Notes: a model not told the origin generated them from the letters alone. Shown: positions 1 through 64,000, counted from the stretch's first letter. The stretch is DNA of 64,000 bases from Pseudomonadota bacterium (GCA_021811235.1 JAJZPG010000004.1:62001-126000), one strand, 5' to 3'. Translations and numbers: made by a program.

Positions 1-3000
1 GCCGAGCAGGTGTTGTCGCAGATATCGGGCATCGAGCACGTCTACTCGGTCTCCAAGCCGGGCATGGCGGTGTTGACCGTGCAATATCTGGTCGGGCAGG
101 ACCGCACCCAGGCGCTGGTGCGGCTGTATGACACCATCCAGGCCAATCGCGACTGGGTGTCGCCCGAACTCGGCGTCGGCGAGCCTATCATCAAGCCGCT
201 CGGTATCGACGACGTGCCCATCGTCACCGTCACCCTGTGGACGCGCGACGAGACGCGCGGCGCCTATGAACTGGAGCAGGCGGCGCACGCGGCGGAAATC
301 GAGCTGAAGCGCATCGCCGGCACCCGCGAGGTCACCACCGTCGGCGGCCCCGGACGCGCGGTGCGGGTGATGATGGACCCTGACCGCATGGCGGCATTCA
401 ACGTGTCGGCGCAGGACATCCGCGATGCCCTGCAGGTGTCCAACGCGGCGCAGCCCTCCGGCACGCTGGTGTCGAACAATCAGGAAATTCTCGTCCAGAC
501 CGGCACCTTCCTGACCGGCGCCGACGACGTCAAGCAGCTGGTGGTCGGCGTCGCACAGGGACGTCCGGTCTACATGAACGATATCGCCACCGTCGTCGCC
601 GGCCCCGACCAGCCGGCACGCTACGTCTGGCACGGCCCCGGCGCCGGCGGCACCCACCAGGCCGACCAGGGCCGCACCTACCCTGCGGTGACGCTGTCGA
701 TCTCGAAGAAACCCGGCGAGAACGCGGTCGACGTCGCCGAAGAGGTCATCGCGCGCGTCGCCAGCCTGCAGAACAGCGTGCTGCCCGAGGGCGTGGAAGC
801 CAGCGTCACCCGCAACTACGGCGCCACTGCAGACGACAAGGCGAAAAAGCTGATCCAGAAGCTGATCTTCGCCACCGCCTCGGTGGTGCTGCTGGTGCTG
901 TTCGCGCTCGGCAAGCGCGAGGCGCTGATCGTCGGTGCCGCGGTGCTCTTGACGCTCGCCGCCACGCTGTTCGCCTCGTGGGCATGGGGCTTCACGCTCA
1001 ATCGGGTCTCGCTGTTCGCGCTGATCTTCTCGATCGGCATCCTGGTCGACGACGCCATCGTGGTGGTGGAAAACATCCACCGCCGCATGGGGCTCGACCA
1101 CGACGGCCTCGAAGCCATCATCCCACGCGCGGTGGACGAAGTGGGCGGCCCGACCATCCTGGCCACGCTGACCGTGATCGCGGCACTGCTGCCGATGGCC
1201 TTCGTCACCGGCCTGATGGGCCCCTACATGAGTCCGATTCCGATCAACGCCTCGATCGGCATGCTGATCTCGCTGGCGATCGCCTTCATCGTCACCCCGT
1301 GGCTGGCGTTGAAGCTCATCAGGCAGGAAGCGCACGGCGCCCACGCAGCGGGCGACGACAAGCTGCTGACCCTGTTCCGCAAACGGCTCACCCCCTTCCT
1401 GCGCGGCGAGACCGGCAAGGTCGCCCGCAAGAAGCTATGGCTGGGCATCGCCCTCGCCATCCTGGTGTCGGTCGCGCTGCCGGCAGTCAAGCTGGTGATC
1501 CTGAAGATGCTGCCGTTCGACAACAAGTCCGAATTCCAGATCATCGTCGACCTGCCGGTCGGCACGCCGCTCGAACGGACCGCGCAGGTGCTCGCCGAGA
1601 TGGGCGAGGCCGTCGCCGCCGTGCCGGAGGTCACCGATTACCAGGCCTATGCCGGCACCGCGGCGCCGATCAACTTCAACGGCCTGGTGCGGCAGTACTA
1701 CCTGCGTTCCGGCCCCGAGGTCGGCGACCTGCAGGTGAACCTGGTCGACAAGCACGACCGCGACCGCAAGAGCCACGAGATCGCCCAGGCGATCCGCCCG
1801 GCAGTCGAGGCCATTGCGAAGAAGCACGGCGCCGACGTCAAGGTGGTCGAGGTCCCGCCCGGCCCGCCTGTGATGTCGCCGATCGTCGCCGAGATCTACG
1901 GCCCCGATTACGACGCGCAGATCGCCGTCGCCAAGCAGGTGCGCGGCGTGTTCGAGAAGACCGAGGGCATCGTCGCGATCGACGACACGGTGGAGGACGA
2001 CGCCCAGCGCTTCGTGCTGCGCGTGCTGCAGAACAAGGCGGCGGTCGCCGGCGTGGCGCAGAAGGACATCGTCGCGGCCATGAAGATGGGCCTGTCGGGC
2101 GAGAACGTCACCCCCATCCACGGAAGCGGCGCCAAATACGAGATTCCGGTGCGCATCACCCTGCCGCCGGAACGCCAGTCACAGATCGACGAACTCTTGA
2201 AGCTGACGGTGCGCGGCGGCAACGGCAACCTGATCCCGCTGTCCGAACTGGTCGAGGTGATGCCGACCGCGCGCGAGAAGACCATCTATCACAAGGACCT
2301 GCTGCCGGTGGTGTTCGTGTTCGGCGACACCGGGGGCAAGCTGGATTCGCCGCTATACGGCCTGTTCGGCATGCGCGGCGAGCTCACGGACAAGGCGCTG
2401 GCGCAGGGCGGCACCCTGGCGGAAACCTTCATCCGCCAGCCGGCCGACCCCTACGCCGGCTTCAGCCTGAAATGGGACGGCGAATGGCAGGTGACCTACG
2501 AGACCTTCCGCGACATGGGCATCGCCTACGCGGTCGGCCTGATCCTGATCTATCTGCTGGTGGTCGCGCAGTTCAAGAGCTATCTCACGCCGCTCATCAT
2601 CATGGCGCCGATCCCGCTCACCATCATCGGCGTGATGCCCGGCCACGCCCTGCTCGGCGCGCAGTTCACCGCCACCTCGATGATCGGCATGATCGCGCTG
2701 GCCGGCATCATCGTGCGCAATTCCATCCTGCTGGTCGACTTCATCAACGAGCAGGCCGCCGCCGGCATGGATTTCCAGGAAGCGGTGATCCAGGCCGGCG
2801 CCACCCGCGCCAAACCGATCGTGCTGACCGGGCTCGCCGCGATGCTCGGCGCCTTCTTCATCCTCGACGACCCGATCTTCTCGGGCCTCGCGGTGTCGCT
2901 GATCTTCGGCATCTTCGTCTCCACCCTGCTCACGCTGGTGGTGATCCCGGTGCTGTATTACGCCGCGAACTACCGCAAGCATTCTTCATCCACTCCAGGA

Positions 3001-3012
3001 GTCTCATCATGA
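1..3012 (+). CDS. RND (AcrB/HAE1-type) efflux transporter, 5'-truncated by the window
   Basis: The reading frame is open from base 1, so the true start lies upstream; about 1,003 codons are visible. It is the inner-membrane proton-driven pump subunit of a tripartite efflux system. Visible signs are the periplasmic porter half, then a membrane block whose TM4 carries the motif GILVDDAIVVVENI near visible residue 347, containing the two acidic residues of the RND proton relay. A second large periplasmic region follows, and the C-terminal helices include GIIVRNSILLVDF. Full-length family members are about 1,030-1,080 residues, so only the first helix and a little more should be missing. The stop overlaps the next start (ATGA), suggesting co-translation with the DUF2892 gene. 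Substrate is not readable from sequence; the HAE1 (organic compound) type seems more likely than a metal pump. The membrane-fusion and outer-membrane partners are probably upstream. Confidence 0.93.
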   Translation, partial: AEQVLSQISGIEHVYSVSKPGMAVLTVQYLVGQDRTQALVRLYDTIQANRDWVSPELGVGEPIIKPLGIDDVPIVTVTLWTRDETRGAYELEQAAHAAEIELKRIAGTREVTTVGGPGRAVRVMMDPDRMAAFNVSAQDIRDALQVSNAAQPSGTLVSNNQEILVQTGTFLTGADDVKQLVVGVAQGRPVYMNDIATVVAGPDQPARYVWHGPGAGGTHQADQGRTYPAVTLSISKKPGENAVDVAEEVIARVASLQNSVLPEGVEASVTRNYGATADDKAKKLIQKLIFATASVVLLVLFALGKREALIVGAAVLLTLAATLFASWAWGFTLNRVSLFALIFSIGILVDDAIVVVENIHRRMGLDHDGLEAIIPRAVDEVGGPTILATLTVIAALLPMAFVTGLMGPYMSPIPINASIGMLISLAIAFIVTPWLALKLIRQEAHGAHAAGDDKLLTLFRKRLTPFLRGETGKVARKKLWLGIALAILVSVALPAVKLVILKMLPFDNKSEFQIIVDLPVGTPLERTAQVLAEMGEAVAAVPEVTDYQAYAGTAAPINFNGLVRQYYLRSGPEVGDLQVNLVDKHDRDRKSHEIAQAIRPAVEAIAKKHGADVKVVEVPPGPPVMSPIVAEIYGPDYDAQIAVAKQVRGVFEKTEGIVAIDDTVEDDAQRFVLRVLQNKAAVAGVAQKDIVAAMKMGLSGENVTPIHGSGAKYEIPVRITLPPERQSQIDELLKLTVRGGNGNLIPLSELVEVMPTAREKTIYHKDLLPVVFVFGDTGGKLDSPLYGLFGMRGELTDKALAQGGTLAETFIRQPADPYAGFSLKWDGEWQVTYETFRDMGIAYAVGLILIYLLVVAQFKSYLTPLIIMAPIPLTIIGVMPGHALLGAQFTATSMIGMIALAGIIVRNSILLVDFINEQAAAGMDFQEAVIQAGATRAKPIVLTGLAAMLGAFFILDDPIFSGLAVSLIFGIFVSTLLTLVVIPVLYYAANYRKHSSSTPGVSS

Positions 3013-3224
3013 CCGTTGAACGTCTCGTCCGCATCATCGCCGGATTTTTCATCATGCTGTCGCTTGCGCTGGCGCATCTCTCCGGCAGCGTCGACATGAC
3101 GCAGCTGTCGTGGCTGTGGTTCACCGCCTTCGTCGGCTTCAACCTGTTCCAGTCCGGCATCACCCGCTTCTGCCCGATGGACATCATGCTGAAGAAGGCC
3201 GGCATCAAGCCCGGCGGCCTGTAA
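3009..3224 (+). CDS. DUF2892 (YgaP-type transmembrane) small inner-membrane protein
   Basis: This is a 71-residue protein beginning at the ATG that overlaps the RND stop. It has two predicted membrane helices (about residues 8-26 and 35-52) separated by a short polar turn, and ends with the signature ITRFCPMDIMLKKAG, the Cys-containing tail typical of DUF2892. In other bacteria this domain is either free-standing or fused to a rhodanese (as in YgaP). Here the next gene, 12 nt downstream, encodes a membrane-anchored rhodanese, so the two probably do together what YgaP does in one chain: handle sulfane sulfur at the inner membrane. That role is an inference. Confidence 0.85.
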   Translation: MTVERLVRIIAGFFIMLSLALAHLSGSVDMTQLSWLWFTAFVGFNLFQSGITRFCPMDIMLKKAGIKPGGL

Positions 3225-3236
3225 GCAGGGGCATTC

Positions 3237-3653
3237 ATGGACATGCAATTTCTGCAGGACAACTGGATGCTGGTGGCGCTGGCGGCGGTATCCGGCGCCA
3301 TGCTGGCCTGGACGTTCATCGGCGGCAGGCTGTCGGGCATCGAAGAGGCCGACACGCTGAAGGCCACCCGGCTCTTCAACGACGACGCGCTGGTACTCGA
3401 CGTGCGCGAGGACAAGGAATACGCCGCCGGCCACATCCCGAAGGCGAAGCACATCCCGCTCGGTCAACTGGGCGGCCGCATGAAGGAACTCGACAAATTC
3501 AAGGACAAACCGATCCTGGTCACCTGCCGCAGCGGCAACCGCTCGGCGCATGCCTGCCGCATGCTGAAAAAGGCCGGTTTCGAGAACGTCTACAACCAGG
3601 CGGGCGGCATCATCGCGTGGGAACGCGCCAACCTGCCCGTCACCACGAAATAA
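3237..3653 (+). CDS. Membrane-anchored rhodanese-like sulfurtransferase
   Basis: A 138-residue protein with one N-terminal membrane helix (about residues 10-28) followed by a single rhodanese domain (about 40-136). The active-site loop reads CRSGNRS with the catalytic Cys at residue 97, which would carry a persulfide; the upstream conserved DVRE motif is also present. Single-domain rhodaneses move sulfane sulfur between donors and thiol acceptors. The gene lies between a DUF2892 protein and glutaredoxin/thioredoxin genes with gaps under 20 nt, which fits a membrane sulfur-relay or thiol-repair operon. The physiological donor and acceptor cannot be deduced. Confidence 0.92.
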   Translation: MDMQFLQDNWMLVALAAVSGAMLAWTFIGGRLSGIEEADTLKATRLFNDDALVLDVREDKEYAAGHIPKAKHIPLGQLGGRMKELDKFKDKPILVTCRSGNRSAHACRMLKKAGFENVYNQAGGIIAWERANLPVTTK

Positions 3654-3669
3654 CCCCAGGAGTCTGTAA

Positions 3670-3930
3670 ATGGCCAAAGTCGTGATGTACTGCACCGCCG
3701 TGTGCCCCTATTGCGTCGCCGCCGAGCGGCTGCTCAAGAGCCGCGGCGTCACCGAGATCGACAAGATCCGCGTCGACCTCGATCCCGGCAAGATGGAAGA
3801 AATGATCGCCCGCTCCGGCGGCCGCCGCACCGTGCCGCAGGTGTTCGTCGGCGACACCCACGTCGGCGGCTTCGACGACACCTCGGCGCTGGATGCCGCG
3901 GGCAAACTGGTGCCGCTGCTGAACGCTTGA
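3670..3930 (+). CDS. grxC: Glutaredoxin 3
   Basis: An 86-residue class I glutaredoxin, the normal length for GrxC. It carries the dithiol active site CPYC at residues 12-15, the TVPQVFV cis-Pro segment and the GGFDD glutathione-binding loop. It uses glutathione to reduce disulfides and to remove glutathione from protein mixed disulfides in the cytosol. It starts 16 nt after the rhodanese stop with an AGGAG-like ribosome-binding site (ccaggagtctgtaa before the ATG). Glutathione synthesis genes gshA and gshB lie in the same window, so the supporting pathway is present. Confidence 0.95.
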   Translation: MAKVVMYCTAVCPYCVAAERLLKSRGVTEIDKIRVDLDPGKMEEMIARSGGRRTVPQVFVGDTHVGGFDDTSALDAAGKLVPLLNA

Positions 3931-3985
3931 TTTTCCGAAGTGCGCCACCACCTTGAAGCGAGATCATTCGCTTCAAGGAATCCCG

Positions 3986-4414
3986 ATGGAACTCGCCTGC
4001 CCCCACTGCCTCGCCGTCAATCGCGTGCCGGACGACCGCCTGGCCGACGCGCCGAAGTGCGGAAAATGCGGCTCGCCTATCCTGCCAGGCAAGCCGGTCG
4101 ACCTCACGGCCGACAGCTTCGACCGCTTCATCGCGAAGGCCGGCCTGCCGGTACTGGTCGATTTCTGGGCCAACTGGTGCGGCCCCTGCAAGATGATGGC
4201 GCCGGTGTTCCAGCAGGTGGCGGCCGAAATGGGCGCCCGCGTGCGCTTCGCCAAGGTCGACACCGAGGCACACCCGCAGGTGTCGATGCGCCACCACATC
4301 AAGGGCATTCCCAGCCTGATTCTGTTCAGGAACGGCATGGAAGCGGCACGCATCTCGGGTGCGATGGAAGCGCACGCGCTGAAACGCTGGCTCGCTTCGC
4401 AAGGGATTCAATAA
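3986..4414 (+). CDS. trxC: Thioredoxin 2 (zinc-binding TrxC)
   Basis: A 142-residue cytosolic thioredoxin. The first 35 residues form the zinc-finger extension that defines TrxC, with two Cys pairs (CPHC and CGKC). The thioredoxin fold follows, with active site WCGPC (CGPC at 65-68) and the cis-Pro segment GIPSLILF. The frame is open further upstream, but the ATG at 3986 is chosen because it has AAGGA a few bases before it and starts exactly at the family N-terminus MELACPHC. TrxC is often peroxide-responsive in other bacteria; no regulatory site was recognised here. It closes the redox cluster begun by the rhodanese. Confidence 0.95.
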   Translation: MELACPHCLAVNRVPDDRLADAPKCGKCGSPILPGKPVDLTADSFDRFIAKAGLPVLVDFWANWCGPCKMMAPVFQQVAAEMGARVRFAKVDTEAHPQVSMRHHIKGIPSLILFRNGMEAARISGAMEAHALKRWLASQGIQ

Positions 4415-4450
4415 AGGCGCCATAAAGCGCGTGTAAAATGCGCTGCATCT

Positions 4451-4473
4451 CCGGAGCTAGAGGCTCCGGTTTT
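4451..4473 (+). terminator. Stem-loop with short T-run between trxC and secB
   Basis: A perfect 7-bp inverted repeat, CCGGAGC and GCTCCGG, with a five-base loop is followed directly by TTTT. It lies in the leader of secB, 22 nt before the secB start, so it could terminate trxC transcripts, attenuate secB, or both. A TAAAAT -10-like hexamer stands at 4434-4439, just before the hairpin, with no good -35; if used, the hairpin would be at the very 5' end of the secB message. Confidence 0.4.
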
Positions 4474-4491
4474 CATATCCAGGGAGACATC

Positions 4492-4953
4492 ATGAGCGAC
4501 GCGCAGCAACCCGTATTCAATATCGAGAAACTCTACGTCAAGGATCTGTCGGTGGAGGTGCCCAACGCCCCCGCGATCTTCCTGGAACGCGAGGCGCCGC
4601 AGATGGACGTCAACATGTCGACCGAGAGCCGCCATCTCGGCGAGGATATGTTTCACACCAGCATCACCGTCACCGTCACCGCCAAGACCGGCGACAAGAC
4701 GATGTTCCTGGTCGAGTGCACCCAGGCCGGCATCTTCCGCATCCAGAACGTGCCGCAGGAACAGATGCCGATGGTGCTCGGCATCGGCTGCCCCAACATC
4801 GTCTTCCCCTATCTGCGCGAGACCGTGTCCGACGTCATCATCCGCGCCGGCTTCCCGCCGCTGCTGCTGAATCCGGTCAATTTCGAGGCGCTGTTCCTGC
4901 AGCAACAGCAGGCGCAGCAGCAACAGCAAGCCGCCCCCGCGCAGACGCATTGA
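4492..4953 (+). CDS. secB: Protein-export chaperone SecB
   Basis: A 153-residue SecB, the usual length. SecB is a cytosolic tetrameric chaperone that keeps preproteins unfolded and hands them to SecA. Recognisable family segments are QPVFNIEKLYVKDLS near the N-terminus, the SecA-binding acidic/beta region around TMFLVE, and FPYLRETVSD and FPPLLLNPVNFEALF towards the C-terminus. The ATG at 4492 has AGGGAG seven bases upstream. The tail after the conserved fold is a glutamine tract built from CAG/CAA codons (LQQQQAQQQQQ), a slippage-prone low-complexity end. The next gene, for an exported SH3 protein, starts at a TTG overlapping this stop. Confidence 0.97.
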   Translation: MSDAQQPVFNIEKLYVKDLSVEVPNAPAIFLEREAPQMDVNMSTESRHLGEDMFHTSITVTVTAKTGDKTMFLVECTQAGIFRIQNVPQEQMPMVLGIGCPNIVFPYLRETVSDVIIRAGFPPLLLNPVNFEALFLQQQQAQQQQQAAPAQTH

Positions 4954-5390
4954 ACGCGCGTCTGCTGACCGGCGGCCTGCTGCTGGCGCTGGCGCTCCCC
5001 GCCAGCGCCCTGGAATACCGCAGCACCGGACGCGCCGCCCTGCTGTATGACGCCCCCTCGACCACCGCCGCCAAACTGGCGGTCGCCGGCAGCGGCCTGC
5101 CGCTCGAGGTCATCGTCGACACCGAGGCCTGGGTCAAAGTGCGCGATCACAGCGGGCGCCTGGCGTGGATCGAGAAATCCGCCCTCGGCGGCGCCAGGAG
5201 CGTGATGGTCAAGGCCGAGACCGGCCTGGTCCGCCAGCAGCCCCGCCCCGATGCCGAGATTGCATTCCGCGCCGCGCGCGGCGTATTGCTCGAGCTCACC
5301 GGCGAAGCCGACGCCTACGGCTGGCTGCCGGTGAAGCACGTCGATGGCATGAGCGGCTGGCTGCCTGTACACGAGGTGTGGGGACGATGA
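4950..5390 (+). CDS. Exported SH3-domain protein
   Basis: A 146-residue protein read from a TTG overlapping the secB stop. It starts with a signal peptide (RLLTGGLLLALALPASA, likely cleaved after the Ala) and contains two bacterial SH3-like modules, each with an L-E-V-I or L-E-L type beta-strand followed by W-V-K-V or G-W-L-P-V. Such domains bind peptidoglycan stem peptides or mediate contacts in the periplasm. The stop overlaps the gpsA start (ATGA), so it is translationally coupled on both sides. A TTG start is the only one that keeps the whole signal peptide. Function beyond a periplasmic binding module is unknown. Confidence 0.83.
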   Translation: MNARLLTGGLLLALALPASALEYRSTGRAALLYDAPSTTAAKLAVAGSGLPLEVIVDTEAWVKVRDHSGRLAWIEKSALGGARSVMVKAETGLVRQQPRPDAEIAFRAARGVLLELTGEADAYGWLPVKHVDGMSGWLPVHEVWGR

Positions 5391-6373
5391 AACTCGCCGT
5401 GCTCGGCGCCGGCGCCTGGGGCACCGCGCTGGCTGCCAGCTGGTCTCCGCACCATGCCGTCACCTTGTGGGCGCGCAATGCGGCCGACGTCGACGCCATG
5501 CGCGCGAGCCGCCACAACGCCCGCTATCTGCCCGATTGTCCGCTGCCCGACGCGCTCGCGTTCAGCGCGGATGCCGACGCCGCGGTGGCGGAGGCTGAGC
5601 TCATCGTCATCGCCGTCCCCAGCAGCGGCCTGCGGGCCACGCTTGCCATGCTCGCCACCCGCCCGCAGCTGCCGCCCGTCATCTGGGTATGCAAAGGCTT
5701 CGAGCCTGGCAGCCGCAAACTGCCGCACCAGCTCGTTGACGAACTGTTGCCCGCCCACACGCAAACCGGCGTGCTGTCGGGCCCCAGCTTCGCGCAGGAA
5801 GTCGCCCTCGGCTTCCCCACCGCGCTCACGCTCGCTTCCCACGACAGCCAACTGGCGCATCACCTGGCCGAAGTCCTGTCCGGTCACCGCCTGCGCATCT
5901 ACGCCCACGACGACGTGATCGGCGTCGAGCTCGGCGGTGCCCTGAAGAACGTCATGGCGATCGCCGCCGGCATCTGCGACGGCCTGCAGCTCGGTCACAA
6001 TGCGCGCGCCGCGCTCATCACCCGCGGTTTGGCCGAAATGACCCGGCTCGGGGTCAAGCTCGGGGGCCACTTCGAGACCTTCATGGGGCTGTCCGGACTG
6101 GGCGATCTCATCCTCACCACCACCGGCGATCTCTCGCGCAACCGCCAGGTCGGCCTGCGCCTCGCCCGCGGCCAGGCACTCGATGCCATCCTCAGTGAGC
6201 TCGGCCACGTCGCCGAAGGCGTCACCACGGCACGCGAAGTCTCGGCCCTGGCCGCGGAAAGGGGGGTCGACATGCCGATCAGCCGCACCGTCTGCCAGAT
6301 CCTGTTCGACGGCCTGCCGGCCGCGCAGGCCGTCGATGCCCTGCTGAACCGCGAGATCAGGACGGAGTTCTGA
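5387..6373 (+). CDS. gpsA: NAD(P)+-dependent glycerol-3-phosphate dehydrogenase
   Basis: A 328-residue GpsA of typical length. It reduces dihydroxyacetone phosphate to sn-glycerol 3-phosphate, the backbone for phospholipids. The Rossmann motif GAGAWGTALA starts at residue 7, the catalytic Lys segment GGALKNVMAIAAG is present, and the C-terminal domain has the GLSGLGDL segment. The start ATG overlaps the SH3 gene stop. At its 3' end it overlaps the convergent PAS-GGDEF-EAL gene by 17 bp, so neither has room for an independent terminator. The secB-(SH3)-gpsA order is common in betaproteobacteria. Confidence 0.97.
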   Translation: MKLAVLGAGAWGTALAASWSPHHAVTLWARNAADVDAMRASRHNARYLPDCPLPDALAFSADADAAVAEAELIVIAVPSSGLRATLAMLATRPQLPPVIWVCKGFEPGSRKLPHQLVDELLPAHTQTGVLSGPSFAQEVALGFPTALTLASHDSQLAHHLAEVLSGHRLRIYAHDDVIGVELGGALKNVMAIAAGICDGLQLGHNARAALITRGLAEMTRLGVKLGGHFETFMGLSGLGDLILTTTGDLSRNRQVGLRLARGQALDAILSELGHVAEGVTTAREVSALAAERGVDMPISRTVCQILFDGLPAAQAVDALLNREIRTEF

Positions 6374-8930
6374 CGGTCTCGCCGCGTACGCGCGGCAGGC
6401 AGGCGATCGGCTCCCCGTCCGGAAATCGCAGCACGTCCGCCTCGGGCGCCTGGATGCCGCCGCAGTCCGCCGCCGGTCCGGAGAGAAAATCCCATTTCCG
6501 CAGCAACGGCTCCAGCTCCGCCGCCGGCAATGGCCGGCTGAACAGAAAGCCCTGGGCAAAATCGCATTGCTGATCCTGCAGATGGGATAGCTGCGCCTGG
6601 CTCTCGACCCCTTCAGCAATGACCTTCAGGCCCAGGCGATGCGCCATGGTGATGACGGCGTTCACGATCTCGGCATCGTCCGGGTGGGTGGTGATGTCCT
6701 GAACGAAGGCACGGTCGATCTTGAGGATTTGCACCGGCATTTTCTTGAGCTGGCTGAGCGAGGAGTAGCCCGTGCCGAAATCGTCGATCGCCATGCGCAG
6801 GCCGCCGGCAGCCAGCGATTCGAGCGTCCGGATCGTGTAGGCCACGTCTTCCATGGCCACGCTTTCCGTGATTTCCAGCTCCAGCACGTGCGCCCCCAGG
6901 CAGTACGCGTCGATGGCCTGCATGACCAGGCGGGCGATGTCCTCGCGGAAGAATTGCCGCATCGACAGGTTGACGGACATCACGAGATCGGGGAACCCGG
7001 CTTCCCGCCAGGCGTGCGCCTGCCTGCATGCCGTTTCCAGCACCCAGGCGCCGATCGGGACGATCAGGCCGCTCTCCTCGGCGAGCGGGATGAACTCGGC
7101 GGGCGAAATCATGCCCAGTTCCGGATGCTGCCAGCGTATCAGCGCCTCGACGCCACGCAGGCGACCCTCGGCCAGATCGAACTGGGGCTGGTAATGCAGC
7201 ACCAGCTGCCCCCTTTCCAGCGCCTTGTGCAGCTGGTTCTCCAGTTCCAGCCGGCGCAGGCTGCGCTGATCGAGTGCATTGGTGTAGATGTGGAAACCGT
7301 TGCGCCCTTCCTTCTTGACGCGGTACATGGCGGTGTCGGCGTGTTTCATCAGCACGTCGACGTCGTCGCCGTCGTCGGGGTACATGCTGATGCCTATGCT
7401 CGCGCTCACGAAGATGTCGCGACCACCGACGACGAAAGGCTGCTTCAGCGCGCCCAGCACCTTGTCGGCCACCACCCTGGCCTCCCCGACGTGATCGACG
7501 TCCGGCAGCAGGATGGTGAATTCGTCGCCGCCGAGGCGGGCCAGGGTGTCGGTCTGGCGCCCGATTTCCCGCAGGCGCTGGGCGACCAGCTGCAGCAGCT
7601 GGTCGCCGGCCGCGTGGCCGAGCGAGTCGTTGACCAGCTTGAAGCGGTCAAGATCGATGAAGAGAAGGGCCACTTTCCTGTGCCGCATGCGGCGCGCAAA
7701 GGCGAGCGACTGTTCCAGCCGGTCCTTGAACAGCACCCGGTTCGGCAGGTTGGTGAGCGCGTCGTGATAGGCCTGATGGAGAATCTTGTCCTCTGCCCGC
7801 TTGCGTTCGGTGATGTCGGAGAAAGTGGCGACGAAATACTCGATCTCGCCCGATGGTGAGCGGATGCTGCAGATGGACAGCCACTCCGGATACACCTCGC
7901 CGTTCTTGCGCCGGTTCCATATCTCGCCCTGCCATTGGCCGCCGCTCAGCACCGCATTCCACAGCGTCCGATAGAAGCCGGCGTCCTGGCGGCCGGATGC
8001 GAACATTCTCGGATTGCGGCCGACCACCTCGTCCGGACGGTAGCCAGTGACGGCGGTGAAGGCCGGGTTGACCTGCAGGATACGGCCATCGCGAGCCGTG
8101 ATGATGATGCCTTCGGAGGAACTGTCGAACACGGCCGCGGCCAGGCGCATGGACTGCGCATTCTGCTCGTGTGTCATGACGAGACGTCGCCCTCGCACGG
8201 CGGCGAAGGTAAACAGGAGGCCTGACAGCAGGGCCGCTGCCAGCAGGGCCTGTTCGCTACGGCCGAGGGTCGCCGTCGCGCCGCCGTATACCTCGCTGGC
8301 CGACCGCATGATGCCGGGCGTCAGACCCGCGGCGGAGTCGATGGCCTGTTCGTAAAGCGGGCGGGTGTACGTTGAGAACAGGCGCCTGGCTTCGGCCGGA
8401 TCGCTTTGCATGCGGGCGATGACCTGCTGCTGGCTGCCGACAAGCAATGCGTACCGCCCGGCAAATTCGCGGAGATGCTGCTGGTTGTAGTCGCGCCTGA
8501 AATGGGTCTTCAGGTAGTCCAGCAGCGTCCGAATCTCCGTGTCGTCCTGGGCGAACTGTTCCGCCCACTCCGCGGGCGCCAGTTGGCCGCTCTGGGCTGA
8601 GCGGGCCTGCAGCTGCATGCGTGCCAGGCGCATCGTCATATCCGAGGCATGCTGCAGATTGGTGAGATTGTTATGGCGCAGCCAGTCGATCTGGCGCGCC
8701 GACTGTTCGATCCCCCACCAGCCGATGGCGCTGACGACCACGCCGGAACCGCTGCCCAGCACAAAAAGCAGCAACAGGATTTTCGAGAACGTAAGAGTGC
8801 GCAACACGCTACCAACCTTGAATTTCAAAGGACTCGCCTGCCTGGCCAGGTGATTCCCGGCAGCACGCTCAGGCCCGACCCGACGACATGACATCCCGCA
8901 AGCGGTGGCCTGCCGGACGAGTGTACGCAT
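6357..8930 (-). CDS. Membrane PAS-GGDEF-EAL c-di-GMP signalling protein
   Basis: About 857 residues. After a variable N-terminus there is a membrane helix (ILLLLFVLGSGSGVVVSAIG), a periplasmic helical segment of about 150 residues resembling a four-helix-bundle sensor, a second helix (LLAAALLSGLLFTFAAV), a PAS domain (FDSSSEGIIITARDGRILQV), a GGDEF domain with intact GGDEF and an RQTD inhibitory site five residues before it, and an EAL domain with EALIRW, ELEITES, DDFGTGYSSLS and KIDRAF. Both synthesis and hydrolysis motifs are intact, so the net direction is not predictable. The start is uncertain: the distal ATG is given, but an internal GTG just before LRTLTFSK is equally plausible. It converges on gpsA. 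Confidence 0.93.
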   Translation of the reverse strand: MRTLVRQATACGMSCRRVGPERAAGNHLARQASPLKFKVGSVLRTLTFSKILLLLFVLGSGSGVVVSAIGWWGIEQSARQIDWLRHNNLTNLQHASDMTMRLARMQLQARSAQSGQLAPAEWAEQFAQDDTEIRTLLDYLKTHFRRDYNQQHLREFAGRYALLVGSQQQVIARMQSDPAEARRLFSTYTRPLYEQAIDSAAGLTPGIMRSASEVYGGATATLGRSEQALLAAALLSGLLFTFAAVRGRRLVMTHEQNAQSMRLAAAVFDSSSEGIIITARDGRILQVNPAFTAVTGYRPDEVVGRNPRMFASGRQDAGFYRTLWNAVLSGGQWQGEIWNRRKNGEVYPEWLSICSIRSPSGEIEYFVATFSDITERKRAEDKILHQAYHDALTNLPNRVLFKDRLEQSLAFARRMRHRKVALLFIDLDRFKLVNDSLGHAAGDQLLQLVAQRLREIGRQTDTLARLGGDEFTILLPDVDHVGEARVVADKVLGALKQPFVVGGRDIFVSASIGISMYPDDGDDVDVLMKHADTAMYRVKKEGRNGFHIYTNALDQRSLRRLELENQLHKALERGQLVLHYQPQFDLAEGRLRGVEALIRWQHPELGMISPAEFIPLAEESGLIVPIGAWVLETACRQAHAWREAGFPDLVMSVNLSMRQFFREDIARLVMQAIDAYCLGAHVLELEITESVAMEDVAYTIRTLESLAAGGLRMAIDDFGTGYSSLSQLKKMPVQILKIDRAFVQDITTHPDDAEIVNAVITMAHRLGLKVIAEGVESQAQLSHLQDQQCDFAQGFLFSRPLPAAELEPLLRKWDFLSGPAADCGGIQAPEADVLRFPDGEPIACLPRVRGETVRTPS

Positions 8931-8966
8931 CGCATGACGGCCGTGAGGCCGCAGTGGCCGGGAACG

Positions 8967-10673
8967 TCACGACCACCCGCTGGCGGATGCGAACCGTTCC
9001 TCGGCGGCGACAGTCCGCTGGCCGCCCTCCTGCCTCCCCGGCACGACCGCGTGCCTGGCCGGACGCGGCGCCTGACGGACGCGCCCCACGCGGAACACGC
9101 TCACCGCCTGGACGAGTCGATCCGCCTGTTCATGCAGACTTTCCGCCGCAGCCGCAGCCTGTTCCACCAATGCCGCATTCTGCTGCGTCATTTCGTCCAT
9201 CTGCCCCACCGCCTGATTGACCTGGTCGATTCCGGCGCTCTGCTGCTGGCTTGCGGCGGCAATCCCCCCCATGATCTCGGCCACCCGTTCCACCGAGGTG
9301 ACGATGTCGTCCATGGCTTCGCCGGCCTCGCCCACCAGCTTGCCGCCCTGCCCGACCTGGTCCACCGAGTCGTCGATCAAGGCCTTGATCTCCTTGGCCG
9401 CAGCAGCCGAGCGCTGCGCCAGGTGCCTGACCTCGGCGGCGACCACCGCGAAACCGCGCCCCTGTTCCCCGGCACGGGCCGCCTCGACCGCGGCGTTCAG
9501 CGCCAGAATATTGGTCTGGAAGGCGATTCCGTCGATCACGCCGATGATGTCGGCGATCCGGCGCGAACTGGCCTGGATCGAGGCCATGGTGGCGACCACC
9601 TGCTCGACGACCTGCCCGCCCCTGACCGCGATATCGGAGGCCGAGGCGGCGAGCCGGTTGGCATGCTCCGCATGCTCGGCGTTCCGCTTCACCGTGCTGG
9701 TGAGCTCCTCCATAGTGCTGGCGGTCTCTTCCAGGCTCGACGCCTGCGACTCGGTGCGGCTGGAAAGATCGGAATTGCCGGCGGCGATCTCGCCCGCCGC
9801 CCCGCGGATGCTCTCGGCGTTGGCGCCGATGTCGGATACCGCCGCCACCATGTTGGCGGTCATCTGCTGCAGCGCGCGCATCAGCTGGCCGGTCTCGTCC
9901 CACGCCGCCGCCTCGAAGCGGTGCGACAGGTCGCCGCCGGCGATGGCGTGCGCCACACCGAGAGCGCGGTCGAGCGGCCGCAGGATCGTGCGCGAGATGA
10001 AATAGCCGAACAGCAGCGTGAGCAGCGCGCCGACGCCGCACACCGTGGCGATCAATGCGGGCAAGGCGCTCGGGGTGGCTGCGGCCTGGGCCAGCGCCGT
10101 CGTTTCCCGCCAGCCGACCACGCCGACTGCGAGCATCAGCGTGGCGCCGATGCCCGTGCTCAGCAGGATGCGCAGATTGACCGGGACGCGCCGGATCGAC
10201 AGCAGCCAGCCGGCCGGTCCGGTCCGCACGGCCGCGCCGCGCCGAATCGCCCATTGACGCGAACCGTCCTCCCGGATTCCCCGATATGCGCGTTCGGCCT
10301 CGGCAACCTGCTGGCGCGACGGTTTGCTGCGTACCGACAGGTAGCCGCTGGCCACCCCGTTTTCCCGCACCGGCGTGACGTTGGCCAGGGTCCAGTAGAA
10401 ATCGCCGTTCTTGCGCCTGTTCTTCACCACCCCGGTCCAGGGATGCCCCTCCTTCAGCGTCGACCACAGATCCGCAAAGGCCTCCGCGGGCATATCCGGG
10501 TGGCGCACGAGATTGTGCGGCTGGCCGAGCAGCTCGTCCTCGGCATAGCCGCTGGCTTCGACGAATGCCGGGTTCGCGTAGGCGATCCGCCCCTTGAGGT
10601 CCGTCTTTGAAACCAGCGTGATGTGTTCATCCAGTTCGTATTCGTTGCCCGTCACCGGCAAATTGAGCCGCAT
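8967..10673 (-). CDS. PAS-containing methyl-accepting chemotaxis protein (Aer-like)
   Basis: A 568-residue chemoreceptor. An N-terminal PAS domain (about 15-120) has the Aer-type sequence [22 protein letters not shown] and the [10 protein letters not shown] core, which in Aer binds FAD and senses redox or oxygen. Two membrane helices near 175-215 and a HAMP-like linker follow, then a long signalling coiled coil whose tip [20 protein letters not shown] contacts CheA and CheW. The ATG is preceded by AGGAAG on the coding strand. No che genes are in the window, so its array partners lie elsewhere. Aerotaxis or energy taxis is the most likely function. Confidence 0.93.
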
Positions 10674-10932
10674 GCTTTCTTCCTTTTCCGATCGTCAATC
10701 GAGTCTGCCTCGGAGCCGCATGCTTCCGGGTGATGCGGCAGGGCGTGGCTCGCAGGCGCGCCAGCCCTGAATGACGGCACGCACAGAAATCCGTCTCTCC
10801 GCGAGCCTGCTGCAAACATAACATGGAATATTAAATATTCGGATAGTCTTATCGCTTGATAGAGACAATCGTCCCGATGCGACAAAACTTGAGGCTGTGC
10901 CGCAAAAAAGCCGGATTCAGGGCACGTGAAGC

Positions 10933-10954
10933 GGCCGCCCGGGACCGGGCGGCC
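10933..10954 (-). terminator. GC-rich stem-loop after the trmL operon
   Basis: A perfect 9-bp inverted repeat (GGCCGCCCG / CGGGCGGCC, four-base loop) lies directly past the stop of the minus-strand membrane-protein gene. No T-run follows on the minus strand, so it may be an mRNA 3'-end stabiliser or a Rho-assisted pause rather than a classical terminator. The rest of 10674-10953, upstream of the chemoreceptor, is AT-rich around 10820-10870 but shows no promoter I can support. Confidence 0.4.
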
Positions 10955-11430
10955 TACGGACGGTGCGCGACCGACGCCGCGATGCGCTCGATGGTGGCGA
11001 CGAAGTCGGGATCCTCGCCATGCAGCAATGCGGGCAAGGCAGTGCGGAAATCCTCGCGTGCGCACCACTCGTGCATGTAGTCTGCCCACGACCGCCACAG
11101 CCTCGCCTGTTGCCGGCTCATGTCGTCCTCGTACACCAGCACGTAGGCGCGCTCGAACAGGCTGACCAGGATGGCGAACAACGCATGCTTGCGTTCCTGC
11201 TGTTCCTCGCTGAGCACGCCCTTCTGCCCCGGCGACAGCAGGTGCAGGTCGGCGTTGTCGATGACCAGCCGCATGAAGTCGGCGTATTCGTCCGACAACC
11301 GCAGGAAGATTTCCTCTTCGTCGGTCTGCTGTTCGCGGCGGCGGTCATGAACGTAGACGCCGATCGCCAGCGGCAGGCCGACGATGGTGACGACATAGCT
11401 CAGCGCTTCCAGCCACTCGAGTCCGCTCAT
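10954..11430 (-). CDS. Small membrane-anchored protein of unknown function
   Basis: A 158-residue protein with one N-terminal membrane helix (about 8-26, ALSYVVTIVGLPLAIGVYV) followed by a charged, mainly helical cytoplasmic domain rich in Glu, Arg, Leu and Trp. I do not recognise the family with confidence; single-pass anchors with a helical cytosolic part of this size resemble DUF4760-type proteins. Its ATG sits immediately after the trmL stop, so it is the second gene of a two-gene operon and is probably translationally coupled. There is no catalytic motif to suggest an activity. Confidence 0.75.
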   Translation of the reverse strand: MSGLEWLEALSYVVTIVGLPLAIGVYVHDRRREQQTDEEEIFLRLSDEYADFMRLVIDNADLHLLSPGQKGVLSEEQQERKHALFAILVSLFERAYVLVYEDDMSRQQARLWRSWADYMHEWCAREDFRTALPALLHGEDPDFVATIERIAASVAHRP

Positions 11431-11895
11431 TCACACCCCTCCCGCAAAACCGTTCTGCCGCCAGGCCTCGAATACGGTCACGCTCACCGCATTCGACAGG
11501 TTCATGCTGCGCGAACCTGGCAACATCGGCAAGCGCAGACGATGGTCCAGATCGAATTGCGCCAGGATATCGGGCGGCAGGCCGCGCGATTCGGGACCGA
11601 ACAGCAGCACGTCGTCGATCTTAAAATCGATCGTGGCATAGCTGCGGCCGCCCTTGGTGGTCAGCGCGAACCAGCGCCGCCCCGCCAGTTCGGCCTGCAC
11701 CGCATCCCAGTCCGGATGCACCCGCACACAGGCCATGTCGTGATAATCCAGGCCGGCCCGCGCCACCTGCTTGTCGGACAAGTCGAAGCCCAGCGGCTCG
11801 ACCAGATGCAGGCGGCAGCCGGTGTTGGCCGCCAGGCGGATGAGGTTGCCGGTATTGGGCGGAATCTCGGGCTGATATAAAACGATGTCAAACAT
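11431..11895 (-). CDS. trmL: tRNA (cytidine(34)-2'-O)-methyltransferase TrmL
   Basis: A 154-residue SPOUT-class methyltransferase, the normal length for TrmL. It 2'-O-methylates the wobble nucleotide of tRNA-Leu isoacceptors using S-adenosylmethionine. It opens with MFDIVLYQPEIPPNTGN and carries the SPOUT knot motifs FGPESRGLP and GSRSMNLSNAVSV. The frame is open for hundreds of codons upstream because it crosses gshA in antisense; the ATG at 11895 is the only start giving the family N-terminus. It is divergent from gshA with a 45-bp gap. Confidence 0.95.
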   Translation of the reverse strand: MFDIVLYQPEIPPNTGNLIRLAANTGCRLHLVEPLGFDLSDKQVARAGLDYHDMACVRVHPDWDAVQAELAGRRWFALTTKGGRSYATIDFKIDDVLLFGPESRGLPPDILAQFDLDHRLRLPMLPGSRSMNLSNAVSVTVFEAWRQNGFAGGV

Positions 11896-11940
11896 CCGGC
11901 TTGACCTAAAATAAAAACATTCTCGGAGTCCGCCTATTCT

Positions 11941-13245
11941 ATGGTCCCTTACCTCACCACCGCACTCACCGGCCCGCTGCTGGAACTGGAAAAACGCCTG
12001 CTCGACGCGCAGCCGACCATCGAGCACTGGTTCCGCCAGCAGTGGAAGGACCAGGCGGCGCCGTTCTACACCTCGGTCGATATCCGCAACGCGGGCTTCA
12101 AGCTGGCGCCGGTGGATACCAACCTGTTTCCCGGCGGCTTCAACAACCTCAACCCGGCGTTCATGTCCTTGAGCATCCACGCGGCGATGGGGGCGGTGGA
12201 AAAAATCTGTCCCTACGCCCAGCGTCTGCTGCTGATTCCCGAGAGCCATACCCGCAACACGTTCTACCTGCAGAACGTCGCGGTGCTCGCGCACATCCTG
12301 CGCCAGACCGGGCTCATCGTCCGCATCGGCACGCTGATCCCCGAGATCACCCAGCCGACCACGCTGGAACTGCCGGCCGGTGGACGCATCACGCTGGAGC
12401 CGCTGGTGCGTACCGGCGACCGCATCGGCCTGGAAGGATTCGACCCCTGCGCGGTGCTGCTCAACAACGATCTCTCGGCCGGCGTGCCGGACATCCTCAA
12501 GGGCATCGAGCAGAACATCATGCCGCCGCTGCACGCGGGCTGGGCCACGCGCCGCAAGTCGCGCCACTTTTCCGCCTACCAGCATGTCGCCGACGAATTC
12601 GCACAACTGGTCGGCATCGATCCCTGGCTGATCGACCCCTACTTCGACCAGTGCGGCAAGATCGACTTCCAGGCGCGCCAGGGCGAAGACTGCCTGGCCG
12701 AAAAGGTCGACACCATGCTGAAGAAGATCCGCGCCAAATACGACGAGTACGGCATCGACCAGCCGCCCTTCGTCATTGTCAAGGCCGACGCCGGCACCTA
12801 CGGCATGGGCATCATGACGGTGAAGTCGCCGGACGACGTGCGCGAACTCAACCGCAAGCAGCGCAACAAGATGGCGGTCGGCAAGGAAGGTCTCGAATTC
12901 ACCGAGGTCCTGATCCAGGAAGGCGTCTACACCTTCGAGAGCATCAACGGCGCGGTCGCCGAGCCAGTGGTCTACATGCTCGACAACTTCGTCGTCGGCG
13001 GCTTCTACCGCGTGCACACCGGACGCGGTTCGGACGAAAACCTCAACAGCCCCGGCATGCATTTCGTGCCGCTGGCGTTCGACGACACCTGCGTGATGCC
13101 CGACCGCAGCGCCAACCCCGACGCCAGCCCCAACCGCTTCTATGCCTACGGCGTGGTCGCGCGGCTGGCGATGCTGGCGGCCAGCATCGAACTCGACGAG
13201 GCGCTCAGCGAGACAGAGATCGAGACCGAGACCGCAGCCGTATGA
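11941..13245 (+). CDS. gshA: Glutamate-cysteine ligase, Acidithiobacillus/proteobacterial type
   Basis: A 434-residue enzyme for the first step of glutathione synthesis (ATP-dependent joining of glutamate and cysteine). It does not resemble the E. coli GshA fold class; it matches the separate family first named from Acidithiobacillus ferrooxidans (TIGR02049), seen in the PVDTNLFPGGFNNLNP segment, the ATP-grasp-like KADAGTYGMGIMTVKS and the C-terminal PNRFYAYGVVARLA. The tail is an acidic Glu/Thr repeat. Its stop overlaps the gshB start (ATGA), so the two pathway enzymes are co-translated. Confidence 0.92.
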   Translation: MVPYLTTALTGPLLELEKRLLDAQPTIEHWFRQQWKDQAAPFYTSVDIRNAGFKLAPVDTNLFPGGFNNLNPAFMSLSIHAAMGAVEKICPYAQRLLLIPESHTRNTFYLQNVAVLAHILRQTGLIVRIGTLIPEITQPTTLELPAGGRITLEPLVRTGDRIGLEGFDPCAVLLNNDLSAGVPDILKGIEQNIMPPLHAGWATRRKSRHFSAYQHVADEFAQLVGIDPWLIDPYFDQCGKIDFQARQGEDCLAEKVDTMLKKIRAKYDEYGIDQPPFVIVKADAGTYGMGIMTVKSPDDVRELNRKQRNKMAVGKEGLEFTEVLIQEGVYTFESINGAVAEPVVYMLDNFVVGGFYRVHTGRGSDENLNSPGMHFVPLAFDDTCVMPDRSANPDASPNRFYAYGVVARLAMLAASIELDEALSETEIETETAAV

Positions 13246-14219
13246 AGCTGCTGTTCATCGTCGATCCGCTCGCGGGCCTCAAGGCCTACAAGGACAGTTC
13301 GGTGGCGATGATGCGCGCGGCAGCGGCGCGCGGCCATGCGGTGTTCGCCGCCGAGGCGCGCCGGTTGCAGGTGCAGGCGGGGATCGTGCAGGCAGCCTGC
13401 GCGGCGCTCGACGTCCACCCCGACGACGACTGGTACCGCATCACCGGTACCGGGACGGAGACGCTGAGCGATTTCGACGCCGTGGTCATGCGCACCGACC
13501 CTCCGGTCGACACCGACTACCTGCTCGCCACGCACCTGCTGGGCATTGCCGAAGCCAACGGCGCACGCGTGCTGAACCGGCCGGCCGCGCTGCGCGACTT
13601 CAACGAGAAGCTGGCGATCCTCAACTTTCCGCAATTCGTCGCACCCACGCTGGTTTCCGCCGATGCCGGGGACATCGGGCGCTTTCTCGCCGAGCACCAC
13701 GAAATCATCGTCAAGCCACTCACCGAAATGGGCGGCAGCGGCATCTTCCGTCTGACACAGGGCGACCCCAACCGCAACGCCATTCTGGAAACGCTGACCC
13801 GGCGCGGCCATCGCGCCATCATGGCGCAGCGCTATCTGCCCGCCATCAAGGACGGCGACAAACGGATATTGCTCATCGACGGCGAAGTGGTGCCGTGGGC
13901 GCTGGCGCGCATCCCCCTTGCCGGGGAGACGCGTGGCAACCTCGCCGCCGGCGGCACCGCACGCGCGCAGCCGCTATCCGCACGCGACCGCGAGATCGCC
14001 GAAACCATCGCACCATGGGCGCGGGATCGCGGCATCTTCCTCGCCGGGCTCGACGTGATCGGCGACTGCCTCACCGAGATCAACGTCACCAGTCCCACCG
14101 GCTTCCAGGAGATCACTGCGCAGGCCGGGCACGACGTGGCGGCGCAATTCATCGCCGCAATCGAGCGTGGTTGTGGCCGCTTTAGCGGTGTACAACCACG
14201 GCCTGCTCCGTGCGGGTAA
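13242..14219 (+). CDS. gshB: Glutathione synthetase with a repeat-derived C-terminus
   Basis: A 325-residue ATP-grasp ligase adding glycine to gamma-glutamylcysteine. It starts MKLLFIVDPLAGLKAYKDSS, has the VMRTDPPVDTDYL substrate segment, the ATP-binding EMGGSGIFRL loop and the metal-site segment DVIGDCLTEINVTSPTG. The family fold normally ends just after the HDVAAQFIAAIE helix; here the last 17 or so codons come from a REP-like palindrome (14166-14200) that runs to the TAA. The tail is therefore probably non-conserved and acquired by repeat insertion. It is coupled to gshA and followed by apbE. Confidence 0.95.
   Translation: MKLLFIVDPLAGLKAYKDSSVAMMRAAAARGHAVFAAEARRLQVQAGIVQAACAALDVHPDDDWYRITGTGTETLSDFDAVVMRTDPPVDTDYLLATHLLGIAEANGARVLNRPAALRDFNEKLAILNFPQFVAPTLVSADAGDIGRFLAEHHEIIVKPLTEMGGSGIFRLTQGDPNRNAILETLTRRGHRAIMAQRYLPAIKDGDKRILLIDGEVVPWALARIPLAGETRGNLAAGGTARAQPLSARDREIAETIAPWARDRGIFLAGLDVIGDCLTEINVTSPTGFQEITAQAGHDVAAQFIAAIERGCGRFSGVQPRPAPCG
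14166..14200. repeat. REP-like palindrome inside the 3' end of gshB
   Basis: Nine-base arms CGTGGTTGT (14166-14174) and ACAACCACG (14192-14200) enclose a second inverted repeat CCGCT-TT-AGCGG. The same outer arms, and the following gcctgctccgtgcgggt-like trailer, recur in the two copies at 38003-38095 after prlC, where the inner stem sequence differs but still pairs. Conserved outer arms with a covarying inner stem are typical of REP elements moved by REP-associated transposases (none is in the window). Confidence 0.8.
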
Positions 14220-14226
14220 AGCGCGC

Positions 14227-15225
14227 ATGAAGGCAGCCCGGCACGGCCTGTGGCTGGTGCTGCTGTGGGCGCTCGCCGCCTGCAGCCCGCCGCCGCTGGT
14301 TCAGCAACAGGCCTATGTTTTCGGCACCCTGGTCGAAATCAGCGTCGTCGACGACTCCGGCTCCCGCGCCACGCCCGCCATCGCCGCGGTGCTGGCACGC
14401 TTCGACCAACTGCACCGTCAGCTGCACGCGTGGCAGCCGAGCGAACTGTCGCGTCTCAACGCCGCACTCGCCCGCGGCGAACGCGCCGCAGTTTCGCCCG
14501 GACTCGCGGCGATGCTGCGCGACGCGCAGACGCTCGCAGCGCAATCGAACGAACTGTTCAACCCGGCCATCGGCGGCCTCATCGCGTTGTGGGGGTTTCA
14601 TGCCGACACGCCGCAGGCACGTGTACCGGACGCTGCCGCCGTCGCCGCCTGGGTCGCCAGGCAGCCGCGTATGGCGGATCTCGTCATCGGGACCGACGCG
14701 GTCTCAAGCCGCAATCCCGCGGTACAGCTGGATCTCGGCGGCTACGCCAAGGGTCGCGCGCTGGACGACGCCGTCGCCATCCTGAAAGCGCACGGCATCA
14801 AGAACGCACTGGTGAACATCGGCGGCAACGTGATCGCCCTCGGCCGCCACGGCGACCGGCCCTGGCGTGTCGGCATCCAGCATCCTCGCAAAGCCGGCAC
14901 ACTGGCCACGCTGGACTTGCTCGACGGCGAAGCGATCGGCACCTCGGGCGACTATCAGCGCTACTTCGAGTCCGGCGGCCGGCGCTACTGCCACCTGATC
15001 GACCCGCGCAACGGGCAGCCGGCAACCGGCATGCAGTCGGTGACGATCCTGGTGCGCGACGCGCACGCCGGCACCCGCTCGGACGCCCTCTCCAAGCCAC
15101 TTTTCATCGCCGGCGCGGCGCAGCTGGCCGACGGCGCGGCGCGGCTGGGCATCCGCACCTATCTGGCCGTGGATTCCTCCGGCAAAACCCATCTCTCGCC
15201 TGACCTGGCGGCCCGCCTTCGCTAG
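14227..15225 (+). CDS. apbE: FAD:protein FMN transferase (ApbE lipoprotein)
   Basis: A 332-residue exported lipoprotein; the signal peptide ends in LWALAACSPPP, with the lipobox Cys. ApbE proteins transfer FMN from FAD onto Thr residues of periplasmic flavoproteins such as Nqr/Rnf or reductase subunits. Family features visible are the early FGTLVEISV segment, the NPAIGGLIALWGF motif, LDLGGYAKGRALD, and the VNIGGNVIALG and HLIDPRNGQPA motifs of the flavin and metal site. The frame is open upstream to a GTG inside the REP-like palindrome, but the ATG at 14227 is the one giving a proper signal peptide. Confidence 0.94.
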   Translation: MKAARHGLWLVLLWALAACSPPPLVQQQAYVFGTLVEISVVDDSGSRATPAIAAVLARFDQLHRQLHAWQPSELSRLNAALARGERAAVSPGLAAMLRDAQTLAAQSNELFNPAIGGLIALWGFHADTPQARVPDAAAVAAWVARQPRMADLVIGTDAVSSRNPAVQLDLGGYAKGRALDDAVAILKAHGIKNALVNIGGNVIALGRHGDRPWRVGIQHPRKAGTLATLDLLDGEAIGTSGDYQRYFESGGRRYCHLIDPRNGQPATGMQSVTILVRDAHAGTRSDALSKPLFIAGAAQLADGAARLGIRTYLAVDSSGKTHLSPDLAARLR

Positions 15226-15254
15226 AATGCGGTTTTTGGTCTGACATTCCCGCA

Positions 15255-15671
15255 ATGATAGGCATCCTCATCGTCGCGCACGGCTCGCTGGCCGACAGCC
15301 TGGTCGAGTGCGCCACCCATGTGCTCGGCCAGTACCCACGCGGACTCGCCACGCTGGACTTCATCGGCCACGCCGACCCCGACGAGCGGCAGAAGGCCTT
15401 GCAGGCACGGATCGCCGAGCTGGACGAGGGCGACGGCATCCTGGTGCTGACCGACGTCTATGGCGCCACGCCCAGCAACACGCTGTGCCGCTTGCTCGAA
15501 CCCGCCCACATCGAAGGCGTCTCCGGCGTCAACCTGCCGATGCTGCTGAAAGCGCTGAACTACCGCGAAACCCTGGCGCTGCCGCAACTGATCGAACGCA
15601 TCGTCGAAGGCGGCCGCAACAGCATCAACCATATTTCCGAGACCATGTGCCATGCAGCAACGGGACGTTGA
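15255..15671 (+). CDS. PTS mannose-family EIIA protein
   Basis: A 138-residue EIIA-Man domain protein. The N-terminus MIGILIVAHGSLA places the phosphorylatable His at residue 9, and LTDVYGATPSNTL is the family's second conserved block. It accepts phosphate from HPr. No EIIB, EIIC or EIID permease gene is nearby: it is followed only by ptsH and ptsI, with a 20-bp overlap into ptsH. This is the standard betaproteobacterial regulatory PTS arrangement, in which phosphorylation state signals rather than drives sugar uptake. Confidence 0.93.
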   Translation: MIGILIVAHGSLADSLVECATHVLGQYPRGLATLDFIGHADPDERQKALQARIAELDEGDGILVLTDVYGATPSNTLCRLLEPAHIEGVSGVNLPMLLKALNYRETLALPQLIERIVEGGRNSINHISETMCHAATGR

Positions 15672-15924
15672 AATCGTCAACAAACTGGGCTTGCACGCAC
15701 GCCCCTCGGCGCGGCTGACCCAGCTTGCCTCCAGCTTCAAGAGCAATGTGTTCCTGTCGCGCAACGGCCGCCGCATCAACGCCAAGAGCATCATGGGGGT
15801 GATGATGCTGGCCGCCGCCAAGGGCAGCACCATCACGCTGGAGACCGATGGCGACGATGAGAAGGAAGCGATCGACGCCCTGGCCGGGCTGATCTCCAGC
15901 GGCTTCGGGGAAGAACTGGCATGA
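15652..15924 (+). CDS. ptsH: Phosphocarrier protein HPr
   Basis: A 90-residue HPr. The active-site motif GLHARPSA places the phospho-acceptor His at residue 15, and KSIMGVMML places Ser46 in the position targeted by HPr kinase/phosphorylase. Presence of this Ser with its usual flanks suggests that an hprK exists elsewhere in the genome. The gene overlaps the EIIA gene upstream and its stop overlaps the ptsI start (ATGA). Confidence 0.96.
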   Translation: MQQRDVEIVNKLGLHARPSARLTQLASSFKSNVFLSRNGRRINAKSIMGVMMLAAAKGSTITLETDGDDEKEAIDALAGLISSGFGEELA

Positions 15925-17645
15925 GCTTCTCGCTGCACGGCATCGGCGTCTCCGGCGGCATCGCCATCGGTTATGCGCATCTGGCTTCCAGCGCGCGGGT
16001 CGAAGTGCCGCAGTACATGCTCGACCGCCAGTACATCAAGGACGAGCTGGCGCGCTTCGACGAAGCCATCCTCGCCACCCGTGCCGAACTCGAGATCCTG
16101 CGCAGCCACATTCCGCCCGGCGCACCGGCAGAGCTGTCTGCCTTTCTCGACATGCACCTGATGTTCCTGGGCGATTCGATGATCGCCGAGGAGCCCAAGC
16201 GCCTGATCCGCGAGACCCAGTGCAACGCCGAATGGGCGCTGGCGCAGCAGATGGAAGCCTTGGTGGCCCGCTTCGAGGAAATCGACGACGCCTACCTGAG
16301 AAGCCGCCAGGAAGACGTGGTGCAGGTTGTGCAACGCGTGCTGAAGGCGCTGATGGGCCATCCCAGCCACCTGCCGCTCGACGTCGATTTCGACAGCGAA
16401 CGCATCCTGGTCGCGCACGAGCTGTCGCCGGCCGACATGGTCATCTTCAAGAACGTGCATTTCGCCGCCTTCATCACCGACCTCGGCGGCACCACTTCGC
16501 ACACCGCGATCCTCGCCCGCAGCATGGGCATGCCGTCGGTGATGGCATTGCACAATGCGCGCGGACTGATCCGCGACCACGATCTGTTGATCGTCGACGG
16601 CCGCGACGGCGTGGTGATCGTCAACCCGGACGAGTCGGTGCTGGCCGAATACCGGCTGCGGCAGAACCAGTGGCGCATCGACACCGACAAGCTCAAGCGA
16701 CTGAAAACCAGCAAGTCGTCCACGCTGGACGGCACGCCGATCGAACTGATGGCCAACATCGAACTGCTGGGCGACATCGATGCGGTGAAGGCGGCCGGCG
16801 CCCACGGCATCGGCCTGTTCCGCAGCGAATTCCTGTTCCTCAACCGTTCCGACCTGCCGAACGAGGAGGAGCAGTATCACTCATACCGGGCGGTGGCCGA
16901 GGCGCTGGACGGCAAGCCGGTCACCATCCGCACGCTCGACCTCGGTGCCGACAAGCAGGCGCCGTGGGGCCACACGGTGGCCGACAACCCGGCGCTGGGC
17001 CTGCGCGCGATCCGCCTGTGCCTGGCCGAGCCGGGGCTGTTCCACACCCAGCTGCGCGCCATCCTGCGCGCCTCCGCCCATGGCCGGGTGCGCATCCTCA
17101 TCCCGATGCTGGCCAGCTTCATGGAACTGCGGCAAACCCTGCAACGCATCGACGAAGCCAAGGCCTCGCTGCGCAAGGACGGCCTGAAATTCGACGAAGG
17201 CATTCCGCTGGGGGGCATGATCGAGGTGCCTGCCGCGGCGCTGGCGGCCAGCTTCTTCGCCGAGCAGTTGGACTTCCTGTCGATCGGCACCAACGACCTG
17301 ATCCAGTACACGCTGGCGATCGACCGCGCCGACGACAGCGTGGCGCATCTTTACGATCCGCTGCACCCGGCGGTGCTCAGCCTGATCCAGCAGACCATCC
17401 GCGCCGGCGCCAAGGCCGGCAAGCCGGTTGCGGTGTGCGGGGAAATGGCGGGCGATCCGCTGTTGACGCGGCTGCTGCTGGGGCTCGGGCTGCGCACCTT
17501 CTCGATGCACCCGGCGAGCCTGCTGCAGGTCAAGCAGCAGGTGTTGAAGTCGCATCTGGAAGAAGTGGGCCTCGCGACGCAGCGGCTGTTGAAGAATACC
17601 GACCCGGACAAGACGGCGACCCTGCTGGGCCGCCTGAACGGCTGA
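15921..17645 (+). CDS. ptsI: Phosphoenolpyruvate-protein phosphotransferase (Enzyme I)
   Basis: A 574-residue Enzyme I of normal length. It autophosphorylates from PEP and passes phosphate to HPr. The phospho-His lies in GGTTSHTAILARSMGMPSV (His near residue 194), and the PEP-binding TIM barrel has GIGLFRSEFLFL, TLDLGADK, MLASFMELRQ and SIGTNDLIQYTLAIDR motifs. It completes the EIIA-HPr-EI relay. It converges on the dynamin-family gene with only 7 bp between stops. Confidence 0.96.
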   Translation: MSFSLHGIGVSGGIAIGYAHLASSARVEVPQYMLDRQYIKDELARFDEAILATRAELEILRSHIPPGAPAELSAFLDMHLMFLGDSMIAEEPKRLIRETQCNAEWALAQQMEALVARFEEIDDAYLRSRQEDVVQVVQRVLKALMGHPSHLPLDVDFDSERILVAHELSPADMVIFKNVHFAAFITDLGGTTSHTAILARSMGMPSVMALHNARGLIRDHDLLIVDGRDGVVIVNPDESVLAEYRLRQNQWRIDTDKLKRLKTSKSSTLDGTPIELMANIELLGDIDAVKAAGAHGIGLFRSEFLFLNRSDLPNEEEQYHSYRAVAEALDGKPVTIRTLDLGADKQAPWGHTVADNPALGLRAIRLCLAEPGLFHTQLRAILRASAHGRVRILIPMLASFMELRQTLQRIDEAKASLRKDGLKFDEGIPLGGMIEVPAAALAASFFAEQLDFLSIGTNDLIQYTLAIDRADDSVAHLYDPLHPAVLSLIQQTIRAGAKAGKPVAVCGEMAGDPLLTRLLLGLGLRTFSMHPASLLQVKQQVLKSHLEEVGLATQRLLKNTDPDKTATLLGRLNG

Positions 17646-17652
17646 CCGACCG

Positions 17653-19557
17653 CTACGCCGTGAGCTGTCCGGCGATGCGCGCAAGCTCCGTCTTGTCGTG
17701 GCGCAGGCGGCCGATCTCGTCCTTGATCTGCGCCATGCGGCTGTGCAGCGTGCCCATGTTTTCCAGGATGCGCTGCAGGTTGGCGAGCCGCGTGTCGAGA
17801 TACTGCTTGTGCTCGCGGATGCGGGTCATCACCGGGTCGAGCGCGATGCGCAGCCAGCGTTCGGCTTCCACCCGCGCCAGGCTGAAGGCCTTGCGCGCCT
17901 CCTCGGCCAGGCCGGCATAGAAACGCCGGATCATGAAACGCTTTTCCAGCATCAGGTTGGCCGGGTCGCGGCAGAACGCCTCGGTCTCGCGCGTGAGCGC
18001 CTCCAGCCGGTTGCGGTAGGCGTTGAGATCCAGCCGCGGCACCTGCATCTTCGGCAGATGGTGCACGCGATGAAAGCGAATATAGGCCTGGTCCAGCGCG
18101 TCCAGCATGTTGTCGGCCAGCTGCGTCGCTTGCTGGATGCGGTCGACCATCTGCCCGCTCAGTTGGCGGATACCGCTGGTGAGCCCGCGCGTGGTCCAGC
18201 TGCCTTCCAGTGCTTCGCGCCCCGCCTTGCAGATGTCGCCCAGGGTCTCGTCCGACAATTGCGACAACAGGTGGTCGCCCTGCGCCTGCACCATCCTGCG
18301 GGTGATGCGGAACTGCTCGGCCGTCGCGTCGTAGCTGTCCTTCTCCTGCTGCAGCTTGGTCCGCGTCTGCTCGATCAGCTCGCGGTTCTTGCCTGACAGC
18401 TGGGTCAGCTGGATCAGTTCGTCGCTGCTGCGCTTGAGCCGCGCCGCCAGATCGACCCGGCTCTCGTCGAGCAGGGCATTCACCTCGCGGCTGACCGCGT
18501 GGTAGAGCATGTCGCGCCGCGCCGGGATCACCTGGTGCGCCAGCAGGTATTCCAGCGCCTCGATGCCGGAACGCACGCGCAGGGCGCCATCGCCGCGGAT
18601 GGTGGCGGCCAGCGCCTTCTGCGCCGACACCGTGAACACCCGGCTGCGCGGCAGCTTCAGCACGCGCGCGGTCTCCTCGGCCTGGCGCTCGATGGTGGCC
18701 TGCACCTCGGCATCGCTCTTCAACTCGTCCCACAGCATGTCGATCTTGTTGAGGACCGCCACGTGATAGTTGGCATGGCGGTGCACGTGCTTCTGCCAGA
18801 TCTCCAGATCCGAGCGGGTCACGCCCGTATCGGTCGCCAGCAGATACATCACCGCATGCGCGTTGGGAATGACCGACAGGGTCAGTTCGGGTTCGGCGCC
18901 GAGCGCATTGAGGCCGGGGGTATCGAGGATCGTCAACCCGGCCTGCAGCAGCGGGTGGGGGTAGTTGACCATGGCGTAGCGCCAGGCTGGCACTTCGACC
19001 GTGCCGTCGGGGCGCAGCTGGTGGCGCTCGCTTTCGTCCTCGCTGCTCCACAGGCCGAGCTCGATCGCGTCCACCGCCGGCATCGCCTTGGTTTCGGTGA
19101 GCTTCTTCAGGCTTTCCTGCAGCTGGCGCGGATCGGTCGGGTCGAGCGACACCCGGCACCACTCGATCGGCATGTGCTTGAGGCGTGCCAGCGAGTCGCC
19201 GCGGCGGCGCGTCTCGATCGGCAGCAGGCTGAGACTGGGCGCCTCGTCCGCGCTGTACGACAGCTCGGTCGGGCACATGGTGGTGCGCCCGGCATCGGAC
19301 GGCAGCAGGCGCTGGCCGTGATCGGCAAAGAACAGGGCGTTGATGAGTTCGGTCTTGCCGCGCGAGAACTCGGCGACGAAGGCGACCACCAGTTTGTCGT
19401 GGCGCAGGCCGGACGCGGTGTCGGCGAGCCGCAGGGTGCGTTCGGCGTCGATGCCGTGCTGGCGGTCGAGCCAATCGGCATAGTCGGTGATCGCAGTTGC
19501 CAGCCGCAGACGCCGTTCGCTGAAGTCGGCAACTTCCTGTTCCAGATGGACGCTCAT
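17653..19557 (-). CDS. Dynamin-family large GTPase
   Basis: A 634-residue protein with an N-terminal GTPase domain. The P-loop EFSRGKTELINAL starts near residue 63, the switch II motif LDTPGLNALG and the base-recognition NKIDML motif are present. Long helical regions follow (roughly 340-630), consistent with a dynamin-like stalk. Bacterial dynamin-like proteins act on membranes (fusion, fission, damage repair). No transmembrane segment is obvious. It is last in a proC-yggT-DUF167 operon, its ATG overlapping the DUF167 stop (ATGA). The specific membrane process is unknown. Confidence 0.9.
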   Translation of the reverse strand: MSVHLEQEVADFSERRLRLATAITDYADWLDRQHGIDAERTLRLADTASGLRHDKLVVAFVAEFSRGKTELINALFFADHGQRLLPSDAGRTTMCPTELSYSADEAPSLSLLPIETRRRGDSLARLKHMPIEWCRVSLDPTDPRQLQESLKKLTETKAMPAVDAIELGLWSSEDESERHQLRPDGTVEVPAWRYAMVNYPHPLLQAGLTILDTPGLNALGAEPELTLSVIPNAHAVMYLLATDTGVTRSDLEIWQKHVHRHANYHVAVLNKIDMLWDELKSDAEVQATIERQAEETARVLKLPRSRVFTVSAQKALAATIRGDGALRVRSGIEALEYLLAHQVIPARRDMLYHAVSREVNALLDESRVDLAARLKRSSDELIQLTQLSGKNRELIEQTRTKLQQEKDSYDATAEQFRITRRMVQAQGDHLLSQLSDETLGDICKAGREALEGSWTTRGLTSGIRQLSGQMVDRIQQATQLADNMLDALDQAYIRFHRVHHLPKMQVPRLDLNAYRNRLEALTRETEAFCRDPANLMLEKRFMIRRFYAGLAEEARKAFSLARVEAERWLRIALDPVMTRIREHKQYLDTRLANLQRILENMGTLHSRMAQIKDEIGRLRHDKTELARIAGQLTA

Positions 19558-19856
19558 TCGCTGTTTTTCTCGATTTCAAGCCACGGGGCCGCAACCCCGC
19601 ACACCGCCACGGTCTTCTGCCGCGAGGTCTCGCCCCGCACCAGTCGCACCGCAGATTTCGGCACCCCCAGTTGCGCGGCCAGCCAGGCCAGCAGATGGGC
19701 ATTCGCTTTGTTATCGACGGGCGGCGCGGCAATCTTTAATTTCAGCCGGCCGCCATGTTCGCCCACCGCGGCGGTCACTTTCGCCCCCGGCTGCACGTGC
19801 AGGTCGAGCAGCCAGTCGGCGCCGTCGCGGCGCGCCCAGGCGGGGGGCGTGCTCAC
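19554..19856 (-). CDS. DUF167/YggU family protein
   Basis: A 100-residue protein read from a GTG two bases after the yggT stop. It shows the whole DUF167 domain: LDLHVQPGAKVTAAV, LKLKIAAPPVDNKANAHLL, GVPKSAVRLVRGETSRQKTV. The fold is small alpha/beta and the function is unknown; YggT-YggU adjacency is widespread. The frame is open a long way upstream across proC, so the start is set by domain boundary and spacing. Confidence 0.9.
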   Translation of the reverse strand: MSTPPAWARRDGADWLLDLHVQPGAKVTAAVGEHGGRLKLKIAAPPVDNKANAHLLAWLAAQLGVPKSAVRLVRGETSRQKTVAVCGVAAPWLEIEKNSE

Positions 19857-19858
19857 GC

Positions 19859-20434
19859 TCAAAGCGAACCGAGCAGCACGCGCTCCAGAGCCATGATGGG
19901 CAGCATCAGGATCAGCTGGCAGACGATGAACAGCACCAGCGGCGTCAGGTCGACCTGGGCGACCATGGGCACGATGCGCCGCAGCGGCCGCAGGAAGGGT
20001 TCGGTCAACTCGTAGATCACCGGCATCAGCGGCGTGTCGCTGTTGACCCACGACAACACCGCACGCACCAGCGTCAGGCCGATGATCAGGTACACCGTCA
20101 GGCTCAGCAGGCGCACCGCCGCCAGCCCCAGCATCACCGGCCACACCTTGCCGCCGGCCAGCCCGAACGGGAAGCCGTCGAGCCAGTAGCTCGCCAGGAC
20201 CACGGCGAACTCGACCAGGAAGGCCACCACCAGGCAGGCCCAGTCGAGTCCGAGCACGCCGGGGATCACCCGGCGCAGCGGCTTCACCGCGAAATCGGTC
20301 AAGGCGACGACGAACTGCGCGAAGGGATTGCGGAACGGCACCCGGAACAGCTGCATCATGAAGCGCAGCAGCACCGCGATCGCGAACAGGTTGCCGAGCG
20401 TCTGGATGAGGAAGGTCAGCGCGCCGGAAATCAT
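19859..20434 (-). CDS. YggT-family inner-membrane protein
   Basis: A 191-residue polytopic membrane protein with two tandem YGGT repeats: FMMQLFRVPFRNPFAQ...PLRRVIP in the first half and LVRAVLSWVNSDTPLMP...PLRRIVP in the second. About four to five helices. Homologues lie next to proC and yggS in many proteobacteria; proposed roles include osmotic tolerance or assembly of membrane proteins, none firmly established. The start ATG overlaps the proC stop (ATGA). Confidence 0.93.
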   Translation of the reverse strand: MISGALTFLIQTLGNLFAIAVLLRFMMQLFRVPFRNPFAQFVVALTDFAVKPLRRVIPGVLGLDWACLVVAFLVEFAVVLASYWLDGFPFGLAGGKVWPVMLGLAAVRLLSLTVYLIIGLTLVRAVLSWVNSDTPLMPVIYELTEPFLRPLRRIVPMVAQVDLTPLVLFIVCQLILMLPIMALERVLLGSL

Positions 20435-21246
20435 GCCAACCGTCCCAGTTCGTCGCCCAGCTCGGCCCCGCGGCGGCTGGCCGCCTCGACTGCCTGGCCG
20501 ATGGCCTGCTTGACCGCTGCCGCCTCCAGCGCGGCGAGACCGCGCTCGGTGGTGCCGCCCTTGGACGTGACGCGCTGGCGCAGCAGCGCCGGCTCCTCGC
20601 CCGATTCCAGCGCCAGCTTGGCGGCGCCGAAGAAGGTCTGCAGCGCCAGCTGGCGCGCGGTTTCAGGGGCCAGCCCCTGCGCCACGGCTGCCGCCTCCAG
20701 CGATTCGATGAAGTAGAACACGTAGGCCGGGCCGCTGCCCGACACTGCGGTGACGGCATCGAGCTGCGGCTCGTCCTCCACCCACACCACGCCGCCGACG
20801 GCGCGCAGCACGGCCTCGGCCTGCGAACGCGATTCCTGGTTGACGGCGGGGGATGCGTACAGCCCGGCAATGCCGGCCTGCACCAGCGCCGGCGTGTTGG
20901 GCATGGTGCGCACGATGCGTTCGTGCCCACCCAGCCAGCGCGACAGGTCGGCCACCCGCACCCCGGCGGCGATCGACACCACCAGCTGGCCGGCCAGCCG
21001 CGGCGCCAATGCCGCCGCCACCTCAGGCAGGGTCTGCGGCTTCACCGCCAGCACGACCAGCGCATGCAGGCGCGCCTGCGACAGGTCGGCATGCGTCACC
21101 ACGCCGAAGCGCGCCGCCAGCTGCGCCCGCGCGTCGGCATTGATTTCGACCACCTCGATGTCGGTCGGCTGGCTGCCGCTGGCGATCAGCCCGCCGATGA
21201 TGGCGGCGGCCATGTTGCCGCCGCCGATGAAGCTCACTTTATGCAT
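20431..21246 (-). CDS. proC: Pyrroline-5-carboxylate reductase
   Basis: A 271-residue enzyme for the last step of proline synthesis (NAD(P)H reduction of pyrroline-5-carboxylate). The Rossmann motif IGGGNMAAAIIGGL is at the N-terminus, with VLAVKPQ, RTMPNTPALVQAGI, the SGSGPAYVFYFIE active-site block and VTSKGGTTERGL near the C-terminus. The start ATG at 21246 gives the family N-terminus MHKVSFIGGGNM; longer frames run into intergenic DNA. proA for the preceding step is at 45.5 kb. Confidence 0.96.
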   Translation of the reverse strand: MHKVSFIGGGNMAAAIIGGLIASGSQPTDIEVVEINADARAQLAARFGVVTHADLSQARLHALVVLAVKPQTLPEVAAALAPRLAGQLVVSIAAGVRVADLSRWLGGHERIVRTMPNTPALVQAGIAGLYASPAVNQESRSQAEAVLRAVGGVVWVEDEPQLDAVTAVSGSGPAYVFYFIESLEAAAVAQGLAPETARQLALQTFFGAAKLALESGEEPALLRQRVTSKGGTTERGLAALEAAAVKQAIGQAVEAASRRGAELGDELGRLA

Positions 21247-21403
21247 GGTCACCTCGAATGTTTCGAAAATTCGCGCGATGATCGCGCAGGATTTTGTTTT
21301 GTAGGGGAATTTTGGGTAGGAGTGGCGTAGTGATTCATACGCCCGACTGAGCAAAGTTTCCATACGAAACAAAAGACCAGCGAGGGCGCGTGTAATTTAT
21401 GAA

Positions 21404-22147
21404 TCATCCGAGGTAATTCCTTTCGCCAAACAGGGCCGTCCCCACCCGCACGATGGTCGCGCCCTCCAAAATCGCCGCCTCCAGATCGGCCGACATGCCC
21501 ATCGACAGGGTGTCGAGCGCATGGCCGCGCACGCGCAAGCCGTCGAACAGTTCGCGCACCTGGCGGAATGCGGCACGCTGGGCGCCGGTGTCCGGGGTCG
21601 GCGCGGGAATCGCCATCAGGCCGCGCAATTGCAGGCCCGGCAGCTTCGCGACCGCGTCGGCCAGCGCCGGCAATTCTGCCGCAGCCACGCCGCCCTTGCT
21701 CGCCTCGCCGCTGACGTTGACCTCGATGCAGAGCTGCAGCGGCGGCAGGCCGGGCGGACGCTGCGCCGACAGGCGCTCGGCGACCTTCAGGCGGTCGACG
21801 CTGTGCACCCAGGCGAAGTTCTCAGCGATCGACCGCGTCTTGTTGCTCTGGATCGGCCCGATGAAATGCCACACCAGCGGCAGGCCGGCCAGCGCCGCCT
21901 GCTTGCCCAGGGCTTCCTGCAGGTAATTCTCGCCGAATTCGGCCTGTCCGCATGCAGCGATGTCACGCACCGCCCCGGGGCCGAAGGTCTTGCTCACCGC
22001 CAGCAGACGTACGCTCGCCAGATCGCGTCCCGCCTCCGCCGCAGCCCGCGCGATCCGTGCCTGGATGGCACGCCAGCGCACGCACGGCGCATCGCTGCCG
22101 GGCTTCGTATCCGGCTCAAGTTCGCGCGGGTCAGGACCGTTATTCAT
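21404..22147 (-). CDS. YggS-type pyridoxal phosphate homeostasis protein
   Basis: A 247-residue PLP-binding barrel protein. The PLP-Lys lies in RLLAVSKTFG, followed by FGENYLQEALGK, WHFIGPIQSNK, EVNVSGEASKGG and LSMGMSADLEAAI, the YggS/PROSC signature. These proteins buffer free PLP. The start ATG at 22147 is preferred to upstream alternatives that enter the pilT leader. It is divergent from pilT across about 50 bp, the frequent yggS/pilT arrangement. Confidence 0.94.
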   Translation of the reverse strand: MNNGPDPRELEPDTKPGSDAPCVRWRAIQARIARAAAEAGRDLASVRLLAVSKTFGPGAVRDIAACGQAEFGENYLQEALGKQAALAGLPLVWHFIGPIQSNKTRSIAENFAWVHSVDRLKVAERLSAQRPPGLPPLQLCIEVNVSGEASKGGVAAAELPALADAVAKLPGLQLRGLMAIPAPTPDTGAQRAAFRQVRELFDGLRVRGHALDTLSMGMSADLEAAILEGATIVRVGTALFGERNYLG

Positions 22148-22197
22148 TGCGATTATTATCTTCCAAAAACACCCTACCCAACCCGAACGAGGCACGC

Positions 22198-23241
22198 GTG
22201 GATATTTCTGAACTGCTGGCATTCGCCGTCAAGAACAAGGCATCGGACCTGCACCTGTCGTCCGGCCTGCCGCCGATGATCCGGGTCAACGGCGACATCC
22301 GCCGCATCAACCTGCCGCCGATGGAGCACAAGGACGTGCACCGCATGGTGTACGACATCATGAACGACAGCCAGCGCAAGGTGTACGAAGAGACGCTGGA
22401 AATCGACTTCTCGTTCGAAATCCCCTCGCTGGCGCGTTTCCGCGTCAACGCCTTCAATCAGCAGTACGGCGCCGGCGCCGTGTTCCGGACCATTCCGTCG
22501 AAGGTGCTGACGCTGGAGGAACTCAACTGCCCGCCCATCTTCAAGGAAATCTCCGACCAGCCGCGCGGCATCGTGCTGGTCACCGGCCCGACCGGCTCCG
22601 GCAAGTCGACCACGCTGGCGGCGATGATGGACTACATCAACGAGAACCAGTACTCGCACATCCTCACCGTCGAGGACCCGATCGAATTCGTGCACCAGAG
22701 CAAGAAGTGCCTGATCAACCAGCGCGAAGTCGGCCCGCATACGCTATCGTTCAACAACGCGCTGCGCTCCGCGCTGCGGGAAGACCCGGACGTCATCCTG
22801 GTGGGCGAATTGCGTGACCTGGAGACCATCCGCCTGGCGCTGACCGCCGCCGAAACCGGCCACCTGGTGTTCGGCACCCTGCACACCTCGTCCGCCGCCA
22901 AGACCATCGACCGCGTGGTCGACGTCTTCCCCGCCGCGGAAAAGGAAATGGTGCGTTCGATGCTGTCGGAATCGCTGCGCGCGGTGATCTCGCAGACGCT
23001 CTTGAAGACCAAGGACGGCACCGGCCGCGTCGCCGCGCACGAGATCATGATCGGCACCCCGGCGATCCGCAACCTCATCCGCGAGAACAAGGTCGCGCAG
23101 ATGTATTCGGCGATCCAGACCGGCGGCAACCTCGGCATGCAGACGCTCGACCAGAACCTGCAGGACCTGGTCAAGCGCAACGTCATCGCCTCGGGCACGG
23201 CGCGCGCCGCGGCGCAGAACAAGGACGCCTTCCTGGGCTGA
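22198..23241 (+). CDS. pilT: Type IV pilus retraction ATPase PilT
   Basis: A 347-residue AAA+ secretion-type ATPase, starting at GTG. Walker A GPTGSGKST lies near residue 130, with the Asp box EDPIEF, Walker B VGELRDLET, His-box GHLVFGTLHTSSA and the PilT-specific AIRNLIRENK motif near the C-terminus. It powers pilus depolymerisation for twitching and DNA uptake. The pilU paralogue follows 28 bp downstream. The GTG start gives the exact family N-terminus DISELLAFAVKNKASDLHLS. Confidence 0.97.
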   Translation: MDISELLAFAVKNKASDLHLSSGLPPMIRVNGDIRRINLPPMEHKDVHRMVYDIMNDSQRKVYEETLEIDFSFEIPSLARFRVNAFNQQYGAGAVFRTIPSKVLTLEELNCPPIFKEISDQPRGIVLVTGPTGSGKSTTLAAMMDYINENQYSHILTVEDPIEFVHQSKKCLINQREVGPHTLSFNNALRSALREDPDVILVGELRDLETIRLALTAAETGHLVFGTLHTSSAAKTIDRVVDVFPAAEKEMVRSMLSESLRAVISQTLLKTKDGTGRVAAHEIMIGTPAIRNLIRENKVAQMYSAIQTGGNLGMQTLDQNLQDLVKRNVIASGTARAAAQNKDAFLG

Positions 23242-23269
23242 GGCTCAACTTGGGCAGAGGATTTGACCA

Positions 23270-24397
23270 ATGAACGCTGAAAAAACCATCCACGACCTCT
23301 TGCGCCTGATGCTGGCGAAGAACGCTTCCGACCTCTTCATCACCGCCGGCTTTCCGCCCGCGATCAAGGTCGACGGCAAGATCACCCCGGTGTCGAACCA
23401 GAGCCTCACCCCCGCGCACACCAGCGAACTCGCGCGCTCGATCATGAACGAAAAGCAGTGGCGCGACTTCGAGGCGACCAACGAATCCAACTTCGCGATC
23501 AGCCCGCCCGAAATCGGCCGCTTCCGCGTCAACGTCTTCGTGCAGCAGGGCCGCGTCGGCATCGTGATGCGGACGATCAACACCAAGATCCCCAAGATGG
23601 AGGACCTCAACCTGCCGCCCATCCTGCGCGACGTCGCCATGATCAAGCGCGGCCTGGTGATCTTCGTCGGCGGCACCGGCACGGGTAAATCGACCTCGCT
23701 CGCCGCGATGGTCGGCTACCGCAACGAGAACGCCGCCGACCACATCATCACGGTCGAGGACCCGATCGAATACGTGCACGAGCACCGGAAATCGATCATC
23801 ACCCAGCGCGAAGTCGGCATCGACACCGACAACTGGTTCTCCGCGCTGAAGAACACCCTGCGCCAGGCGCCCGACGTCATCCTCATCGGCGAAATCCGTG
23901 ACCGCGACACCATGGAATACGCGATCGCCTTTGCCGAAACCGGCCACCTGTGCCTGTCGACGCTGCACGCCAACAGCGCCAACCAGGCGCTCGACCGCAT
24001 CATCAACTTCTTCCCCGAGGAAAAGCGCGACCAGCTGCTGATGGACCTGTCGCTCAACCTCAAATCCTTCATCTCGCAGCGCCTGATCCCGCGCAAGGGC
24101 ACGGCCGGCCGCGTCGCCGCGGTGGAAATCCTGCTCAACTCGCCGCTGATCGCCGACCTCATCTTCAAGGGCCAGGTGCACGAGATCAAGGAGATCATGT
24201 CGAAGTCGCGCGAACTCGGCATGCAGACCTTCGACCAGGCCCTGTTCGACCTCTACGAGGCCGGCATGATCACCTACGAGGATGCGCTCAGGAACGCCGA
24301 CAGCCTCAACGACCTGCGCCTGAAGATCAAGCTGCACGGCCAGGAATCCAAGGGGCGCGACATGATGGCGGGGCTGGATCATCTCGATATTGTTTGA
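23270..24397 (+). CDS. pilU: PilT-dependent retraction ATPase PilU
   Basis: A 375-residue PilT paralogue with Walker A GGTGTGKST, EDPIEYVHE, IGEIRDRDTME and GHLCLSTLHANSA. It has the longer C-terminal tail (DMMAGLDHLDIV) that distinguishes PilU from PilT. PilU assists PilT in forceful retraction. A perfect bidirectional terminator follows at 24412-24448, so pilT-pilU is a closed unit. Confidence 0.95.
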   Translation: MNAEKTIHDLLRLMLAKNASDLFITAGFPPAIKVDGKITPVSNQSLTPAHTSELARSIMNEKQWRDFEATNESNFAISPPEIGRFRVNVFVQQGRVGIVMRTINTKIPKMEDLNLPPILRDVAMIKRGLVIFVGGTGTGKSTSLAAMVGYRNENAADHIITVEDPIEYVHEHRKSIITQREVGIDTDNWFSALKNTLRQAPDVILIGEIRDRDTMEYAIAFAETGHLCLSTLHANSANQALDRIINFFPEEKRDQLLMDLSLNLKSFISQRLIPRKGTAGRVAAVEILLNSPLIADLIFKGQVHEIKEIMSKSRELGMQTFDQALFDLYEAGMITYEDALRNADSLNDLRLKIKLHGQESKGRDMMAGLDHLDIV

Positions 24398-24411
24398 ATT
24401 TGTTGGAGGCC

Positions 24412-24448
24412 CAATAAAAACGGGGTGCTAAGCACCCCGTTTTTATTG
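24412..24448. terminator. Bidirectional Rho-independent terminator between pilU and the HNH gene
   Basis: A perfect 17-bp inverted repeat with a three-base TAA loop; the core is ACGGGGTGC / GCACCCCGT, flanked by A5 on one side and T5 on the other, so it can stop transcripts from both strands. It marks the left border of the low-GC HNH insert; the following bases up to 24574 hold no gene I can support. Confidence 0.92.
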
Positions 24449-24574
24449 TTGAATTCGACTTGAGCAACCGCCACTCATGGTCATTTTCCGATTAGAAACT
24501 CGAAGCCGACCCTTTTGATTGCTTGAAGTGGGCGAGGTCGGGTGTGGTATGTCCACTAGATGTAAGAGTTGACG

Positions 24575-25537
24575 TCACGCTTCCACTGCCGAAACGAACT
24601 GGGCTCGGGCTAAAGCCAAATTCTCTATTGCATCACCTTGATGAACCGCAGTGTGGCAATTGGAACAAAGGAGCATAAGCTCGTCGGCCTGGATAATCGT
24701 GGCTGAAGTCAGCTGAGCCAATGGCAGGGTGTGATGTACCTCAATGATGTCCTTCTTTAAGAACGGGTAGCGTTCTCGAAAATTCATGCCACAAAGTTCG
24801 CAGAAGAGTTTCCCATGCAAGGCTAGGAACTGGCTGACCTTCTTGTTTCGAAGGGCGCGATCGCGCTCGATCGACATGTGAAGCAGTGCGCGCCGCAGCC
24901 CCTCATAGCCGAACGGGTAGCTTTCGTCTACGGCCGAATCGGTATCATTCCGTCGGGCGCCATAATCATTCAGCGAGGCAACACGCTCGACTTCTGACCG
25001 TAACATTGATTTCCAACTTTCGGTCGCATGCGCATCTGGCAGGACATGGCGCTTAGGAATGGGATTGTGGTTCTCTGTAGCTGCCTCAAGGGCTTGCCGA
25101 CGTGCCTGCTCCTCACCCAGTTTAGCGACAGAGAAATTTCTAGTTTTTCTCTTGTACTCGGAATCGTGCCAAGTAGCCCGCCAATATACGTATTGAGAAA
25201 GCTTTCCGGGCTCGACGTGGCGTGATATTCGATTTTCAGGATTAGGGTCCAAGGCCCTCTTGTAGTGCACTTCCACGGTGACAGGAAATGCTGAAAGAAT
25301 TTCGTGCCGAAACAGTATTGCGCGACGTAGGCCGTTCTCAATCGAGCCAGATGGCCCATCGTAGAAGTACTCGACGAACTTGGCCTTGTCGCGTGATATA
25401 TTGACGCGCCAAGCGTGAGTGGATCCATAGTCGAATCGAATGATTCCTTTTGGGACCATGAAAAACTCCGGATCTTCAAATGCGATCCGAAGGGAACGGT
25501 CCAACTGCGCCTCGTCGTAGACGATGCGTGTGCTCAT
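24575..25537 (-). CDS. HNH endonuclease with AP2-like N-terminal region
   Basis: A 320-residue protein. The C-terminal HNH nuclease (about 235-310) shows CELCGMNF, the EVHHTLPLAQL core and LMLLCSNCHTAVH, giving two zinc Cys pairs and the catalytic His. The N-terminal half has two segments like AP2/ERF DNA-binding repeats: one around HAWRVNISRDKAKFVEYF, the other around RNFSVAKLGEEQARRQALEAA. Base composition and codon use are much more AT-rich than in the neighbours, indicating recent acquisition. No methylase, integrase or partner gene is adjacent, so it may be a solitary homing-type or defence nuclease. The domain call is solid, the biological role is not. Confidence 0.85.
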   Translation of the reverse strand: MSTRIVYDEAQLDRSLRIAFEDPEFFMVPKGIIRFDYGSTHAWRVNISRDKAKFVEYFYDGPSGSIENGLRRAILFRHEILSAFPVTVEVHYKRALDPNPENRISRHVEPGKLSQYVYWRATWHDSEYKRKTRNFSVAKLGEEQARRQALEAATENHNPIPKRHVLPDAHATESWKSMLRSEVERVASLNDYGARRNDTDSAVDESYPFGYEGLRRALLHMSIERDRALRNKKVSQFLALHGKLFCELCGMNFRERYPFLKKDIIEVHHTLPLAQLTSATIIQADELMLLCSNCHTAVHQGDAIENLALARAQFVSAVEA

Positions 25538-25561
25538 GACGCCCTACCTTCAAGGAAGTGG

Positions 25562-26869
25562 CTAAACGGGGTCGCCATTGTCGTGGGCCGACTGAGTAAT
25601 TTCCGATCTTTTCGCCTTCATCGATCCCGAAATCAGCTTGTACTGCAGGAACCGCGTCTCGATCTGCCCGTTGAACAGCGGGATGCGGCGGCTCGCCTTC
25701 AGGCCCATCAACTTCGGCAGCAGCGGATCGCCTGAAATGATCCACGCCTCCCAGCCGGCGAAGTTCTGCTTCAGCCAGTCGCCCAGCAGCGGGTACCAGT
25801 CGGCCAGGTCCTCGGCCTCGCCGATGCGCTCGCCGTAGGGCGGGTTGGTGACGATGGTGCCGACCGGCGTTGGCGCTTTCAGGTCGAGCACGTCGGCGAC
25901 TTTCAGCTCGATGGCGTCGGCGTAGCCGGCGGCGGCGAGGTTGTTCCTCGCCTTGTCGAGTACCCAGCGGTCCTGGTCGGCGCCGAAGAGCGGCAGGGAC
26001 TTCAGCGGCTTTTCCTTCGCTTTCGCTTCGGCCTTGATGCGCTGCCACAGTGCGGCATCGAAATCGCGGTAGTGCTCGAAGGCGAAATGGCGCGCGCGGC
26101 CGGGCGCGCGGTTGAGCGCGATGTCGGCCGCTTCGAGCAGGATGGTGCCGGCGCCGCACATCGGGTCCAGGAGCGGCGTGCCGGGCTCCCAGCCGGACAG
26201 CATCACGAGGCCCGCGGCGAGGTTCTCCTTGATCGAGGCGGCGCTCGCCTCGCGCTTGAAGCCGCGCTTGAAGAGGGGCTCGCCGCTGGTGTCGAGATAG
26301 AAGGTCACCGCGTCCGGGGTGAAGAAGGCGTACACCGGCACGTCGGGTGCTTCGGTGTCGACGCTCGGGCGCTCTCGCGTTTCCTCGCGGAAGCGGTCGC
26401 AGATGGCGTCCTTGATCTTGAGCGTGATGAAGTTGAGGCTCTTCAGCGGCGCGTTCTGCGCGCCGACCTTCACAGCGATGGTCTTCTTGACGTCGAACCA
26501 GTCCGGCCACGGCAGGTCGAGCGCGGCGCGGTAGATGTGTTCTTCCTTGCGGTAACGGGTGTAGCCGACCTTGCGCAGGATGCGGGTGGCGATACGCGAG
26601 GTGAGGTTGGCGCGCATCTCGGCGGCGGCGTCGGCCATGAACAGCACGCCGGCGGGCAGCTGGCGCACCACCTGCGCGCCGGCGGCGTTGAGTTCGGCCA
26701 CCAGCAATTCCTCCAGCCCGCGCGGGCAGGTGGCGAAATGGCTGGCGGGCGGCAGCGCCTCGCGCTCGGGGCGGACGGGATGCGGCGTGGGTTTACGGCG
26801 GGGTTCGGGTTTCAAATCGTACTTTCTTGCAAAAATGGGCGATGCGTCATTGCGAACGCGGTGAGGCAA
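25562..26869 (-). CDS. THUMP-domain 23S rRNA methyltransferase (RlmL/YcbY N-half-like)
   Basis: Up to 435 residues. After a basic, Pro-rich N-terminus come a THUMP RNA-binding region (CPRGLEELLVAEL...GVLF) and a Rossmann methyltransferase with DPMCGAGTILLEAADIALN and the NPPYGERIG catalytic motif characteristic of N2-guanine methyltransferases. It resembles the RlmL half of E. coli RlmKL; the RlmK half is absent. The given ATG lies inside a palindromic repeat, so the first 18 codons may be non-native; a TTG at 26815 (before KPEPRRKP) is a good alternative start. Confidence 0.9.
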   Translation of the reverse strand: MPHRVRNDASPIFARKYDLKPEPRRKPTPHPVRPEREALPPASHFATCPRGLEELLVAELNAAGAQVVRQLPAGVLFMADAAAEMRANLTSRIATRILRKVGYTRYRKEEHIYRAALDLPWPDWFDVKKTIAVKVGAQNAPLKSLNFITLKIKDAICDRFREETRERPSVDTEAPDVPVYAFFTPDAVTFYLDTSGEPLFKRGFKREASAASIKENLAAGLVMLSGWEPGTPLLDPMCGAGTILLEAADIALNRAPGRARHFAFEHYRDFDAALWQRIKAEAKAKEKPLKSLPLFGADQDRWVLDKARNNLAAAGYADAIELKVADVLDLKAPTPVGTIVTNPPYGERIGEAEDLADWYPLLGDWLKQNFAGWEAWIISGDPLLPKLMGLKASRRIPLFNGQIETRFLQYKLISGSMKAKRSEITQSAHDNGDPV

Positions 26870-26938
26870 TCCCGCAACGCGCTCCGGATTGCCGCGCCGC
26901 AGAGTTCATGCCCTTCAGGGCGCTCCTCGCAATGGCGG
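26843..26938. repeat. Palindromic CATTGCGA...TCGCAATG interspersed repeat
   Basis: About 96 bp between the rRNA methyltransferase and hemJ. Outer arms CATTGCGA (26848-26855) and TCGCAATG (26927-26934) enclose inner arms GGCAATC (26865-26871) and GATTGCC (26887-26893), with a further GCCC-TTCA-GGGC hairpin. This order is the well-known intergenic palindrome found dispersed in many proteobacteria and other phyla. It runs up to the hemJ stop on one side and supplies the annotated start of the methyltransferase on the other. Confidence 0.8.
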
Positions 26939-27352
26939 TCAGAACGGCTTCAGCACCACCAGCAGCACCACGACCAGCAGCACGATCACCGGGATTTCGT
27001 TGAACCAGCGGAACCAAGTGTGCGATTTCGTGTTCTGTCTGGCTTCGAAGCTGCGCAGCAGTTTCCTGCACACATGGTGATAGCCGACCAGGCCGGCGAC
27101 CAGCGCGAGCTTGGCCCACATCCAGTTCATCGAAAGCGGGAAATACGCCAGCCACAGCCAGATGCCGGTAATCAGCGTCAGCCACATGATGGGCGACACG
27201 AACCGATACAATTTGCCCGCCATCAGCAGCAGGCGGCTGTAGGCGGCGGGGTGGGTTTCCATGGCCAGGTTGACGAAGATGCGCGGCAGGTAGAACAGTC
27301 CGGCGAACCAGCTGACCACCATCACGATATGAAACGATTTCAGCCACAGCAT
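26939..27352 (-). CDS. hemJ: HemJ-type protoporphyrinogen IX oxidase
   Basis: A 137-residue membrane protein with four helices, of the UPF0093/HemJ family: FHIVMVVSWFAGLFYLPRIFV at the N-terminus contains the conserved His, AKLALVAGLVGYHH the conserved Lys, and it ends RWFNEIPVIVLLVVVLLVVLKPF-like, the family C-terminus. HemJ oxidises protoporphyrinogen IX in haem synthesis in bacteria lacking HemG/HemY. Its start codon overlaps that of the divergent TlpA-like gene by 2 bp. CopD-like annotation would be the alternative, but the NEIP...KP ending favours HemJ. Confidence 0.85.
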   Translation of the reverse strand: MLWLKSFHIVMVVSWFAGLFYLPRIFVNLAMETHPAAYSRLLLMAGKLYRFVSPIMWLTLITGIWLWLAYFPLSMNWMWAKLALVAGLVGYHHVCRKLLRSFEARQNTKSHTWFRWFNEIPVIVLLVVVLLVVLKPF

Positions 27353-27908
27353 GGATAAACGAGCCCCCCAAGTATTAAAGGCAGCCAAGAAATGGACGCC
27401 GAGTCCGCTGACCCTGATTCTACTGGGTTTGATCGCGTATCTGTGGTTCCGCCCGCCGGCCGAGGTCAGCGAGGAAAACCGCGCCGCGCCGCCGTGGCAG
27501 GTGGTCCTGCCGGACGGCCGCCTGCTCGCCAGCGAATCCCTGCGCGGCAAGGTCGTGCTGGTGAACTTCTGGGCGACCTGGTGTCCCTACTGCCGCAAGG
27601 AGAAGCCGGTGATCGACGCATTCTGGAAGGATTACCAGGCGCGGGGATTCGAGGTCGTCTCGATCAGCGTCGACGACCCGCCGGAGAAGATCGCCGCCTG
27701 GATGAAGGACAAGGGCTACGCCTTCATGGCCGCGCCGACCAACGCTTCGGTGGCGGCGGCATTCGGCCACGTTGCCAGCGTGCCGACCTCGTTCATCGTC
27801 GACGCCGATGGCCGCATCCGCCACAAGATCGCCGGACAGGTGCATTATCCCCGGCTGGAAAACCTCGTCGCGCCGCTCCTGGCCCCCCCACCCACCGGAA
27901 CCCCATGA
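27351..27908 (+). CDS. TlpA-like membrane-anchored thioredoxin
   Basis: A 185-residue protein with an N-terminal membrane anchor (about 18-33, PLTLILLGLIAYLWF) and a periplasmic thioredoxin domain with active site WCPYC and cis-Pro segment SVPTSFIV. TlpA/ResA proteins reduce disulfides in the periplasm, often for cytochrome c or copper-site maturation. The adjacent divergent hemJ hints at a haem-protein context. Its stop overlaps slyX (ATGA). No alternative start preserves the anchor except a GTG 7 codons in. Confidence 0.9.
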   Translation: MDKRAPQVLKAAKKWTPSPLTLILLGLIAYLWFRPPAEVSEENRAAPPWQVVLPDGRLLASESLRGKVVLVNFWATWCPYCRKEKPVIDAFWKDYQARGFEVVSISVDDPPEKIAAWMKDKGYAFMAAPTNASVAAAFGHVASVPTSFIVDADGRIRHKIAGQVHYPRLENLVAPLLAPPPTGTP

Positions 27909-28138
27909 TGGAAGTATCCGACAGCCCTGCCGCCTGGGCACAAGACCGCCTCACCGAACTCGAAACCAAGCTCGCCTTCGCCGAAGACCTGCTCGACACC
28001 CTCAACCAGACGGTGATCCGCCAGCAGGGGCAACTCGACCTGATGCAGCAGCAGCTGCGCCTGCTTCACCAGCGGCTGCAGGAAGCGCAGCCGGCCGAGG
28101 CACGCAGCCTGCGCGAGGACATCCCGCCGCACTACTGA
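27905..28138 (+). CDS. slyX: SlyX family protein
   Basis: A 77-residue coiled-coil protein. Heptads run through LTELETKLAFAEDLLDTLN and TVIRQQGQLDLMQQQLRLLHQRL, and it ends in DIPPHY, the conserved SlyX C-terminus. Function is unknown in the family. It is translationally coupled to the TlpA-like gene and overlaps the convergent sensor gene by 7 bp. Confidence 0.93.
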   Translation: MMEVSDSPAAWAQDRLTELETKLAFAEDLLDTLNQTVIRQQGQLDLMQQQLRLLHQRLQEAQPAEARSLREDIPPHY

Positions 28139-30978
28139 CCGCTCAGCGGCATCTCCATCGTGCCCAGCAGGGGCAGCAATTCGCGCTCCGGCATGGGCCG
28201 CGCGTAGTAATAGCCCTGGGCCCGCAGGCAGCCGTGCCGCAGCAGGAAGGCCTCCTGGCCGGCGTGCTCGACGCCTTCGGCGATCACCCGCAGGCCCAGC
28301 TTGGCCGACAAGGCAAGAATGGCCTGCACGATGGCGGCGTCGTCCGTATCCTGGGCGACGTCGCGGATGAAGCTGCGGTCGATCTTGAGCTCGCTGATCG
28401 GCAGCAGTTTCAGCCGGCTGAGCGAGGAATGCCCCGTGCCGAAATCGTCAATGGCGATGCTGACGCCAATCTGGCGCAGGGCCTGCAATATCTCCACGCC
28501 GGCCGTCTCGCTTTCCATGATGCTGCTTTCGGTCAGCTCCAGGACGATGCGCGCGGGCGCCACGCCGGTTTCTGCGAACATGTCCGCCAATCGCTGCGGC
28601 AGGTTCTTCTGCAGCAGCTGCTTGCCGGACAAGTTGACATGCAGGCCGAAGTCGTCGAGCGGGATACCCTGCGCTTCCCAGCGCTTCAGCGCGAGGCAGG
28701 CTTCGCGCACGATCCACTCGCCCATGGGAACGATCAGGCCGGTATCCTCGGCCAGCGGAATGAAATGGTCGGGCGGGATCGCGCCTTCCTGCGGGTCGAA
28801 CCAGCGCAGCAGCGCCTCGGCACCGCAGATGCGCCGGGTATCCAGGCAGACCAGCGGCTGGTAGTGCAGTTCCAGTGCACGCTGTTCGAACGCGCTGCGC
28901 AGCCGGGTTTCCAGCTGGATGCGCCGCATCGCACGTTCGGTGATGCCCTGCTCGTAGAAGTGAAACGTGTTGCGGCCGCGCTCCTTCGACTTGTACATGG
29001 CGGCGTCGGCTTGCATCAGCAGGGTCTCGGCATCCCTGCCGTCCTCTGGATAGACGCTGATGCCGATGCTGGCGGAAATGTGCAAGGGATAGTTGCCGAT
29101 GTGCAGCACCTTTTCCAGGGCATGGATGATCTTCTCGGCCACCGCCGCCGCGGCCTGGCCGTCGCGCACGCTTTCGAGCAGCACGACGAATTCGTCCCCG
29201 CCCAGGCGCGCCAGGGTGTCCTCGTCGCGTACCAGCATCTTGAGCCGCCCGGCGGCAGCCTGCAGCACGGCGTCGCCGATGGCGTGCCCAAGGCTGTCGT
29301 TGATGTTCTTGAAGCGGTCGAGATCGATGAACAGCACGGCCATGCGGGCGTGTGCACGGTCGGCGCGGCTGGCGGCATGGCGCAGGCGGTCCATCAGCAG
29401 CGCCCGGTTCGGCAGGCCGGTCAGCGCATCGTGGTATGCAATGTATTCCAGGTGCGCGTCCTTCTCGCGCAATGCCGCTTCCGCCTGTTTCCGGGCGGTG
29501 ACATCCTGGACCGTGCCGATCATGCGGACGGGCCCGCCCTGTTCATCCAGCAGCACTTCCGCACTTTCGTGCACGACGCGGACGCTGCCGTCCGGGCGCA
29601 CGATCCGGTGGTCGATCGCATAGGGCGTGCCGGATTCCAGCGCCTGCCCGACGGCCTCCTCGACGGCCGCCCGGTCGTCGGGGTGCACCCGTTCCAGAAA
29701 GGCTTCGTAGCTCGCCTCGAATTCCGCCGGGTCGAGGCCGAACAGGCGGTAGATGCCATCCGACCAGAACAGCCGCTTCTGCACGATCTGCCAATCCCAG
29801 TTGCCCATGTGCGCGATGCGCTGCGCGCGGTCGAGGCTTTCCTTGGTTTCGGCCAGCTGCCGCGAGGCCCGCGCGATCTGCCGGTTCTTCCTGACGAACA
29901 GCAGCAGCGACGAGGAGAGGCTGACGAGCAGGAGCGCCAGCAGGCCGTAGAGCGTCCCAAGAATGATCGCGCGGTTGGTCTCGTAGAACGAGGGCACCGT
30001 GTTGACGAGCGTCGCCTGGCTTGCGATGTCGTCGGGCAGGACGAGGCCTGCTTTCAGCAGTTCCGTTTCGTCGACGACGTATTCGTTGGGGCTGCGCTCG
30101 ATCGGCGGCAGGTCGCGGACAGGCGTGCCTTTCAGATTGCGCTTGAGCAGTTCCGCAGCGGCGCGCCCCTGGTGCATGCCGCTGGTGACGTAACCGCCGA
30201 GCACGCCCGGGTAGAGATAGGCGTCTTCCATGCTGAACACGACGAACTTCCCGGCGCCGACGACGGCGGCGACGGTCTCGGGTAGGCTGAGCGTGCGGCC
30301 GTCGCGATCGGCCACGGCCCCCAGGGTGGTGAGGAACACGAAGCGCTCCCTGCGCACCTTCAGCCGCGCCACCAGATCGTCGACCCGGCTGGCTGAAATG
30401 AAGGTGGCCCGGATGTCCGGCTCGCTCCGCAAGGCCTGGACGATCTCGCTTTCGATGGCGCGGTAGGTCTCGCTCGCGTCGCCGACGATGACGATTTCGC
30501 GGATGTCCGGGTCGATCTGGCGCATCAGGCGGAGATTGGGAACGATCTCCTTCTTTTCGAACACCCCGGTGATGTGCGCAGGATCGAGCTGCGCGCGCAC
30601 GCCGGCGTCGTTGACCCCGGAAAAGAACACCGGCACGCCAGGAAACACCGCGGCCAGATGGGAACGCGCGAACGAGAGGGCGTTGTCGTCCGTGACGTAG
30701 ATCGCGGCGGGGCGATAGCCGCGATATTTCTGCCGCAGGTGGCCGCCGATCAGGTCGGCATAGGCGGGGCCGTAGCCGGCACGCTTGGTGTCGAGGTATT
30801 CGACGCTGAGGGAATACGTCCGCGGCGCATCCTCGTCGAGGGCCTCGACAAAGCCCTGGTGCTGGCCGCGGGTCCAGGGATACTCCTGGCTGTAGGCGTG
30901 GAGAACGAAAATCGGGGTGGGGGCCGCCGCCTGCGCCTGCGTACAGCACACACTCAGCAGCAGCAGGACGAAGCGCAT
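28132..30978 (-). CDS. Periplasmic-binding sensor, PAS-GGDEF-EAL c-di-GMP protein
   Basis: A 948-residue protein from the ATG at 30978, which gives a clean signal peptide (MRFVLLLLSVCCTQAQA); an ATG 13 codons upstream is also possible. The N-terminal 320 residues form an ABC-type substrate-binding (PF04392-like) periplasmic domain, then a membrane helix near 330-355 (LYGLLALLLVSLSSSLLLFV), a PAS domain, GGDEF with an RDED inhibitory site, and EAL with EALLRW, ELTESS and DDFGTGHSSLSRL. This design suggests c-di-GMP turnover tuned by a periplasmic ligand; the ligand is unknown. It is the last gene of the ettA-led minus-strand run. Confidence 0.92.
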   Translation of the reverse strand: MRFVLLLLSVCCTQAQAAAPTPIFVLHAYSQEYPWTRGQHQGFVEALDEDAPRTYSLSVEYLDTKRAGYGPAYADLIGGHLRQKYRGYRPAAIYVTDDNALSFARSHLAAVFPGVPVFFSGVNDAGVRAQLDPAHITGVFEKKEIVPNLRLMRQIDPDIREIVIVGDASETYRAIESEIVQALRSEPDIRATFISASRVDDLVARLKVRRERFVFLTTLGAVADRDGRTLSLPETVAAVVGAGKFVVFSMEDAYLYPGVLGGYVTSGMHQGRAAAELLKRNLKGTPVRDLPPIERSPNEYVVDETELLKAGLVLPDDIASQATLVNTVPSFYETNRAIILGTLYGLLALLLVSLSSSLLLFVRKNRQIARASRQLAETKESLDRAQRIAHMGNWDWQIVQKRLFWSDGIYRLFGLDPAEFEASYEAFLERVHPDDRAAVEEAVGQALESGTPYAIDHRIVRPDGSVRVVHESAEVLLDEQGGPVRMIGTVQDVTARKQAEAALREKDAHLEYIAYHDALTGLPNRALLMDRLRHAASRADRAHARMAVLFIDLDRFKNINDSLGHAIGDAVLQAAAGRLKMLVRDEDTLARLGGDEFVVLLESVRDGQAAAAVAEKIIHALEKVLHIGNYPLHISASIGISVYPEDGRDAETLLMQADAAMYKSKERGRNTFHFYEQGITERAMRRIQLETRLRSAFEQRALELHYQPLVCLDTRRICGAEALLRWFDPQEGAIPPDHFIPLAEDTGLIVPMGEWIVREACLALKRWEAQGIPLDDFGLHVNLSGKQLLQKNLPQRLADMFAETGVAPARIVLELTESSIMESETAGVEILQALRQIGVSIAIDDFGTGHSSLSRLKLLPISELKIDRSFIRDVAQDTDDAAIVQAILALSAKLGLRVIAEGVEHAGQEAFLLRHGCLRAQGYYYARPMPERELLPLLGTMEMPLSGQ

Positions 30979-31024
30979 GGAATGATCGATGAATGCGATT
31001 GGAGGGATGGCGGCCACGGCGGCC

Positions 31025-31501
31025 TCAGGGCTCGCCAGCCACGGCGACCTTCACCACGACCTTGCGTATCCTGCCCGGACTTGCGCCCTTCAGGGGACTC
31101 ACCAGCGGCGCATGCGCGTCCTCGGGAAAGAACAGGCAGAACGATCCCGCGGGCGTTGCGACCCAGCTGGCCGGCGCATCGCCAAAGAAACGGATATCGC
31201 GCGCCGCATCGTAGTCCGTCGTCGGGTCCACGCATTCGGCCAGCGGTTTCCAGCCCATTTCGTCGACACCGGAAAGCACCAGCTGGATGTCGATGTAGCG
31301 GCGGTGGCATTCCAGCTTCGCTTCCGCCCGCGTGCGGCCGTCGCACTCCTCGACGATGGCGAAGATCCGCTCGTCCAGCACGCTGTGCAGGCCGGGCGCC
31401 AGCGCATGCAGATCGGCGCTGCGCAGAAAACCGAACGCCCGCGGGAAGAGCGGGTGCAAGGAAAGGTAGCGGTCCGCGCGGGCCAGGGTGTCGAGGATCA
31501 T
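31025..31501 (-). CDS. YhcH/YjgK/YiaL family protein
   Basis: A 158-residue cupin-like protein of the EbgC/YhcH family: DIQLVLSGVDEMGW and SFCLFFPEDAHAP contain the conserved His/Glu metal-site residues, and KVVVKVAV is the usual C-terminus. Family members are linked to sugar (sialic acid, galactoside) metabolism as mutarotase- or isomerase-like enzymes. Here the neighbours are c-di-GMP genes, which does not clarify the substrate. The start is the ATG at 31501; upstream frame crosses the diguanylate cyclase gene. Confidence 0.88.
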   Translation of the reverse strand: MILDTLARADRYLSLHPLFPRAFGFLRSADLHALAPGLHSVLDERIFAIVEECDGRTRAEAKLECHRRYIDIQLVLSGVDEMGWKPLAECVDPTTDYDAARDIRFFGDAPASWVATPAGSFCLFFPEDAHAPLVSPLKGASPGRIRKVVVKVAVAGEP

Positions 31502-31520
31502 GAGCGTTCGTGCACGGCAA

Positions 31521-32891
31521 TCAGTCGGCCTGCGGCGCAGACTGCTCGTTTTCCTTGGCGCGATACATCGCCTCGTCCGCCTGCCGCACCAGGGCGTCGA
31601 GCGTAGGCGTGCTGTCGCTGCAGGTGGCGACGCCGATGCTGATGCGCAGCCGGATGGGCGAGGGGCTGCCCGGCAGGACGACCTCGATCGCCGCCCGCAG
31701 ACGGTCGAGCAGGGCATCCAGCGACGAATCGACCGGCGTATCCGGGAGCAGCACGAGGAATTCATCGCCGCCCATCCGTGCCAGCAGGTCGGATTCGCGG
31801 CAGCAGGCGCGCAGGGTATCGGCGACCTGGGCCAGCACCGCGTCGCCGGCGGCGTGGCCGTAGCTGTCGTTGATGCGCTTGAAGTCGTTGATGTCGATAT
31901 TGAGCAGGGTCAGGTTGCGCCGGCTGCGCTTGGCCAGCGCGAACATGTCCTGTCCGCGCAGATTGAACTGGTGGCGATTGGCCAGTCCCGTGAGATTGTC
32001 GTGCAGGGCCATGCTGCGGATGCGCTGGTGCGCCGACACCGCGTAGCTCACCAAGCCGCCCGCCATGGCCGCGAACACCGCCAGCAGCAGCTGGACCCCG
32101 ATGCCCAGTCCCGCTGCCGGCGCCGTTGCCACCGCCGCCAGCTGCCAGCTGCCGCCCGGGATGACGACGTCCATCAACACCGCCTCGGGGCGGCCGAACA
32201 GCGATGCGTCACCGAGGAACACCTCGCCGCGCGCGCCCTCGCCATCCCTGCCGCGCAGCGCGTACTGCACGCCACCGCCCGCGTCGGGCCGGATGCCGGC
32301 ACGCCGGAAAATGGGAAGCGGATCGATCGCCACCGAGGCCAGCCCCCAGTAGTGCGCCGTCCCGTCCGGACGGGTGAAAATGACGGGAATGCGGTTGACG
32401 ATGCCGACCCCGCCCTGCACCAGCTCGATCGGTCCCGCCGTCACCGGACGCTGCTCGCGCATCAGGCGCGACACGGCATCGCGCTGGCTGGGCGTATCCA
32501 TATAGCGAAGGCCAAGCGCCTTCTCGTTGCCCATGCGCGGATGGATGTAGCGGATCACGTTGTCGGGCGCGATCGCCACGCTGCGGATCGCCGGCTGCAG
32601 GCGGATCAGCGACTCCGCCACCTGCGCCAGATCGGCCTGCGAGAAATCCGGCTTGGCGAGCACGAAGGTCGACAGGCCCAGGCTCAGCGACAGGGTCGCG
32701 TTCAATTCCGATTCCAGGCGCGACCGCGCCGTCGCGGCCTCGGCCTGCAGCACCGCGCGCTCGGCCTGGCGCCGCCGGTCCTGCTCCAGCCAGACGAAGG
32801 ATTGCAGCAGCAGCCAGACCAGGCAGGCCGCCAGCACGCCTGCCATCAGGTGCAGAAGGCGCGGACGAACGGGCGGACGGAAGCGTTTCAC
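31521..32891 (-). CDS. CHASE-domain diguanylate cyclase
   Basis: A 456-residue membrane protein starting at GTG 32891, eight bases after the ettA stop. A first helix (LLHLMAGVLAACLVWLLLQ) leads to a periplasmic CHASE domain (AIRSVAIAPDNVIRYIHP...NRIPVIF), a second helix (VQLLLAVFAAMAGGLVSYAV), and a GGDEF domain with intact GGDEF and RESD inhibitory site. It has no EAL domain, so it should only make c-di-GMP from GTP. The CHASE ligand is unknown. Confidence 0.92.
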   Translation of the reverse strand: MKRFRPPVRPRLLHLMAGVLAACLVWLLLQSFVWLEQDRRRQAERAVLQAEAATARSRLESELNATLSLSLGLSTFVLAKPDFSQADLAQVAESLIRLQPAIRSVAIAPDNVIRYIHPRMGNEKALGLRYMDTPSQRDAVSRLMREQRPVTAGPIELVQGGVGIVNRIPVIFTRPDGTAHYWGLASVAIDPLPIFRRAGIRPDAGGGVQYALRGRDGEGARGEVFLGDASLFGRPEAVLMDVVIPGGSWQLAAVATAPAAGLGIGVQLLLAVFAAMAGGLVSYAVSAHQRIRSMALHDNLTGLANRHQFNLRGQDMFALAKRSRRNLTLLNIDINDFKRINDSYGHAAGDAVLAQVADTLRACCRESDLLARMGGDEFLVLLPDTPVDSSLDALLDRLRAAIEVVLPGSPSPIRLRISIGVATCSDSTPTLDALVRQADEAMYRAKENEQSAPQAD

Positions 32892-32899
32892 GCGGCGGC

Positions 32900-34564
<1,665 letters not shown>

Positions 34565-34589
34565 GAGTGAAGTCTTCCGCTAGAAATCG

Positions 34590-34817
34590 CTATTTGTTTT
34601 CGCCCGGGCAGGCGTCGAACGCGCAGCCCTTCGCGGGATTGCGGCTTACGAAGCTGCCGTCCGGGCACTGTCTGACGTCGGCCGCGCAACTTCCACCTTC
34701 CTCCGCCATCGCGGGTGGCGGCGGTGCGGGCGGCAGCTCGCGGTTTTTCGCCGGCACCTGGTTGGTGCCGCATGCCCCCAGCATCAGCAGGAGGGCGCCC
34801 GCGAGGAACATGCGCAT
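34590..34817 (-). CDS. Small Cys-rich lipoprotein
   Basis: A 75-residue exported lipoprotein: signal peptide MRMFLAGALLLMLGAC with the lipobox Cys, a Pro-rich linker (ELPPAPPPPA) and a compact four-Cys domain (SCAADVRQCPDGSFV...GCAFDACPG). The domain looks disulfide-bonded; its function is unknown. The gene starts within a GTGATG where the upstream TlpA-like gene ends, with AAGGAG just before, so either GTG 34820 or ATG 34817 may be used. Confidence 0.82.
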   Translation of the reverse strand: MRMFLAGALLLMLGACGTNQVPAKNRELPPAPPPPAMAEEGGSCAADVRQCPDGSFVSRNPAKGCAFDACPGENK

Positions 34818-35311
34818 CACGACAACTCCTTGTCGAGCAGGGCCTTCAGCTTGGCGAAATCGAGCTCGCCCAGCTTCTGTTCGAGGATGCTGCCGTCCTT
34901 GCCGATGAGGAAACTGGTCGGCGTCAGTTGCACGTTGCCGAAAGCGCGTGCGTGCTCGCCGTTCACGTCGAGCGCGACCGGAAACGGCAGCCGCCGCGTC
35001 TGCACGAAATTCGCCACGTAGTTGGGCGGATCGTAGCTCATCGCCACCGCGACGATCTCGAAGCCGCGGTCCTTATATTGATTGTAGGTCTCGACCATGC
35101 CCGGCATCTCCTTGATGCAGCCGGGGCACGAGGTCGCCCAGAAGTTGACCAGCACCACCTTGCCGCGCAATTCATCGAGCACGATGGACTTGCCGTCCAG
35201 CGTGGTGAAGGTGGACGCGGGCGCACTGGGTTTGTCCATCAGGGCAAACAGCAGGGCGCCGACGACAGCAAGCACGGCGATGGCGACGAGAAGCGGTTTT
35301 GTGTATTTCAC
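34817..35311 (-). CDS. TlpA-like thioredoxin, second copy
   Basis: A 164-residue protein from the GTG at 35311, with an N-terminal membrane anchor (LLVAIAVLAVVGALLFALM) and a periplasmic thioredoxin domain. The active site is SCPGC in place of the usual WCxxC, so the residue before the first Cys is Ser, and the cis-Pro segment is LTPTSFLIG. It probably reduces periplasmic disulfides. It is coupled to the Cys-rich lipoprotein, which could be its substrate or a partner (inference). A longer frame to 35347 adds a repeat-like leader and is less likely. Confidence 0.88.
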   Translation of the reverse strand: MKYTKPLLVAIAVLAVVGALLFALMDKPSAPASTFTTLDGKSIVLDELRGKVVLVNFWATSCPGCIKEMPGMVETYNQYKDRGFEIVAVAMSYDPPNYVANFVQTRRLPFPVALDVNGEHARAFGNVQLTPTSFLIGKDGSILEQKLGELDFAKLKALLDKELS

Positions 35312-35347
35312 CGGTTTTCCTTGAATCTTGTGTCTTGAATCTTGCAA

Positions 35348-35896
35348 CTAGGATGGGTAGGACCGCGCAAGCTTCACATAGTGCTCGGCCGAATAGCTGA
35401 AATAGGCGATCTCTTCCTCGGTCAGCGCGCGCACCAGCTTGGCGGGGCGCCCCAGGTACAGATGGCCGGATTCGAGCACCTTGCCTTCCGGCACCAGCGA
35501 ACCGGCGCCCAGCAGCACGTGTTTCTGCACCACCGCGCGGTCGAGGATGATCGAGCCCATGCCGATCAGGCATTCGTCCGCTATCGTGCAGGCGTGCAGG
35601 ATCACGGCATGCCCCACCGTCACCCGAGCACCGATGACGAGCGGGCCACCCGCCGGGTTGGCCGGCGTCCGGTGCGACACGTGCAGCACACTATTGTCCT
35701 GGATGTTGGTCGCCTCGCCGATGGCGATCGAATGGACGTCGCCGCGGATCACCGCGCCCGGCCACACCGAGGCGTCGGCGCCCAGGCTGACTTCGCCGAT
35801 CACCGTGGCGCGCGGGTGCACCCACGCGCCGGCGGCGAGCGTGGGCGTGATACCGTGATGCGGCGCCAGCGATTGATCGTTAACCTTGCCTGCCAT
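35348..35896 (-). CDS. Gamma-carbonic anhydrase family protein
   Basis: A 182-residue left-handed beta-helix protein with hexapeptide repeats (VIGEVSLGADASVWPGAVIRGD) and the metal-ligand positions seen in NIQDNSVLHVSH and VTVGHAVILHACTI, where three His can bind zinc or iron. YrdA/PaaY-like members vary between carbonic anhydrase and thioesterase-linked roles. In an autotroph a CO2/bicarbonate role is attractive but unproven; key active-site Glu pattern cannot be judged by eye. Confidence 0.88.
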   Translation of the reverse strand: MAGKVNDQSLAPHHGITPTLAAGAWVHPRATVIGEVSLGADASVWPGAVIRGDVHSIAIGEATNIQDNSVLHVSHRTPANPAGGPLVIGARVTVGHAVILHACTIADECLIGMGSIILDRAVVQKHVLLGAGSLVPEGKVLESGHLYLGRPAKLVRALTEEEIAYFSYSAEHYVKLARSYPS

Positions 35897-35926
35897 AGGG
35901 TTGAATTTCCGTCTGCAACCCGAAAG

Positions 35927-35932
35927 TATAAT
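35927..35932 (+). promoter_or_regulatory. Putative -10 element for prlC
   Basis: A perfect TATAAT lies 29 bp before the prlC ATG in the short divergent gap. No good -35 stands at 17 bp; TTGAAT at 35901-35906 is 20 bp away. The call rests on the -10 match and position only. Confidence 0.4.
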
Positions 35933-35961
35933 TCCCCTGTCCCCCCATTCCGAATGCCTCC

Positions 35962-38001
35962 ATGAATCCGCTGCTCGATTTTTCCGGTCTGCCCCGCTTC
36001 GCCGAATTCAAGCCCGAATTCGTCACCCCCGCCATCGACCAGCTGCTGGCCGACGCCCGCGCGGCGGTGGCGCGCGCGGAAGCCGCCGATACACCTGCCG
36101 AATGGGACGCCTTCGTGGCCCCGCTCGACGACGCCAATGAAAAGCTGGGCCGCGCCTGGGGCCAGGTGTCGCACCTCCATTCGGTGATGGATTCGCCCGA
36201 GCTGCGCGAGGTCTACAACGCCAATCTGCCAAAAATCACCGTCTTCTACGCCGAACTGGGGCAGAACGAAGCCCTGTTCGCCAAATACAAGGCGCTCAAG
36301 GCCGGCCCCGGCTACGCCGCGCTGTCGGACGCGCGCAAGAAGATCGTCGAGAACGAGCTGCGCGACTTCCGCCTGGGCGGCGCCGAGCTGCCCGCCGACA
36401 AGAAGGCGCGTTTCATGCAGGTGCAGGAGGAACTGGCGCAGCTTTCCGCCAAGTTCGAGGAAAACCTGCTCGACGCCACCAATGATTTCGCGCTCTACGT
36501 CGAGGACGCGGCCGAGCTCGCCGGCGTGCCGGACGACGTGCTGGCGATGATGAAGGCCGCCGCCGAGGCCGACGGCAAGACGGGCTGGAAGATCACCCTG
36601 CACATGCCGTCCTACCTGCCGGTGATGCAGTACGCCGACAACCGCGCGCTGCGCGAGCGGGTCTACCGCGCCTACGTCACCCGCGCCTCCGAATTCAGCA
36701 AGCCCGAGCTCGACAACACGCCGCTGATCGGCAGCATCCTCAGGCTGCGGCGCGAAGCCGCCGAGCTGCTGGGATTCAAGAGCTACGCCGAGGTGTCGCT
36801 GGCGGCCAAGATGGCCGACACCCCTGCCGAGGTGCTGAAGTTCCTCGACGAACTCGCCGTGCGCGCCCGCCCCTACGCGGAAAAGGACTACGCCGAACTC
36901 AAGGCCTTCGCCCGCGACGAGTTGGGCATGGGCGACCTGCAGGCCTGGGACACCACCTACGTCTCGGAAAAGCTGAGCGTGGCCCGCTACAGCTTCTCGG
37001 ACCAGGAAGTGAAGCAGTACTTCCCCGAGCCGCGCGTGCTGGCCGGCCTGTTCCGGCTGATCGAGACGCTGTACGGCCTGCATGTGCGCGAGGACAGCGC
37101 CCCGGTGTGGCATCCCGACGTCAAGTTCTACACCCTGACCGACCATGCCGGCCAGCGCGTCGGCCAGTTCTACCTCGATCTCTATGCCCGCCCGTCGAAG
37201 CGCGGCGGCGCCTGGATGGACGACGTCATCACCCGCCGCCGCAAGGGCGAGGCCATCCAGACCCCGGTGGCCTACCTCAACTGCAACTTCTCGGCGCCGG
37301 TGGGCAACAAACCGGCGCTGTTCACCCACGACGAGGTGATCACCCTGTTCCACGAGGCCGGCCACGGCCTGCACCACCTGCTGACGCAAGTGGAAGAACT
37401 CGGCGTCTCCGGCATCAACGGCGTCGAGTGGGACGCGGTCGAACTGCCCTCCCAGTTCATGGAGAACTTCTGCTGGGAATGGGACGTCCTCAAACACATG
37501 ACCGCCCACGTCGACAGCGGCGAACCGCTGCCGCGCGCCCTGTTCGACAAGATGCTCGCCGCGAAGAACTTCCAGTCCGGCCTGCAGACACTGCGGCAGA
37601 TCGAGTTCGCCAGCTTCGACATGCACCTGCACGACGACTTCGACCCCAACGGCACACGGACCGCGCAGGACCTGATCGACGAGATCCGCAAGCAAGTCGC
37701 GGTCATCATCCCGCCGGCCTACAACCGCTTCCCCAACAACTTCTCGCACATCTTCGCGGGGGGCTACGCGGCGGGCTACTACAGCTACAAGTGGGCGGAA
37801 GTCCTCTCCGCCGACGCCTACGCGCTGTTCGAGGACGAGGCCGAGGGCTACGGCGGCGTGCTGAACCCCGAGGTCGGCCACCGTTTCTGGAGCGAAATCC
37901 TCGCCCAGGGCGGCGCGCGTCCGGCGCTCGAATCGTTCAAGGCCTTCCGCGGCCGCGAGCCGACCATCGACGCCCTGCTACGCCACAACGGCATGGCATG
38001 A
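35962..38001 (+). CDS. prlC: Oligopeptidase A (M3 zinc metallopeptidase)
   Basis: A 679-residue M3-family peptidase, the usual length for PrlC. The zinc motif is HEAGHGLHHLL near residue 463, with the downstream Glu ligand in GINGVEWDAVELPSQFME. It degrades short peptides, including cleaved signal peptides, in the cytosol. The start MNPLLDFSGLPRFAEFKPEF is typical. The stop is followed within two bases by tandem REP-like palindromes that probably protect or end the transcript. Confidence 0.96.
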   Translation: MNPLLDFSGLPRFAEFKPEFVTPAIDQLLADARAAVARAEAADTPAEWDAFVAPLDDANEKLGRAWGQVSHLHSVMDSPELREVYNANLPKITVFYAELGQNEALFAKYKALKAGPGYAALSDARKKIVENELRDFRLGGAELPADKKARFMQVQEELAQLSAKFEENLLDATNDFALYVEDAAELAGVPDDVLAMMKAAAEADGKTGWKITLHMPSYLPVMQYADNRALRERVYRAYVTRASEFSKPELDNTPLIGSILRLRREAAELLGFKSYAEVSLAAKMADTPAEVLKFLDELAVRARPYAEKDYAELKAFARDELGMGDLQAWDTTYVSEKLSVARYSFSDQEVKQYFPEPRVLAGLFRLIETLYGLHVREDSAPVWHPDVKFYTLTDHAGQRVGQFYLDLYARPSKRGGAWMDDVITRRRKGEAIQTPVAYLNCNFSAPVGNKPALFTHDEVITLFHEAGHGLHHLLTQVEELGVSGINGVEWDAVELPSQFMENFCWEWDVLKHMTAHVDSGEPLPRALFDKMLAAKNFQSGLQTLRQIEFASFDMHLHDDFDPNGTRTAQDLIDEIRKQVAVIIPPAYNRFPNNFSHIFAGGYAAGYYSYKWAEVLSADAYALFEDEAEGYGGVLNPEVGHRFWSEILAQGGARPALESFKAFRGREPTIDALLRHNGMA

Positions 38002-38002
38002 G

Positions 38003-38170
38003 CGTGGTTGTTGCCGATTGATCGGCTTTACAACCACGGCCTGCCCCTTGCGGGTGGAGCGTGGTTGTTGCCGATTGATCGGCTTTACAACCACGGCCTG
38101 CCCCTTGCAGGTGGAGCGCGGGCGTTGCCGCATGCGGTTCCCGGCCCGGCGTCCTGAGGACGCTTGCGGG
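38003..38170. repeat. Tandem REP-like palindromes after prlC
   Basis: Two nearly identical 57-bp units (38003-38059 and 38060-38116), each with arms CGTGGTTGT and ACAACCACG around an inner GCCGAT-TG-ATCGGC stem, then a trailer ending gggtggag. A third, diverged unit starts at 38117 with its own inner palindrome CCGCATGCGG. The outer arms match the palindrome inside gshB at 14166-14200. Confidence 0.82.
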
Positions 38171-38229
38171 TAAAGCCCGGGCGGGATATGGCCGTTAGAG
38201 CGGAAGACCACGTCTTTCGGGAGCACGGC

Positions 38230-38763
38230 ATGAAATCGGGAATTCTTTTGCTGGCGGCATCGCTGGCGGCGGCAAGCATGCCGCTGTCCGCCGCCCAGCT
38301 CTATCAGTGGAAGGATGCGCAGGGCCGCATGGTGTACAGCGACCAGCCGCCGCCGCCCAGCGTCAGGAACGCCCAGCAGAAAAGCTTCAAGGGCAGCGTC
38401 ATCGAAGGCGGCGAATCCTATGCGGCCAAGACCGCTCGCGAAAAATACCCGATCACCCTCTACGCCAATGACTGCGGCGCACCCTGCGAGCAGGCGCGCC
38501 AGCTGCTCAGCGAGCGCGGCGTGCCTTACAGCAGCAAGGACCCGCAGGCCAGCCCCGAAGCGCAGGCCGAATTGCAAAAACTCACCGGCCAGCTGCGCGT
38601 GCCGGTGCTCGTCGTCGGCAGCGACAAGCTGAACGGCTTCGAGACCGGCCAGTGGCAGTCGGCGCTGGACCGCGCCGGCTATCCCAAGTCCGCCCCGCCC
38701 GGCCGCAAGCCGGCCGCCACGCCAGCGCCCGCAGCCGCCCCGGCCCCGGCACCCGCCCAGTAA
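38230..38763 (+). CDS. Exported DUF4124 / glutaredoxin-like protein
   Basis: A 177-residue protein with a signal peptide (MKSGILLLAASLAAASMPLSA). A DUF4124 domain (QLYQWKDAQGRMVYSDQPP) is followed by a glutaredoxin-like domain with ITLYANDCGAPCEQARQLL, RGVPY and LRVPVLVVG. The two Cys are spaced C-x3-C rather than the usual C-x2-C. The tail is Pro/Ala repeats. The ATG at 38230 is chosen because it starts the signal peptide. It is probably a periplasmic thiol protein of unknown target. Confidence 0.85.
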   Translation: MKSGILLLAASLAAASMPLSAAQLYQWKDAQGRMVYSDQPPPPSVRNAQQKSFKGSVIEGGESYAAKTAREKYPITLYANDCGAPCEQARQLLSERGVPYSSKDPQASPEAQAELQKLTGQLRVPVLVVGSDKLNGFETGQWQSALDRAGYPKSAPPGRKPAATPAPAAAPAPAPAQ

Positions 38764-38843
38764 GCGCGGACCCGCTGCCGGCGCGTACTGCGGTGCGCGT
38801 GGCCTGCCCCCCAAGGATTCTTTTCAATCCCCCTTGCGGGACC

Positions 38844-39115
38844 GCTCCGGTCCACCATGGGCTCTTGTGCCCGCATGGGGAGAAGCCCATGTGGAGTCGT
38901 ATGCCCTGAAGGACTCCGATCCACTACGCGCTCAAGCACGTGTGGAGTCGTATGCCCTAAAGGACTCCGATCCACTACGCGCTCAAGCACGTGTGGAGTC
39001 GTATGCCCTAAAGGACTCCGATCCACTACGTGCTAAAGCACGTGTGGAGTCGTATGCCCTAAAGGACTCCGATCCACTACGTGCTAAAGCACGTGTGGAG
39101 TCGTATGCGCTACAC
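38844..39115. repeat. 51-bp tandem repeat array abutting xth
   Basis: Four full 51-bp units start at 38891, 38942, 38993 and 39044, and a fifth is cut off about 20 bp in, at 39095-39115. A diverged copy precedes them at about 38844-38871. Units 3 and 4 are identical; 1 and 2 differ at a few positions. Each unit holds GGAGTC-N13-GACTCC, and units 3 and 4 hold ACGTGCT-AA-AGCACGT. Since 51 is a multiple of three, several frames stay open; the plus frame would encode a 17-residue repeat (VESYALKDSDPLRAQAR) ending in a stop that overlaps the xth ATG. No conserved gene is seen in 38764-39123. Confidence 0.93.
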
Positions 39116-39123
39116 TCGGCGGC

Positions 39124-39897
39124 ATGAAAATCGCCGCCTGGAACGTCAACTCCCTCAAGGTCCGCCTGCCCCAGTTGCTGGACTTTCTCGCCACCCGCCA
39201 GCCCGACGCGGTGTGCCTGCAGGAAACCAAGCTCACCGACGACGCCTTCCCGGTTGCCGACCTGGCCGCCGCCGGCTATCGCGTCGTGTTCGCCGGGCAG
39301 AAAACCTACAACGGCGTCGCCATCCTCAGCCGCGCCGAGCCGCTCGACGTGCAGATCGGCATTCCGGGCCTGGAAGACGAACAGAAGCGCGTGATCGCCG
39401 CCACCGTCGACGGCGTGCGGCTGGTGTGCGTGTACTGCCCCAACGGGCAGAGCCTCGATTCCGACAAGTATCCCTACAAGCTCGCCTGGTTCGATGCGCT
39501 GACCGTCTGGCTGAAGGACGAACTGGCGCGCCATCCCAGGCTCGCCGTGCTCGGCGACTACAACGTCGCCCCGGAAGACCGCGACGTGCATGATCCGCAG
39601 GCCTGGGAAGGCTGTGTGCTGGTCTCCGGGCCCGAGCGCGAGCGCTTCAGGAATTTGCTGGCGCTGGGCCTGAAGGACAGCTTCCGCCTGTTCGAGCAGC
39701 CCGAGAAAAGCTTCTCCTGGTGGGATTACCGCATGATGGGCTTCCGCCGCAACCACGGCCTCAGGATCGACCACATCCTGCTGTCAGAACCGCTCGCCGC
39801 CGCCTGCACCGCCGCCAGCATCGACCGCGACATGCGCAAGCTGGAACGCCCGTCGGATCACGCGCCGGTACTGGCTGAACTGACTGCGGCCGCCTGA
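39124..39897 (+). CDS. xth: Exodeoxyribonuclease III
   Basis: A 257-residue Mg-dependent AP endonuclease/3'-exonuclease of base-excision repair. Motifs: [24 protein letters not shown] (metal Glu), [26 protein letters not shown] and RIDHILLS, with DHAPV at the end (catalytic His). The start lies in the broken fifth unit of the tandem repeat: TACACT at 39111-39116 could act as a -10, which would leave almost no untranslated leader. Confidence 0.96.
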
Positions 39898-39948
39898 GAC
39901 CCCGGCCGCAAAGCCCTTCCGGCGTCGGCCGGACAGCTGCCGAAAAAA

Positions 39949-39969
39949 ACGGGGGCCTTGGGCCCCCGT
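39949..39969 (-). terminator. Rho-independent terminator for the PEP-CTERM gene
   Basis: A 9-bp stem (ACGGGGGCC / GGCCCCCGT, TTG loop) is followed on the minus strand by seven T. It lies 22 bp past the PEP-CTERM gene stop. On the plus strand the tail is weaker (ctgcgttt), but it may also help end xth. Confidence 0.9.
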
Positions 39970-39991
39970 CTGCGTTTCCGGGGATCCCGGA

Positions 39992-40894
39992 TCAGGCGTG
40001 TGCGTGCTTGCGGCGACGCAGCATGAATCCGATCAGGCCGAGGCCGGACAGCATCATCGCGTAGGCTTCGGGTTCGGGCACCGGGGTGATGGAGGCATAC
40101 CCCACCAGGCTCGCGCTGTCGCCTGCCGTCAACGTGAATTTGCTGAGAATCTGGATGTAATTCCAGGTCTGGCCGGTGGGGCCCGCTGCGTCGGCCGCAA
40201 AGATGCCATAGGCGGCCGTGCTGCCGGCCGATACCTGCGGCCCGACATCCACGCCTGCGTTGACGAAGCTGGTGCCGAAGTCGGCCGACAGCTGGAACTG
40301 CTGGATGGCCGCATTCGTACCGAACGGGGAAATGACTACGCTGCCATCCCGGGTCGTGAGCGCGCCGGCGATATCGGCGTGCACGATGTTGGCCGAATTC
40401 ACGGTCGGTGCGATCACCTCGCCGACGGCAAACGTGTAGGTTTGCGTGTACGTATTGTTGTTGACGGCCGAAATGGCGTAGGTCAGATCGGGGTCGCCAT
40501 GGCCGCCGAGGTTGTGGAGATTGAGGCCCGCCATCCACGGATCCCCCGCGTGGGTCGAGGCGGGCTTGGCGCCGCTGACCGTTTCTGCGGTATGCCAGTT
40601 CCAGTAGCCCGCTCCGGTACCGGCATCCGTCGTCCATTGCCAGTAGTCGGGGTGAACCGCGGTGTCGACGGTGTTCACGAACTGCCCGTTCTGGAAGAGG
40701 CCCGTCGTATTCGAGCCCTGGACCATGCTGAAGTTGTTTTGCGCGTCCACGACCAGCAGGCCCGTCAGGTTTTCCTGCCAGGTCCTGCCGTCGGATTGCT
40801 CTATGGTCAGCATGGCGACGGGGTTTGCGGCAAGCACGCTGCCGGCAGGGAACGCCAGTGTCGCAACGGCCACACTGATAAGTTTTCTGAACAT
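39992..40894 (-). CDS. PEP-CTERM sorted secreted protein
   Basis: A 300-residue exported protein. The signal peptide MFRKLISVAVATLAFPAGSVLA is followed by a beta-rich extracellular region with many Asn, Thr and Gly, and the C-terminal sorting signal: PVPEPEAYAMMLSGLGLIGF then RRRK, i.e. PEP motif, hydrophobic helix and basic tail, recognised by exosortase. The ATG at 40894 has AGGA at the right distance; an upstream ATG at 40912 is less likely. It is alone between terminators; such proteins are associated with exopolysaccharide and biofilm. The ligand or role of the main domain is unknown. Confidence 0.93.
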   Translation of the reverse strand: MFRKLISVAVATLAFPAGSVLAANPVAMLTIEQSDGRTWQENLTGLLVVDAQNNFSMVQGSNTTGLFQNGQFVNTVDTAVHPDYWQWTTDAGTGAGYWNWHTAETVSGAKPASTHAGDPWMAGLNLHNLGGHGDPDLTYAISAVNNNTYTQTYTFAVGEVIAPTVNSANIVHADIAGALTTRDGSVVISPFGTNAAIQQFQLSADFGTSFVNAGVDVGPQVSAGSTAAYGIFAADAAGPTGQTWNYIQILSKFTLTAGDSASLVGYASITPVPEPEAYAMMLSGLGLIGFMLRRRKHAHA

Positions 40895-41037
40895 GATGAA
40901 TTCCTGGGTCAAGGGTCGATGGGCTGCCGAACAACGCGCGGCTTGTTGGATGGGAGCAACGATAGCGAGCCGAGGTTAAACCCGGATTAATGCCATGGTT
41001 ATTTTCATGGCCCGAACGGACCAGACGGGAAGCCGGG

Positions 41038-41664
41038 CTAGTACTGCACCACCACCGGATCGAGGCTGCGCCACAGATACCAGGTGGCCACGGTGCGCCA
41101 GGGCGCGTGACGTTCGCCGTGCCGGCGCAGGATTGTCGGGGTGGGGCGATCGCCGCCCAGGTAATGCAGGGCGACGGCCTTCTGCAGGCCGATGTCGTCG
41201 ACCGGCCAGACATCGGGACGACGCAGGTTGAAGATGAGGAACATCTCCGCGGTCCAGCGGCCGATGCCGCGGACGTCGACGAGTTCGGCGATCACCGCCT
41301 CGTCGTCCATCCTCTTCCAGCGCGCGGGCTCGACGCGCTCGTCGACGAAATGCCCGGCAAGGTCGACGAGGTATTCGACCTTGCGGCGCGACAGCCCGCA
41401 CGCCGCGAGTTGCCCGGGATCGAGCGCGGCGATGCGCTCCGGCGTGACCGCTCCCGCCAAAGACGCGAAGCGCGCCCAGATGCTGTCGGCGGCTTTCACC
41501 GAGATCTGCTGGCCGACGATGGCGCGCGCCAGCGTCTGGAAGGGATCGCCGCGGTTGCCGAGCACGCAATCGGGATAGCGCGCGATGAGCGCGGCCATCA
41601 CGGGATCGGACGCGGCGAGCTCGGTGCAGGCGGTTTGCCAGTAGGCGGGGGCGCGGAGTTTCAT
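41038..41664 (-). CDS. DNA-3-methyladenine glycosylase II (AlkA-like HhH-GPD)
   Basis: A 208-residue helix-hairpin-helix glycosylase that excises alkylated bases. Visible: TLARAIVGQQISVKAA, the hairpin VDVRGIGRWTAEMFLIF and the catalytic Asp in WPVDDIGLQKAV. It lacks the N-terminal domain of E. coli AlkA, like the short bacterial forms. The ATG at 41664 is preferred; one seven codons upstream is also possible. Confidence 0.92.
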   Translation of the reverse strand: MKLRAPAYWQTACTELAASDPVMAALIARYPDCVLGNRGDPFQTLARAIVGQQISVKAADSIWARFASLAGAVTPERIAALDPGQLAACGLSRRKVEYLVDLAGHFVDERVEPARWKRMDDEAVIAELVDVRGIGRWTAEMFLIFNLRRPDVWPVDDIGLQKAVALHYLGGDRPTPTILRRHGERHAPWRTVATWYLWRSLDPVVVQY

Positions 41665-41731
41665 ATCAATGCATACAGGTTGCACACACTGCGATCCAAG
41701 GCCCCTGTCCCCCAGCCCCTGATGAAGCCAT

Positions 41732-41803
41732 TAACCATTCGACTAAGCCCGCAAGCGGGCAAGTCGCTGGTTATCCCCCGCATGCGGGGCAGGGGAGGAA
41801 GGC
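41732..41803. repeat. Run of palindromes between rng and the DNA glycosylase
   Basis: Three inverted repeats in a row: a 42-bp nested one (TAACCA...CGACT...GCCCGC-AA-GCGGGC...AGTCG...TGGTTA, 41732-41773), a perfect 14-bp CCCCGCATGCGGGG (41776-41789) and GGGGAGG-N4-CCTCCCC (about 41792-41809). They lie 3' of rng. The nested architecture resembles the REP-like units elsewhere, but the sequence differs. Confidence 0.75.
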
Positions 41804-41810
41804 CTCCCCC

Positions 41811-43262
41811 TCACAGCAAAATGATGTCGTACTGTTCCTGCGGATAGGTGGTCTCGACCTGCAGCGACACCGGCTTGCCGATGAAGTCGATCAGCTGGGC
41901 GAGGCTGCCGGACTCCTCGTCGAGGAACAGGTCGATCACGCTCTGCGCGGCGACGATGCGGTATTCGCGCGCGCCGAACTGGCGCGCCTCGCGCAGGATC
42001 TCGCGCAGCACGTCGTAGCAGACGGTCTGCGCGGTCTTGATCTCGCCGCGTCCGCCGCAGGTGGGGCAGGGTTCGCACAGCACGTGCGCCAGCGATTCCC
42101 GCGTCCGCTTGCGCGTCATCTCGACCAGCCCCAGCGCGGAAAAGCCGCTGACCGTGGTGCGGGTGGGATCGCGCGCGAGCGCCTTCTTCAGCTCGGTCAG
42201 CACCGCCTCCTGGTGCTCGGCGTTGTCCATGTCGATGAAGTCGATGATGATGATGCCGCCGAGGTTCCTCAGGCGCAGCTGGCGCGCGATGGCCTGCGCG
42301 GCTTCGAGGTTGGTCTTGAAGATGGTGTCGTCGAAGTTGCGTGCGCCGACGAAGCCGCCGGTGTTGACGTCGACCGTGGTGAGCGCCTCGGTCTGGTCGA
42401 TGATGAGGTAGCCACCGGATTTGAGGTCGACACGCCGCCCCAGCGCCTTGGCGATTTCGTCCTCGATGGCGTAGAGGTCGAACAGCGGGCGGTCGGCGCC
42501 GTAATGATGCAGCTTGTCGAGCACGGCGTGGGTGTAGTTCTTCGCGAATTCGGCCATGCGCTGGTAGGTTTCGCGCGAGTCGATGAGGATGCGGCTGGTG
42601 TCGGTATTGACGAAGTCGCGCAGCACGCGCAGCGACAGGTCGAGATCCTGGTACAGGAGGCAGGGCACGACGCAGTTGCCGCGCGACTGGATGCTGCTCC
42701 ACAGCCGCCGCAGGTAGTCGATGTCCGCCTGCATTTCGGCGTCTTCGGCGGTCTCGGCCATGGTGCGCACGATGAAGCCGCCGGTGGCGTCGGCCGGCAT
42801 CAGCTGGTGCAGCTTCTGGCGCAGGTGTTCGCGCTCCTCCTCGCCTTCGATCTTCTGCGAAATACCGATATGGGTTTCCTGCGGCAGGTACACCAGATAG
42901 CGCCCGGCGAAGCTGATCTGGGTGGAGAGCCGCGCGCCCTTGGTGCCGATCGGATCCTTGATCACCTGCACCATCAGCGTCTGGCCTTCGTGCAGGATCT
43001 GCTCGATCGGACGCTCCGCATCGCCGTTGCGGCGCTCCTCCCAGATGTCGGCGACGTGCAGGAAGGCCGCGCGTTCCAGGCCGATGTCGATGAAGGCCGA
43101 CTGCATCCCCGGCAGCACGCGCACCACGCGCCCCATGTAGATGTTGCTCACCAGGCCGCGGCATTGCGCACGTTCGATGTGCAGTTCCTGCACCGCCCCG
43201 ATATGCATGACGGCGACCCGGGTTTCCTGCGGGGTGACGTTGACGAGGATTTCTTCGCTCAT
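41811..43262 (-). CDS. rng: Ribonuclease G
   Basis: A 483-residue RNase E/G family endoribonuclease of RNase G length (no RNase E scaffold tail). It opens MSEEILVNVTPQETRVAV, then the S1-like SNIYMGRVVRVLPGMQSAFIDIG, the catalytic Mg site GGYLIIDQTEALTTVDVNTG and IIIIDFIDMD, and the zinc-link Cys in CEPCPTCGGRG. It processes 16S rRNA 5' ends and degrades mRNA. It ends the nine-gene leuS-to-rng run. Confidence 0.96.
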   Translation of the reverse strand: MSEEILVNVTPQETRVAVMHIGAVQELHIERAQCRGLVSNIYMGRVVRVLPGMQSAFIDIGLERAAFLHVADIWEERRNGDAERPIEQILHEGQTLMVQVIKDPIGTKGARLSTQISFAGRYLVYLPQETHIGISQKIEGEEEREHLRQKLHQLMPADATGGFIVRTMAETAEDAEMQADIDYLRRLWSSIQSRGNCVVPCLLYQDLDLSLRVLRDFVNTDTSRILIDSRETYQRMAEFAKNYTHAVLDKLHHYGADRPLFDLYAIEDEIAKALGRRVDLKSGGYLIIDQTEALTTVDVNTGGFVGARNFDDTIFKTNLEAAQAIARQLRLRNLGGIIIIDFIDMDNAEHQEAVLTELKKALARDPTRTTVSGFSALGLVEMTRKRTRESLAHVLCEPCPTCGGRGEIKTAQTVCYDVLREILREARQFGAREYRIVAAQSVIDLFLDEESGSLAQLIDFIGKPVSLQVETTYPQEQYDIILL

Positions 43263-43272
43263 GGGGACGGGA

Positions 43273-43884
43273 TCAGACGGCGAGTCCGAACGCTCTCAGC
43301 AAAACGGCCGTGTCATATAACGGCAGTCCCATGATGCCGCTGTAGCTCCCGTCGATGTGTTCGGCGAAGGCACCGGCGCGTCCCTGGATGCCGTAGGCAC
43401 CGGCCTTGCCGAGGTATTCCCCGGTTTCGAGATAGCGCGCGATGGCCGCTTCGTCGAGCACGGCGAATCTGACCCGGCTCGCCGACAGCCGCAGTTCGAC
43501 CCGGCTCTCGTGCTGGACCGCCACCGCGGTGTAGACCCGGTGCTCGCTGCCCGACAAGCGCTTCAGCATCCCCTCGGCCTCGGCGCGATCGGCCGGCTTG
43601 CCGAGGATGGTGCCGTCGAGTTCGACCACCGTGTCCGCTCCCAGCACCGGGAAGCGCAGCAGGTGCCGCAAATCCACCGCGCGCCAGCCGCACGCGGCCT
43701 TCTCGGTTGCCATGCGCTGCGCGAAATCCGCTGCCGCCTCGCCGTCGCGCGGGACTTCGACGACGTCCATGCGGCCTGGCACGGCGCGCAGCGGCAGCAC
43801 GTCGAAGGCGACGCCGATCTGTTTCAGGAGCTCGCGTCGTCGCGGCGACTGCGAAGCCAGATAGATGCGTTTATCAACCAGCAT
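43273..43884 (-). CDS. maf: Maf-type nucleotide pyrophosphatase (dTTP/UTP class)
   Basis: A 203-residue Maf protein. Family motifs are [25 protein letters not shown] and [15 protein letters not shown]; the KAGAYGIQG form is typical of the YhdE-like dTTP/UTP pyrophosphatases rather than the YceF class. It sanitises nucleotide pools and can affect septum formation. It sits between rlmH and rng in one operon. Confidence 0.93.
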
Positions 43885-43902
43885 GTTCTCGTTATTCCCC
43901 CC

Positions 43903-44373
43903 TCAATCCCGATGATAGGGATGCCCCTTGATGATGCATACGGCACGATATAACTGCTCCGCAAGCAGCACCCGTGCCAGTGCATGCGGCAACGTCAGCC
44001 TGGATACCCCCAACAGCTTGCCGGCGCGTCCCTTGATGCTGTCGTCGAGACCGTCCGCCCCGCCGATCACGAAGGCCGGCGACACCCCTTCCGCCATCCA
44101 GCCCTGCAGCCACGCCGCCAGTTCGCGCGTGGTCACCTGCGCACCGCGCTCGTCGAGCACCACCGGCACGCAACCGGCGGGCAGCGCCGCGACGATGCGT
44201 TCGGCCTCGAGCTGGCGTGCCCGTGCGCCGTCCTCCCCCGCCACCCGATGTCCCGGCTTGATCTCGGTCAACAGCAGCGGCAGGTCGGGAGGCATGCGGC
44301 GCGCATAGTCGTCGTAGCCCGCATTGATCCAGCCGGGCATCTTGTGGCCGACGGCGATCAGGTGCAGCTTCAA
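43903..44373 (-). CDS. rlmH: 23S rRNA (pseudouridine(1915)-N3)-methyltransferase RlmH
   Basis: A 156-residue SPOUT methyltransferase starting at TTG (44373), immediately after the rsfS stop. It has VGHKMPGWINAGYDDYARRMP, the SAM loop FVIGGADGLDDSIKGRA and the C-terminal LLAEQLYRAVCIIKGHPYHRD. It methylates pseudouridine 1915 in 70S ribosomes. Confidence 0.95.
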   Translation of the reverse strand: MKLHLIAVGHKMPGWINAGYDDYARRMPPDLPLLLTEIKPGHRVAGEDGARARQLEAERIVAALPAGCVPVVLDERGAQVTTRELAAWLQGWMAEGVSPAFVIGGADGLDDSIKGRAGKLLGVSRLTLPHALARVLLAEQLYRAVCIIKGHPYHRD

Positions 44374-44733
44374 CTAGTGGTCGGCCCGGATGTGCCGGCT
44401 GCGGGCCGCTGCGCCTGCGCCCCACAATTCTTCCAGATTGTAATGCGCGCGCACTGCCGGCAGCATCACGTGCACCACCACGTCGCCGAGGTCGAGCAGC
44501 ACCCAGTCGCCGGTGTCCTCGCCCTCGGTGTTGCCGACGTGTTCGCCCGCCTCCTTGACCTTCTCGCGCACGTTGTCGGCGAGCGCGCGGGTCTGGCGGT
44601 TGGAATCGCCGCTGGCGATCACCATGCGCTCGAACAGCGAGGTGAGCCTGCTGGTGTCGAGCACGGTGATGTCGCGTCCCTTGATGTCTTCAAGGGCGGC
44701 GACGATGAGCTTGGTCTTGTCTTCGATGTTCAT
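44374..44733 (-). CDS. rsfS: Ribosomal silencing factor RsfS
   Basis: A 119-residue RsfS/Iojap protein: LEDIKGRDITVLDTSRLTSL, DSNRQTRALADNVREKVKE and WVLLDLGDVVVHVMLPAVR. It binds uL14 on the large subunit and blocks subunit joining when nutrients are short. ATG overlaps the nadD stop (ATGA). The tail AAARSRHIRADH is longer than in some relatives. Confidence 0.95.
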   Translation of the reverse strand: MNIEDKTKLIVAALEDIKGRDITVLDTSRLTSLFERMVIASGDSNRQTRALADNVREKVKEAGEHVGNTEGEDTGDWVLLDLGDVVVHVMLPAVRAHYNLEELWGAGAAARSRHIRADH

Positions 44734-45416
44734 GCGTAAAGTTTCTGTTCGTGAATATAGCCGAGCACGGCGTCGGGCAGCAGGTAGCGCGCGCTGCCTT
44801 GCCGGCTCAGGGTGTCGCGGATCGCGGTGGCGGAGATGTCGAGCGGCGTCATCCGGCACAGCAGCACCGCGCCGGCCGGGCCCGCGGCCGAGCCGTCAGC
44901 GACCTGCCGGTGCGAGACTGCGTGCCGCAAAAGGTCCGGCATGGCATCGGACTGCATCAGCTGGGCGCCGGGGCGCGCCGCCACCGCAATGTGGGCCAGC
45001 TCGAACAGCCGCTGCCATTCGTGCCAGCCGGTCAGGCCGAGAAAGGCGTCCGCCCCCATCAGCAGCCACAGCGTCTGCGCCTCGCCCAGTTCGGCGCGCA
45101 AGGCTGCCAGCGTGTCGACCGTGTAGCTCGGGCGCGGGCTGTTCACTTCGCGTGCATCGACCTCAAAACGCGGATTGCCGGACACCGCGCGGCGCACCAT
45201 CTCCAGCCGGTGCACGGCTGCCGTACGCGGCGCCGCGCGGTGCGGCGGCTGGCCGGCCGGGATGAAGCGCACCCGCTCGAGGCCGATCGCCTCGGCCATT
45301 TCCTCGGCCAACCGCAGATGGCCGAAATGGATGGGATCGAAGGTGCCGCCGAAGATGCCGATGGGGGCGTGAGGCGTGAGGGATGAGGGGTGAGGCGCGT
45401 GCGAAGCCACGGTCAT
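44730..45416 (-). CDS. nadD: Nicotinate-nucleotide adenylyltransferase
   Basis: A 228-residue NadD: GIFGGTFDPIHFGHLRLAE is the nucleotide-binding start, with FIPAGQPPHR and the ISATAIRDTL motif. It makes nicotinic acid adenine dinucleotide in NAD synthesis. The conserved domain begins near residue 18; the residues before it (ASHAPHPSSLTPHAP) are low-complexity and fall inside one arm of an inverted repeat (45364-45399), so they are probably a non-functional extension. Confidence 0.94.
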   Translation of the reverse strand: MTVASHAPHPSSLTPHAPIGIFGGTFDPIHFGHLRLAEEMAEAIGLERVRFIPAGQPPHRAAPRTAAVHRLEMVRRAVSGNPRFEVDAREVNSPRPSYTVDTLAALRAELGEAQTLWLLMGADAFLGLTGWHEWQRLFELAHIAVAARPGAQLMQSDAMPDLLRHAVSHRQVADGSAAGPAGAVLLCRMTPLDISATAIRDTLSRQGSARYLLPDAVLGYIHEQKLYA

Positions 45417-45521
45417 CCTGCGGTTGTGCGGACATTCGGGAACGAGGATCGACGCTCGTGCGCGAGACGCCCGCACAGCGGAATCCTGCGCCTCACGCCT
45501 TACTCCTCACGCCTTATCCCC
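45364..45521. repeat. Imperfect inverted repeat spanning the nadD-proA junction
   Basis: Arm 1 (45364-45399, ggggcgtgaggcgtgaggg and on) encodes the start of nadD; arm 2 (45488-45521, gcgcctcacgccttactcc and on) covers the proA stop. Each arm is itself built from tandem GTGAGGC/CCTCACGCCTTA-type words. The DNA between (45417-45487) has no gene. Confidence 0.65.
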
Positions 45522-46794
45522 GCACATGCCCGTCACCAAGCACCACCCACTTCTGGCTGGTGAGTCCTTCCAGCCCGACCGGGCCGCGCGCGTGGATCTT
45601 GTCGGTGGAGATGCCGATCTCGGCGCCGAGGCCGTACTCGAAGCCGTCGGCGAAGCGCGTCGAGGCGTTGACCACCACGCTGGCCGAATCGACCTCGCGC
45701 AGGAAGCGGCGCGCGCGGCCGTAGTCCTCGGTGACGATGGCGTCGGTATGCTGCGAACCGTGGGTGTTGATGTGGAGCATGGCGGCGTCGATGTCGTCGA
45801 CCACCTTGACCGCGATGATGGGACCGAGATATTCCTCGGTCCAGTCGGCTTCCACCGCGACCTTCAATTTGTCCGCCGCGATGCCGGCGTCCTTGAGGAT
45901 GGCCAGCGCCTCGGGGCAGCCACGCATTTCCACGCCCTTGCCGGCGAGCATCCTGCCGATCCCGGGCAGCGCGGCGGCAGCGATGCCACGCGCCACCAGC
46001 AGCGACTCGGTGGTATTGCAGGTGCCGTAGCGCTGGGTCTTGGCGTTCTCGACGATCTTCACCGCCTTGGCGAGGTCGGCGCGGTCGTCCACATACACAT
46101 GGCAGTTGCCGTGCAGGTGCTTGATCACCGGCACCCGCGCCTCGCCGGTGATGCGCTCGATCAGCCCCTTGCCGCCGCGCGGCACGATGACGTCGACGTA
46201 GTCCTTCATGGTGATGAGCTCGCCCACCGCGGCGCGGTCGGTGGTCTCGACCACCTGCACGACCGTATTAGGCAGCCCGGCGGCCTCCAGCCCCTCGCGC
46301 ACGCAGGCGGCGACCGCCTGGTTGGACTGCAGCGCCTCGGAACCGCCGCGCAGGATCGCCGCGTTGCCCGACTTCAGGCACAGGCCCGCGGCGTCCGCGG
46401 TGACGTTGGGGCGCGCCTCGTAGATGATGCCGATGACGCCGAGCGGCACCCGCATCTTGCCGACCTGGATGCCGGAGGGACGGTACTTGAGGCCGTCGAT
46501 CTCGCCGACCGGGTCGGGCAGGGCCGCGATCTGCTCGAGCCCTTCGGCCATGGCGGCGACGGTCTTCTCGGTGAGTTGCAGGCGGTCGAGCAACGCCGTG
46601 TCGTAGCCTGCGGTGCGGGCGTGCTCCATGTCGCGCGCATTCGCTTCGAGCAGTTTGGCGGCGTCGCGCCGGATCGCAGCCGCCATTGCAAGCAAAGCGC
46701 GGTTCTTCTGATTGGTATCGGCGCGGGCGATCGCGCGCGAAGCTTCGCGCGCCTGCCTGCCCACCCCCTGCATGTACTGTTTCACGTCCATCAT
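45514..46794 (-). CDS. proA: Glutamate-5-semialdehyde dehydrogenase (gamma-glutamyl phosphate reductase)
   Basis: A 426-residue aldehyde-dehydrogenase-fold enzyme, second step of proline synthesis. Motifs: [45 protein letters not shown], the catalytic Cys in [17 protein letters not shown] and the end [18 protein letters not shown] double ATG begins it. Together with proC at 20.4 kb, two of the three pathway genes are in this window. Confidence 0.96.
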
Positions 46795-46803
46795 CTTGTC
46801 CTG

Positions 46804-47816
46804 TTACCCGGCCGCCCTGGCCAGCGTCATGCCCACGCGCAGCAGCGTATCCCACGGATCGCCCACGCGCTCCAGCCCCTTGGCCTGGCGATCGATCAGC
46901 GCGAGGTCGGCCAATGCCGATTCGACCTGCGCCAGGCTCAGGCGTTTCACTGCCCGTTCGATCTGCGGCGCGCGCTGCTTGTCGCGCCCCCACAGCGTGC
47001 GCATCAGGCCGGGCAGGCTGTCGCCCTGCGCCAGCGCCAATTTTAGCCTGAGCAGGAGCTGCACCGCCGACGACACCTGCCACAGGATGGCCGGCACCGC
47101 TTCGCCACTGTCCCGCAGATCGGTCACCACTTGGGCGAAGCGCGCGCCGTCGCCTGCATACAGCGCATCCGCGAGGGCGTCGGCCTCCAGCCGGCTGACG
47201 TCGACCACCGCGTGCTCGACGTCGGCCAGCGTCACGTTACCCGGCGGCAGCAGCAGCGCAAGCTTGTCGATCTCCTGCTGCGCCGCCAGCAGATTGCCCT
47301 CGACCTGGTCGGCCAGGTAATCCAGCGCCGCGCGCTCGGCGCGCAGGCCCTGCTTCGCCAGGCGGCGCTCGATCCAGCCGGGCAGGTGCGCACGGTCGAC
47401 CAGCTTCGCCTCGACCACCACGCCCGCCGACGCCAGCGCGGCAAACCAGCGGCTCTGCATGGTCTTCCAGTCCAGTCCCGGCAGACTGATGAGCGTCAGC
47501 GTATCGGCCGGCAGCTTGGCGGCGTAGGCTTCCAGCGCCTTGGCGCCGTCGACGCCGGGCTTGCCGGAGGGAATGCGGATTTCGGTCAGGCGACGCTCGG
47601 CGAACAGCGAAAGGTTGTCGCCGCTGGTGAAGATGCCCTGCCAGTTGTAGCGTCCCTGGACGGTGAAGACGCTGCGCTCGCTGTGGCCTGCCGCTCGCGC
47701 GGCAGTACGGATGGCGTCACCCGCCTCCTGCGCCGCCAACGGCTCGTCGCCCACCACCACGTAGAGCGGGGCGAGGCCGCGCGCAAGCTGGTCGGGCAGA
47801 CGATCGGCGGGGATAT

Positions 47817-47820
<4 letters not shown>
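46804..47820 (-). CDS. holA: DNA polymerase III delta subunit
   Basis: A 338-residue HolA clamp-loader subunit: LYVVVGDEPLAAQEAGDAIR at the N-terminus (degenerate AAA+ domain), FAERRLTEIRIPSGKPG and the C-terminal collar region ALIDRQAKG. Delta opens the beta clamp. The start ATG overlaps the lptE stop (ATGA). Confidence 0.94.
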
Positions 47821-50977
<3,157 letters not shown>

Positions 50978-50995
50978 TTAGAATCAAGGCGGTCG

Positions 50996-51001
50996 ATTAT
51001 A
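50996..51001 (-). promoter_or_regulatory. Putative -10 element for leuS
   Basis: A perfect TATAAT on the minus strand, 31 bp before the leuS ATG. No convincing -35 is visible in the GC-rich DNA upstream. It would drive the whole leuS-to-rng run. Confidence 0.45.
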
Positions 51002-51168
51002 CCGCCCACCCCGGCGCGATCGGCCCGCGGGACGGCTGCGAAAGCATTCGGCCATAGGCTGCCGCTTTGCCGGCCCCGCGGGTCGACTGCACGGGAAGCA
51101 CCGATTCTTCCGGTCACGCCCGCGTCATCCCGTCCAGGCAGGATGCGTCTACAATGAACCATCAAATC

Positions 51169-51210
51169 AAAACAAGCGGGGTTTTAATCTTTCAATAAAA
51201 ACAAGCGGAG
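51169..51210 (+). repeat. Direct repeat upstream of the LuxR-type regulator
   Basis: The 11-base word AAAACAAGCGG occurs at 51169-51179 and 51198-51208, spaced 29 bp start to start, close to three helical turns. The pair lies in an AT-rich stretch before the regulator and could be a protein-binding site. Confidence 0.4.
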
Positions 51211-51235
51211 CACTATCCACTCTTAGGAGCCGGAT

Positions 51236-51289
51236 ATGCGCTTGTGCAGTTTTTATCCAGTTGCGATCGCAGGGCACGCGGCATCATGA
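51236..51289 (+). CDS. Possible 17-residue leader peptide before the regulator
   Basis: ATG at 51236 has a near-ideal Shine-Dalgarno (AGGAG, six bases away). It reads MRLCSFYPVAIAGHAAS and its stop overlaps the regulator's ATG (ATGA). The regulator itself has a poor ribosome-binding site, so coupling to this short frame would explain how it is translated. It may equally be that a GTG at 51244 in the regulator frame is the true start. Confidence 0.35.
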   Translation: MRLCSFYPVAIAGHAAS

Positions 51290-52317
51290 CGCGGCATACC
51301 GCCCTGCCCCCCACCGAGGCGATCGGTGCGTTCACCCGACGCGCCCCCGCCTTGGGCTCGCTGCCCGACCTGCTGGGCCTCATCGCCCAGAGCATACAAG
51401 CCGACATGATCCAGCTCGGCATAGACCTGGGCACGGGCTACCGGCGCGATTGTTTTATCGGGCAGACGCTCGATGCCGGCTCGCCTTCCGACCGGGCCGT
51501 CATGCGTGAAATGAGCGCGCAGCCGTCTTCAAGCCTCCCCAGCCTCGCCGCGCCGCCCGACTGGGTCGACCAACGCCCCTTGCCTGTCGGAACGGCGGGA
51601 CGCCGCAGCGCGCCGCGTTCGGATATTGCGTTGATGCGTAGCCCTTCCCGGCCCGCCTTCAAGCCCAGCGAGCGCCGCCAGCTCACCTTGCTGTTGCCGC
51701 ATTTCAATCGCGTCATCGCGCTCGCCTGTGAACTCGAATACGCCCGGCAACGGGAGGCCTGCGCGCTTGCCGTGCTGGAACACGCCGATTACGGCTGCCT
51801 GCTCCTGAGCCAGGAAGGTGCCCCCCTGCACGGCAATCCGCTGGCGTTCGAACTGCTCGAACAGGCGCGCATCCGCGTGGGGCATCGGCTCCAGCTGCCC
51901 ACCCGGCTGCTGCAAGGCCGGTTCGATGCCGCGTTGGCATGCGCCACCGCACCCGACTGCCGCAGCGCGCCCACCTTCCTTGCGCCCGGGCCGCCACCGG
52001 TTGCCATGACCCTGCACCCCCCTACCACCCATGGTCCTTCCGCCCAGCCCCTGGCCGCTCCGCTCACCCTGACCTTGCGCGGCCAGCGCCACGCCGCCCG
52101 CCTTCCCGGCTGCGTGGCGCAACACTTCAGCCTCACACCGGCCGAATTCAGGCTGTGTGAGGCGCTCGTCGACGGCGCCAGCCTCAAGGCCTGCGCCCAG
52201 AACTGGAATCGCTCCTACGACACCTTGCGCAGCCAGCTCAAGGCCATCCTTGCCAAAACCGGCACCCACCGCCAGGCCGAACTCGTCGCCCTGCTCGAGG
52301 CATTCAGAACGCCCTGA
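51286..52317 (+). CDS. LuxR-type (GerE HTH) transcriptional regulator
   Basis: A 343-residue regulator. The C-terminal 60 residues form a LuxR-type helix-turn-helix: FSLTPAEFRLCEALVDGASL, then YDTLRSQLKAILAKTGTHRQ and AELVALL. This variant (LTPAE...LK.I..KTG..RQAEL) is the orphan type not tied to acyl-homoserine lactones. The N-terminal 280 residues are not an autoinducer-binding domain that I recognise; a PAS-like stretch around LEHADYGCLLLSQEGAPL is possible. It lies directly before, and in the same direction as, the four-gene cassette, so it is the likely regulator of that cassette. Confidence 0.85.
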   Translation: MTRHTALPPTEAIGAFTRRAPALGSLPDLLGLIAQSIQADMIQLGIDLGTGYRRDCFIGQTLDAGSPSDRAVMREMSAQPSSSLPSLAAPPDWVDQRPLPVGTAGRRSAPRSDIALMRSPSRPAFKPSERRQLTLLLPHFNRVIALACELEYARQREACALAVLEHADYGCLLLSQEGAPLHGNPLAFELLEQARIRVGHRLQLPTRLLQGRFDAALACATAPDCRSAPTFLAPGPPPVAMTLHPPTTHGPSAQPLAAPLTLTLRGQRHAARLPGCVAQHFSLTPAEFRLCEALVDGASLKACAQNWNRSYDTLRSQLKAILAKTGTHRQAELVALLEAFRTP

Positions 52318-52322
52318 TTTTT

Positions 52323-52336
52323 CCCCCAATTGGGGG
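52323..52336 (+). promoter_or_regulatory. Perfect palindrome CCCCCAATTGGGGG in front of the cassette
   Basis: A 14-bp perfect palindrome six bases after the regulator stop and 87 bp before the first cassette gene. It has no T-run on either strand that would make it a terminator. Its symmetry fits a dimeric regulator operator; a second short palindrome TTGATCAA follows at 52389-52396. Binding by the adjacent LuxR-type protein is a hypothesis. Confidence 0.4.
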
Positions 52337-52422
52337 ATGTGACGGCGCCCCATTTTGGCTGAAATGCAAGGGCGGAGAAGCACCGACCTTGATCAACATC
52401 TGCTGAATGAATGGAGTTTGAT

Positions 52423-53718
52423 ATGGCGACCGAGCATGCTTTGCAAGTCCCCTGCTGTCCCGAGTTTCCCGCCGATCCGACGTGTGACGTGCTGGATTTC
52501 CATTACCGGCTCAAATATCCCACCCAGGTCTCCCACCGCGACCGGCGGGTCATCGTGGAAGTGGTCATCCATGCCCGCCTCGAGCGTTGCCCCGGGCCGC
52601 TCGCGCTAGGCGACCTGGTCTATTCGACCACCCTGTTTCCCGGCGAAAAGGTCCGGTTGTTCACGTCCGACCGCCGCACCCGCTTCACCTTCGACAGCAG
52701 CAGCCAGCTGTCCTACCGCAACCAGCAAACCTCGGAAGAGCGTTTCTACGCGGCGAGCATGCATGATTCCATGACCGACATCTCCATCCGCGACAGCCAG
52801 AGCGCCAGCAGCAGCAGCAAAGGCTCGGCGCGCGGCCATGGCGAGACCAGCGGGGCCATCGAGAGTTTTCTCCTGGGGCCGTCGGTCGACGTCAGCGGAT
52901 CGTGGGACAGCAGCTCGACCAGCAGTTTCTTGCGTGAGCTCTCGACGCACGCCCAATCGTCCGACCGGCGCGCCGAAACGGCCACCCGTACCGCCAATTC
53001 GATTTCGGTGGGCGAGGTCTCGACACGCAGCCACGCCGAAGGCTCGACGGAAGACCATTTCGAATCCTCGTCGCGCGAATTCAGGAACCCCAATCGTTGC
53101 CGCGCCATCACGTTCTACTTTTACCAGATCAACAAGACCCAGAAGATCCGTTTCAAGATCGTCGGCATTTATCGGCGCGTCGTCGACCCGGCCGCCAATT
53201 CTGCGGTGCGTACCAACCCCTTTGCCGACGACGGCGGCGTCGACGTCATTCCCAACGGCATCCTCGCCACCGACCCCAAGCGCTTCGACATCCAGCGCGC
53301 CGCGCAGATATCGAAAATCGAACTGAACAGCAACGCGATCGGCCGTGCAGGCTTCGTCGTCGGGCAGTTCGCCGCATCCGCCGAAGCCGAGCCGATCCCC
53401 GAGGCGCTGCGCGAGAAGGCGCTCAAGAGCGTGGATACCGAATTGATCAAGGAAGGCTATCTGACCGAGAAAGGCCAGCTCAATGAAGAGCGCGTCTTCG
53501 AGCTCGGTTTCGAGCGCATCTCGTCGCTGCCCACGCCGGGCATGTTCGTGCGCTCCTGTCTGGATGAGTGCGACGTGTGCGAACCGGCGCTGGATGAGGC
53601 CATGAAGCTTGAGATCGAACGCCAGCGTCTGGAAAACGCCTTGCTGCAGAAGCAGATCGAGCTGCTGGAAAAACATCAGGACTACCGCTGCTGCCCGGCG
53701 CCCGCGGGCGAGGACTGA
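52423..53718 (+). CDS. Unknown cytosolic protein with Ser-rich middle and coiled-coil end (cassette gene 1)
   Basis: A 431-residue protein without signal peptide or membrane helix. Order of parts: a Cys-containing start (LQVPCCPEFPADPTCDVLDF), a beta-rich region with LVYSTTLFPGEKVRLFTSDR, a long Ser/Thr-rich stretch (about 100-215, e.g. SQSASSSSKGSARG, DSSSTSSFLRELSTHAQSS), a second folded region (NRCRAITFYFYQINKTQKIR and on), and a C-terminal coiled coil (LEIERQRLENALLQKQIELL) ending in RCCPAPAGED, a second CC pair. I recognise no function. ATG 52423 has GGAG seven bases before; an ATG four codons upstream is weaker. It is followed by a stem-loop overlapping its stop. Confidence 0.85.
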   Translation: MATEHALQVPCCPEFPADPTCDVLDFHYRLKYPTQVSHRDRRVIVEVVIHARLERCPGPLALGDLVYSTTLFPGEKVRLFTSDRRTRFTFDSSSQLSYRNQQTSEERFYAASMHDSMTDISIRDSQSASSSSKGSARGHGETSGAIESFLLGPSVDVSGSWDSSSTSSFLRELSTHAQSSDRRAETATRTANSISVGEVSTRSHAEGSTEDHFESSSREFRNPNRCRAITFYFYQINKTQKIRFKIVGIYRRVVDPAANSAVRTNPFADDGGVDVIPNGILATDPKRFDIQRAAQISKIELNSNAIGRAGFVVGQFAASAEAEPIPEALREKALKSVDTELIKEGYLTEKGQLNEERVFELGFERISSLPTPGMFVRSCLDECDVCEPALDEAMKLEIERQRLENALLQKQIELLEKHQDYRCCPAPAGED

Positions 53719-53732
53719 AGCCAGTCCTCGCC
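53707..53732 (+). terminator. Stem-loop overlapping the stop of cassette gene 1
   Basis: A perfect 11-bp inverted repeat (GGCGAGGACTG / CAGTCCTCGCC, four-base loop) that includes the TGA. No T-run follows, so it may be an mRNA processing or stabilising hairpin that sets the ratio of gene 1 to gene 2 product. Confidence 0.5.
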
Positions 53733-53775
53733 TTCCCTTCGCGCAGCGCATCAATCCTTTTCCAGGGTGAACAAC

Positions 53776-55857
53776 ATGACAGACAAGAAATCCATCGGCA
53801 AGGCAGGAACCGAGCTTCTGCAACGCCAGGCCCGCTCGCAATTCCGCGTTCTGCTGGCCGCAAACCCGAACTATTTCGGCAATCTGGCGGACACTCCCTT
53901 CCCGTCCGTCCTGCCCATCCAGAACAACACGTTCTACGAGGAAATCGGCTGCGTGGGGTATCACCCCCAGCAGGAATATCTGGAAGCCGTGGTGTACGTG
54001 AAACAGCCTGCGGGCTACAACGGCTCCGTTTGCCAGGCCGGCAGCCTGGAATACGTGCGCTTCTACCTTTCCTTCGACAACGGCGCCACCTGGGATGACC
54101 AGGGGCTGACCAGCGTGCGCGTATGGGACATCCCCGAAGGAACCGACGGCAACAAGCGGCTCGAATATGCCGTATCGCTCAAGGTCGATCCGCCGAGAAA
54201 ATTCTGCAAGGCCAATCACCTGATCCGGGTACGCGCCATCCTGTCCTGGAACAATCCGCCACCCGCCAACCAACCCAACTGGAAGGCCGTGTGGGGCGAG
54301 GTGCAGGAAGAGACCATCCAGGTCGAGCCGTTCCGGTTCATTTTCCCGCACGACCTGTTCGATATCGCCAAGGTGAAGCTGCCTCTGGAACTTGTCGACC
54401 TGCTGGAGCCCGACGCGCCGATCCCCCTCAAGAAAAAGGCCTTGGGCGCGGCGGAACTCGCCCAGCTATACAAGGACAAGGGCGTGCCGGTGCATCGCTT
54501 TGCGTTCAAGGAACTCATGCAGTTCACCGCACAACCCTGGTCCCTGAATCCCGCCGCCCCCGTCCTGGACGCCGGGATCAAGCTGGACGTCGATCTGGTC
54601 GACGTGCTGTTCCCCAAGGACGGCGATACCAGTTACGAGGAGCTCACCTGCATCGGGCTGGACCCCAATTTTCCCGACACTCTGGTGGGCATCATCACGG
54701 TCAAGAAATCCTCCGGCTATTCCGGCACGCCGTGTACCGATGGCAGCCGTGAATTCGTCACCTGGTGGGCCGATTTCGACGGCAACGGCAGCTTCGAAAC
54801 CTGCCTGGGCACGTCCGAGGTACGGGTGTACGACTTGCCGAACGTGCCGCAGAAGGGCGTGCATTACGCCGTGCGGCTGCCCGTCGACCTGAACCCGTAT
54901 CGCGACCCCTGCCGCAAAGGCCCGCGCCTGGTGCGTATCCGCGCCATCCTGTCCTGGAACGTGCCGGTGCCCTGCGCCAATCCCGGCCAGGTGCCCACCT
55001 GGGGCAACCGCGAGGAAACCGTCGTGCATATCGCGCCACAGGGCGTGGTCGGCGGGGTGGCCGGCAAGATCGCCATTCTCGGCGGCATCCCGACCCAGCA
55101 CATCCACGACGTGTCGGGCCTGACCACGGCGAGCGCCGTGTTTGCGCTCAACAACAATCCGCCCGATGGCGCCGGCCGGCCCTGCCCGTTCGGCGGTGCC
55201 GTCACCGCGCAGGGGGCGCCCGTGGCGGGCCACAGCTACATCGTCGAGGTCAGTCCGGACGGCAACGTGTGGACGCCGGTCCTGACCGACCTGATCGTCA
55301 CCGACCAAAACGGCAACACCAGCCCGCACAAGGCCAACCCCCTCACCAAGCGCTTCGATTACCTGCCTTTCAGCGCCAATGTGAACGGCCTCCTGGCGCA
55401 CTGGAACAGCGCGGGCGACGCCTTGTGGCAGGTGCGTCTCACGGTGTACGACGCGGCCAACAACCCGGTGGGGGCGCCCGACGTGCATCGTGTCCAGCTC
55501 GACAACACGGGGCCCGACGTGTCCATCGACATCGTCAGCGGCGCCGGGAACTGCGGCAAGTTCGGCATCGGCACGGTGCTGACCGGCAACGTCGTCGCCC
55601 GCGACGATTACCTGGGAGGCTACAGCCTGGCCGTCGAACCCGCGGTCAACGATCCCGGCGAAGGCATTCCGGTGCCTGGGGGCGGCAACGTCAACACCCC
55701 GCCCGCCCCCGGCACGGGCTGGACCCTGGACACGGCCGGCATGAAAGCCTGCGGCTACGTGATCCGCGTCGTCGCCACCGACCGCGCCATCGTCGACAGC
55801 CAAAGCGTGGGCCATCATCGGACCGACAGTGCGGGCTTCTGCCTGGAAGAGCAGTAG
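53776..55857 (+). CDS. Unknown large protein with an internally duplicated domain (cassette gene 2)
   Basis: A 693-residue protein with no signal peptide. Two homologous segments of about 130 residues are visible, one near residues 55-185 and one near 290-420: YEEIGCVG / YEELTCIG, GYNGSVCQAGSLEYV / GYSGTPCTDGSREFV, VRVWDIPE / VRVYDLPN, and LIRVRAILSWNNPPP / LVRIRAILSWNVPVP. Each copy has Cys at equivalent places. The C-terminal third has beta-sandwich features (TKRFDYLPFSANVNGLLAHW, VQLDNTGPDVSIDIVSG). Binding or scaffold function is suggested by the repeats, but no known family is recognised. The ATG at 53776 has AGGG before it; a GTG three codons upstream is possible. Confidence 0.85.
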   Translation: MTDKKSIGKAGTELLQRQARSQFRVLLAANPNYFGNLADTPFPSVLPIQNNTFYEEIGCVGYHPQQEYLEAVVYVKQPAGYNGSVCQAGSLEYVRFYLSFDNGATWDDQGLTSVRVWDIPEGTDGNKRLEYAVSLKVDPPRKFCKANHLIRVRAILSWNNPPPANQPNWKAVWGEVQEETIQVEPFRFIFPHDLFDIAKVKLPLELVDLLEPDAPIPLKKKALGAAELAQLYKDKGVPVHRFAFKELMQFTAQPWSLNPAAPVLDAGIKLDVDLVDVLFPKDGDTSYEELTCIGLDPNFPDTLVGIITVKKSSGYSGTPCTDGSREFVTWWADFDGNGSFETCLGTSEVRVYDLPNVPQKGVHYAVRLPVDLNPYRDPCRKGPRLVRIRAILSWNVPVPCANPGQVPTWGNREETVVHIAPQGVVGGVAGKIAILGGIPTQHIHDVSGLTTASAVFALNNNPPDGAGRPCPFGGAVTAQGAPVAGHSYIVEVSPDGNVWTPVLTDLIVTDQNGNTSPHKANPLTKRFDYLPFSANVNGLLAHWNSAGDALWQVRLTVYDAANNPVGAPDVHRVQLDNTGPDVSIDIVSGAGNCGKFGIGTVLTGNVVARDDYLGGYSLAVEPAVNDPGEGIPVPGGGNVNTPPAPGTGWTLDTAGMKACGYVIRVVATDRAIVDSQSVGHHRTDSAGFCLEEQ

Positions 55858-55867
55858 GTTCAAACAC

Positions 55868-55891
55868 GGCGGCCGACGCCAGCCGGCCGCC
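55868..55891 (+). terminator. Stem-loop between cassette genes 2 and 3
   Basis: A 7-bp inverted repeat GGCGGCC / GGCCGCC with a ten-base loop, 10 bp after the gene 2 stop. There is no T-run. Together with 53707-53732 it means two successive gene junctions in the cassette carry hairpins. Confidence 0.35.
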
Positions 55892-55931
55892 GCCCTTGTC
55901 CGGCAACACGAAAGAAACCTGGGAGCACGCC

Positions 55932-56813
55932 ATGGCACACGAATATCCCTTCAAACAGACGTCTGCGACGCCGGGTCGGCGCCTGCTTCAGGCGGGCTGC
56001 TCAGCGCTGTTCCTGGCGTGGGCCCTGCTTTGCACCTTGCCTGCCCGCGCCATCGGCCCGGAAACGCCGGTGGACTTTCTCGACGTCTATGTCCCCAAAG
56101 GGTTCATGCTGTTGCTGATCGAGCCTGGGCAAGTCGTCGACTTGCAGGTGATGCGCATCGTCCATCAGGACGGAAAGCCGCTGCAGCGCGAAAAAGTCGA
56201 ATGGAAGACGCTGCGGATGCTCGATTACACCGCGCCCCTTGCCCGCCCGGGCGATTTCCAATATCGCGAGCCAAATGAGCAGCGCAAGGCTGAAAGCCCT
56301 CGCCTTCAAGCCGTTCCCGACTCGTTGCCGTCCATCGACACGGCGCGCCCCCTGCCCGACCTGCAGCTCGCCGACAGCGATGCGCCCGTGGTGGTCAGCG
56401 ACGCGCCGCCACGCAGGGTGGGCGTTCTGATTCCGCTGGCCTCGCCGGCCCAGCGCAGGCTCAAGGACGGCGCGTATGCGGAAAAATTCATCGCCCGTGC
56501 CCGTCTGACAGGCGAGTCCGCGAAGAGGAAGCCCCTGACCATGACGCGCTGGTCGCACTTCGTCATGCGCGACCAGCAAGCGCACTTCATCAGCCAGGCG
56601 GAGTATTCGCGCATGGTCGACCCGCCTTCCGACGGTGTGGACGGCTCCGGCGAAAAAATCCAGCTCAACCTCGGCCGCAGCGTGAAGGCGGCCGTGCCGA
56701 TCGAGAGGACCCGGAAAACGCGCGCCGTGCCGCTCGGCCGGCTGGGCGGCGTCGCACCGGAACGCGACCGTTCGAAGCAAGACGAAGCGCGTAACGAAAC
56801 CAGCGAACGATAA
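55932..56813 (+). CDS. Exported protein of unknown function (cassette gene 3)
   Basis: A 293-residue protein with a signal peptide (RLLQAGCSALFLAWALLCTLPARA, cleavage likely after ARA). The mature part begins with a short ordered region (VDFLDVYVPKGFMLLLIEPG, VVDLQVMRIVHQDGKPLQRE), then long basic, Pro- and Arg-rich stretches. No enzyme motif and no lipobox. It is followed 11 bp later by the metallopeptidase gene. Its disordered, basic nature would fit an envelope adaptor or pro-region partner; that is a guess. Confidence 0.82.
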   Translation: MAHEYPFKQTSATPGRRLLQAGCSALFLAWALLCTLPARAIGPETPVDFLDVYVPKGFMLLLIEPGQVVDLQVMRIVHQDGKPLQREKVEWKTLRMLDYTAPLARPGDFQYREPNEQRKAESPRLQAVPDSLPSIDTARPLPDLQLADSDAPVVVSDAPPRRVGVLIPLASPAQRRLKDGAYAEKFIARARLTGESAKRKPLTMTRWSHFVMRDQQAHFISQAEYSRMVDPPSDGVDGSGEKIQLNLGRSVKAAVPIERTRKTRAVPLGRLGGVAPERDRSKQDEARNETSER

Positions 56814-56824
56814 GGGACACGATC

Positions 56825-58105
56825 ATGAAGACTATTGTCATTGCAGCGTGGGTCGGATTCATCGAGTTGTGCGCGGCGGTCGACGTGCTCGCTGCGCAAC
56901 GCACCGTCTGCTTTCGCATGCAGCTCCGCGATGACCGCTTCAATTGCGCCGAATCGTCCGAGACCGGGGCGCGCCGTCCCTGCAATCCGGGAGGCTATGT
57001 CGACATGGTCGGCCATCAGGTCGAGCTATGGGACAAGGACTGGTCGGGCGACGACGAATACATCGGCACCTGGTACATCGGCGGAGGCGGCACCCAGTGC
57101 ATCGGTTTCGAGTGGGAAAACGCGAGCTACGCGAAGGGCGAAACCCACCCGGATCTCTATCTGCGCTACATCAATCGCGTGAACCGCACCGGCTATTCCA
57201 ACTACATCTACGTGCGGGGCGTGAACACGGACAACAGCGCCGCCTCCGCCACCACCTGGCGCAATGGCCAGTCAGGCGACCCCGAGCGCTACGTCGCGAT
57301 GAACTGCAAGAAAGGGAATGCCTGCTCGATCCTGTCTTCCGGCACACTGGTGCCGACCAATGACGTCGCCTCCGACCGCGGCCTCAGGATCATGGCGCTC
57401 GACTCCGCCCAGCATGCGCTGCAGGCGGTGGGGGAAGTGATGGACACCCACGTCGATCTGCAGTATCCCGGCCAGTCCGACTGCCCGACCAGCTGCGCGC
57501 CGAGCCGAAACCTGATCAAGATCACCCAGGCGCGTGGCGGCAACGGCTCCAACGTCACCCATGAAATCGGCCACGTCGTGCAGATGCAGGAATTCGACCA
57601 GGACTGGCTGCGCGACGACTGCAGCCGGGGCGGCAACGGCCACAGCCTGACCTCGCTGGAACACGAGTCCTGCGCGACCACGGAGGGGTGGGGGAACTAC
57701 ATCGCCTCGGTCAGCTGGTACGAGCCCAACCATGCCGGCAGCGTCCCGATATCCTGGGGACGCGACTTCGAGACCGCAACCCTGCAGTTCGCCACCTGCT
57801 CGGACGATGCCCACAACGAAATCCAGACCGGCAAAGCGTGGTGGGACCTGGACGACTGGAACGACGAGGGCGGCGCGGGCGCGGCCAACGGCGACGACGA
57901 CCGCCTGGCCTACGCCACCACCGACATCGTCACCGGCTGGCGCCAGTTCGACGACGGCAGCGGCAACCGGGAAGACGGCGAGAGCGGCCAGGACGGGGTC
58001 AACATGCGCGACTACTGGGGCAACAATTCGGGCCGCTTCACCGCCAGCGGCGCCTTCGAGACGCTGGTCGAGCACAATTGCCTGCAGGCCCAGGTCAACG
58101 ATTGA
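56825..58105 (+). CDS. Predicted secreted zinc metallopeptidase (cassette gene 4)
   Basis: A 426-residue exported protein (signal peptide about 1-24, ending VDVLAAQ). It contains VTHEIGHVVQMQEF, a HExxH zinc site with the His at residues 246 and 250 and catalytic Glu 247, and 37 residues later TEGWGNYIASVSW, where Glu 287 is well placed as third (gluzincin-type) ligand. About 14 Cys suggest disulfide bonds; the region before the active site (CFRMQLRDDRFNC, QVELWDKDWSGDDEYIG) is beta-rich. It does not match a peptidase family I can name. It is last in the cassette; the phosphoribulokinase gene after it has its own promoter. Confidence 0.8.
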   Translation: MKTIVIAAWVGFIELCAAVDVLAAQRTVCFRMQLRDDRFNCAESSETGARRPCNPGGYVDMVGHQVELWDKDWSGDDEYIGTWYIGGGGTQCIGFEWENASYAKGETHPDLYLRYINRVNRTGYSNYIYVRGVNTDNSAASATTWRNGQSGDPERYVAMNCKKGNACSILSSGTLVPTNDVASDRGLRIMALDSAQHALQAVGEVMDTHVDLQYPGQSDCPTSCAPSRNLIKITQARGGNGSNVTHEIGHVVQMQEFDQDWLRDDCSRGGNGHSLTSLEHESCATTEGWGNYIASVSWYEPNHAGSVPISWGRDFETATLQFATCSDDAHNEIQTGKAWWDLDDWNDEGGAGAANGDDDRLAYATTDIVTGWRQFDDGSGNREDGESGQDGVNMRDYWGNNSGRFTASGAFETLVEHNCLQAQVND

Positions 58106-58276
58106 GCCCGGCCGGAGAGGCGTCACACGGCCCGCGAGACGGATCCGAACGACGCCTTGGCAAGCCGGGGCCGTCGACGCGTTCCCGACATCAGCGACCG
58201 GCTGCAAGCCTGCCGCCGTCCCATCATCCTGCGCGACGCAGCGCGCAGCCTTGCCCGGGCCATGCCTGGGGCCGGG

Positions 58277-58306
58277 GTGACAAGCTCTGGTCCATGCGAG
58301 TAAAAT
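58277..58306 (+). promoter_or_regulatory. Sigma-70-like promoter for phosphoribulokinase
   Basis: GTGACA (58277-58282, 5 of 6 to consensus) and TAAAAT (58301-58306, 5 of 6) are separated by 18 bp, 47 bp before the prk ATG. A small AGCG-TTTT-CGCT hairpin follows at 58309-58320 in the predicted leader. No CbbR-type site was recognised. Confidence 0.6.
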
Positions 58307-58352
58307 GTAGCGTTTTCGCTAAATTTTTACGCATCCTCCAGGGAGTCCCAGC

Positions 58353-59240
58353 ATGTCCAAAAAACATCCCGTCATTGCGGTCACGGGTTCGTCCGGCGCC
58401 GGCACCACCACCGTCAAGCGCGCCTTCGAGCACATCTTCTTCCGCGAAAAGATCAACGCCGCCGTGATCGAAGGCGACAGCTTCCACAGCCTGTCGCGCG
58501 TGGACTTCAAGGAAGCCGTGAAGAAGGCCGAATCCGAAGGCAACTTCTCGTTCAGCCATTTCGGCCCGCAGGCCAATCATTTCGACAAGCTGGCCGAACT
58601 GTTCAAGACCTACGGCGAAACCGGCGGCGGCAAGAAGCGCTACTACATCCACAGCGACGAAGAAGCCGCCCAGCACAACAAACGCCTCAACACCAGCCTC
58701 AACCCCGGTGAATTCACCCCGTGGGAAGACGTGCCCGCCGGCTCCGACGTGCTGTTCTACGAAGGCCTGCATGGCCTGGTGAAGACCGACACCGTCGACG
58801 TCTCCAAGCACGTCGACCTCGGCATCGGCGTGGTGCCCATCGTCAACCTCGAGTGGATCCAGAAGATCCACCGCGACGGCGCCGAGCGCGGCTATTCCGC
58901 CGACGTCATCGTCGACACCATCCTGCGCCGCATGCCGGATTACGTGAACTACGTCACCCCGCAGTTCTCGCGTACCGACATCAACTTCCAGCGCGTCTCC
59001 ACCGTCGACACCTCGAACCCCTTCATCTCGCGCGACATCCCGACGCCGGACGAGAGCTTCATCGTGATCCGCTTCCGCGACCCCAAGGGCGTCGATTTCC
59101 CCTACCTGCTGAACATGATCTGCAATTCGTTCATGTCGCGCCCCAACACTATCGTGGTGCCCGGCGGCAAGATGGGCTTCGCCATGGAACTGATCCTGGC
59201 GCCGATCATCCAGGACATGATCTCGAACAAGAACAAGTAA
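58353..59240 (+). CDS. prk: Phosphoribulokinase
   Basis: A 295-residue proteobacterial (class I) phosphoribulokinase. It phosphorylates ribulose 5-phosphate to ribulose 1,5-bisphosphate, the substrate of RubisCO. The P-loop is GSSGAGTTTVKRAFE near residue 12; IEGDSFHSLSR, the LFYEGLHGLVKTD segment and RTDINFQRVSTVDTSNPF are family blocks. It is the clearest evidence for CO2 fixation by the Calvin cycle. No other cbb gene is adjacent, so it stands alone between its promoter and a strong terminator. Confidence 0.97.
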   Translation: MSKKHPVIAVTGSSGAGTTTVKRAFEHIFFREKINAAVIEGDSFHSLSRVDFKEAVKKAESEGNFSFSHFGPQANHFDKLAELFKTYGETGGGKKRYYIHSDEEAAQHNKRLNTSLNPGEFTPWEDVPAGSDVLFYEGLHGLVKTDTVDVSKHVDLGIGVVPIVNLEWIQKIHRDGAERGYSADVIVDTILRRMPDYVNYVTPQFSRTDINFQRVSTVDTSNPFISRDIPTPDESFIVIRFRDPKGVDFPYLLNMICNSFMSRPNTIVVPGGKMGFAMELILAPIIQDMISNKNK

Positions 59241-59253
59241 GGCCCCCCGCCGC

Positions 59254-59289
59254 AAACAAAAACGGAGCCGCATGGCTCCGTTTTTGTTT
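59254..59289. terminator. Bidirectional Rho-independent terminator after prk
   Basis: A perfect 16-bp stem (core ACGGAGCC / GGCTCCGT, GCAT loop) flanked by A-rich and T-rich arms, so it can end transcripts from prk and from the convergent CHASE-GGDEF-EAL gene. Confidence 0.93.
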
Positions 59290-59309
59290 GACCGCCCGCG
59301 CCGGCATGG

Positions 59310-62300
59310 TCAACGCGCCCGCCAGGCAGACGGATGCTCGGCGCGCGCGAACGCCTCGAACTCCGCCGCCGGCAGGGGCCTGCTGAAGTAGTAGCCCTGC
59401 ACCTCGTTGCAACCCTGTTCGCGCAGGATCGCCAGCTGCGTCTCGGTCTCGACCCCTTCGGCGATGGTCTGCAGCCCCAGGCTGTCGGCAAGGCTGATGA
59501 TGGCGTTGACGATGGCGCGGTCTTCCGGATCCTCCCCGATGTTCTGCACGAAGGACTGGTCGATCTTCAGCCGATGGACCTGGAAGCGCTTGAGGTAGCT
59601 CAGCGAGGAATAGCCGGTGCCGAAATCGTCGATCGACATGTGCACGCCGCGCGCATGCAGCCGGTCCATCATAGCGATCGCCGCCGGCGCGTTGTCCATG
59701 GCAACGCTTTCGGTCAGTTCCAGCTCCAGGTATTGCGGCTGCAGTTTCGCCTCATCGAGGATCTGCGCCACCAGATCGGGCAGCTGCGGGTGGCGGAACT
59801 GCACGGCAGAGAGGTTCACGGCCATCGTCATCGGCGCGAGACCGCCGTCCATCCACTGCTTCATCTGCCGCACGGCGCAGCGCAGCGCCCATTCTCCGAT
59901 CTGCAGGATCTGCCCGCTCTCCTCGGCGATGGGGATGAAGTCGGCCGGCCCGATCATGCCAAGCTCGGGATGCCGCCAGCGCAGCAGTGCCTCGATGCCG
60001 ATGAGCCGCCCGTCGCGCAGGGCGAGTTGCGGCTGGAAGTGCAGCTCCAGCTGGTTGCGCTCCAGCGCGCGATGCAGCGCGTTTTCGATTTGCAGGTTGT
60101 GCGCCGAACGCGCCTGCATTTCGGCCGTGAAGAAGCGATAGGTGTTGCGCCCGTCGTGCTTGGCACGGTACATGGCGGCGTCGGCGCATTTGGAAAGCGC
60201 CTCGAAATCCTCGCCGTCGCCGGGGTGCAGGGCGATCCCGATCGACAGCGTCACCGTCAGCTCGAAACCCTCGATCAGGTAGGGCTGCGCCACCGCCGCC
60301 AGCAGTTTCTCGGCCACGTGGGCCGAACCGTTGGCATCGGTGTCGGGCAGGATCAGGACGAACTCGTCCCCGCCCTGGCGCGATACCGTATCCACTTCGC
60401 GCACCACGGCCTTGAGGCGGCCCGCGACCGCGATCAGCAGTTCGTCGCCAATGCGATGCCCGAGCGTGTCGTTGACGTTCTTGAAATGGTCGAGATCGAC
60501 GAACATGAGCGCCAGCTGCGTGCGGTTGCGCTGGGCGGCGCTGAGGGCATGGCCGATGCGGTCGCTCAGCAATGCACGGTTGGGCAGGCCGGTGAGCGGG
60601 TCGAAATGCGCCAGCCGCTGGATGTGCGCCTGCGCTTCCTTGTGCTGGGTGATGTCGCTGAAAACGCCGATGTAATGGGTCACCTCGCCCCTCGCACCGA
60701 GCACCCGGATGATCGACAGCTGTTCCGGATACAGGCTGCCGTCCTTGCGGCGGTTCCACAGCTCGCCCTGCCAGCGCCCCTCGGTGGAAATGGCGTCCCA
60801 CATCGCGCGATAGAAGGCCTGATCGTGGCGTCCCGAAGCCAGCATGCCCGGATGCCGGCCCAGCGCCTCGGCCTCGCTGTAGCCGGTGATGGCGGTGAAC
60901 GCCTGGTTGACCATGATGATGTCCAGGTGGGCGTCGGTGATGAGGATGCCTTCGCTGCTCTGCTCGAACACCTTGGCGGCAAGGCCGACCTGGGCCTCCG
61001 CGCGCTTGCGCCGGGTGATGTCGATGAAGGTCGCGATCGCACCGACCACTTCGCCGTTGGTCACGATGGGGTTGGACCAGTACTCGACCGGAATCGCAAC
61101 ACCGTCCTTGCGCCAGAACACCTCGTCGGACACGTTGATCGCCTGGTTCGACAGGTAGGCGCGGTGCATCCTGCATTCGCTTTCCGGATAGGACGCCCCG
61201 TCGGAATAGGAATGGTGGATGAGCGCATGGATGCGCCGTCCCAGCACCTCGCCCTCGTCCTGGTAGCCCAGGATTCTCAGGAAGGCGCGGTTGACGAAGG
61301 TGCAGTTGCCGTCGAAATCCACCCCGTAGGCCGCCTCGGCCATCGAATCGAGCAGCAGGCGCAGGCTTTCGCGGGAATCGCGCAAGGCCTGCTCCGTCCG
61401 CTTGCGCTCGGTGATGTCCTCCCCGGAGGCCAGCACCCCGCTCACCTTGCCGGCGCCGTCCGACAGGATCGCGTTGTGCCAGGCCACGATCCGCTCCTCG
61501 CCGCCGTGGGTCAGGATGGTGTTTTCCAGGTATTCGAGCGGGGCGACCTCGCCCCGCATCAGCCGATGAAAGACCGCCTTCACCTCGTCGCGCACACGCC
61601 CGGGCAGGAAATGCTCGAACCAGTCCTTGCCGAGGATGTCCGCCTCGGCCATGCCGAGCATCTCGCAGCCCCGGCGGTTGACGAGCTGCACCCGGCCTTC
61701 GGCATCCAGCACGAGCAGCATCACGCCGGCGATATTCAGGTACTCCTGTGCCCGTTTCTGCGATGCCTGCAAAGCCTGCTCGGCCTGCACGCGCTTGGTG
61801 ATGTCGCGCGCGATCCCCAGCACGCCGATGGGACGGCCCGCCGAGTCGAGTATCGGCGTCTTGATCGTTTCGAACAGCCGCCGGACGCCGTCGTCGGCGA
61901 ACGTCAGCCATTCCTCGTTGATGCTGGGCCTGCCGGCCGCCATGGCCTTGCGGTCGTGCTCGCGGAAGAAGTCGGCCTGCTCGCGGTCGACGAAGTCGTA
62001 ATCGGTCTTGTTGACGATGTCCGCCTCGCGGGCCCCGAAAAAGCGTTCGAACGTCGGATTGCAGCTCAGGTAGACGCCGTCCGCGTCCTTCAGCCAGACC
62101 AGGTCGGGGATGGCGTCGAGCGTGTCCCGCAGCCTGCGCTGGGCGGCCAGGATTTCGGCGGTGCGGCGGGCGACGCGCACCTCGAGCAACTGCTTGTGCG
62201 CCTTCAGGTCCACGAACAGTTTCGCCAGGTAGCCCAGCACCAGGCTGAACAGCAGGCCCAGCACCGCCTTCAGCGCGAACCCGAGCGGCGCGCCCCACCC

Positions 62301-63059
62301 CCCGATCGGTGCAAGGCTCAGGGTCCAGCTTGCGTTGGGTACGCGCAGGGCCTGCTCCACCGGGTCGATCAAGCCGGCCGTCGACGCGGATCGCACGATG
62401 ACCTGCCTCTTTCCGCTATCCGGATGAAGGCGCCAGAGCTCGTAGGCGTATCCCTGTTCGGCCAGATGGGCCAGATGGGCGGTGTCCAGCCCGCCCGGCA
62501 GGCGCATCACGACGAGGGCGAACCCCCAGAACACCTTCCTGCCGCCTTCGCCTTCGAGAAACACCGGCAGGCGCCCGACCACTCCCGTCCCCCCGATCGC
62601 CAGTTCGAGCGGCCCCGCCAGGGTGAGCCTGCCACTGTCGCGGGCGAGCAGCGATTCCTTGCGCTGGGCCGGGGAATTCAGCAAATCCAGGCCGATCGCC
62701 CCTTCGTTCCCCGACAACGGCGCCATGTTGCGGATCACGCCATCGGGTGCCAGCGCCAGGGCGGTGGCACCCGGATAAAGCTGCAGCATCGCGTTGGCAG
62801 CCGTCTCGAAATCGGGAACGCGGCCGTTGCCCTGGCGCACCAGGGCGGCCAGAGCATGGCCCGCAGACAGGGTGTGTGCGATGGTGTGCTCGATCGCGTG
62901 GGCATGGTCGCCTGCCAAACGGGCCACGCGCGATCGCTTGTCCTGCAGCGCATGCTGCTCCAGTTCCCAGACGATCCCGCCGGACAGGACGGCGGCGAGC
63001 AGAAAGACGACGACGCCCACCAGCAGGGAACGGGTCGGCTGCGCGTTCGAAGCGGTCAT
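59310..63059 (-). CDS. CHASE-4xPAS-GGDEF-EAL c-di-GMP signalling protein
   Basis: A 1,249-residue membrane protein. A first helix (SLLVGVVVFLLAAVLSGGIV) leads to a periplasmic CHASE domain (ATALALAPDGVIRNMAPL...VVGRLPVFL), a second helix (FALKAVLGLLFSLVLGYLA), then four PAS domains (starting near LRDTLDAIPDLVW, YLNIAGVMLLVLD, LLLDSMAEAAYGVD and VFEQSSEGILITD), GGDEF with an REVD inhibitory site, and EAL with EALLRW, LELTESVAM and DDFGTGYSSLSYL. Multiple PAS domains imply several cytosolic inputs. The ATG 63059 gives the first helix directly; the frame is open further upstream through moaD. Confidence 0.93.
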   Translation of the reverse strand: MTASNAQPTRSLLVGVVVFLLAAVLSGGIVWELEQHALQDKRSRVARLAGDHAHAIEHTIAHTLSAGHALAALVRQGNGRVPDFETAANAMLQLYPGATALALAPDGVIRNMAPLSGNEGAIGLDLLNSPAQRKESLLARDSGRLTLAGPLELAIGGTGVVGRLPVFLEGEGGRKVFWGFALVVMRLPGGLDTAHLAHLAEQGYAYELWRLHPDSGKRQVIVRSASTAGLIDPVEQALRVPNASWTLSLAPIGGWGAPLGFALKAVLGLLFSLVLGYLAKLFVDLKAHKQLLEVRVARRTAEILAAQRRLRDTLDAIPDLVWLKDADGVYLSCNPTFERFFGAREADIVNKTDYDFVDREQADFFREHDRKAMAAGRPSINEEWLTFADDGVRRLFETIKTPILDSAGRPIGVLGIARDITKRVQAEQALQASQKRAQEYLNIAGVMLLVLDAEGRVQLVNRRGCEMLGMAEADILGKDWFEHFLPGRVRDEVKAVFHRLMRGEVAPLEYLENTILTHGGEERIVAWHNAILSDGAGKVSGVLASGEDITERKRTEQALRDSRESLRLLLDSMAEAAYGVDFDGNCTFVNRAFLRILGYQDEGEVLGRRIHALIHHSYSDGASYPESECRMHRAYLSNQAINVSDEVFWRKDGVAIPVEYWSNPIVTNGEVVGAIATFIDITRRKRAEAQVGLAAKVFEQSSEGILITDAHLDIIMVNQAFTAITGYSEAEALGRHPGMLASGRHDQAFYRAMWDAISTEGRWQGELWNRRKDGSLYPEQLSIIRVLGARGEVTHYIGVFSDITQHKEAQAHIQRLAHFDPLTGLPNRALLSDRIGHALSAAQRNRTQLALMFVDLDHFKNVNDTLGHRIGDELLIAVAGRLKAVVREVDTVSRQGGDEFVLILPDTDANGSAHVAEKLLAAVAQPYLIEGFELTVTLSIGIALHPGDGEDFEALSKCADAAMYRAKHDGRNTYRFFTAEMQARSAHNLQIENALHRALERNQLELHFQPQLALRDGRLIGIEALLRWRHPELGMIGPADFIPIAEESGQILQIGEWALRCAVRQMKQWMDGGLAPMTMAVNLSAVQFRHPQLPDLVAQILDEAKLQPQYLELELTESVAMDNAPAAIAMMDRLHARGVHMSIDDFGTGYSSLSYLKRFQVHRLKIDQSFVQNIGEDPEDRAIVNAIISLADSLGLQTIAEGVETETQLAILREQGCNEVQGYYFSRPLPAAEFEAFARAEHPSAWRAR

Positions 63060-63168
63060 TGCGATCGACCTGTCGTTACAGGGGGCGCCGGATGGCCCTC
63101 TGCCTGCCGCACCCAGCGGCAGCATAGGCCGGTCTTGCCGGCACACGTGGAGCCTGCGTGCCCCATAT

Positions 63169-63420
63169 TCAGACGACCGCGAAACCGACCAGCGCGATCT
63201 CGTCGCCATCCTGGATGGCGGAGGATTTCTCGGCGAACTGCTTGTTGATCGTGATATTGAGCTTGGGATTGCCGAGCAGCATCTTCTTCCACATCTCGCC
63301 ACGTTTGGACAGCACGAAAAGCAGGCGCTCGACGTCGTTCACGTCGGGCGGCAAGGTGATTTCGTCGGACGCCATGCCGAGCGTCTCCACCAGATCGCCG
63401 AAAAACAGGATTTTCACCAT
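63169..63420 (-). CDS. MoaD/ThiS-like beta-grasp protein without the C-terminal Gly-Gly
   Basis: An 83-residue protein of MoaD size. MVKILFFGDLVETLGM, the LLFVLSKRG helix and INKQFAEKSSAIQDGDEIALV match MoaD, the sulfur carrier of molybdopterin synthase. Functional MoaD ends in Gly-Gly, which is adenylated and thiocarboxylated; this one ends LVGFAVV followed by a stop. So it may be a non-sulfur-carrying relative, need other chemistry, or be inactive. The start at 63420 has a G-run Shine-Dalgarno. No moaE or moeB is adjacent. Confidence 0.8.
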   Translation of the reverse strand: MVKILFFGDLVETLGMASDEITLPPDVNDVERLLFVLSKRGEMWKKMLLGNPKLNITINKQFAEKSSAIQDGDEIALVGFAVV

Positions 63421-63431
63421 CGTCCCCCCCT

Positions 63432-63437
63432 TATAAT
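63432..63437 (+). promoter_or_regulatory. Putative -10 element for uvrD
   Basis: A perfect TATAAT 31 bp before the helicase ATG in the gap shared with the divergent moaD-like gene. No clear -35. Confidence 0.4.
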
Positions 63438-63467
63438 TCGTCATTGATTGCCCGATTTTACCCCCGT

Positions 63468-64000
63468 ATGTCCGCCCACCTGCTGGAAAACCTCAACCCC
63501 GAACAGCGCGCTGCCGTCACGCTGCCGCACGAATCGGCGCTCATCCTGGCAGGGGCCGGCTCGGGCAAGACGCGCGTGCTGACCACGCGCATCGCGTGGC
63601 TGATCCAGACGGGTCAGGTGTCGCCGCACGGCATCCTCGCGGTGACCTTCACCAACAAGGCCGCGAAGGAGATGCTGGTTCGCATTTCGGCCATGCTGCC
63701 GATCAACACGCGCGGCATGTGGGTCGGCACCTTTCACGGCCTATCCAACCGTCTGCTGCGCACGCACTGGCGCGAGGCGGGCCTGCCGCAGTCGTTCCAG
63801 ATCCTCGATTCCGCCGACCAGCTCTCCGCGATCAAGCGGCTGATGAAGTCGATGAACGTCGACACCGAGAAATACGAGCCGAAGAAGGTGCAGTGGTTCA
63901 TCAACGGCAACAAGGAGGCCGGCCGGCGCGCGCGCGACGCCGATGCCTACGACGAATACTCGATGCGGCTGGCCGAGCTGTACGAGGCCTACGACGCGCA
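63468..64000 (+). CDS. uvrD: UvrD/Rep-type DNA helicase, 3'-truncated by the window
   Basis: About 177 codons are visible from ATG 63468; the rest lies beyond the window. It begins LLENLNPEQRAAVTLP (Q motif), Walker A LILAGAGSGKTRVLT, motif Ia ILAVTFTNKAAKEML and motif Ib VGTFHGLSNRLLRTH. These are superfamily 1A 3'-5' helicase motifs; the N-terminus fits UvrD (mismatch and excision repair) slightly better than Rep, but the two cannot be separated from this part. Confidence 0.93.
   Translation, partial: MSAHLLENLNPEQRAAVTLPHESALILAGAGSGKTRVLTTRIAWLIQTGQVSPHGILAVTFTNKAAKEMLVRISAMLPINTRGMWVGTFHGLSNRLLRTHWREAGLPQSFQILDSADQLSAIKRLMKSMNVDTEKYEPKKVQWFINGNKEAGRRARDADAYDEYSMRLAELYEAYDA

What the first reader, a model, noticed from the sequence alone, without database searches (positions are those of the whole stretch)
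51286..58105. Regulator-plus-four-gene cassette of unknown function ending in a secreted metallopeptidase
An orphan LuxR-type regulator is followed on the same strand by a 431-aa protein and a 693-aa protein without signal peptides, then an exported 293-aa protein and an exported 426-aa HExxH protein. None of the four resembles a family I can name, yet they are full-length, in good codon frames, tightly spaced, and bounded by the divergent leuS on one side and the prk promoter on the other. Two cytosolic proteins plus two exported ones under one regulator look like a surface or secretion system with its own processing enzyme.
Basis: partly seen in the sequence, partly recalled or inferred. Interest (0 to 1): 0.75.

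Follow-up and report, generated by a model that had tools for sequence, protein, structure and literature searches.

The report
LuxR-switched two-protein island, optional peptidase
A 7-kb block of genes inserted between two housekeeping genes in some Thiobacillus carries a LuxR-type switch, a DNA site it very probably uses, and two large undescribed proteins that travel together in other bacteria; the secreted metallopeptidase at the end is an optional add-on, and what the two proteins do is still unknown.

Summary
The genes are real: LuxR-type regulator 51286-52317, B431 52423-53718, C693 53776-55857, exported D293 55932-56813, exported HExxH protein E426 56825-58105. No Pfam, NCBIfam or PDB relative was found for B, D or E. 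They are not one four-gene system. Other Thiobacillus carry regulator-B-C (or B with another ~700-aa partner) at the same leuS-prk site without D and E, and most lack the whole block. B pairs with a ~700-aa beta-sandwich partner in 17 mostly betaproteobacterial loci; relatives of B in Chloroflexota, Ignavibacteria and KSB1 stand without it. The main new result is a conserved promoter: CCCCAATTGRGGGATG lies before B in all four Thiobacillus cassettes, always exactly 30 nt (centre to hexamer) upstream of TGAAAT, the class II activator position (-41.5). The same promoter precedes a giant B-related gene elsewhere in one of these genomes, and the cargo gene beside a LuxR paralogue in another. Best reading: a mobile LuxR-activated module making a cytosolic beta-rich B+C assembly, with D/E as accessory. 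A membrane-active or conflict role for B is the leading functional guess, but weak. The secretion-system reading is not supported.

The parts
51030..58275 (.). Inserted block (approximate limits 51011-51030 and 58275-58292) between leuS and prk
   Evidence: blastn homology to the leuS-prk gap of other Thiobacillus stops and resumes here; in 27 of 28 other genomes with both genes in view, leuS and prk are about 250-1750 bp apart without B/C/D/E
51236..51289 (+). Leader mini-ORF MRLCSFYPVAIAGHAAS*, stop overlaps the LuxR start (ATGA)
   Evidence: Equivalent 16-18-codon ORFs with the same overlap in L003, L004, L005
51286..52317 (+). Divergent LuxR-type regulator, 343 aa, C-terminal HTH
   Evidence: Weak NCBIfam LuxR hits on residues 277-336; 52-63% identical orthologue in three sister cassettes, paralogue in G064
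52324..52339 (+). Operator palindrome CCCCAATTGGGGGATG
   Evidence: Exact 16-mer in four LuxR-B gaps plus L034 and L058, nowhere else in 1.02 Mb of loci; 14-mer core found at this place only in 1.46 Mb of own genome
52360..52365 (+). Predicted -10 hexamer TGAAAT, 30 nt from palindrome centre
   Evidence: Same spacing in all six promoters, TGAAAT x4, TCAAAT, TCTAAT, with unconserved spacer
52423..53718 (+). B431: cytosolic, long-strand beta protein with central helix-Ser/Gly loop-helix and C-terminal coiled coil; conserved Cys
   Evidence: 21-row alignment with invariant Cys 11, 12, 21, 56, 379, 383, 423, 424; AF2 models
53776..55857 (+). C693: two GEVED-like repeats (22-192 and 243-428 of the profile) plus a C-terminal beta-sandwich module shared with other B partners
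   Evidence: hhalign self-match P 99.5; C against c3 type E 2.3e-4, P 45; Pfam GEVED E 8e-5, just under cut-off
55932..56813 (+). D293: exported protein of no known family
   Evidence: Signal-like N-terminus; 68% identical homologue only in L020
56825..58105 (+). E426: exported, 13 Cys, zincin-type metallopeptidase candidate (HEIGH at 57560-57574, then ATTEGW)
   Evidence: Sequence; no profile or PDB hit; start of a homologue in L020, no other in the genomes searched
58277..58306 (+). prk promoter-like site at the edge of the block
   Evidence: 10 of 12 sigma-70 match, in the part conserved in empty sites

Best explanation
A LuxR-type activator encoded at the head of a 7-kb accessory island binds the palindrome CCCCCAATTGGGGG centred at about -41.5 and switches on the B-C(-D-E) transcript (regulatory step strongly inferred, not shown). 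B431 and C693 are made in the cytosol and probably act as a pair: B is a beta/coiled-coil protein likely to oligomerise, and C a modular beta-sandwich partner whose N-terminal half is exchanged between lineages while a C-terminal module is kept (pairing shown by gene neighbourhood; assembly inferred). D and E are a separate exported pair added to the 3' end in this lineage, E probably a zinc endopeptidase acting outside the cytosol (inferred from motif and signal peptide). My leading functional guess is that B is membrane-active in a conflict or cell-lysis role (about 0.25); a structural or adhesive particle component is about equally likely. The confidence below is for the module, its regulation and the core/accessory split, not for the functional guess.
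For: Synteny: cassette at the same leuS-prk site in G724, G725, G726 and own genome; no B/C/D/E in 28 other genomes where leuS and prk are both in view. Promoter: six identical architectures, including a B-related giant gene in the same genome as the L003 cassette. LuxR follows the Thiobacillus cassettes, not B in general. B plus ~700-aa partner in 17 loci; partner types linked by hhalign P 94-98 (c3-c3b, c3-p7, c3-c5, c5-p7). B family in Chloroflexota, Ignavibacteria, KSB1 and a giant-virus protein by fold (E 3e-16). E absent from the genomes of sister cassettes and nothing of D or E between C and prk there. Membrane or conflict hint: helix-Gly/Ser/Ala loop-helix (54% G+S+A against 26% overall), Gly-rich hydrophobic version in giants, conflict-type neighbours (TIR-EAD7, NB-ARC-BTAD, TIR/SEFIR, Fic) in L115, L117, L118, L007, L024.
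Against: No binding, transcript or expression data. The AF2 models are modest (pLDDT 58 and 68) and no solved structure matches. Beta-pore hits have E 0.17 or worse and TM about 0.1, so they carry almost no weight. Many B loci sit among housekeeping genes. Some lack any partner (L008, L011, L014, Chloroflexota). hhalign between C and the other partner types is only P 45.
Confidence: 0.68

Rival explanations
1. Surface or secretion system with its own processing enzyme: B and C are handled by an export route and E matures them.
For: D and E look exported and are co-directional with B and C; C has adhesin-like beta-sandwich repeats (GEVED just below cut-off).
Against: B and C lack signal peptides. 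D and E are not in the G724, G725 and G726 cassettes. No secretion component is in the block or recognisable around B in other genomes.
Confidence: 0.1
2. Membrane-active effector (pore-former-like) with a beta-sandwich partner, used in conflict or programmed lysis. This is a functional sub-hypothesis of the best explanation.
For: Long strands plus helix-Gly/Ser loop-helix core; most top but non-significant folds are beta-pore formers; conflict-type neighbours in several lineages.
Against: No significant fold match; PADLOC finds nothing for B or C; many B genes are in housekeeping context; in Thiobacillus the block is switched by a LuxR-type activator, not obviously infection-triggered; no enrichment test of neighbours was done.
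Confidence: 0.25
3. Structural or adhesive particle: B and C assemble into a filament or coat released by lysis or tethered to the membrane (DUF1360 partner in some loci).
For: C-terminal coiled coil, conserved Cys, modular beta-sandwich partners, DUF1360 small protein beside B and partner in L006, L007, L021, L022.
Against: No export signal, no known assembly machinery; DUF1360 is missing from the Thiobacillus cassettes.
Confidence: 0.25
4. Chance neighbourhood of unrelated genes at an insertion hot spot.
For: The leuS-prk gap takes different cargo: LuxR paralogue plus a PAP2-like gene in G064, HbpS-like gene in most genomes.
Against: B and partner stay together in 17 loci, most at unrelated sites; LuxR-operator-B order is constant in four cassettes. 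The reading may still apply to D/E relative to B/C.
Confidence: 0.1

Closest known systems
LuxR/NarL-type class II transcription activators
   Same: C-terminal HTH-like end, palindromic operator centred at about -41.5 from a -10 box
   Different: Sequence too divergent for Pfam GerE; N-terminal ~250 aa match no sensor family; no paper in the library holds both this palindrome core and LuxR
Gluzincin metallopeptidases (thermolysin M4, fungalysin M36)
   Same: HExxH followed by an EGW motif, exported (comparison from memory)
   Different: No profile or PDB match; the third ligand (E279 or E287) is 33 or 41 residues after the first His and not settled
GEVED domain (PF20009)
   Same: Sub-threshold match to the second repeat of C693
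   Different: Below Pfam cut-off; C has no signal peptide
Beta-pore-forming proteins (aerolysin, pleurotolysin, Cry78Aa) and bacterial gasdermins
   Same: Long strands, Ser/Gly-rich segment, idea of a protease partner
   Different: No significant fold or sequence match; no protease with most B genes
Yasminevirus protein A0A5K0U6Q4 (uncharacterised)
   Same: Predicted fold, 24% identity over 325 columns
   Different: 642 aa, giant virus, function unknown

Membership tests
LuxR-type transcription factors | C-terminal GerE/LuxR HTH | tested here: inconclusive
   Pfam none at E<=10 or at 0.01 in two orthologues; NCBIfam LuxR models E 0.002-0.06 on the C-terminal part
LuxR-type transcription factors | Activates from a palindromic site near -41.5 | tested here: inconclusive
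   Site architecture present: six promoters with identical palindrome to -10 spacing; binding and activation could not be tested
Gluzincin metallopeptidase (M4/M36) | HExxH plus downstream Glu ligand | tested here: inconclusive
   HEIGH at 246-250 and E279/E287 in sequence; no homologous structure to confirm the ligand
Gluzincin metallopeptidase (M4/M36) | Profile match to the family | tested here: not met
   No Pfam, NCBIfam or PDB hit at E<=10
Beta-pore-forming proteins | Significant fold match | tested here: not met
   Foldseek PDB best E 0.17, TM 0.12
Beta-pore-forming proteins | Membrane insertion by oligomeric hairpins | not testable with these tools
   needs liposome or EM work
Bacterial gasdermin or known anti-phage defence systems | Match to PADLOC models | tested here: not met
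   Only a weak HTH hit in LuxR, E 0.001
Secretion/surface system | Export machinery, or signal peptides on the main products | tested here: not met
   B and C without signal; no machinery recognised in neighbourhoods
GEVED-domain proteins | Score above gathering cut-off | tested here: not met
   23.8 bits against cut-off 24.4

The most novel reading that the evidence does not exclude
B431 founds a widespread, undescribed protein superfamily (compact B proteins plus 1300-1700-aa giants, and a giant-virus relative) that, with exchangeable beta-sandwich partners and dedicated regulators, forms a new inducible membrane-active or conflict module in bacteria.
Probability: 0.25. Interest if true: 0.85.

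Novelty: new variant of a known kind. Interest (0 to 1): 0.55.

Why it matters
It describes a conserved pair of protein families with no database entry, B itself being present in several phyla. It gives a precise testable handle (regulator, operator, -10 box) for finding when they are made. It also shows that the striking metallopeptidase is an optional addition, which redirects work to B and its partner. If B proves membrane-active, a new effector superfamily with a relative in giant viruses would follow.

Tried and rejected
Plasmid and phage collections: no match for E in either, none for B in plasmids. Viral contigs: no confirmed match for E or B. E searched in 60 relatives, 369 genomes of the class, 149 of the phylum of G741 and the 23 B-bearing genomes: only own genome and the L020 contig (one E 0.03 partial hit in G725 ignored). 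B profile in 299 genomes of the phylum: own genome only. PDB by sequence: nothing for E, two meaningless hits for single-sequence B, nothing with the B profile. PADLOC and PHROGs: nothing useful. Paper searches on DUF1360, GEVED, the operator and Thiobacillus leuS/prk gave no description of this block. The promoter scan found one sigma-70-like site, that before prk, no more than shuffles give. The AAAACAAGCGG repeat upstream of LuxR is not conserved in sisters. Beta-pore Foldseek hits rejected as evidence (TM about 0.1). Pairing of B with DUF1360 was considered general but holds in only four loci.

Full report
What is there. The five ORFs are real and lie as described. Codon-position GC and dN/dS below 0.3 against homologues for LuxR, B, C and D show protein-coding genes under purifying selection. 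B431 and C693 have no export signal; D293 and E426 do, judged by eye. None of B, D, E has a Pfam, NCBIfam, PADLOC or useful PHROG match; C has a GEVED hit just below cut-off; the regulator is a divergent LuxR type.

Where it sits. The genome is a Thiobacillus, judged from the titles of its closest B and LuxR relatives. The block lies between leuS and prk. In 28 other genomes of the genus in which both genes are in view, none has B, C, D or E in the gap. In 27 of them leuS and prk are about 250-1750 bp apart, usually with a small HbpS-like gene (Pfam E 1.5e-24 for one) and sometimes one more ORF. The 28th, G064, carries in the same gap a LuxR paralogue (36-39%) and a 647-aa gene with a weak PAP2 hit. 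Homology with empty sites ends at about 51011-51030 and resumes at about 58275-58292. So this is an accessory island at a site that takes different cargo.

Sister cassettes show what belongs together. G724 (L003/L037 plus L050) has leuS-LuxR-B-C-prk, with C split over two contigs. G726 (L005/L036 plus L051) has leuS-LuxR-B-C-HbpS-prk, also over two contigs. G725 (L004) has leuS-(one further ORF)-LuxR-B-(707-aa partner of another type)-HbpS-like-prk. The L020 contig, labelled Planctomycetota but 82-84% identical to this block and therefore probably misbinned, has B-C-D and the first 44 residues of E. E is not found anywhere in the genomes of G724 and G726. LuxR-B-partner is the core and D-E a second module. 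The contig joins in G724 and G726 are inferred from the two halves of C, not seen directly.

Wider distribution. A pattern scan of 84,980 genomes found 23 loci encoding B relatives. Profile searches matched seven of 298 genomes from the class of the Anaerolineae locus and six of 299 from the family of Dechloromonas G731, some of them the same loci and some weak or fragmentary. Adjacent, or within a few genes, a ~700-790-aa partner is present in 17 loci: own, L003, L004, L005, L006, L007, L009, L010, L012, L016, L017, L018, L019, L020, L021, L022, L118. It is missing in L008, L011, L014, in six Chloroflexota loci (L015, L112-L116), in KSB1 L023 and in Ignavibacteria L024; L013 ends at the contig edge. 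Partner types c3, c3b, c5 and p7 are linked by profile comparison (c3-c3b P 98, c3-p7 P 97, c3-c5 and c5-p7 P 94); C693 shares only a C-terminal region with c3 (E 2.3e-4, P 45) and has a tandem duplication in its N-terminal half. In L006, L007, L021 and L022 a DUF1360 protein accompanies the pair (the L021 hit is just under the cut-off and L022 is assigned by similarity). Regulators differ: LuxR in Thiobacillus, BTAD types in L013, L035, L115, L117.

Regulation. The LuxR-B gap in all four Thiobacillus cassettes holds CCCCAATTG(A/G)GGGATG, with exactly 30 nt from the palindrome centre to TGAAAT; the 20-nt spacer is not conserved (6-11 of 20 identical between pairs). The same 16-mer and spacing precede the 1659-aa B-related giant in L034 (TCAAAT), in the same genome as the L003 cassette, and the cargo gene of G064 (TCTAAT). 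No other exact copy occurs in 1.02 Mb of loci or, for the 14-mer core, in 1.46 Mb (51%) of the own genome. A centre at -41.5 is the textbook class II activator position (own knowledge). That the adjacent LuxR protein binds it is inferred from constant linkage. A conserved leader mini-ORF overlaps the LuxR start in all four.

What B is. Two AF2 models (pLDDT 58 and 68) agree on long strands, a helix, a loop region rich in Ser/Gly/Ala (54% against 26% overall), a second helix, more long strands and a C-terminal coiled coil. No PDB fold matches; one uncharacterised Yasminevirus protein does (E 3e-16). Giants of about 1350-1660 aa in other Thiobacillus share the core motifs and have a Gly-rich segment in place of the loop; hhalign of one giant core with the B profile aligns 37 residues at P 94. 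The giant in L034 carries a C-terminal HEIVH motif. Conflict-type domains near B or B-like genes (TIR-EAD7, NB-ARC-BTAD, TIR/SEFIR, Fic) occur in L115, L117, L118, L007, L024, but no enrichment test was done.

Judgement. Shown: gene set, island position, core versus accessory genes, B-partner linkage, promoter architecture. Inferred: LuxR binding, B-C complex, E catalysis. Guess: membrane-active or conflict role.

Noticed in passing
window 51236-51289; L003 8754; L004 8804; L005 5799: Conserved 16-18-codon leader ORF overlapping the LuxR start codon, possibly translational coupling.
   Followed up: partly
L034 4996-9975 (-): Giant B-related protein (1659 aa) with its own C-terminal HEIVH motif, under the same promoter element as the cassette.
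   Followed up: partly
L058 1003-4003 (-): LuxR paralogue plus 647-aa PAP2/haloperoxidase-like cargo with the same palindrome, in the same leuS-prk gap.
   Followed up: partly
L020 (JAKEGR010000262.1): Contig binned as Planctomycetota is 82-84% identical to the Thiobacillus B and C proteins; probably a binning error.
   Followed up: partly
L014 3-1143 (-), L008 856-2678 (-): Next to B: a protein with weak MvdD pre-ATP-grasp similarity and a short leader-like peptide with ISGG, resembling a RiPP cluster.
   Followed up: partly
L019 5105-9217 (+): 1370-aa protein without an evident signal peptide joining a subtilase and a vWA domain, directly after B.
   Followed up: partly
leuS-prk gap of most Thiobacillus genomes: An HbpS-like exported gene sits between leuS and prk in most genomes but is missing from this window.
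   Followed up: partly
window 58308-58321: TAGCGTTTTCGCTA palindrome between the prk -10-like box and the prk start, possible regulator site.
   Followed up: no
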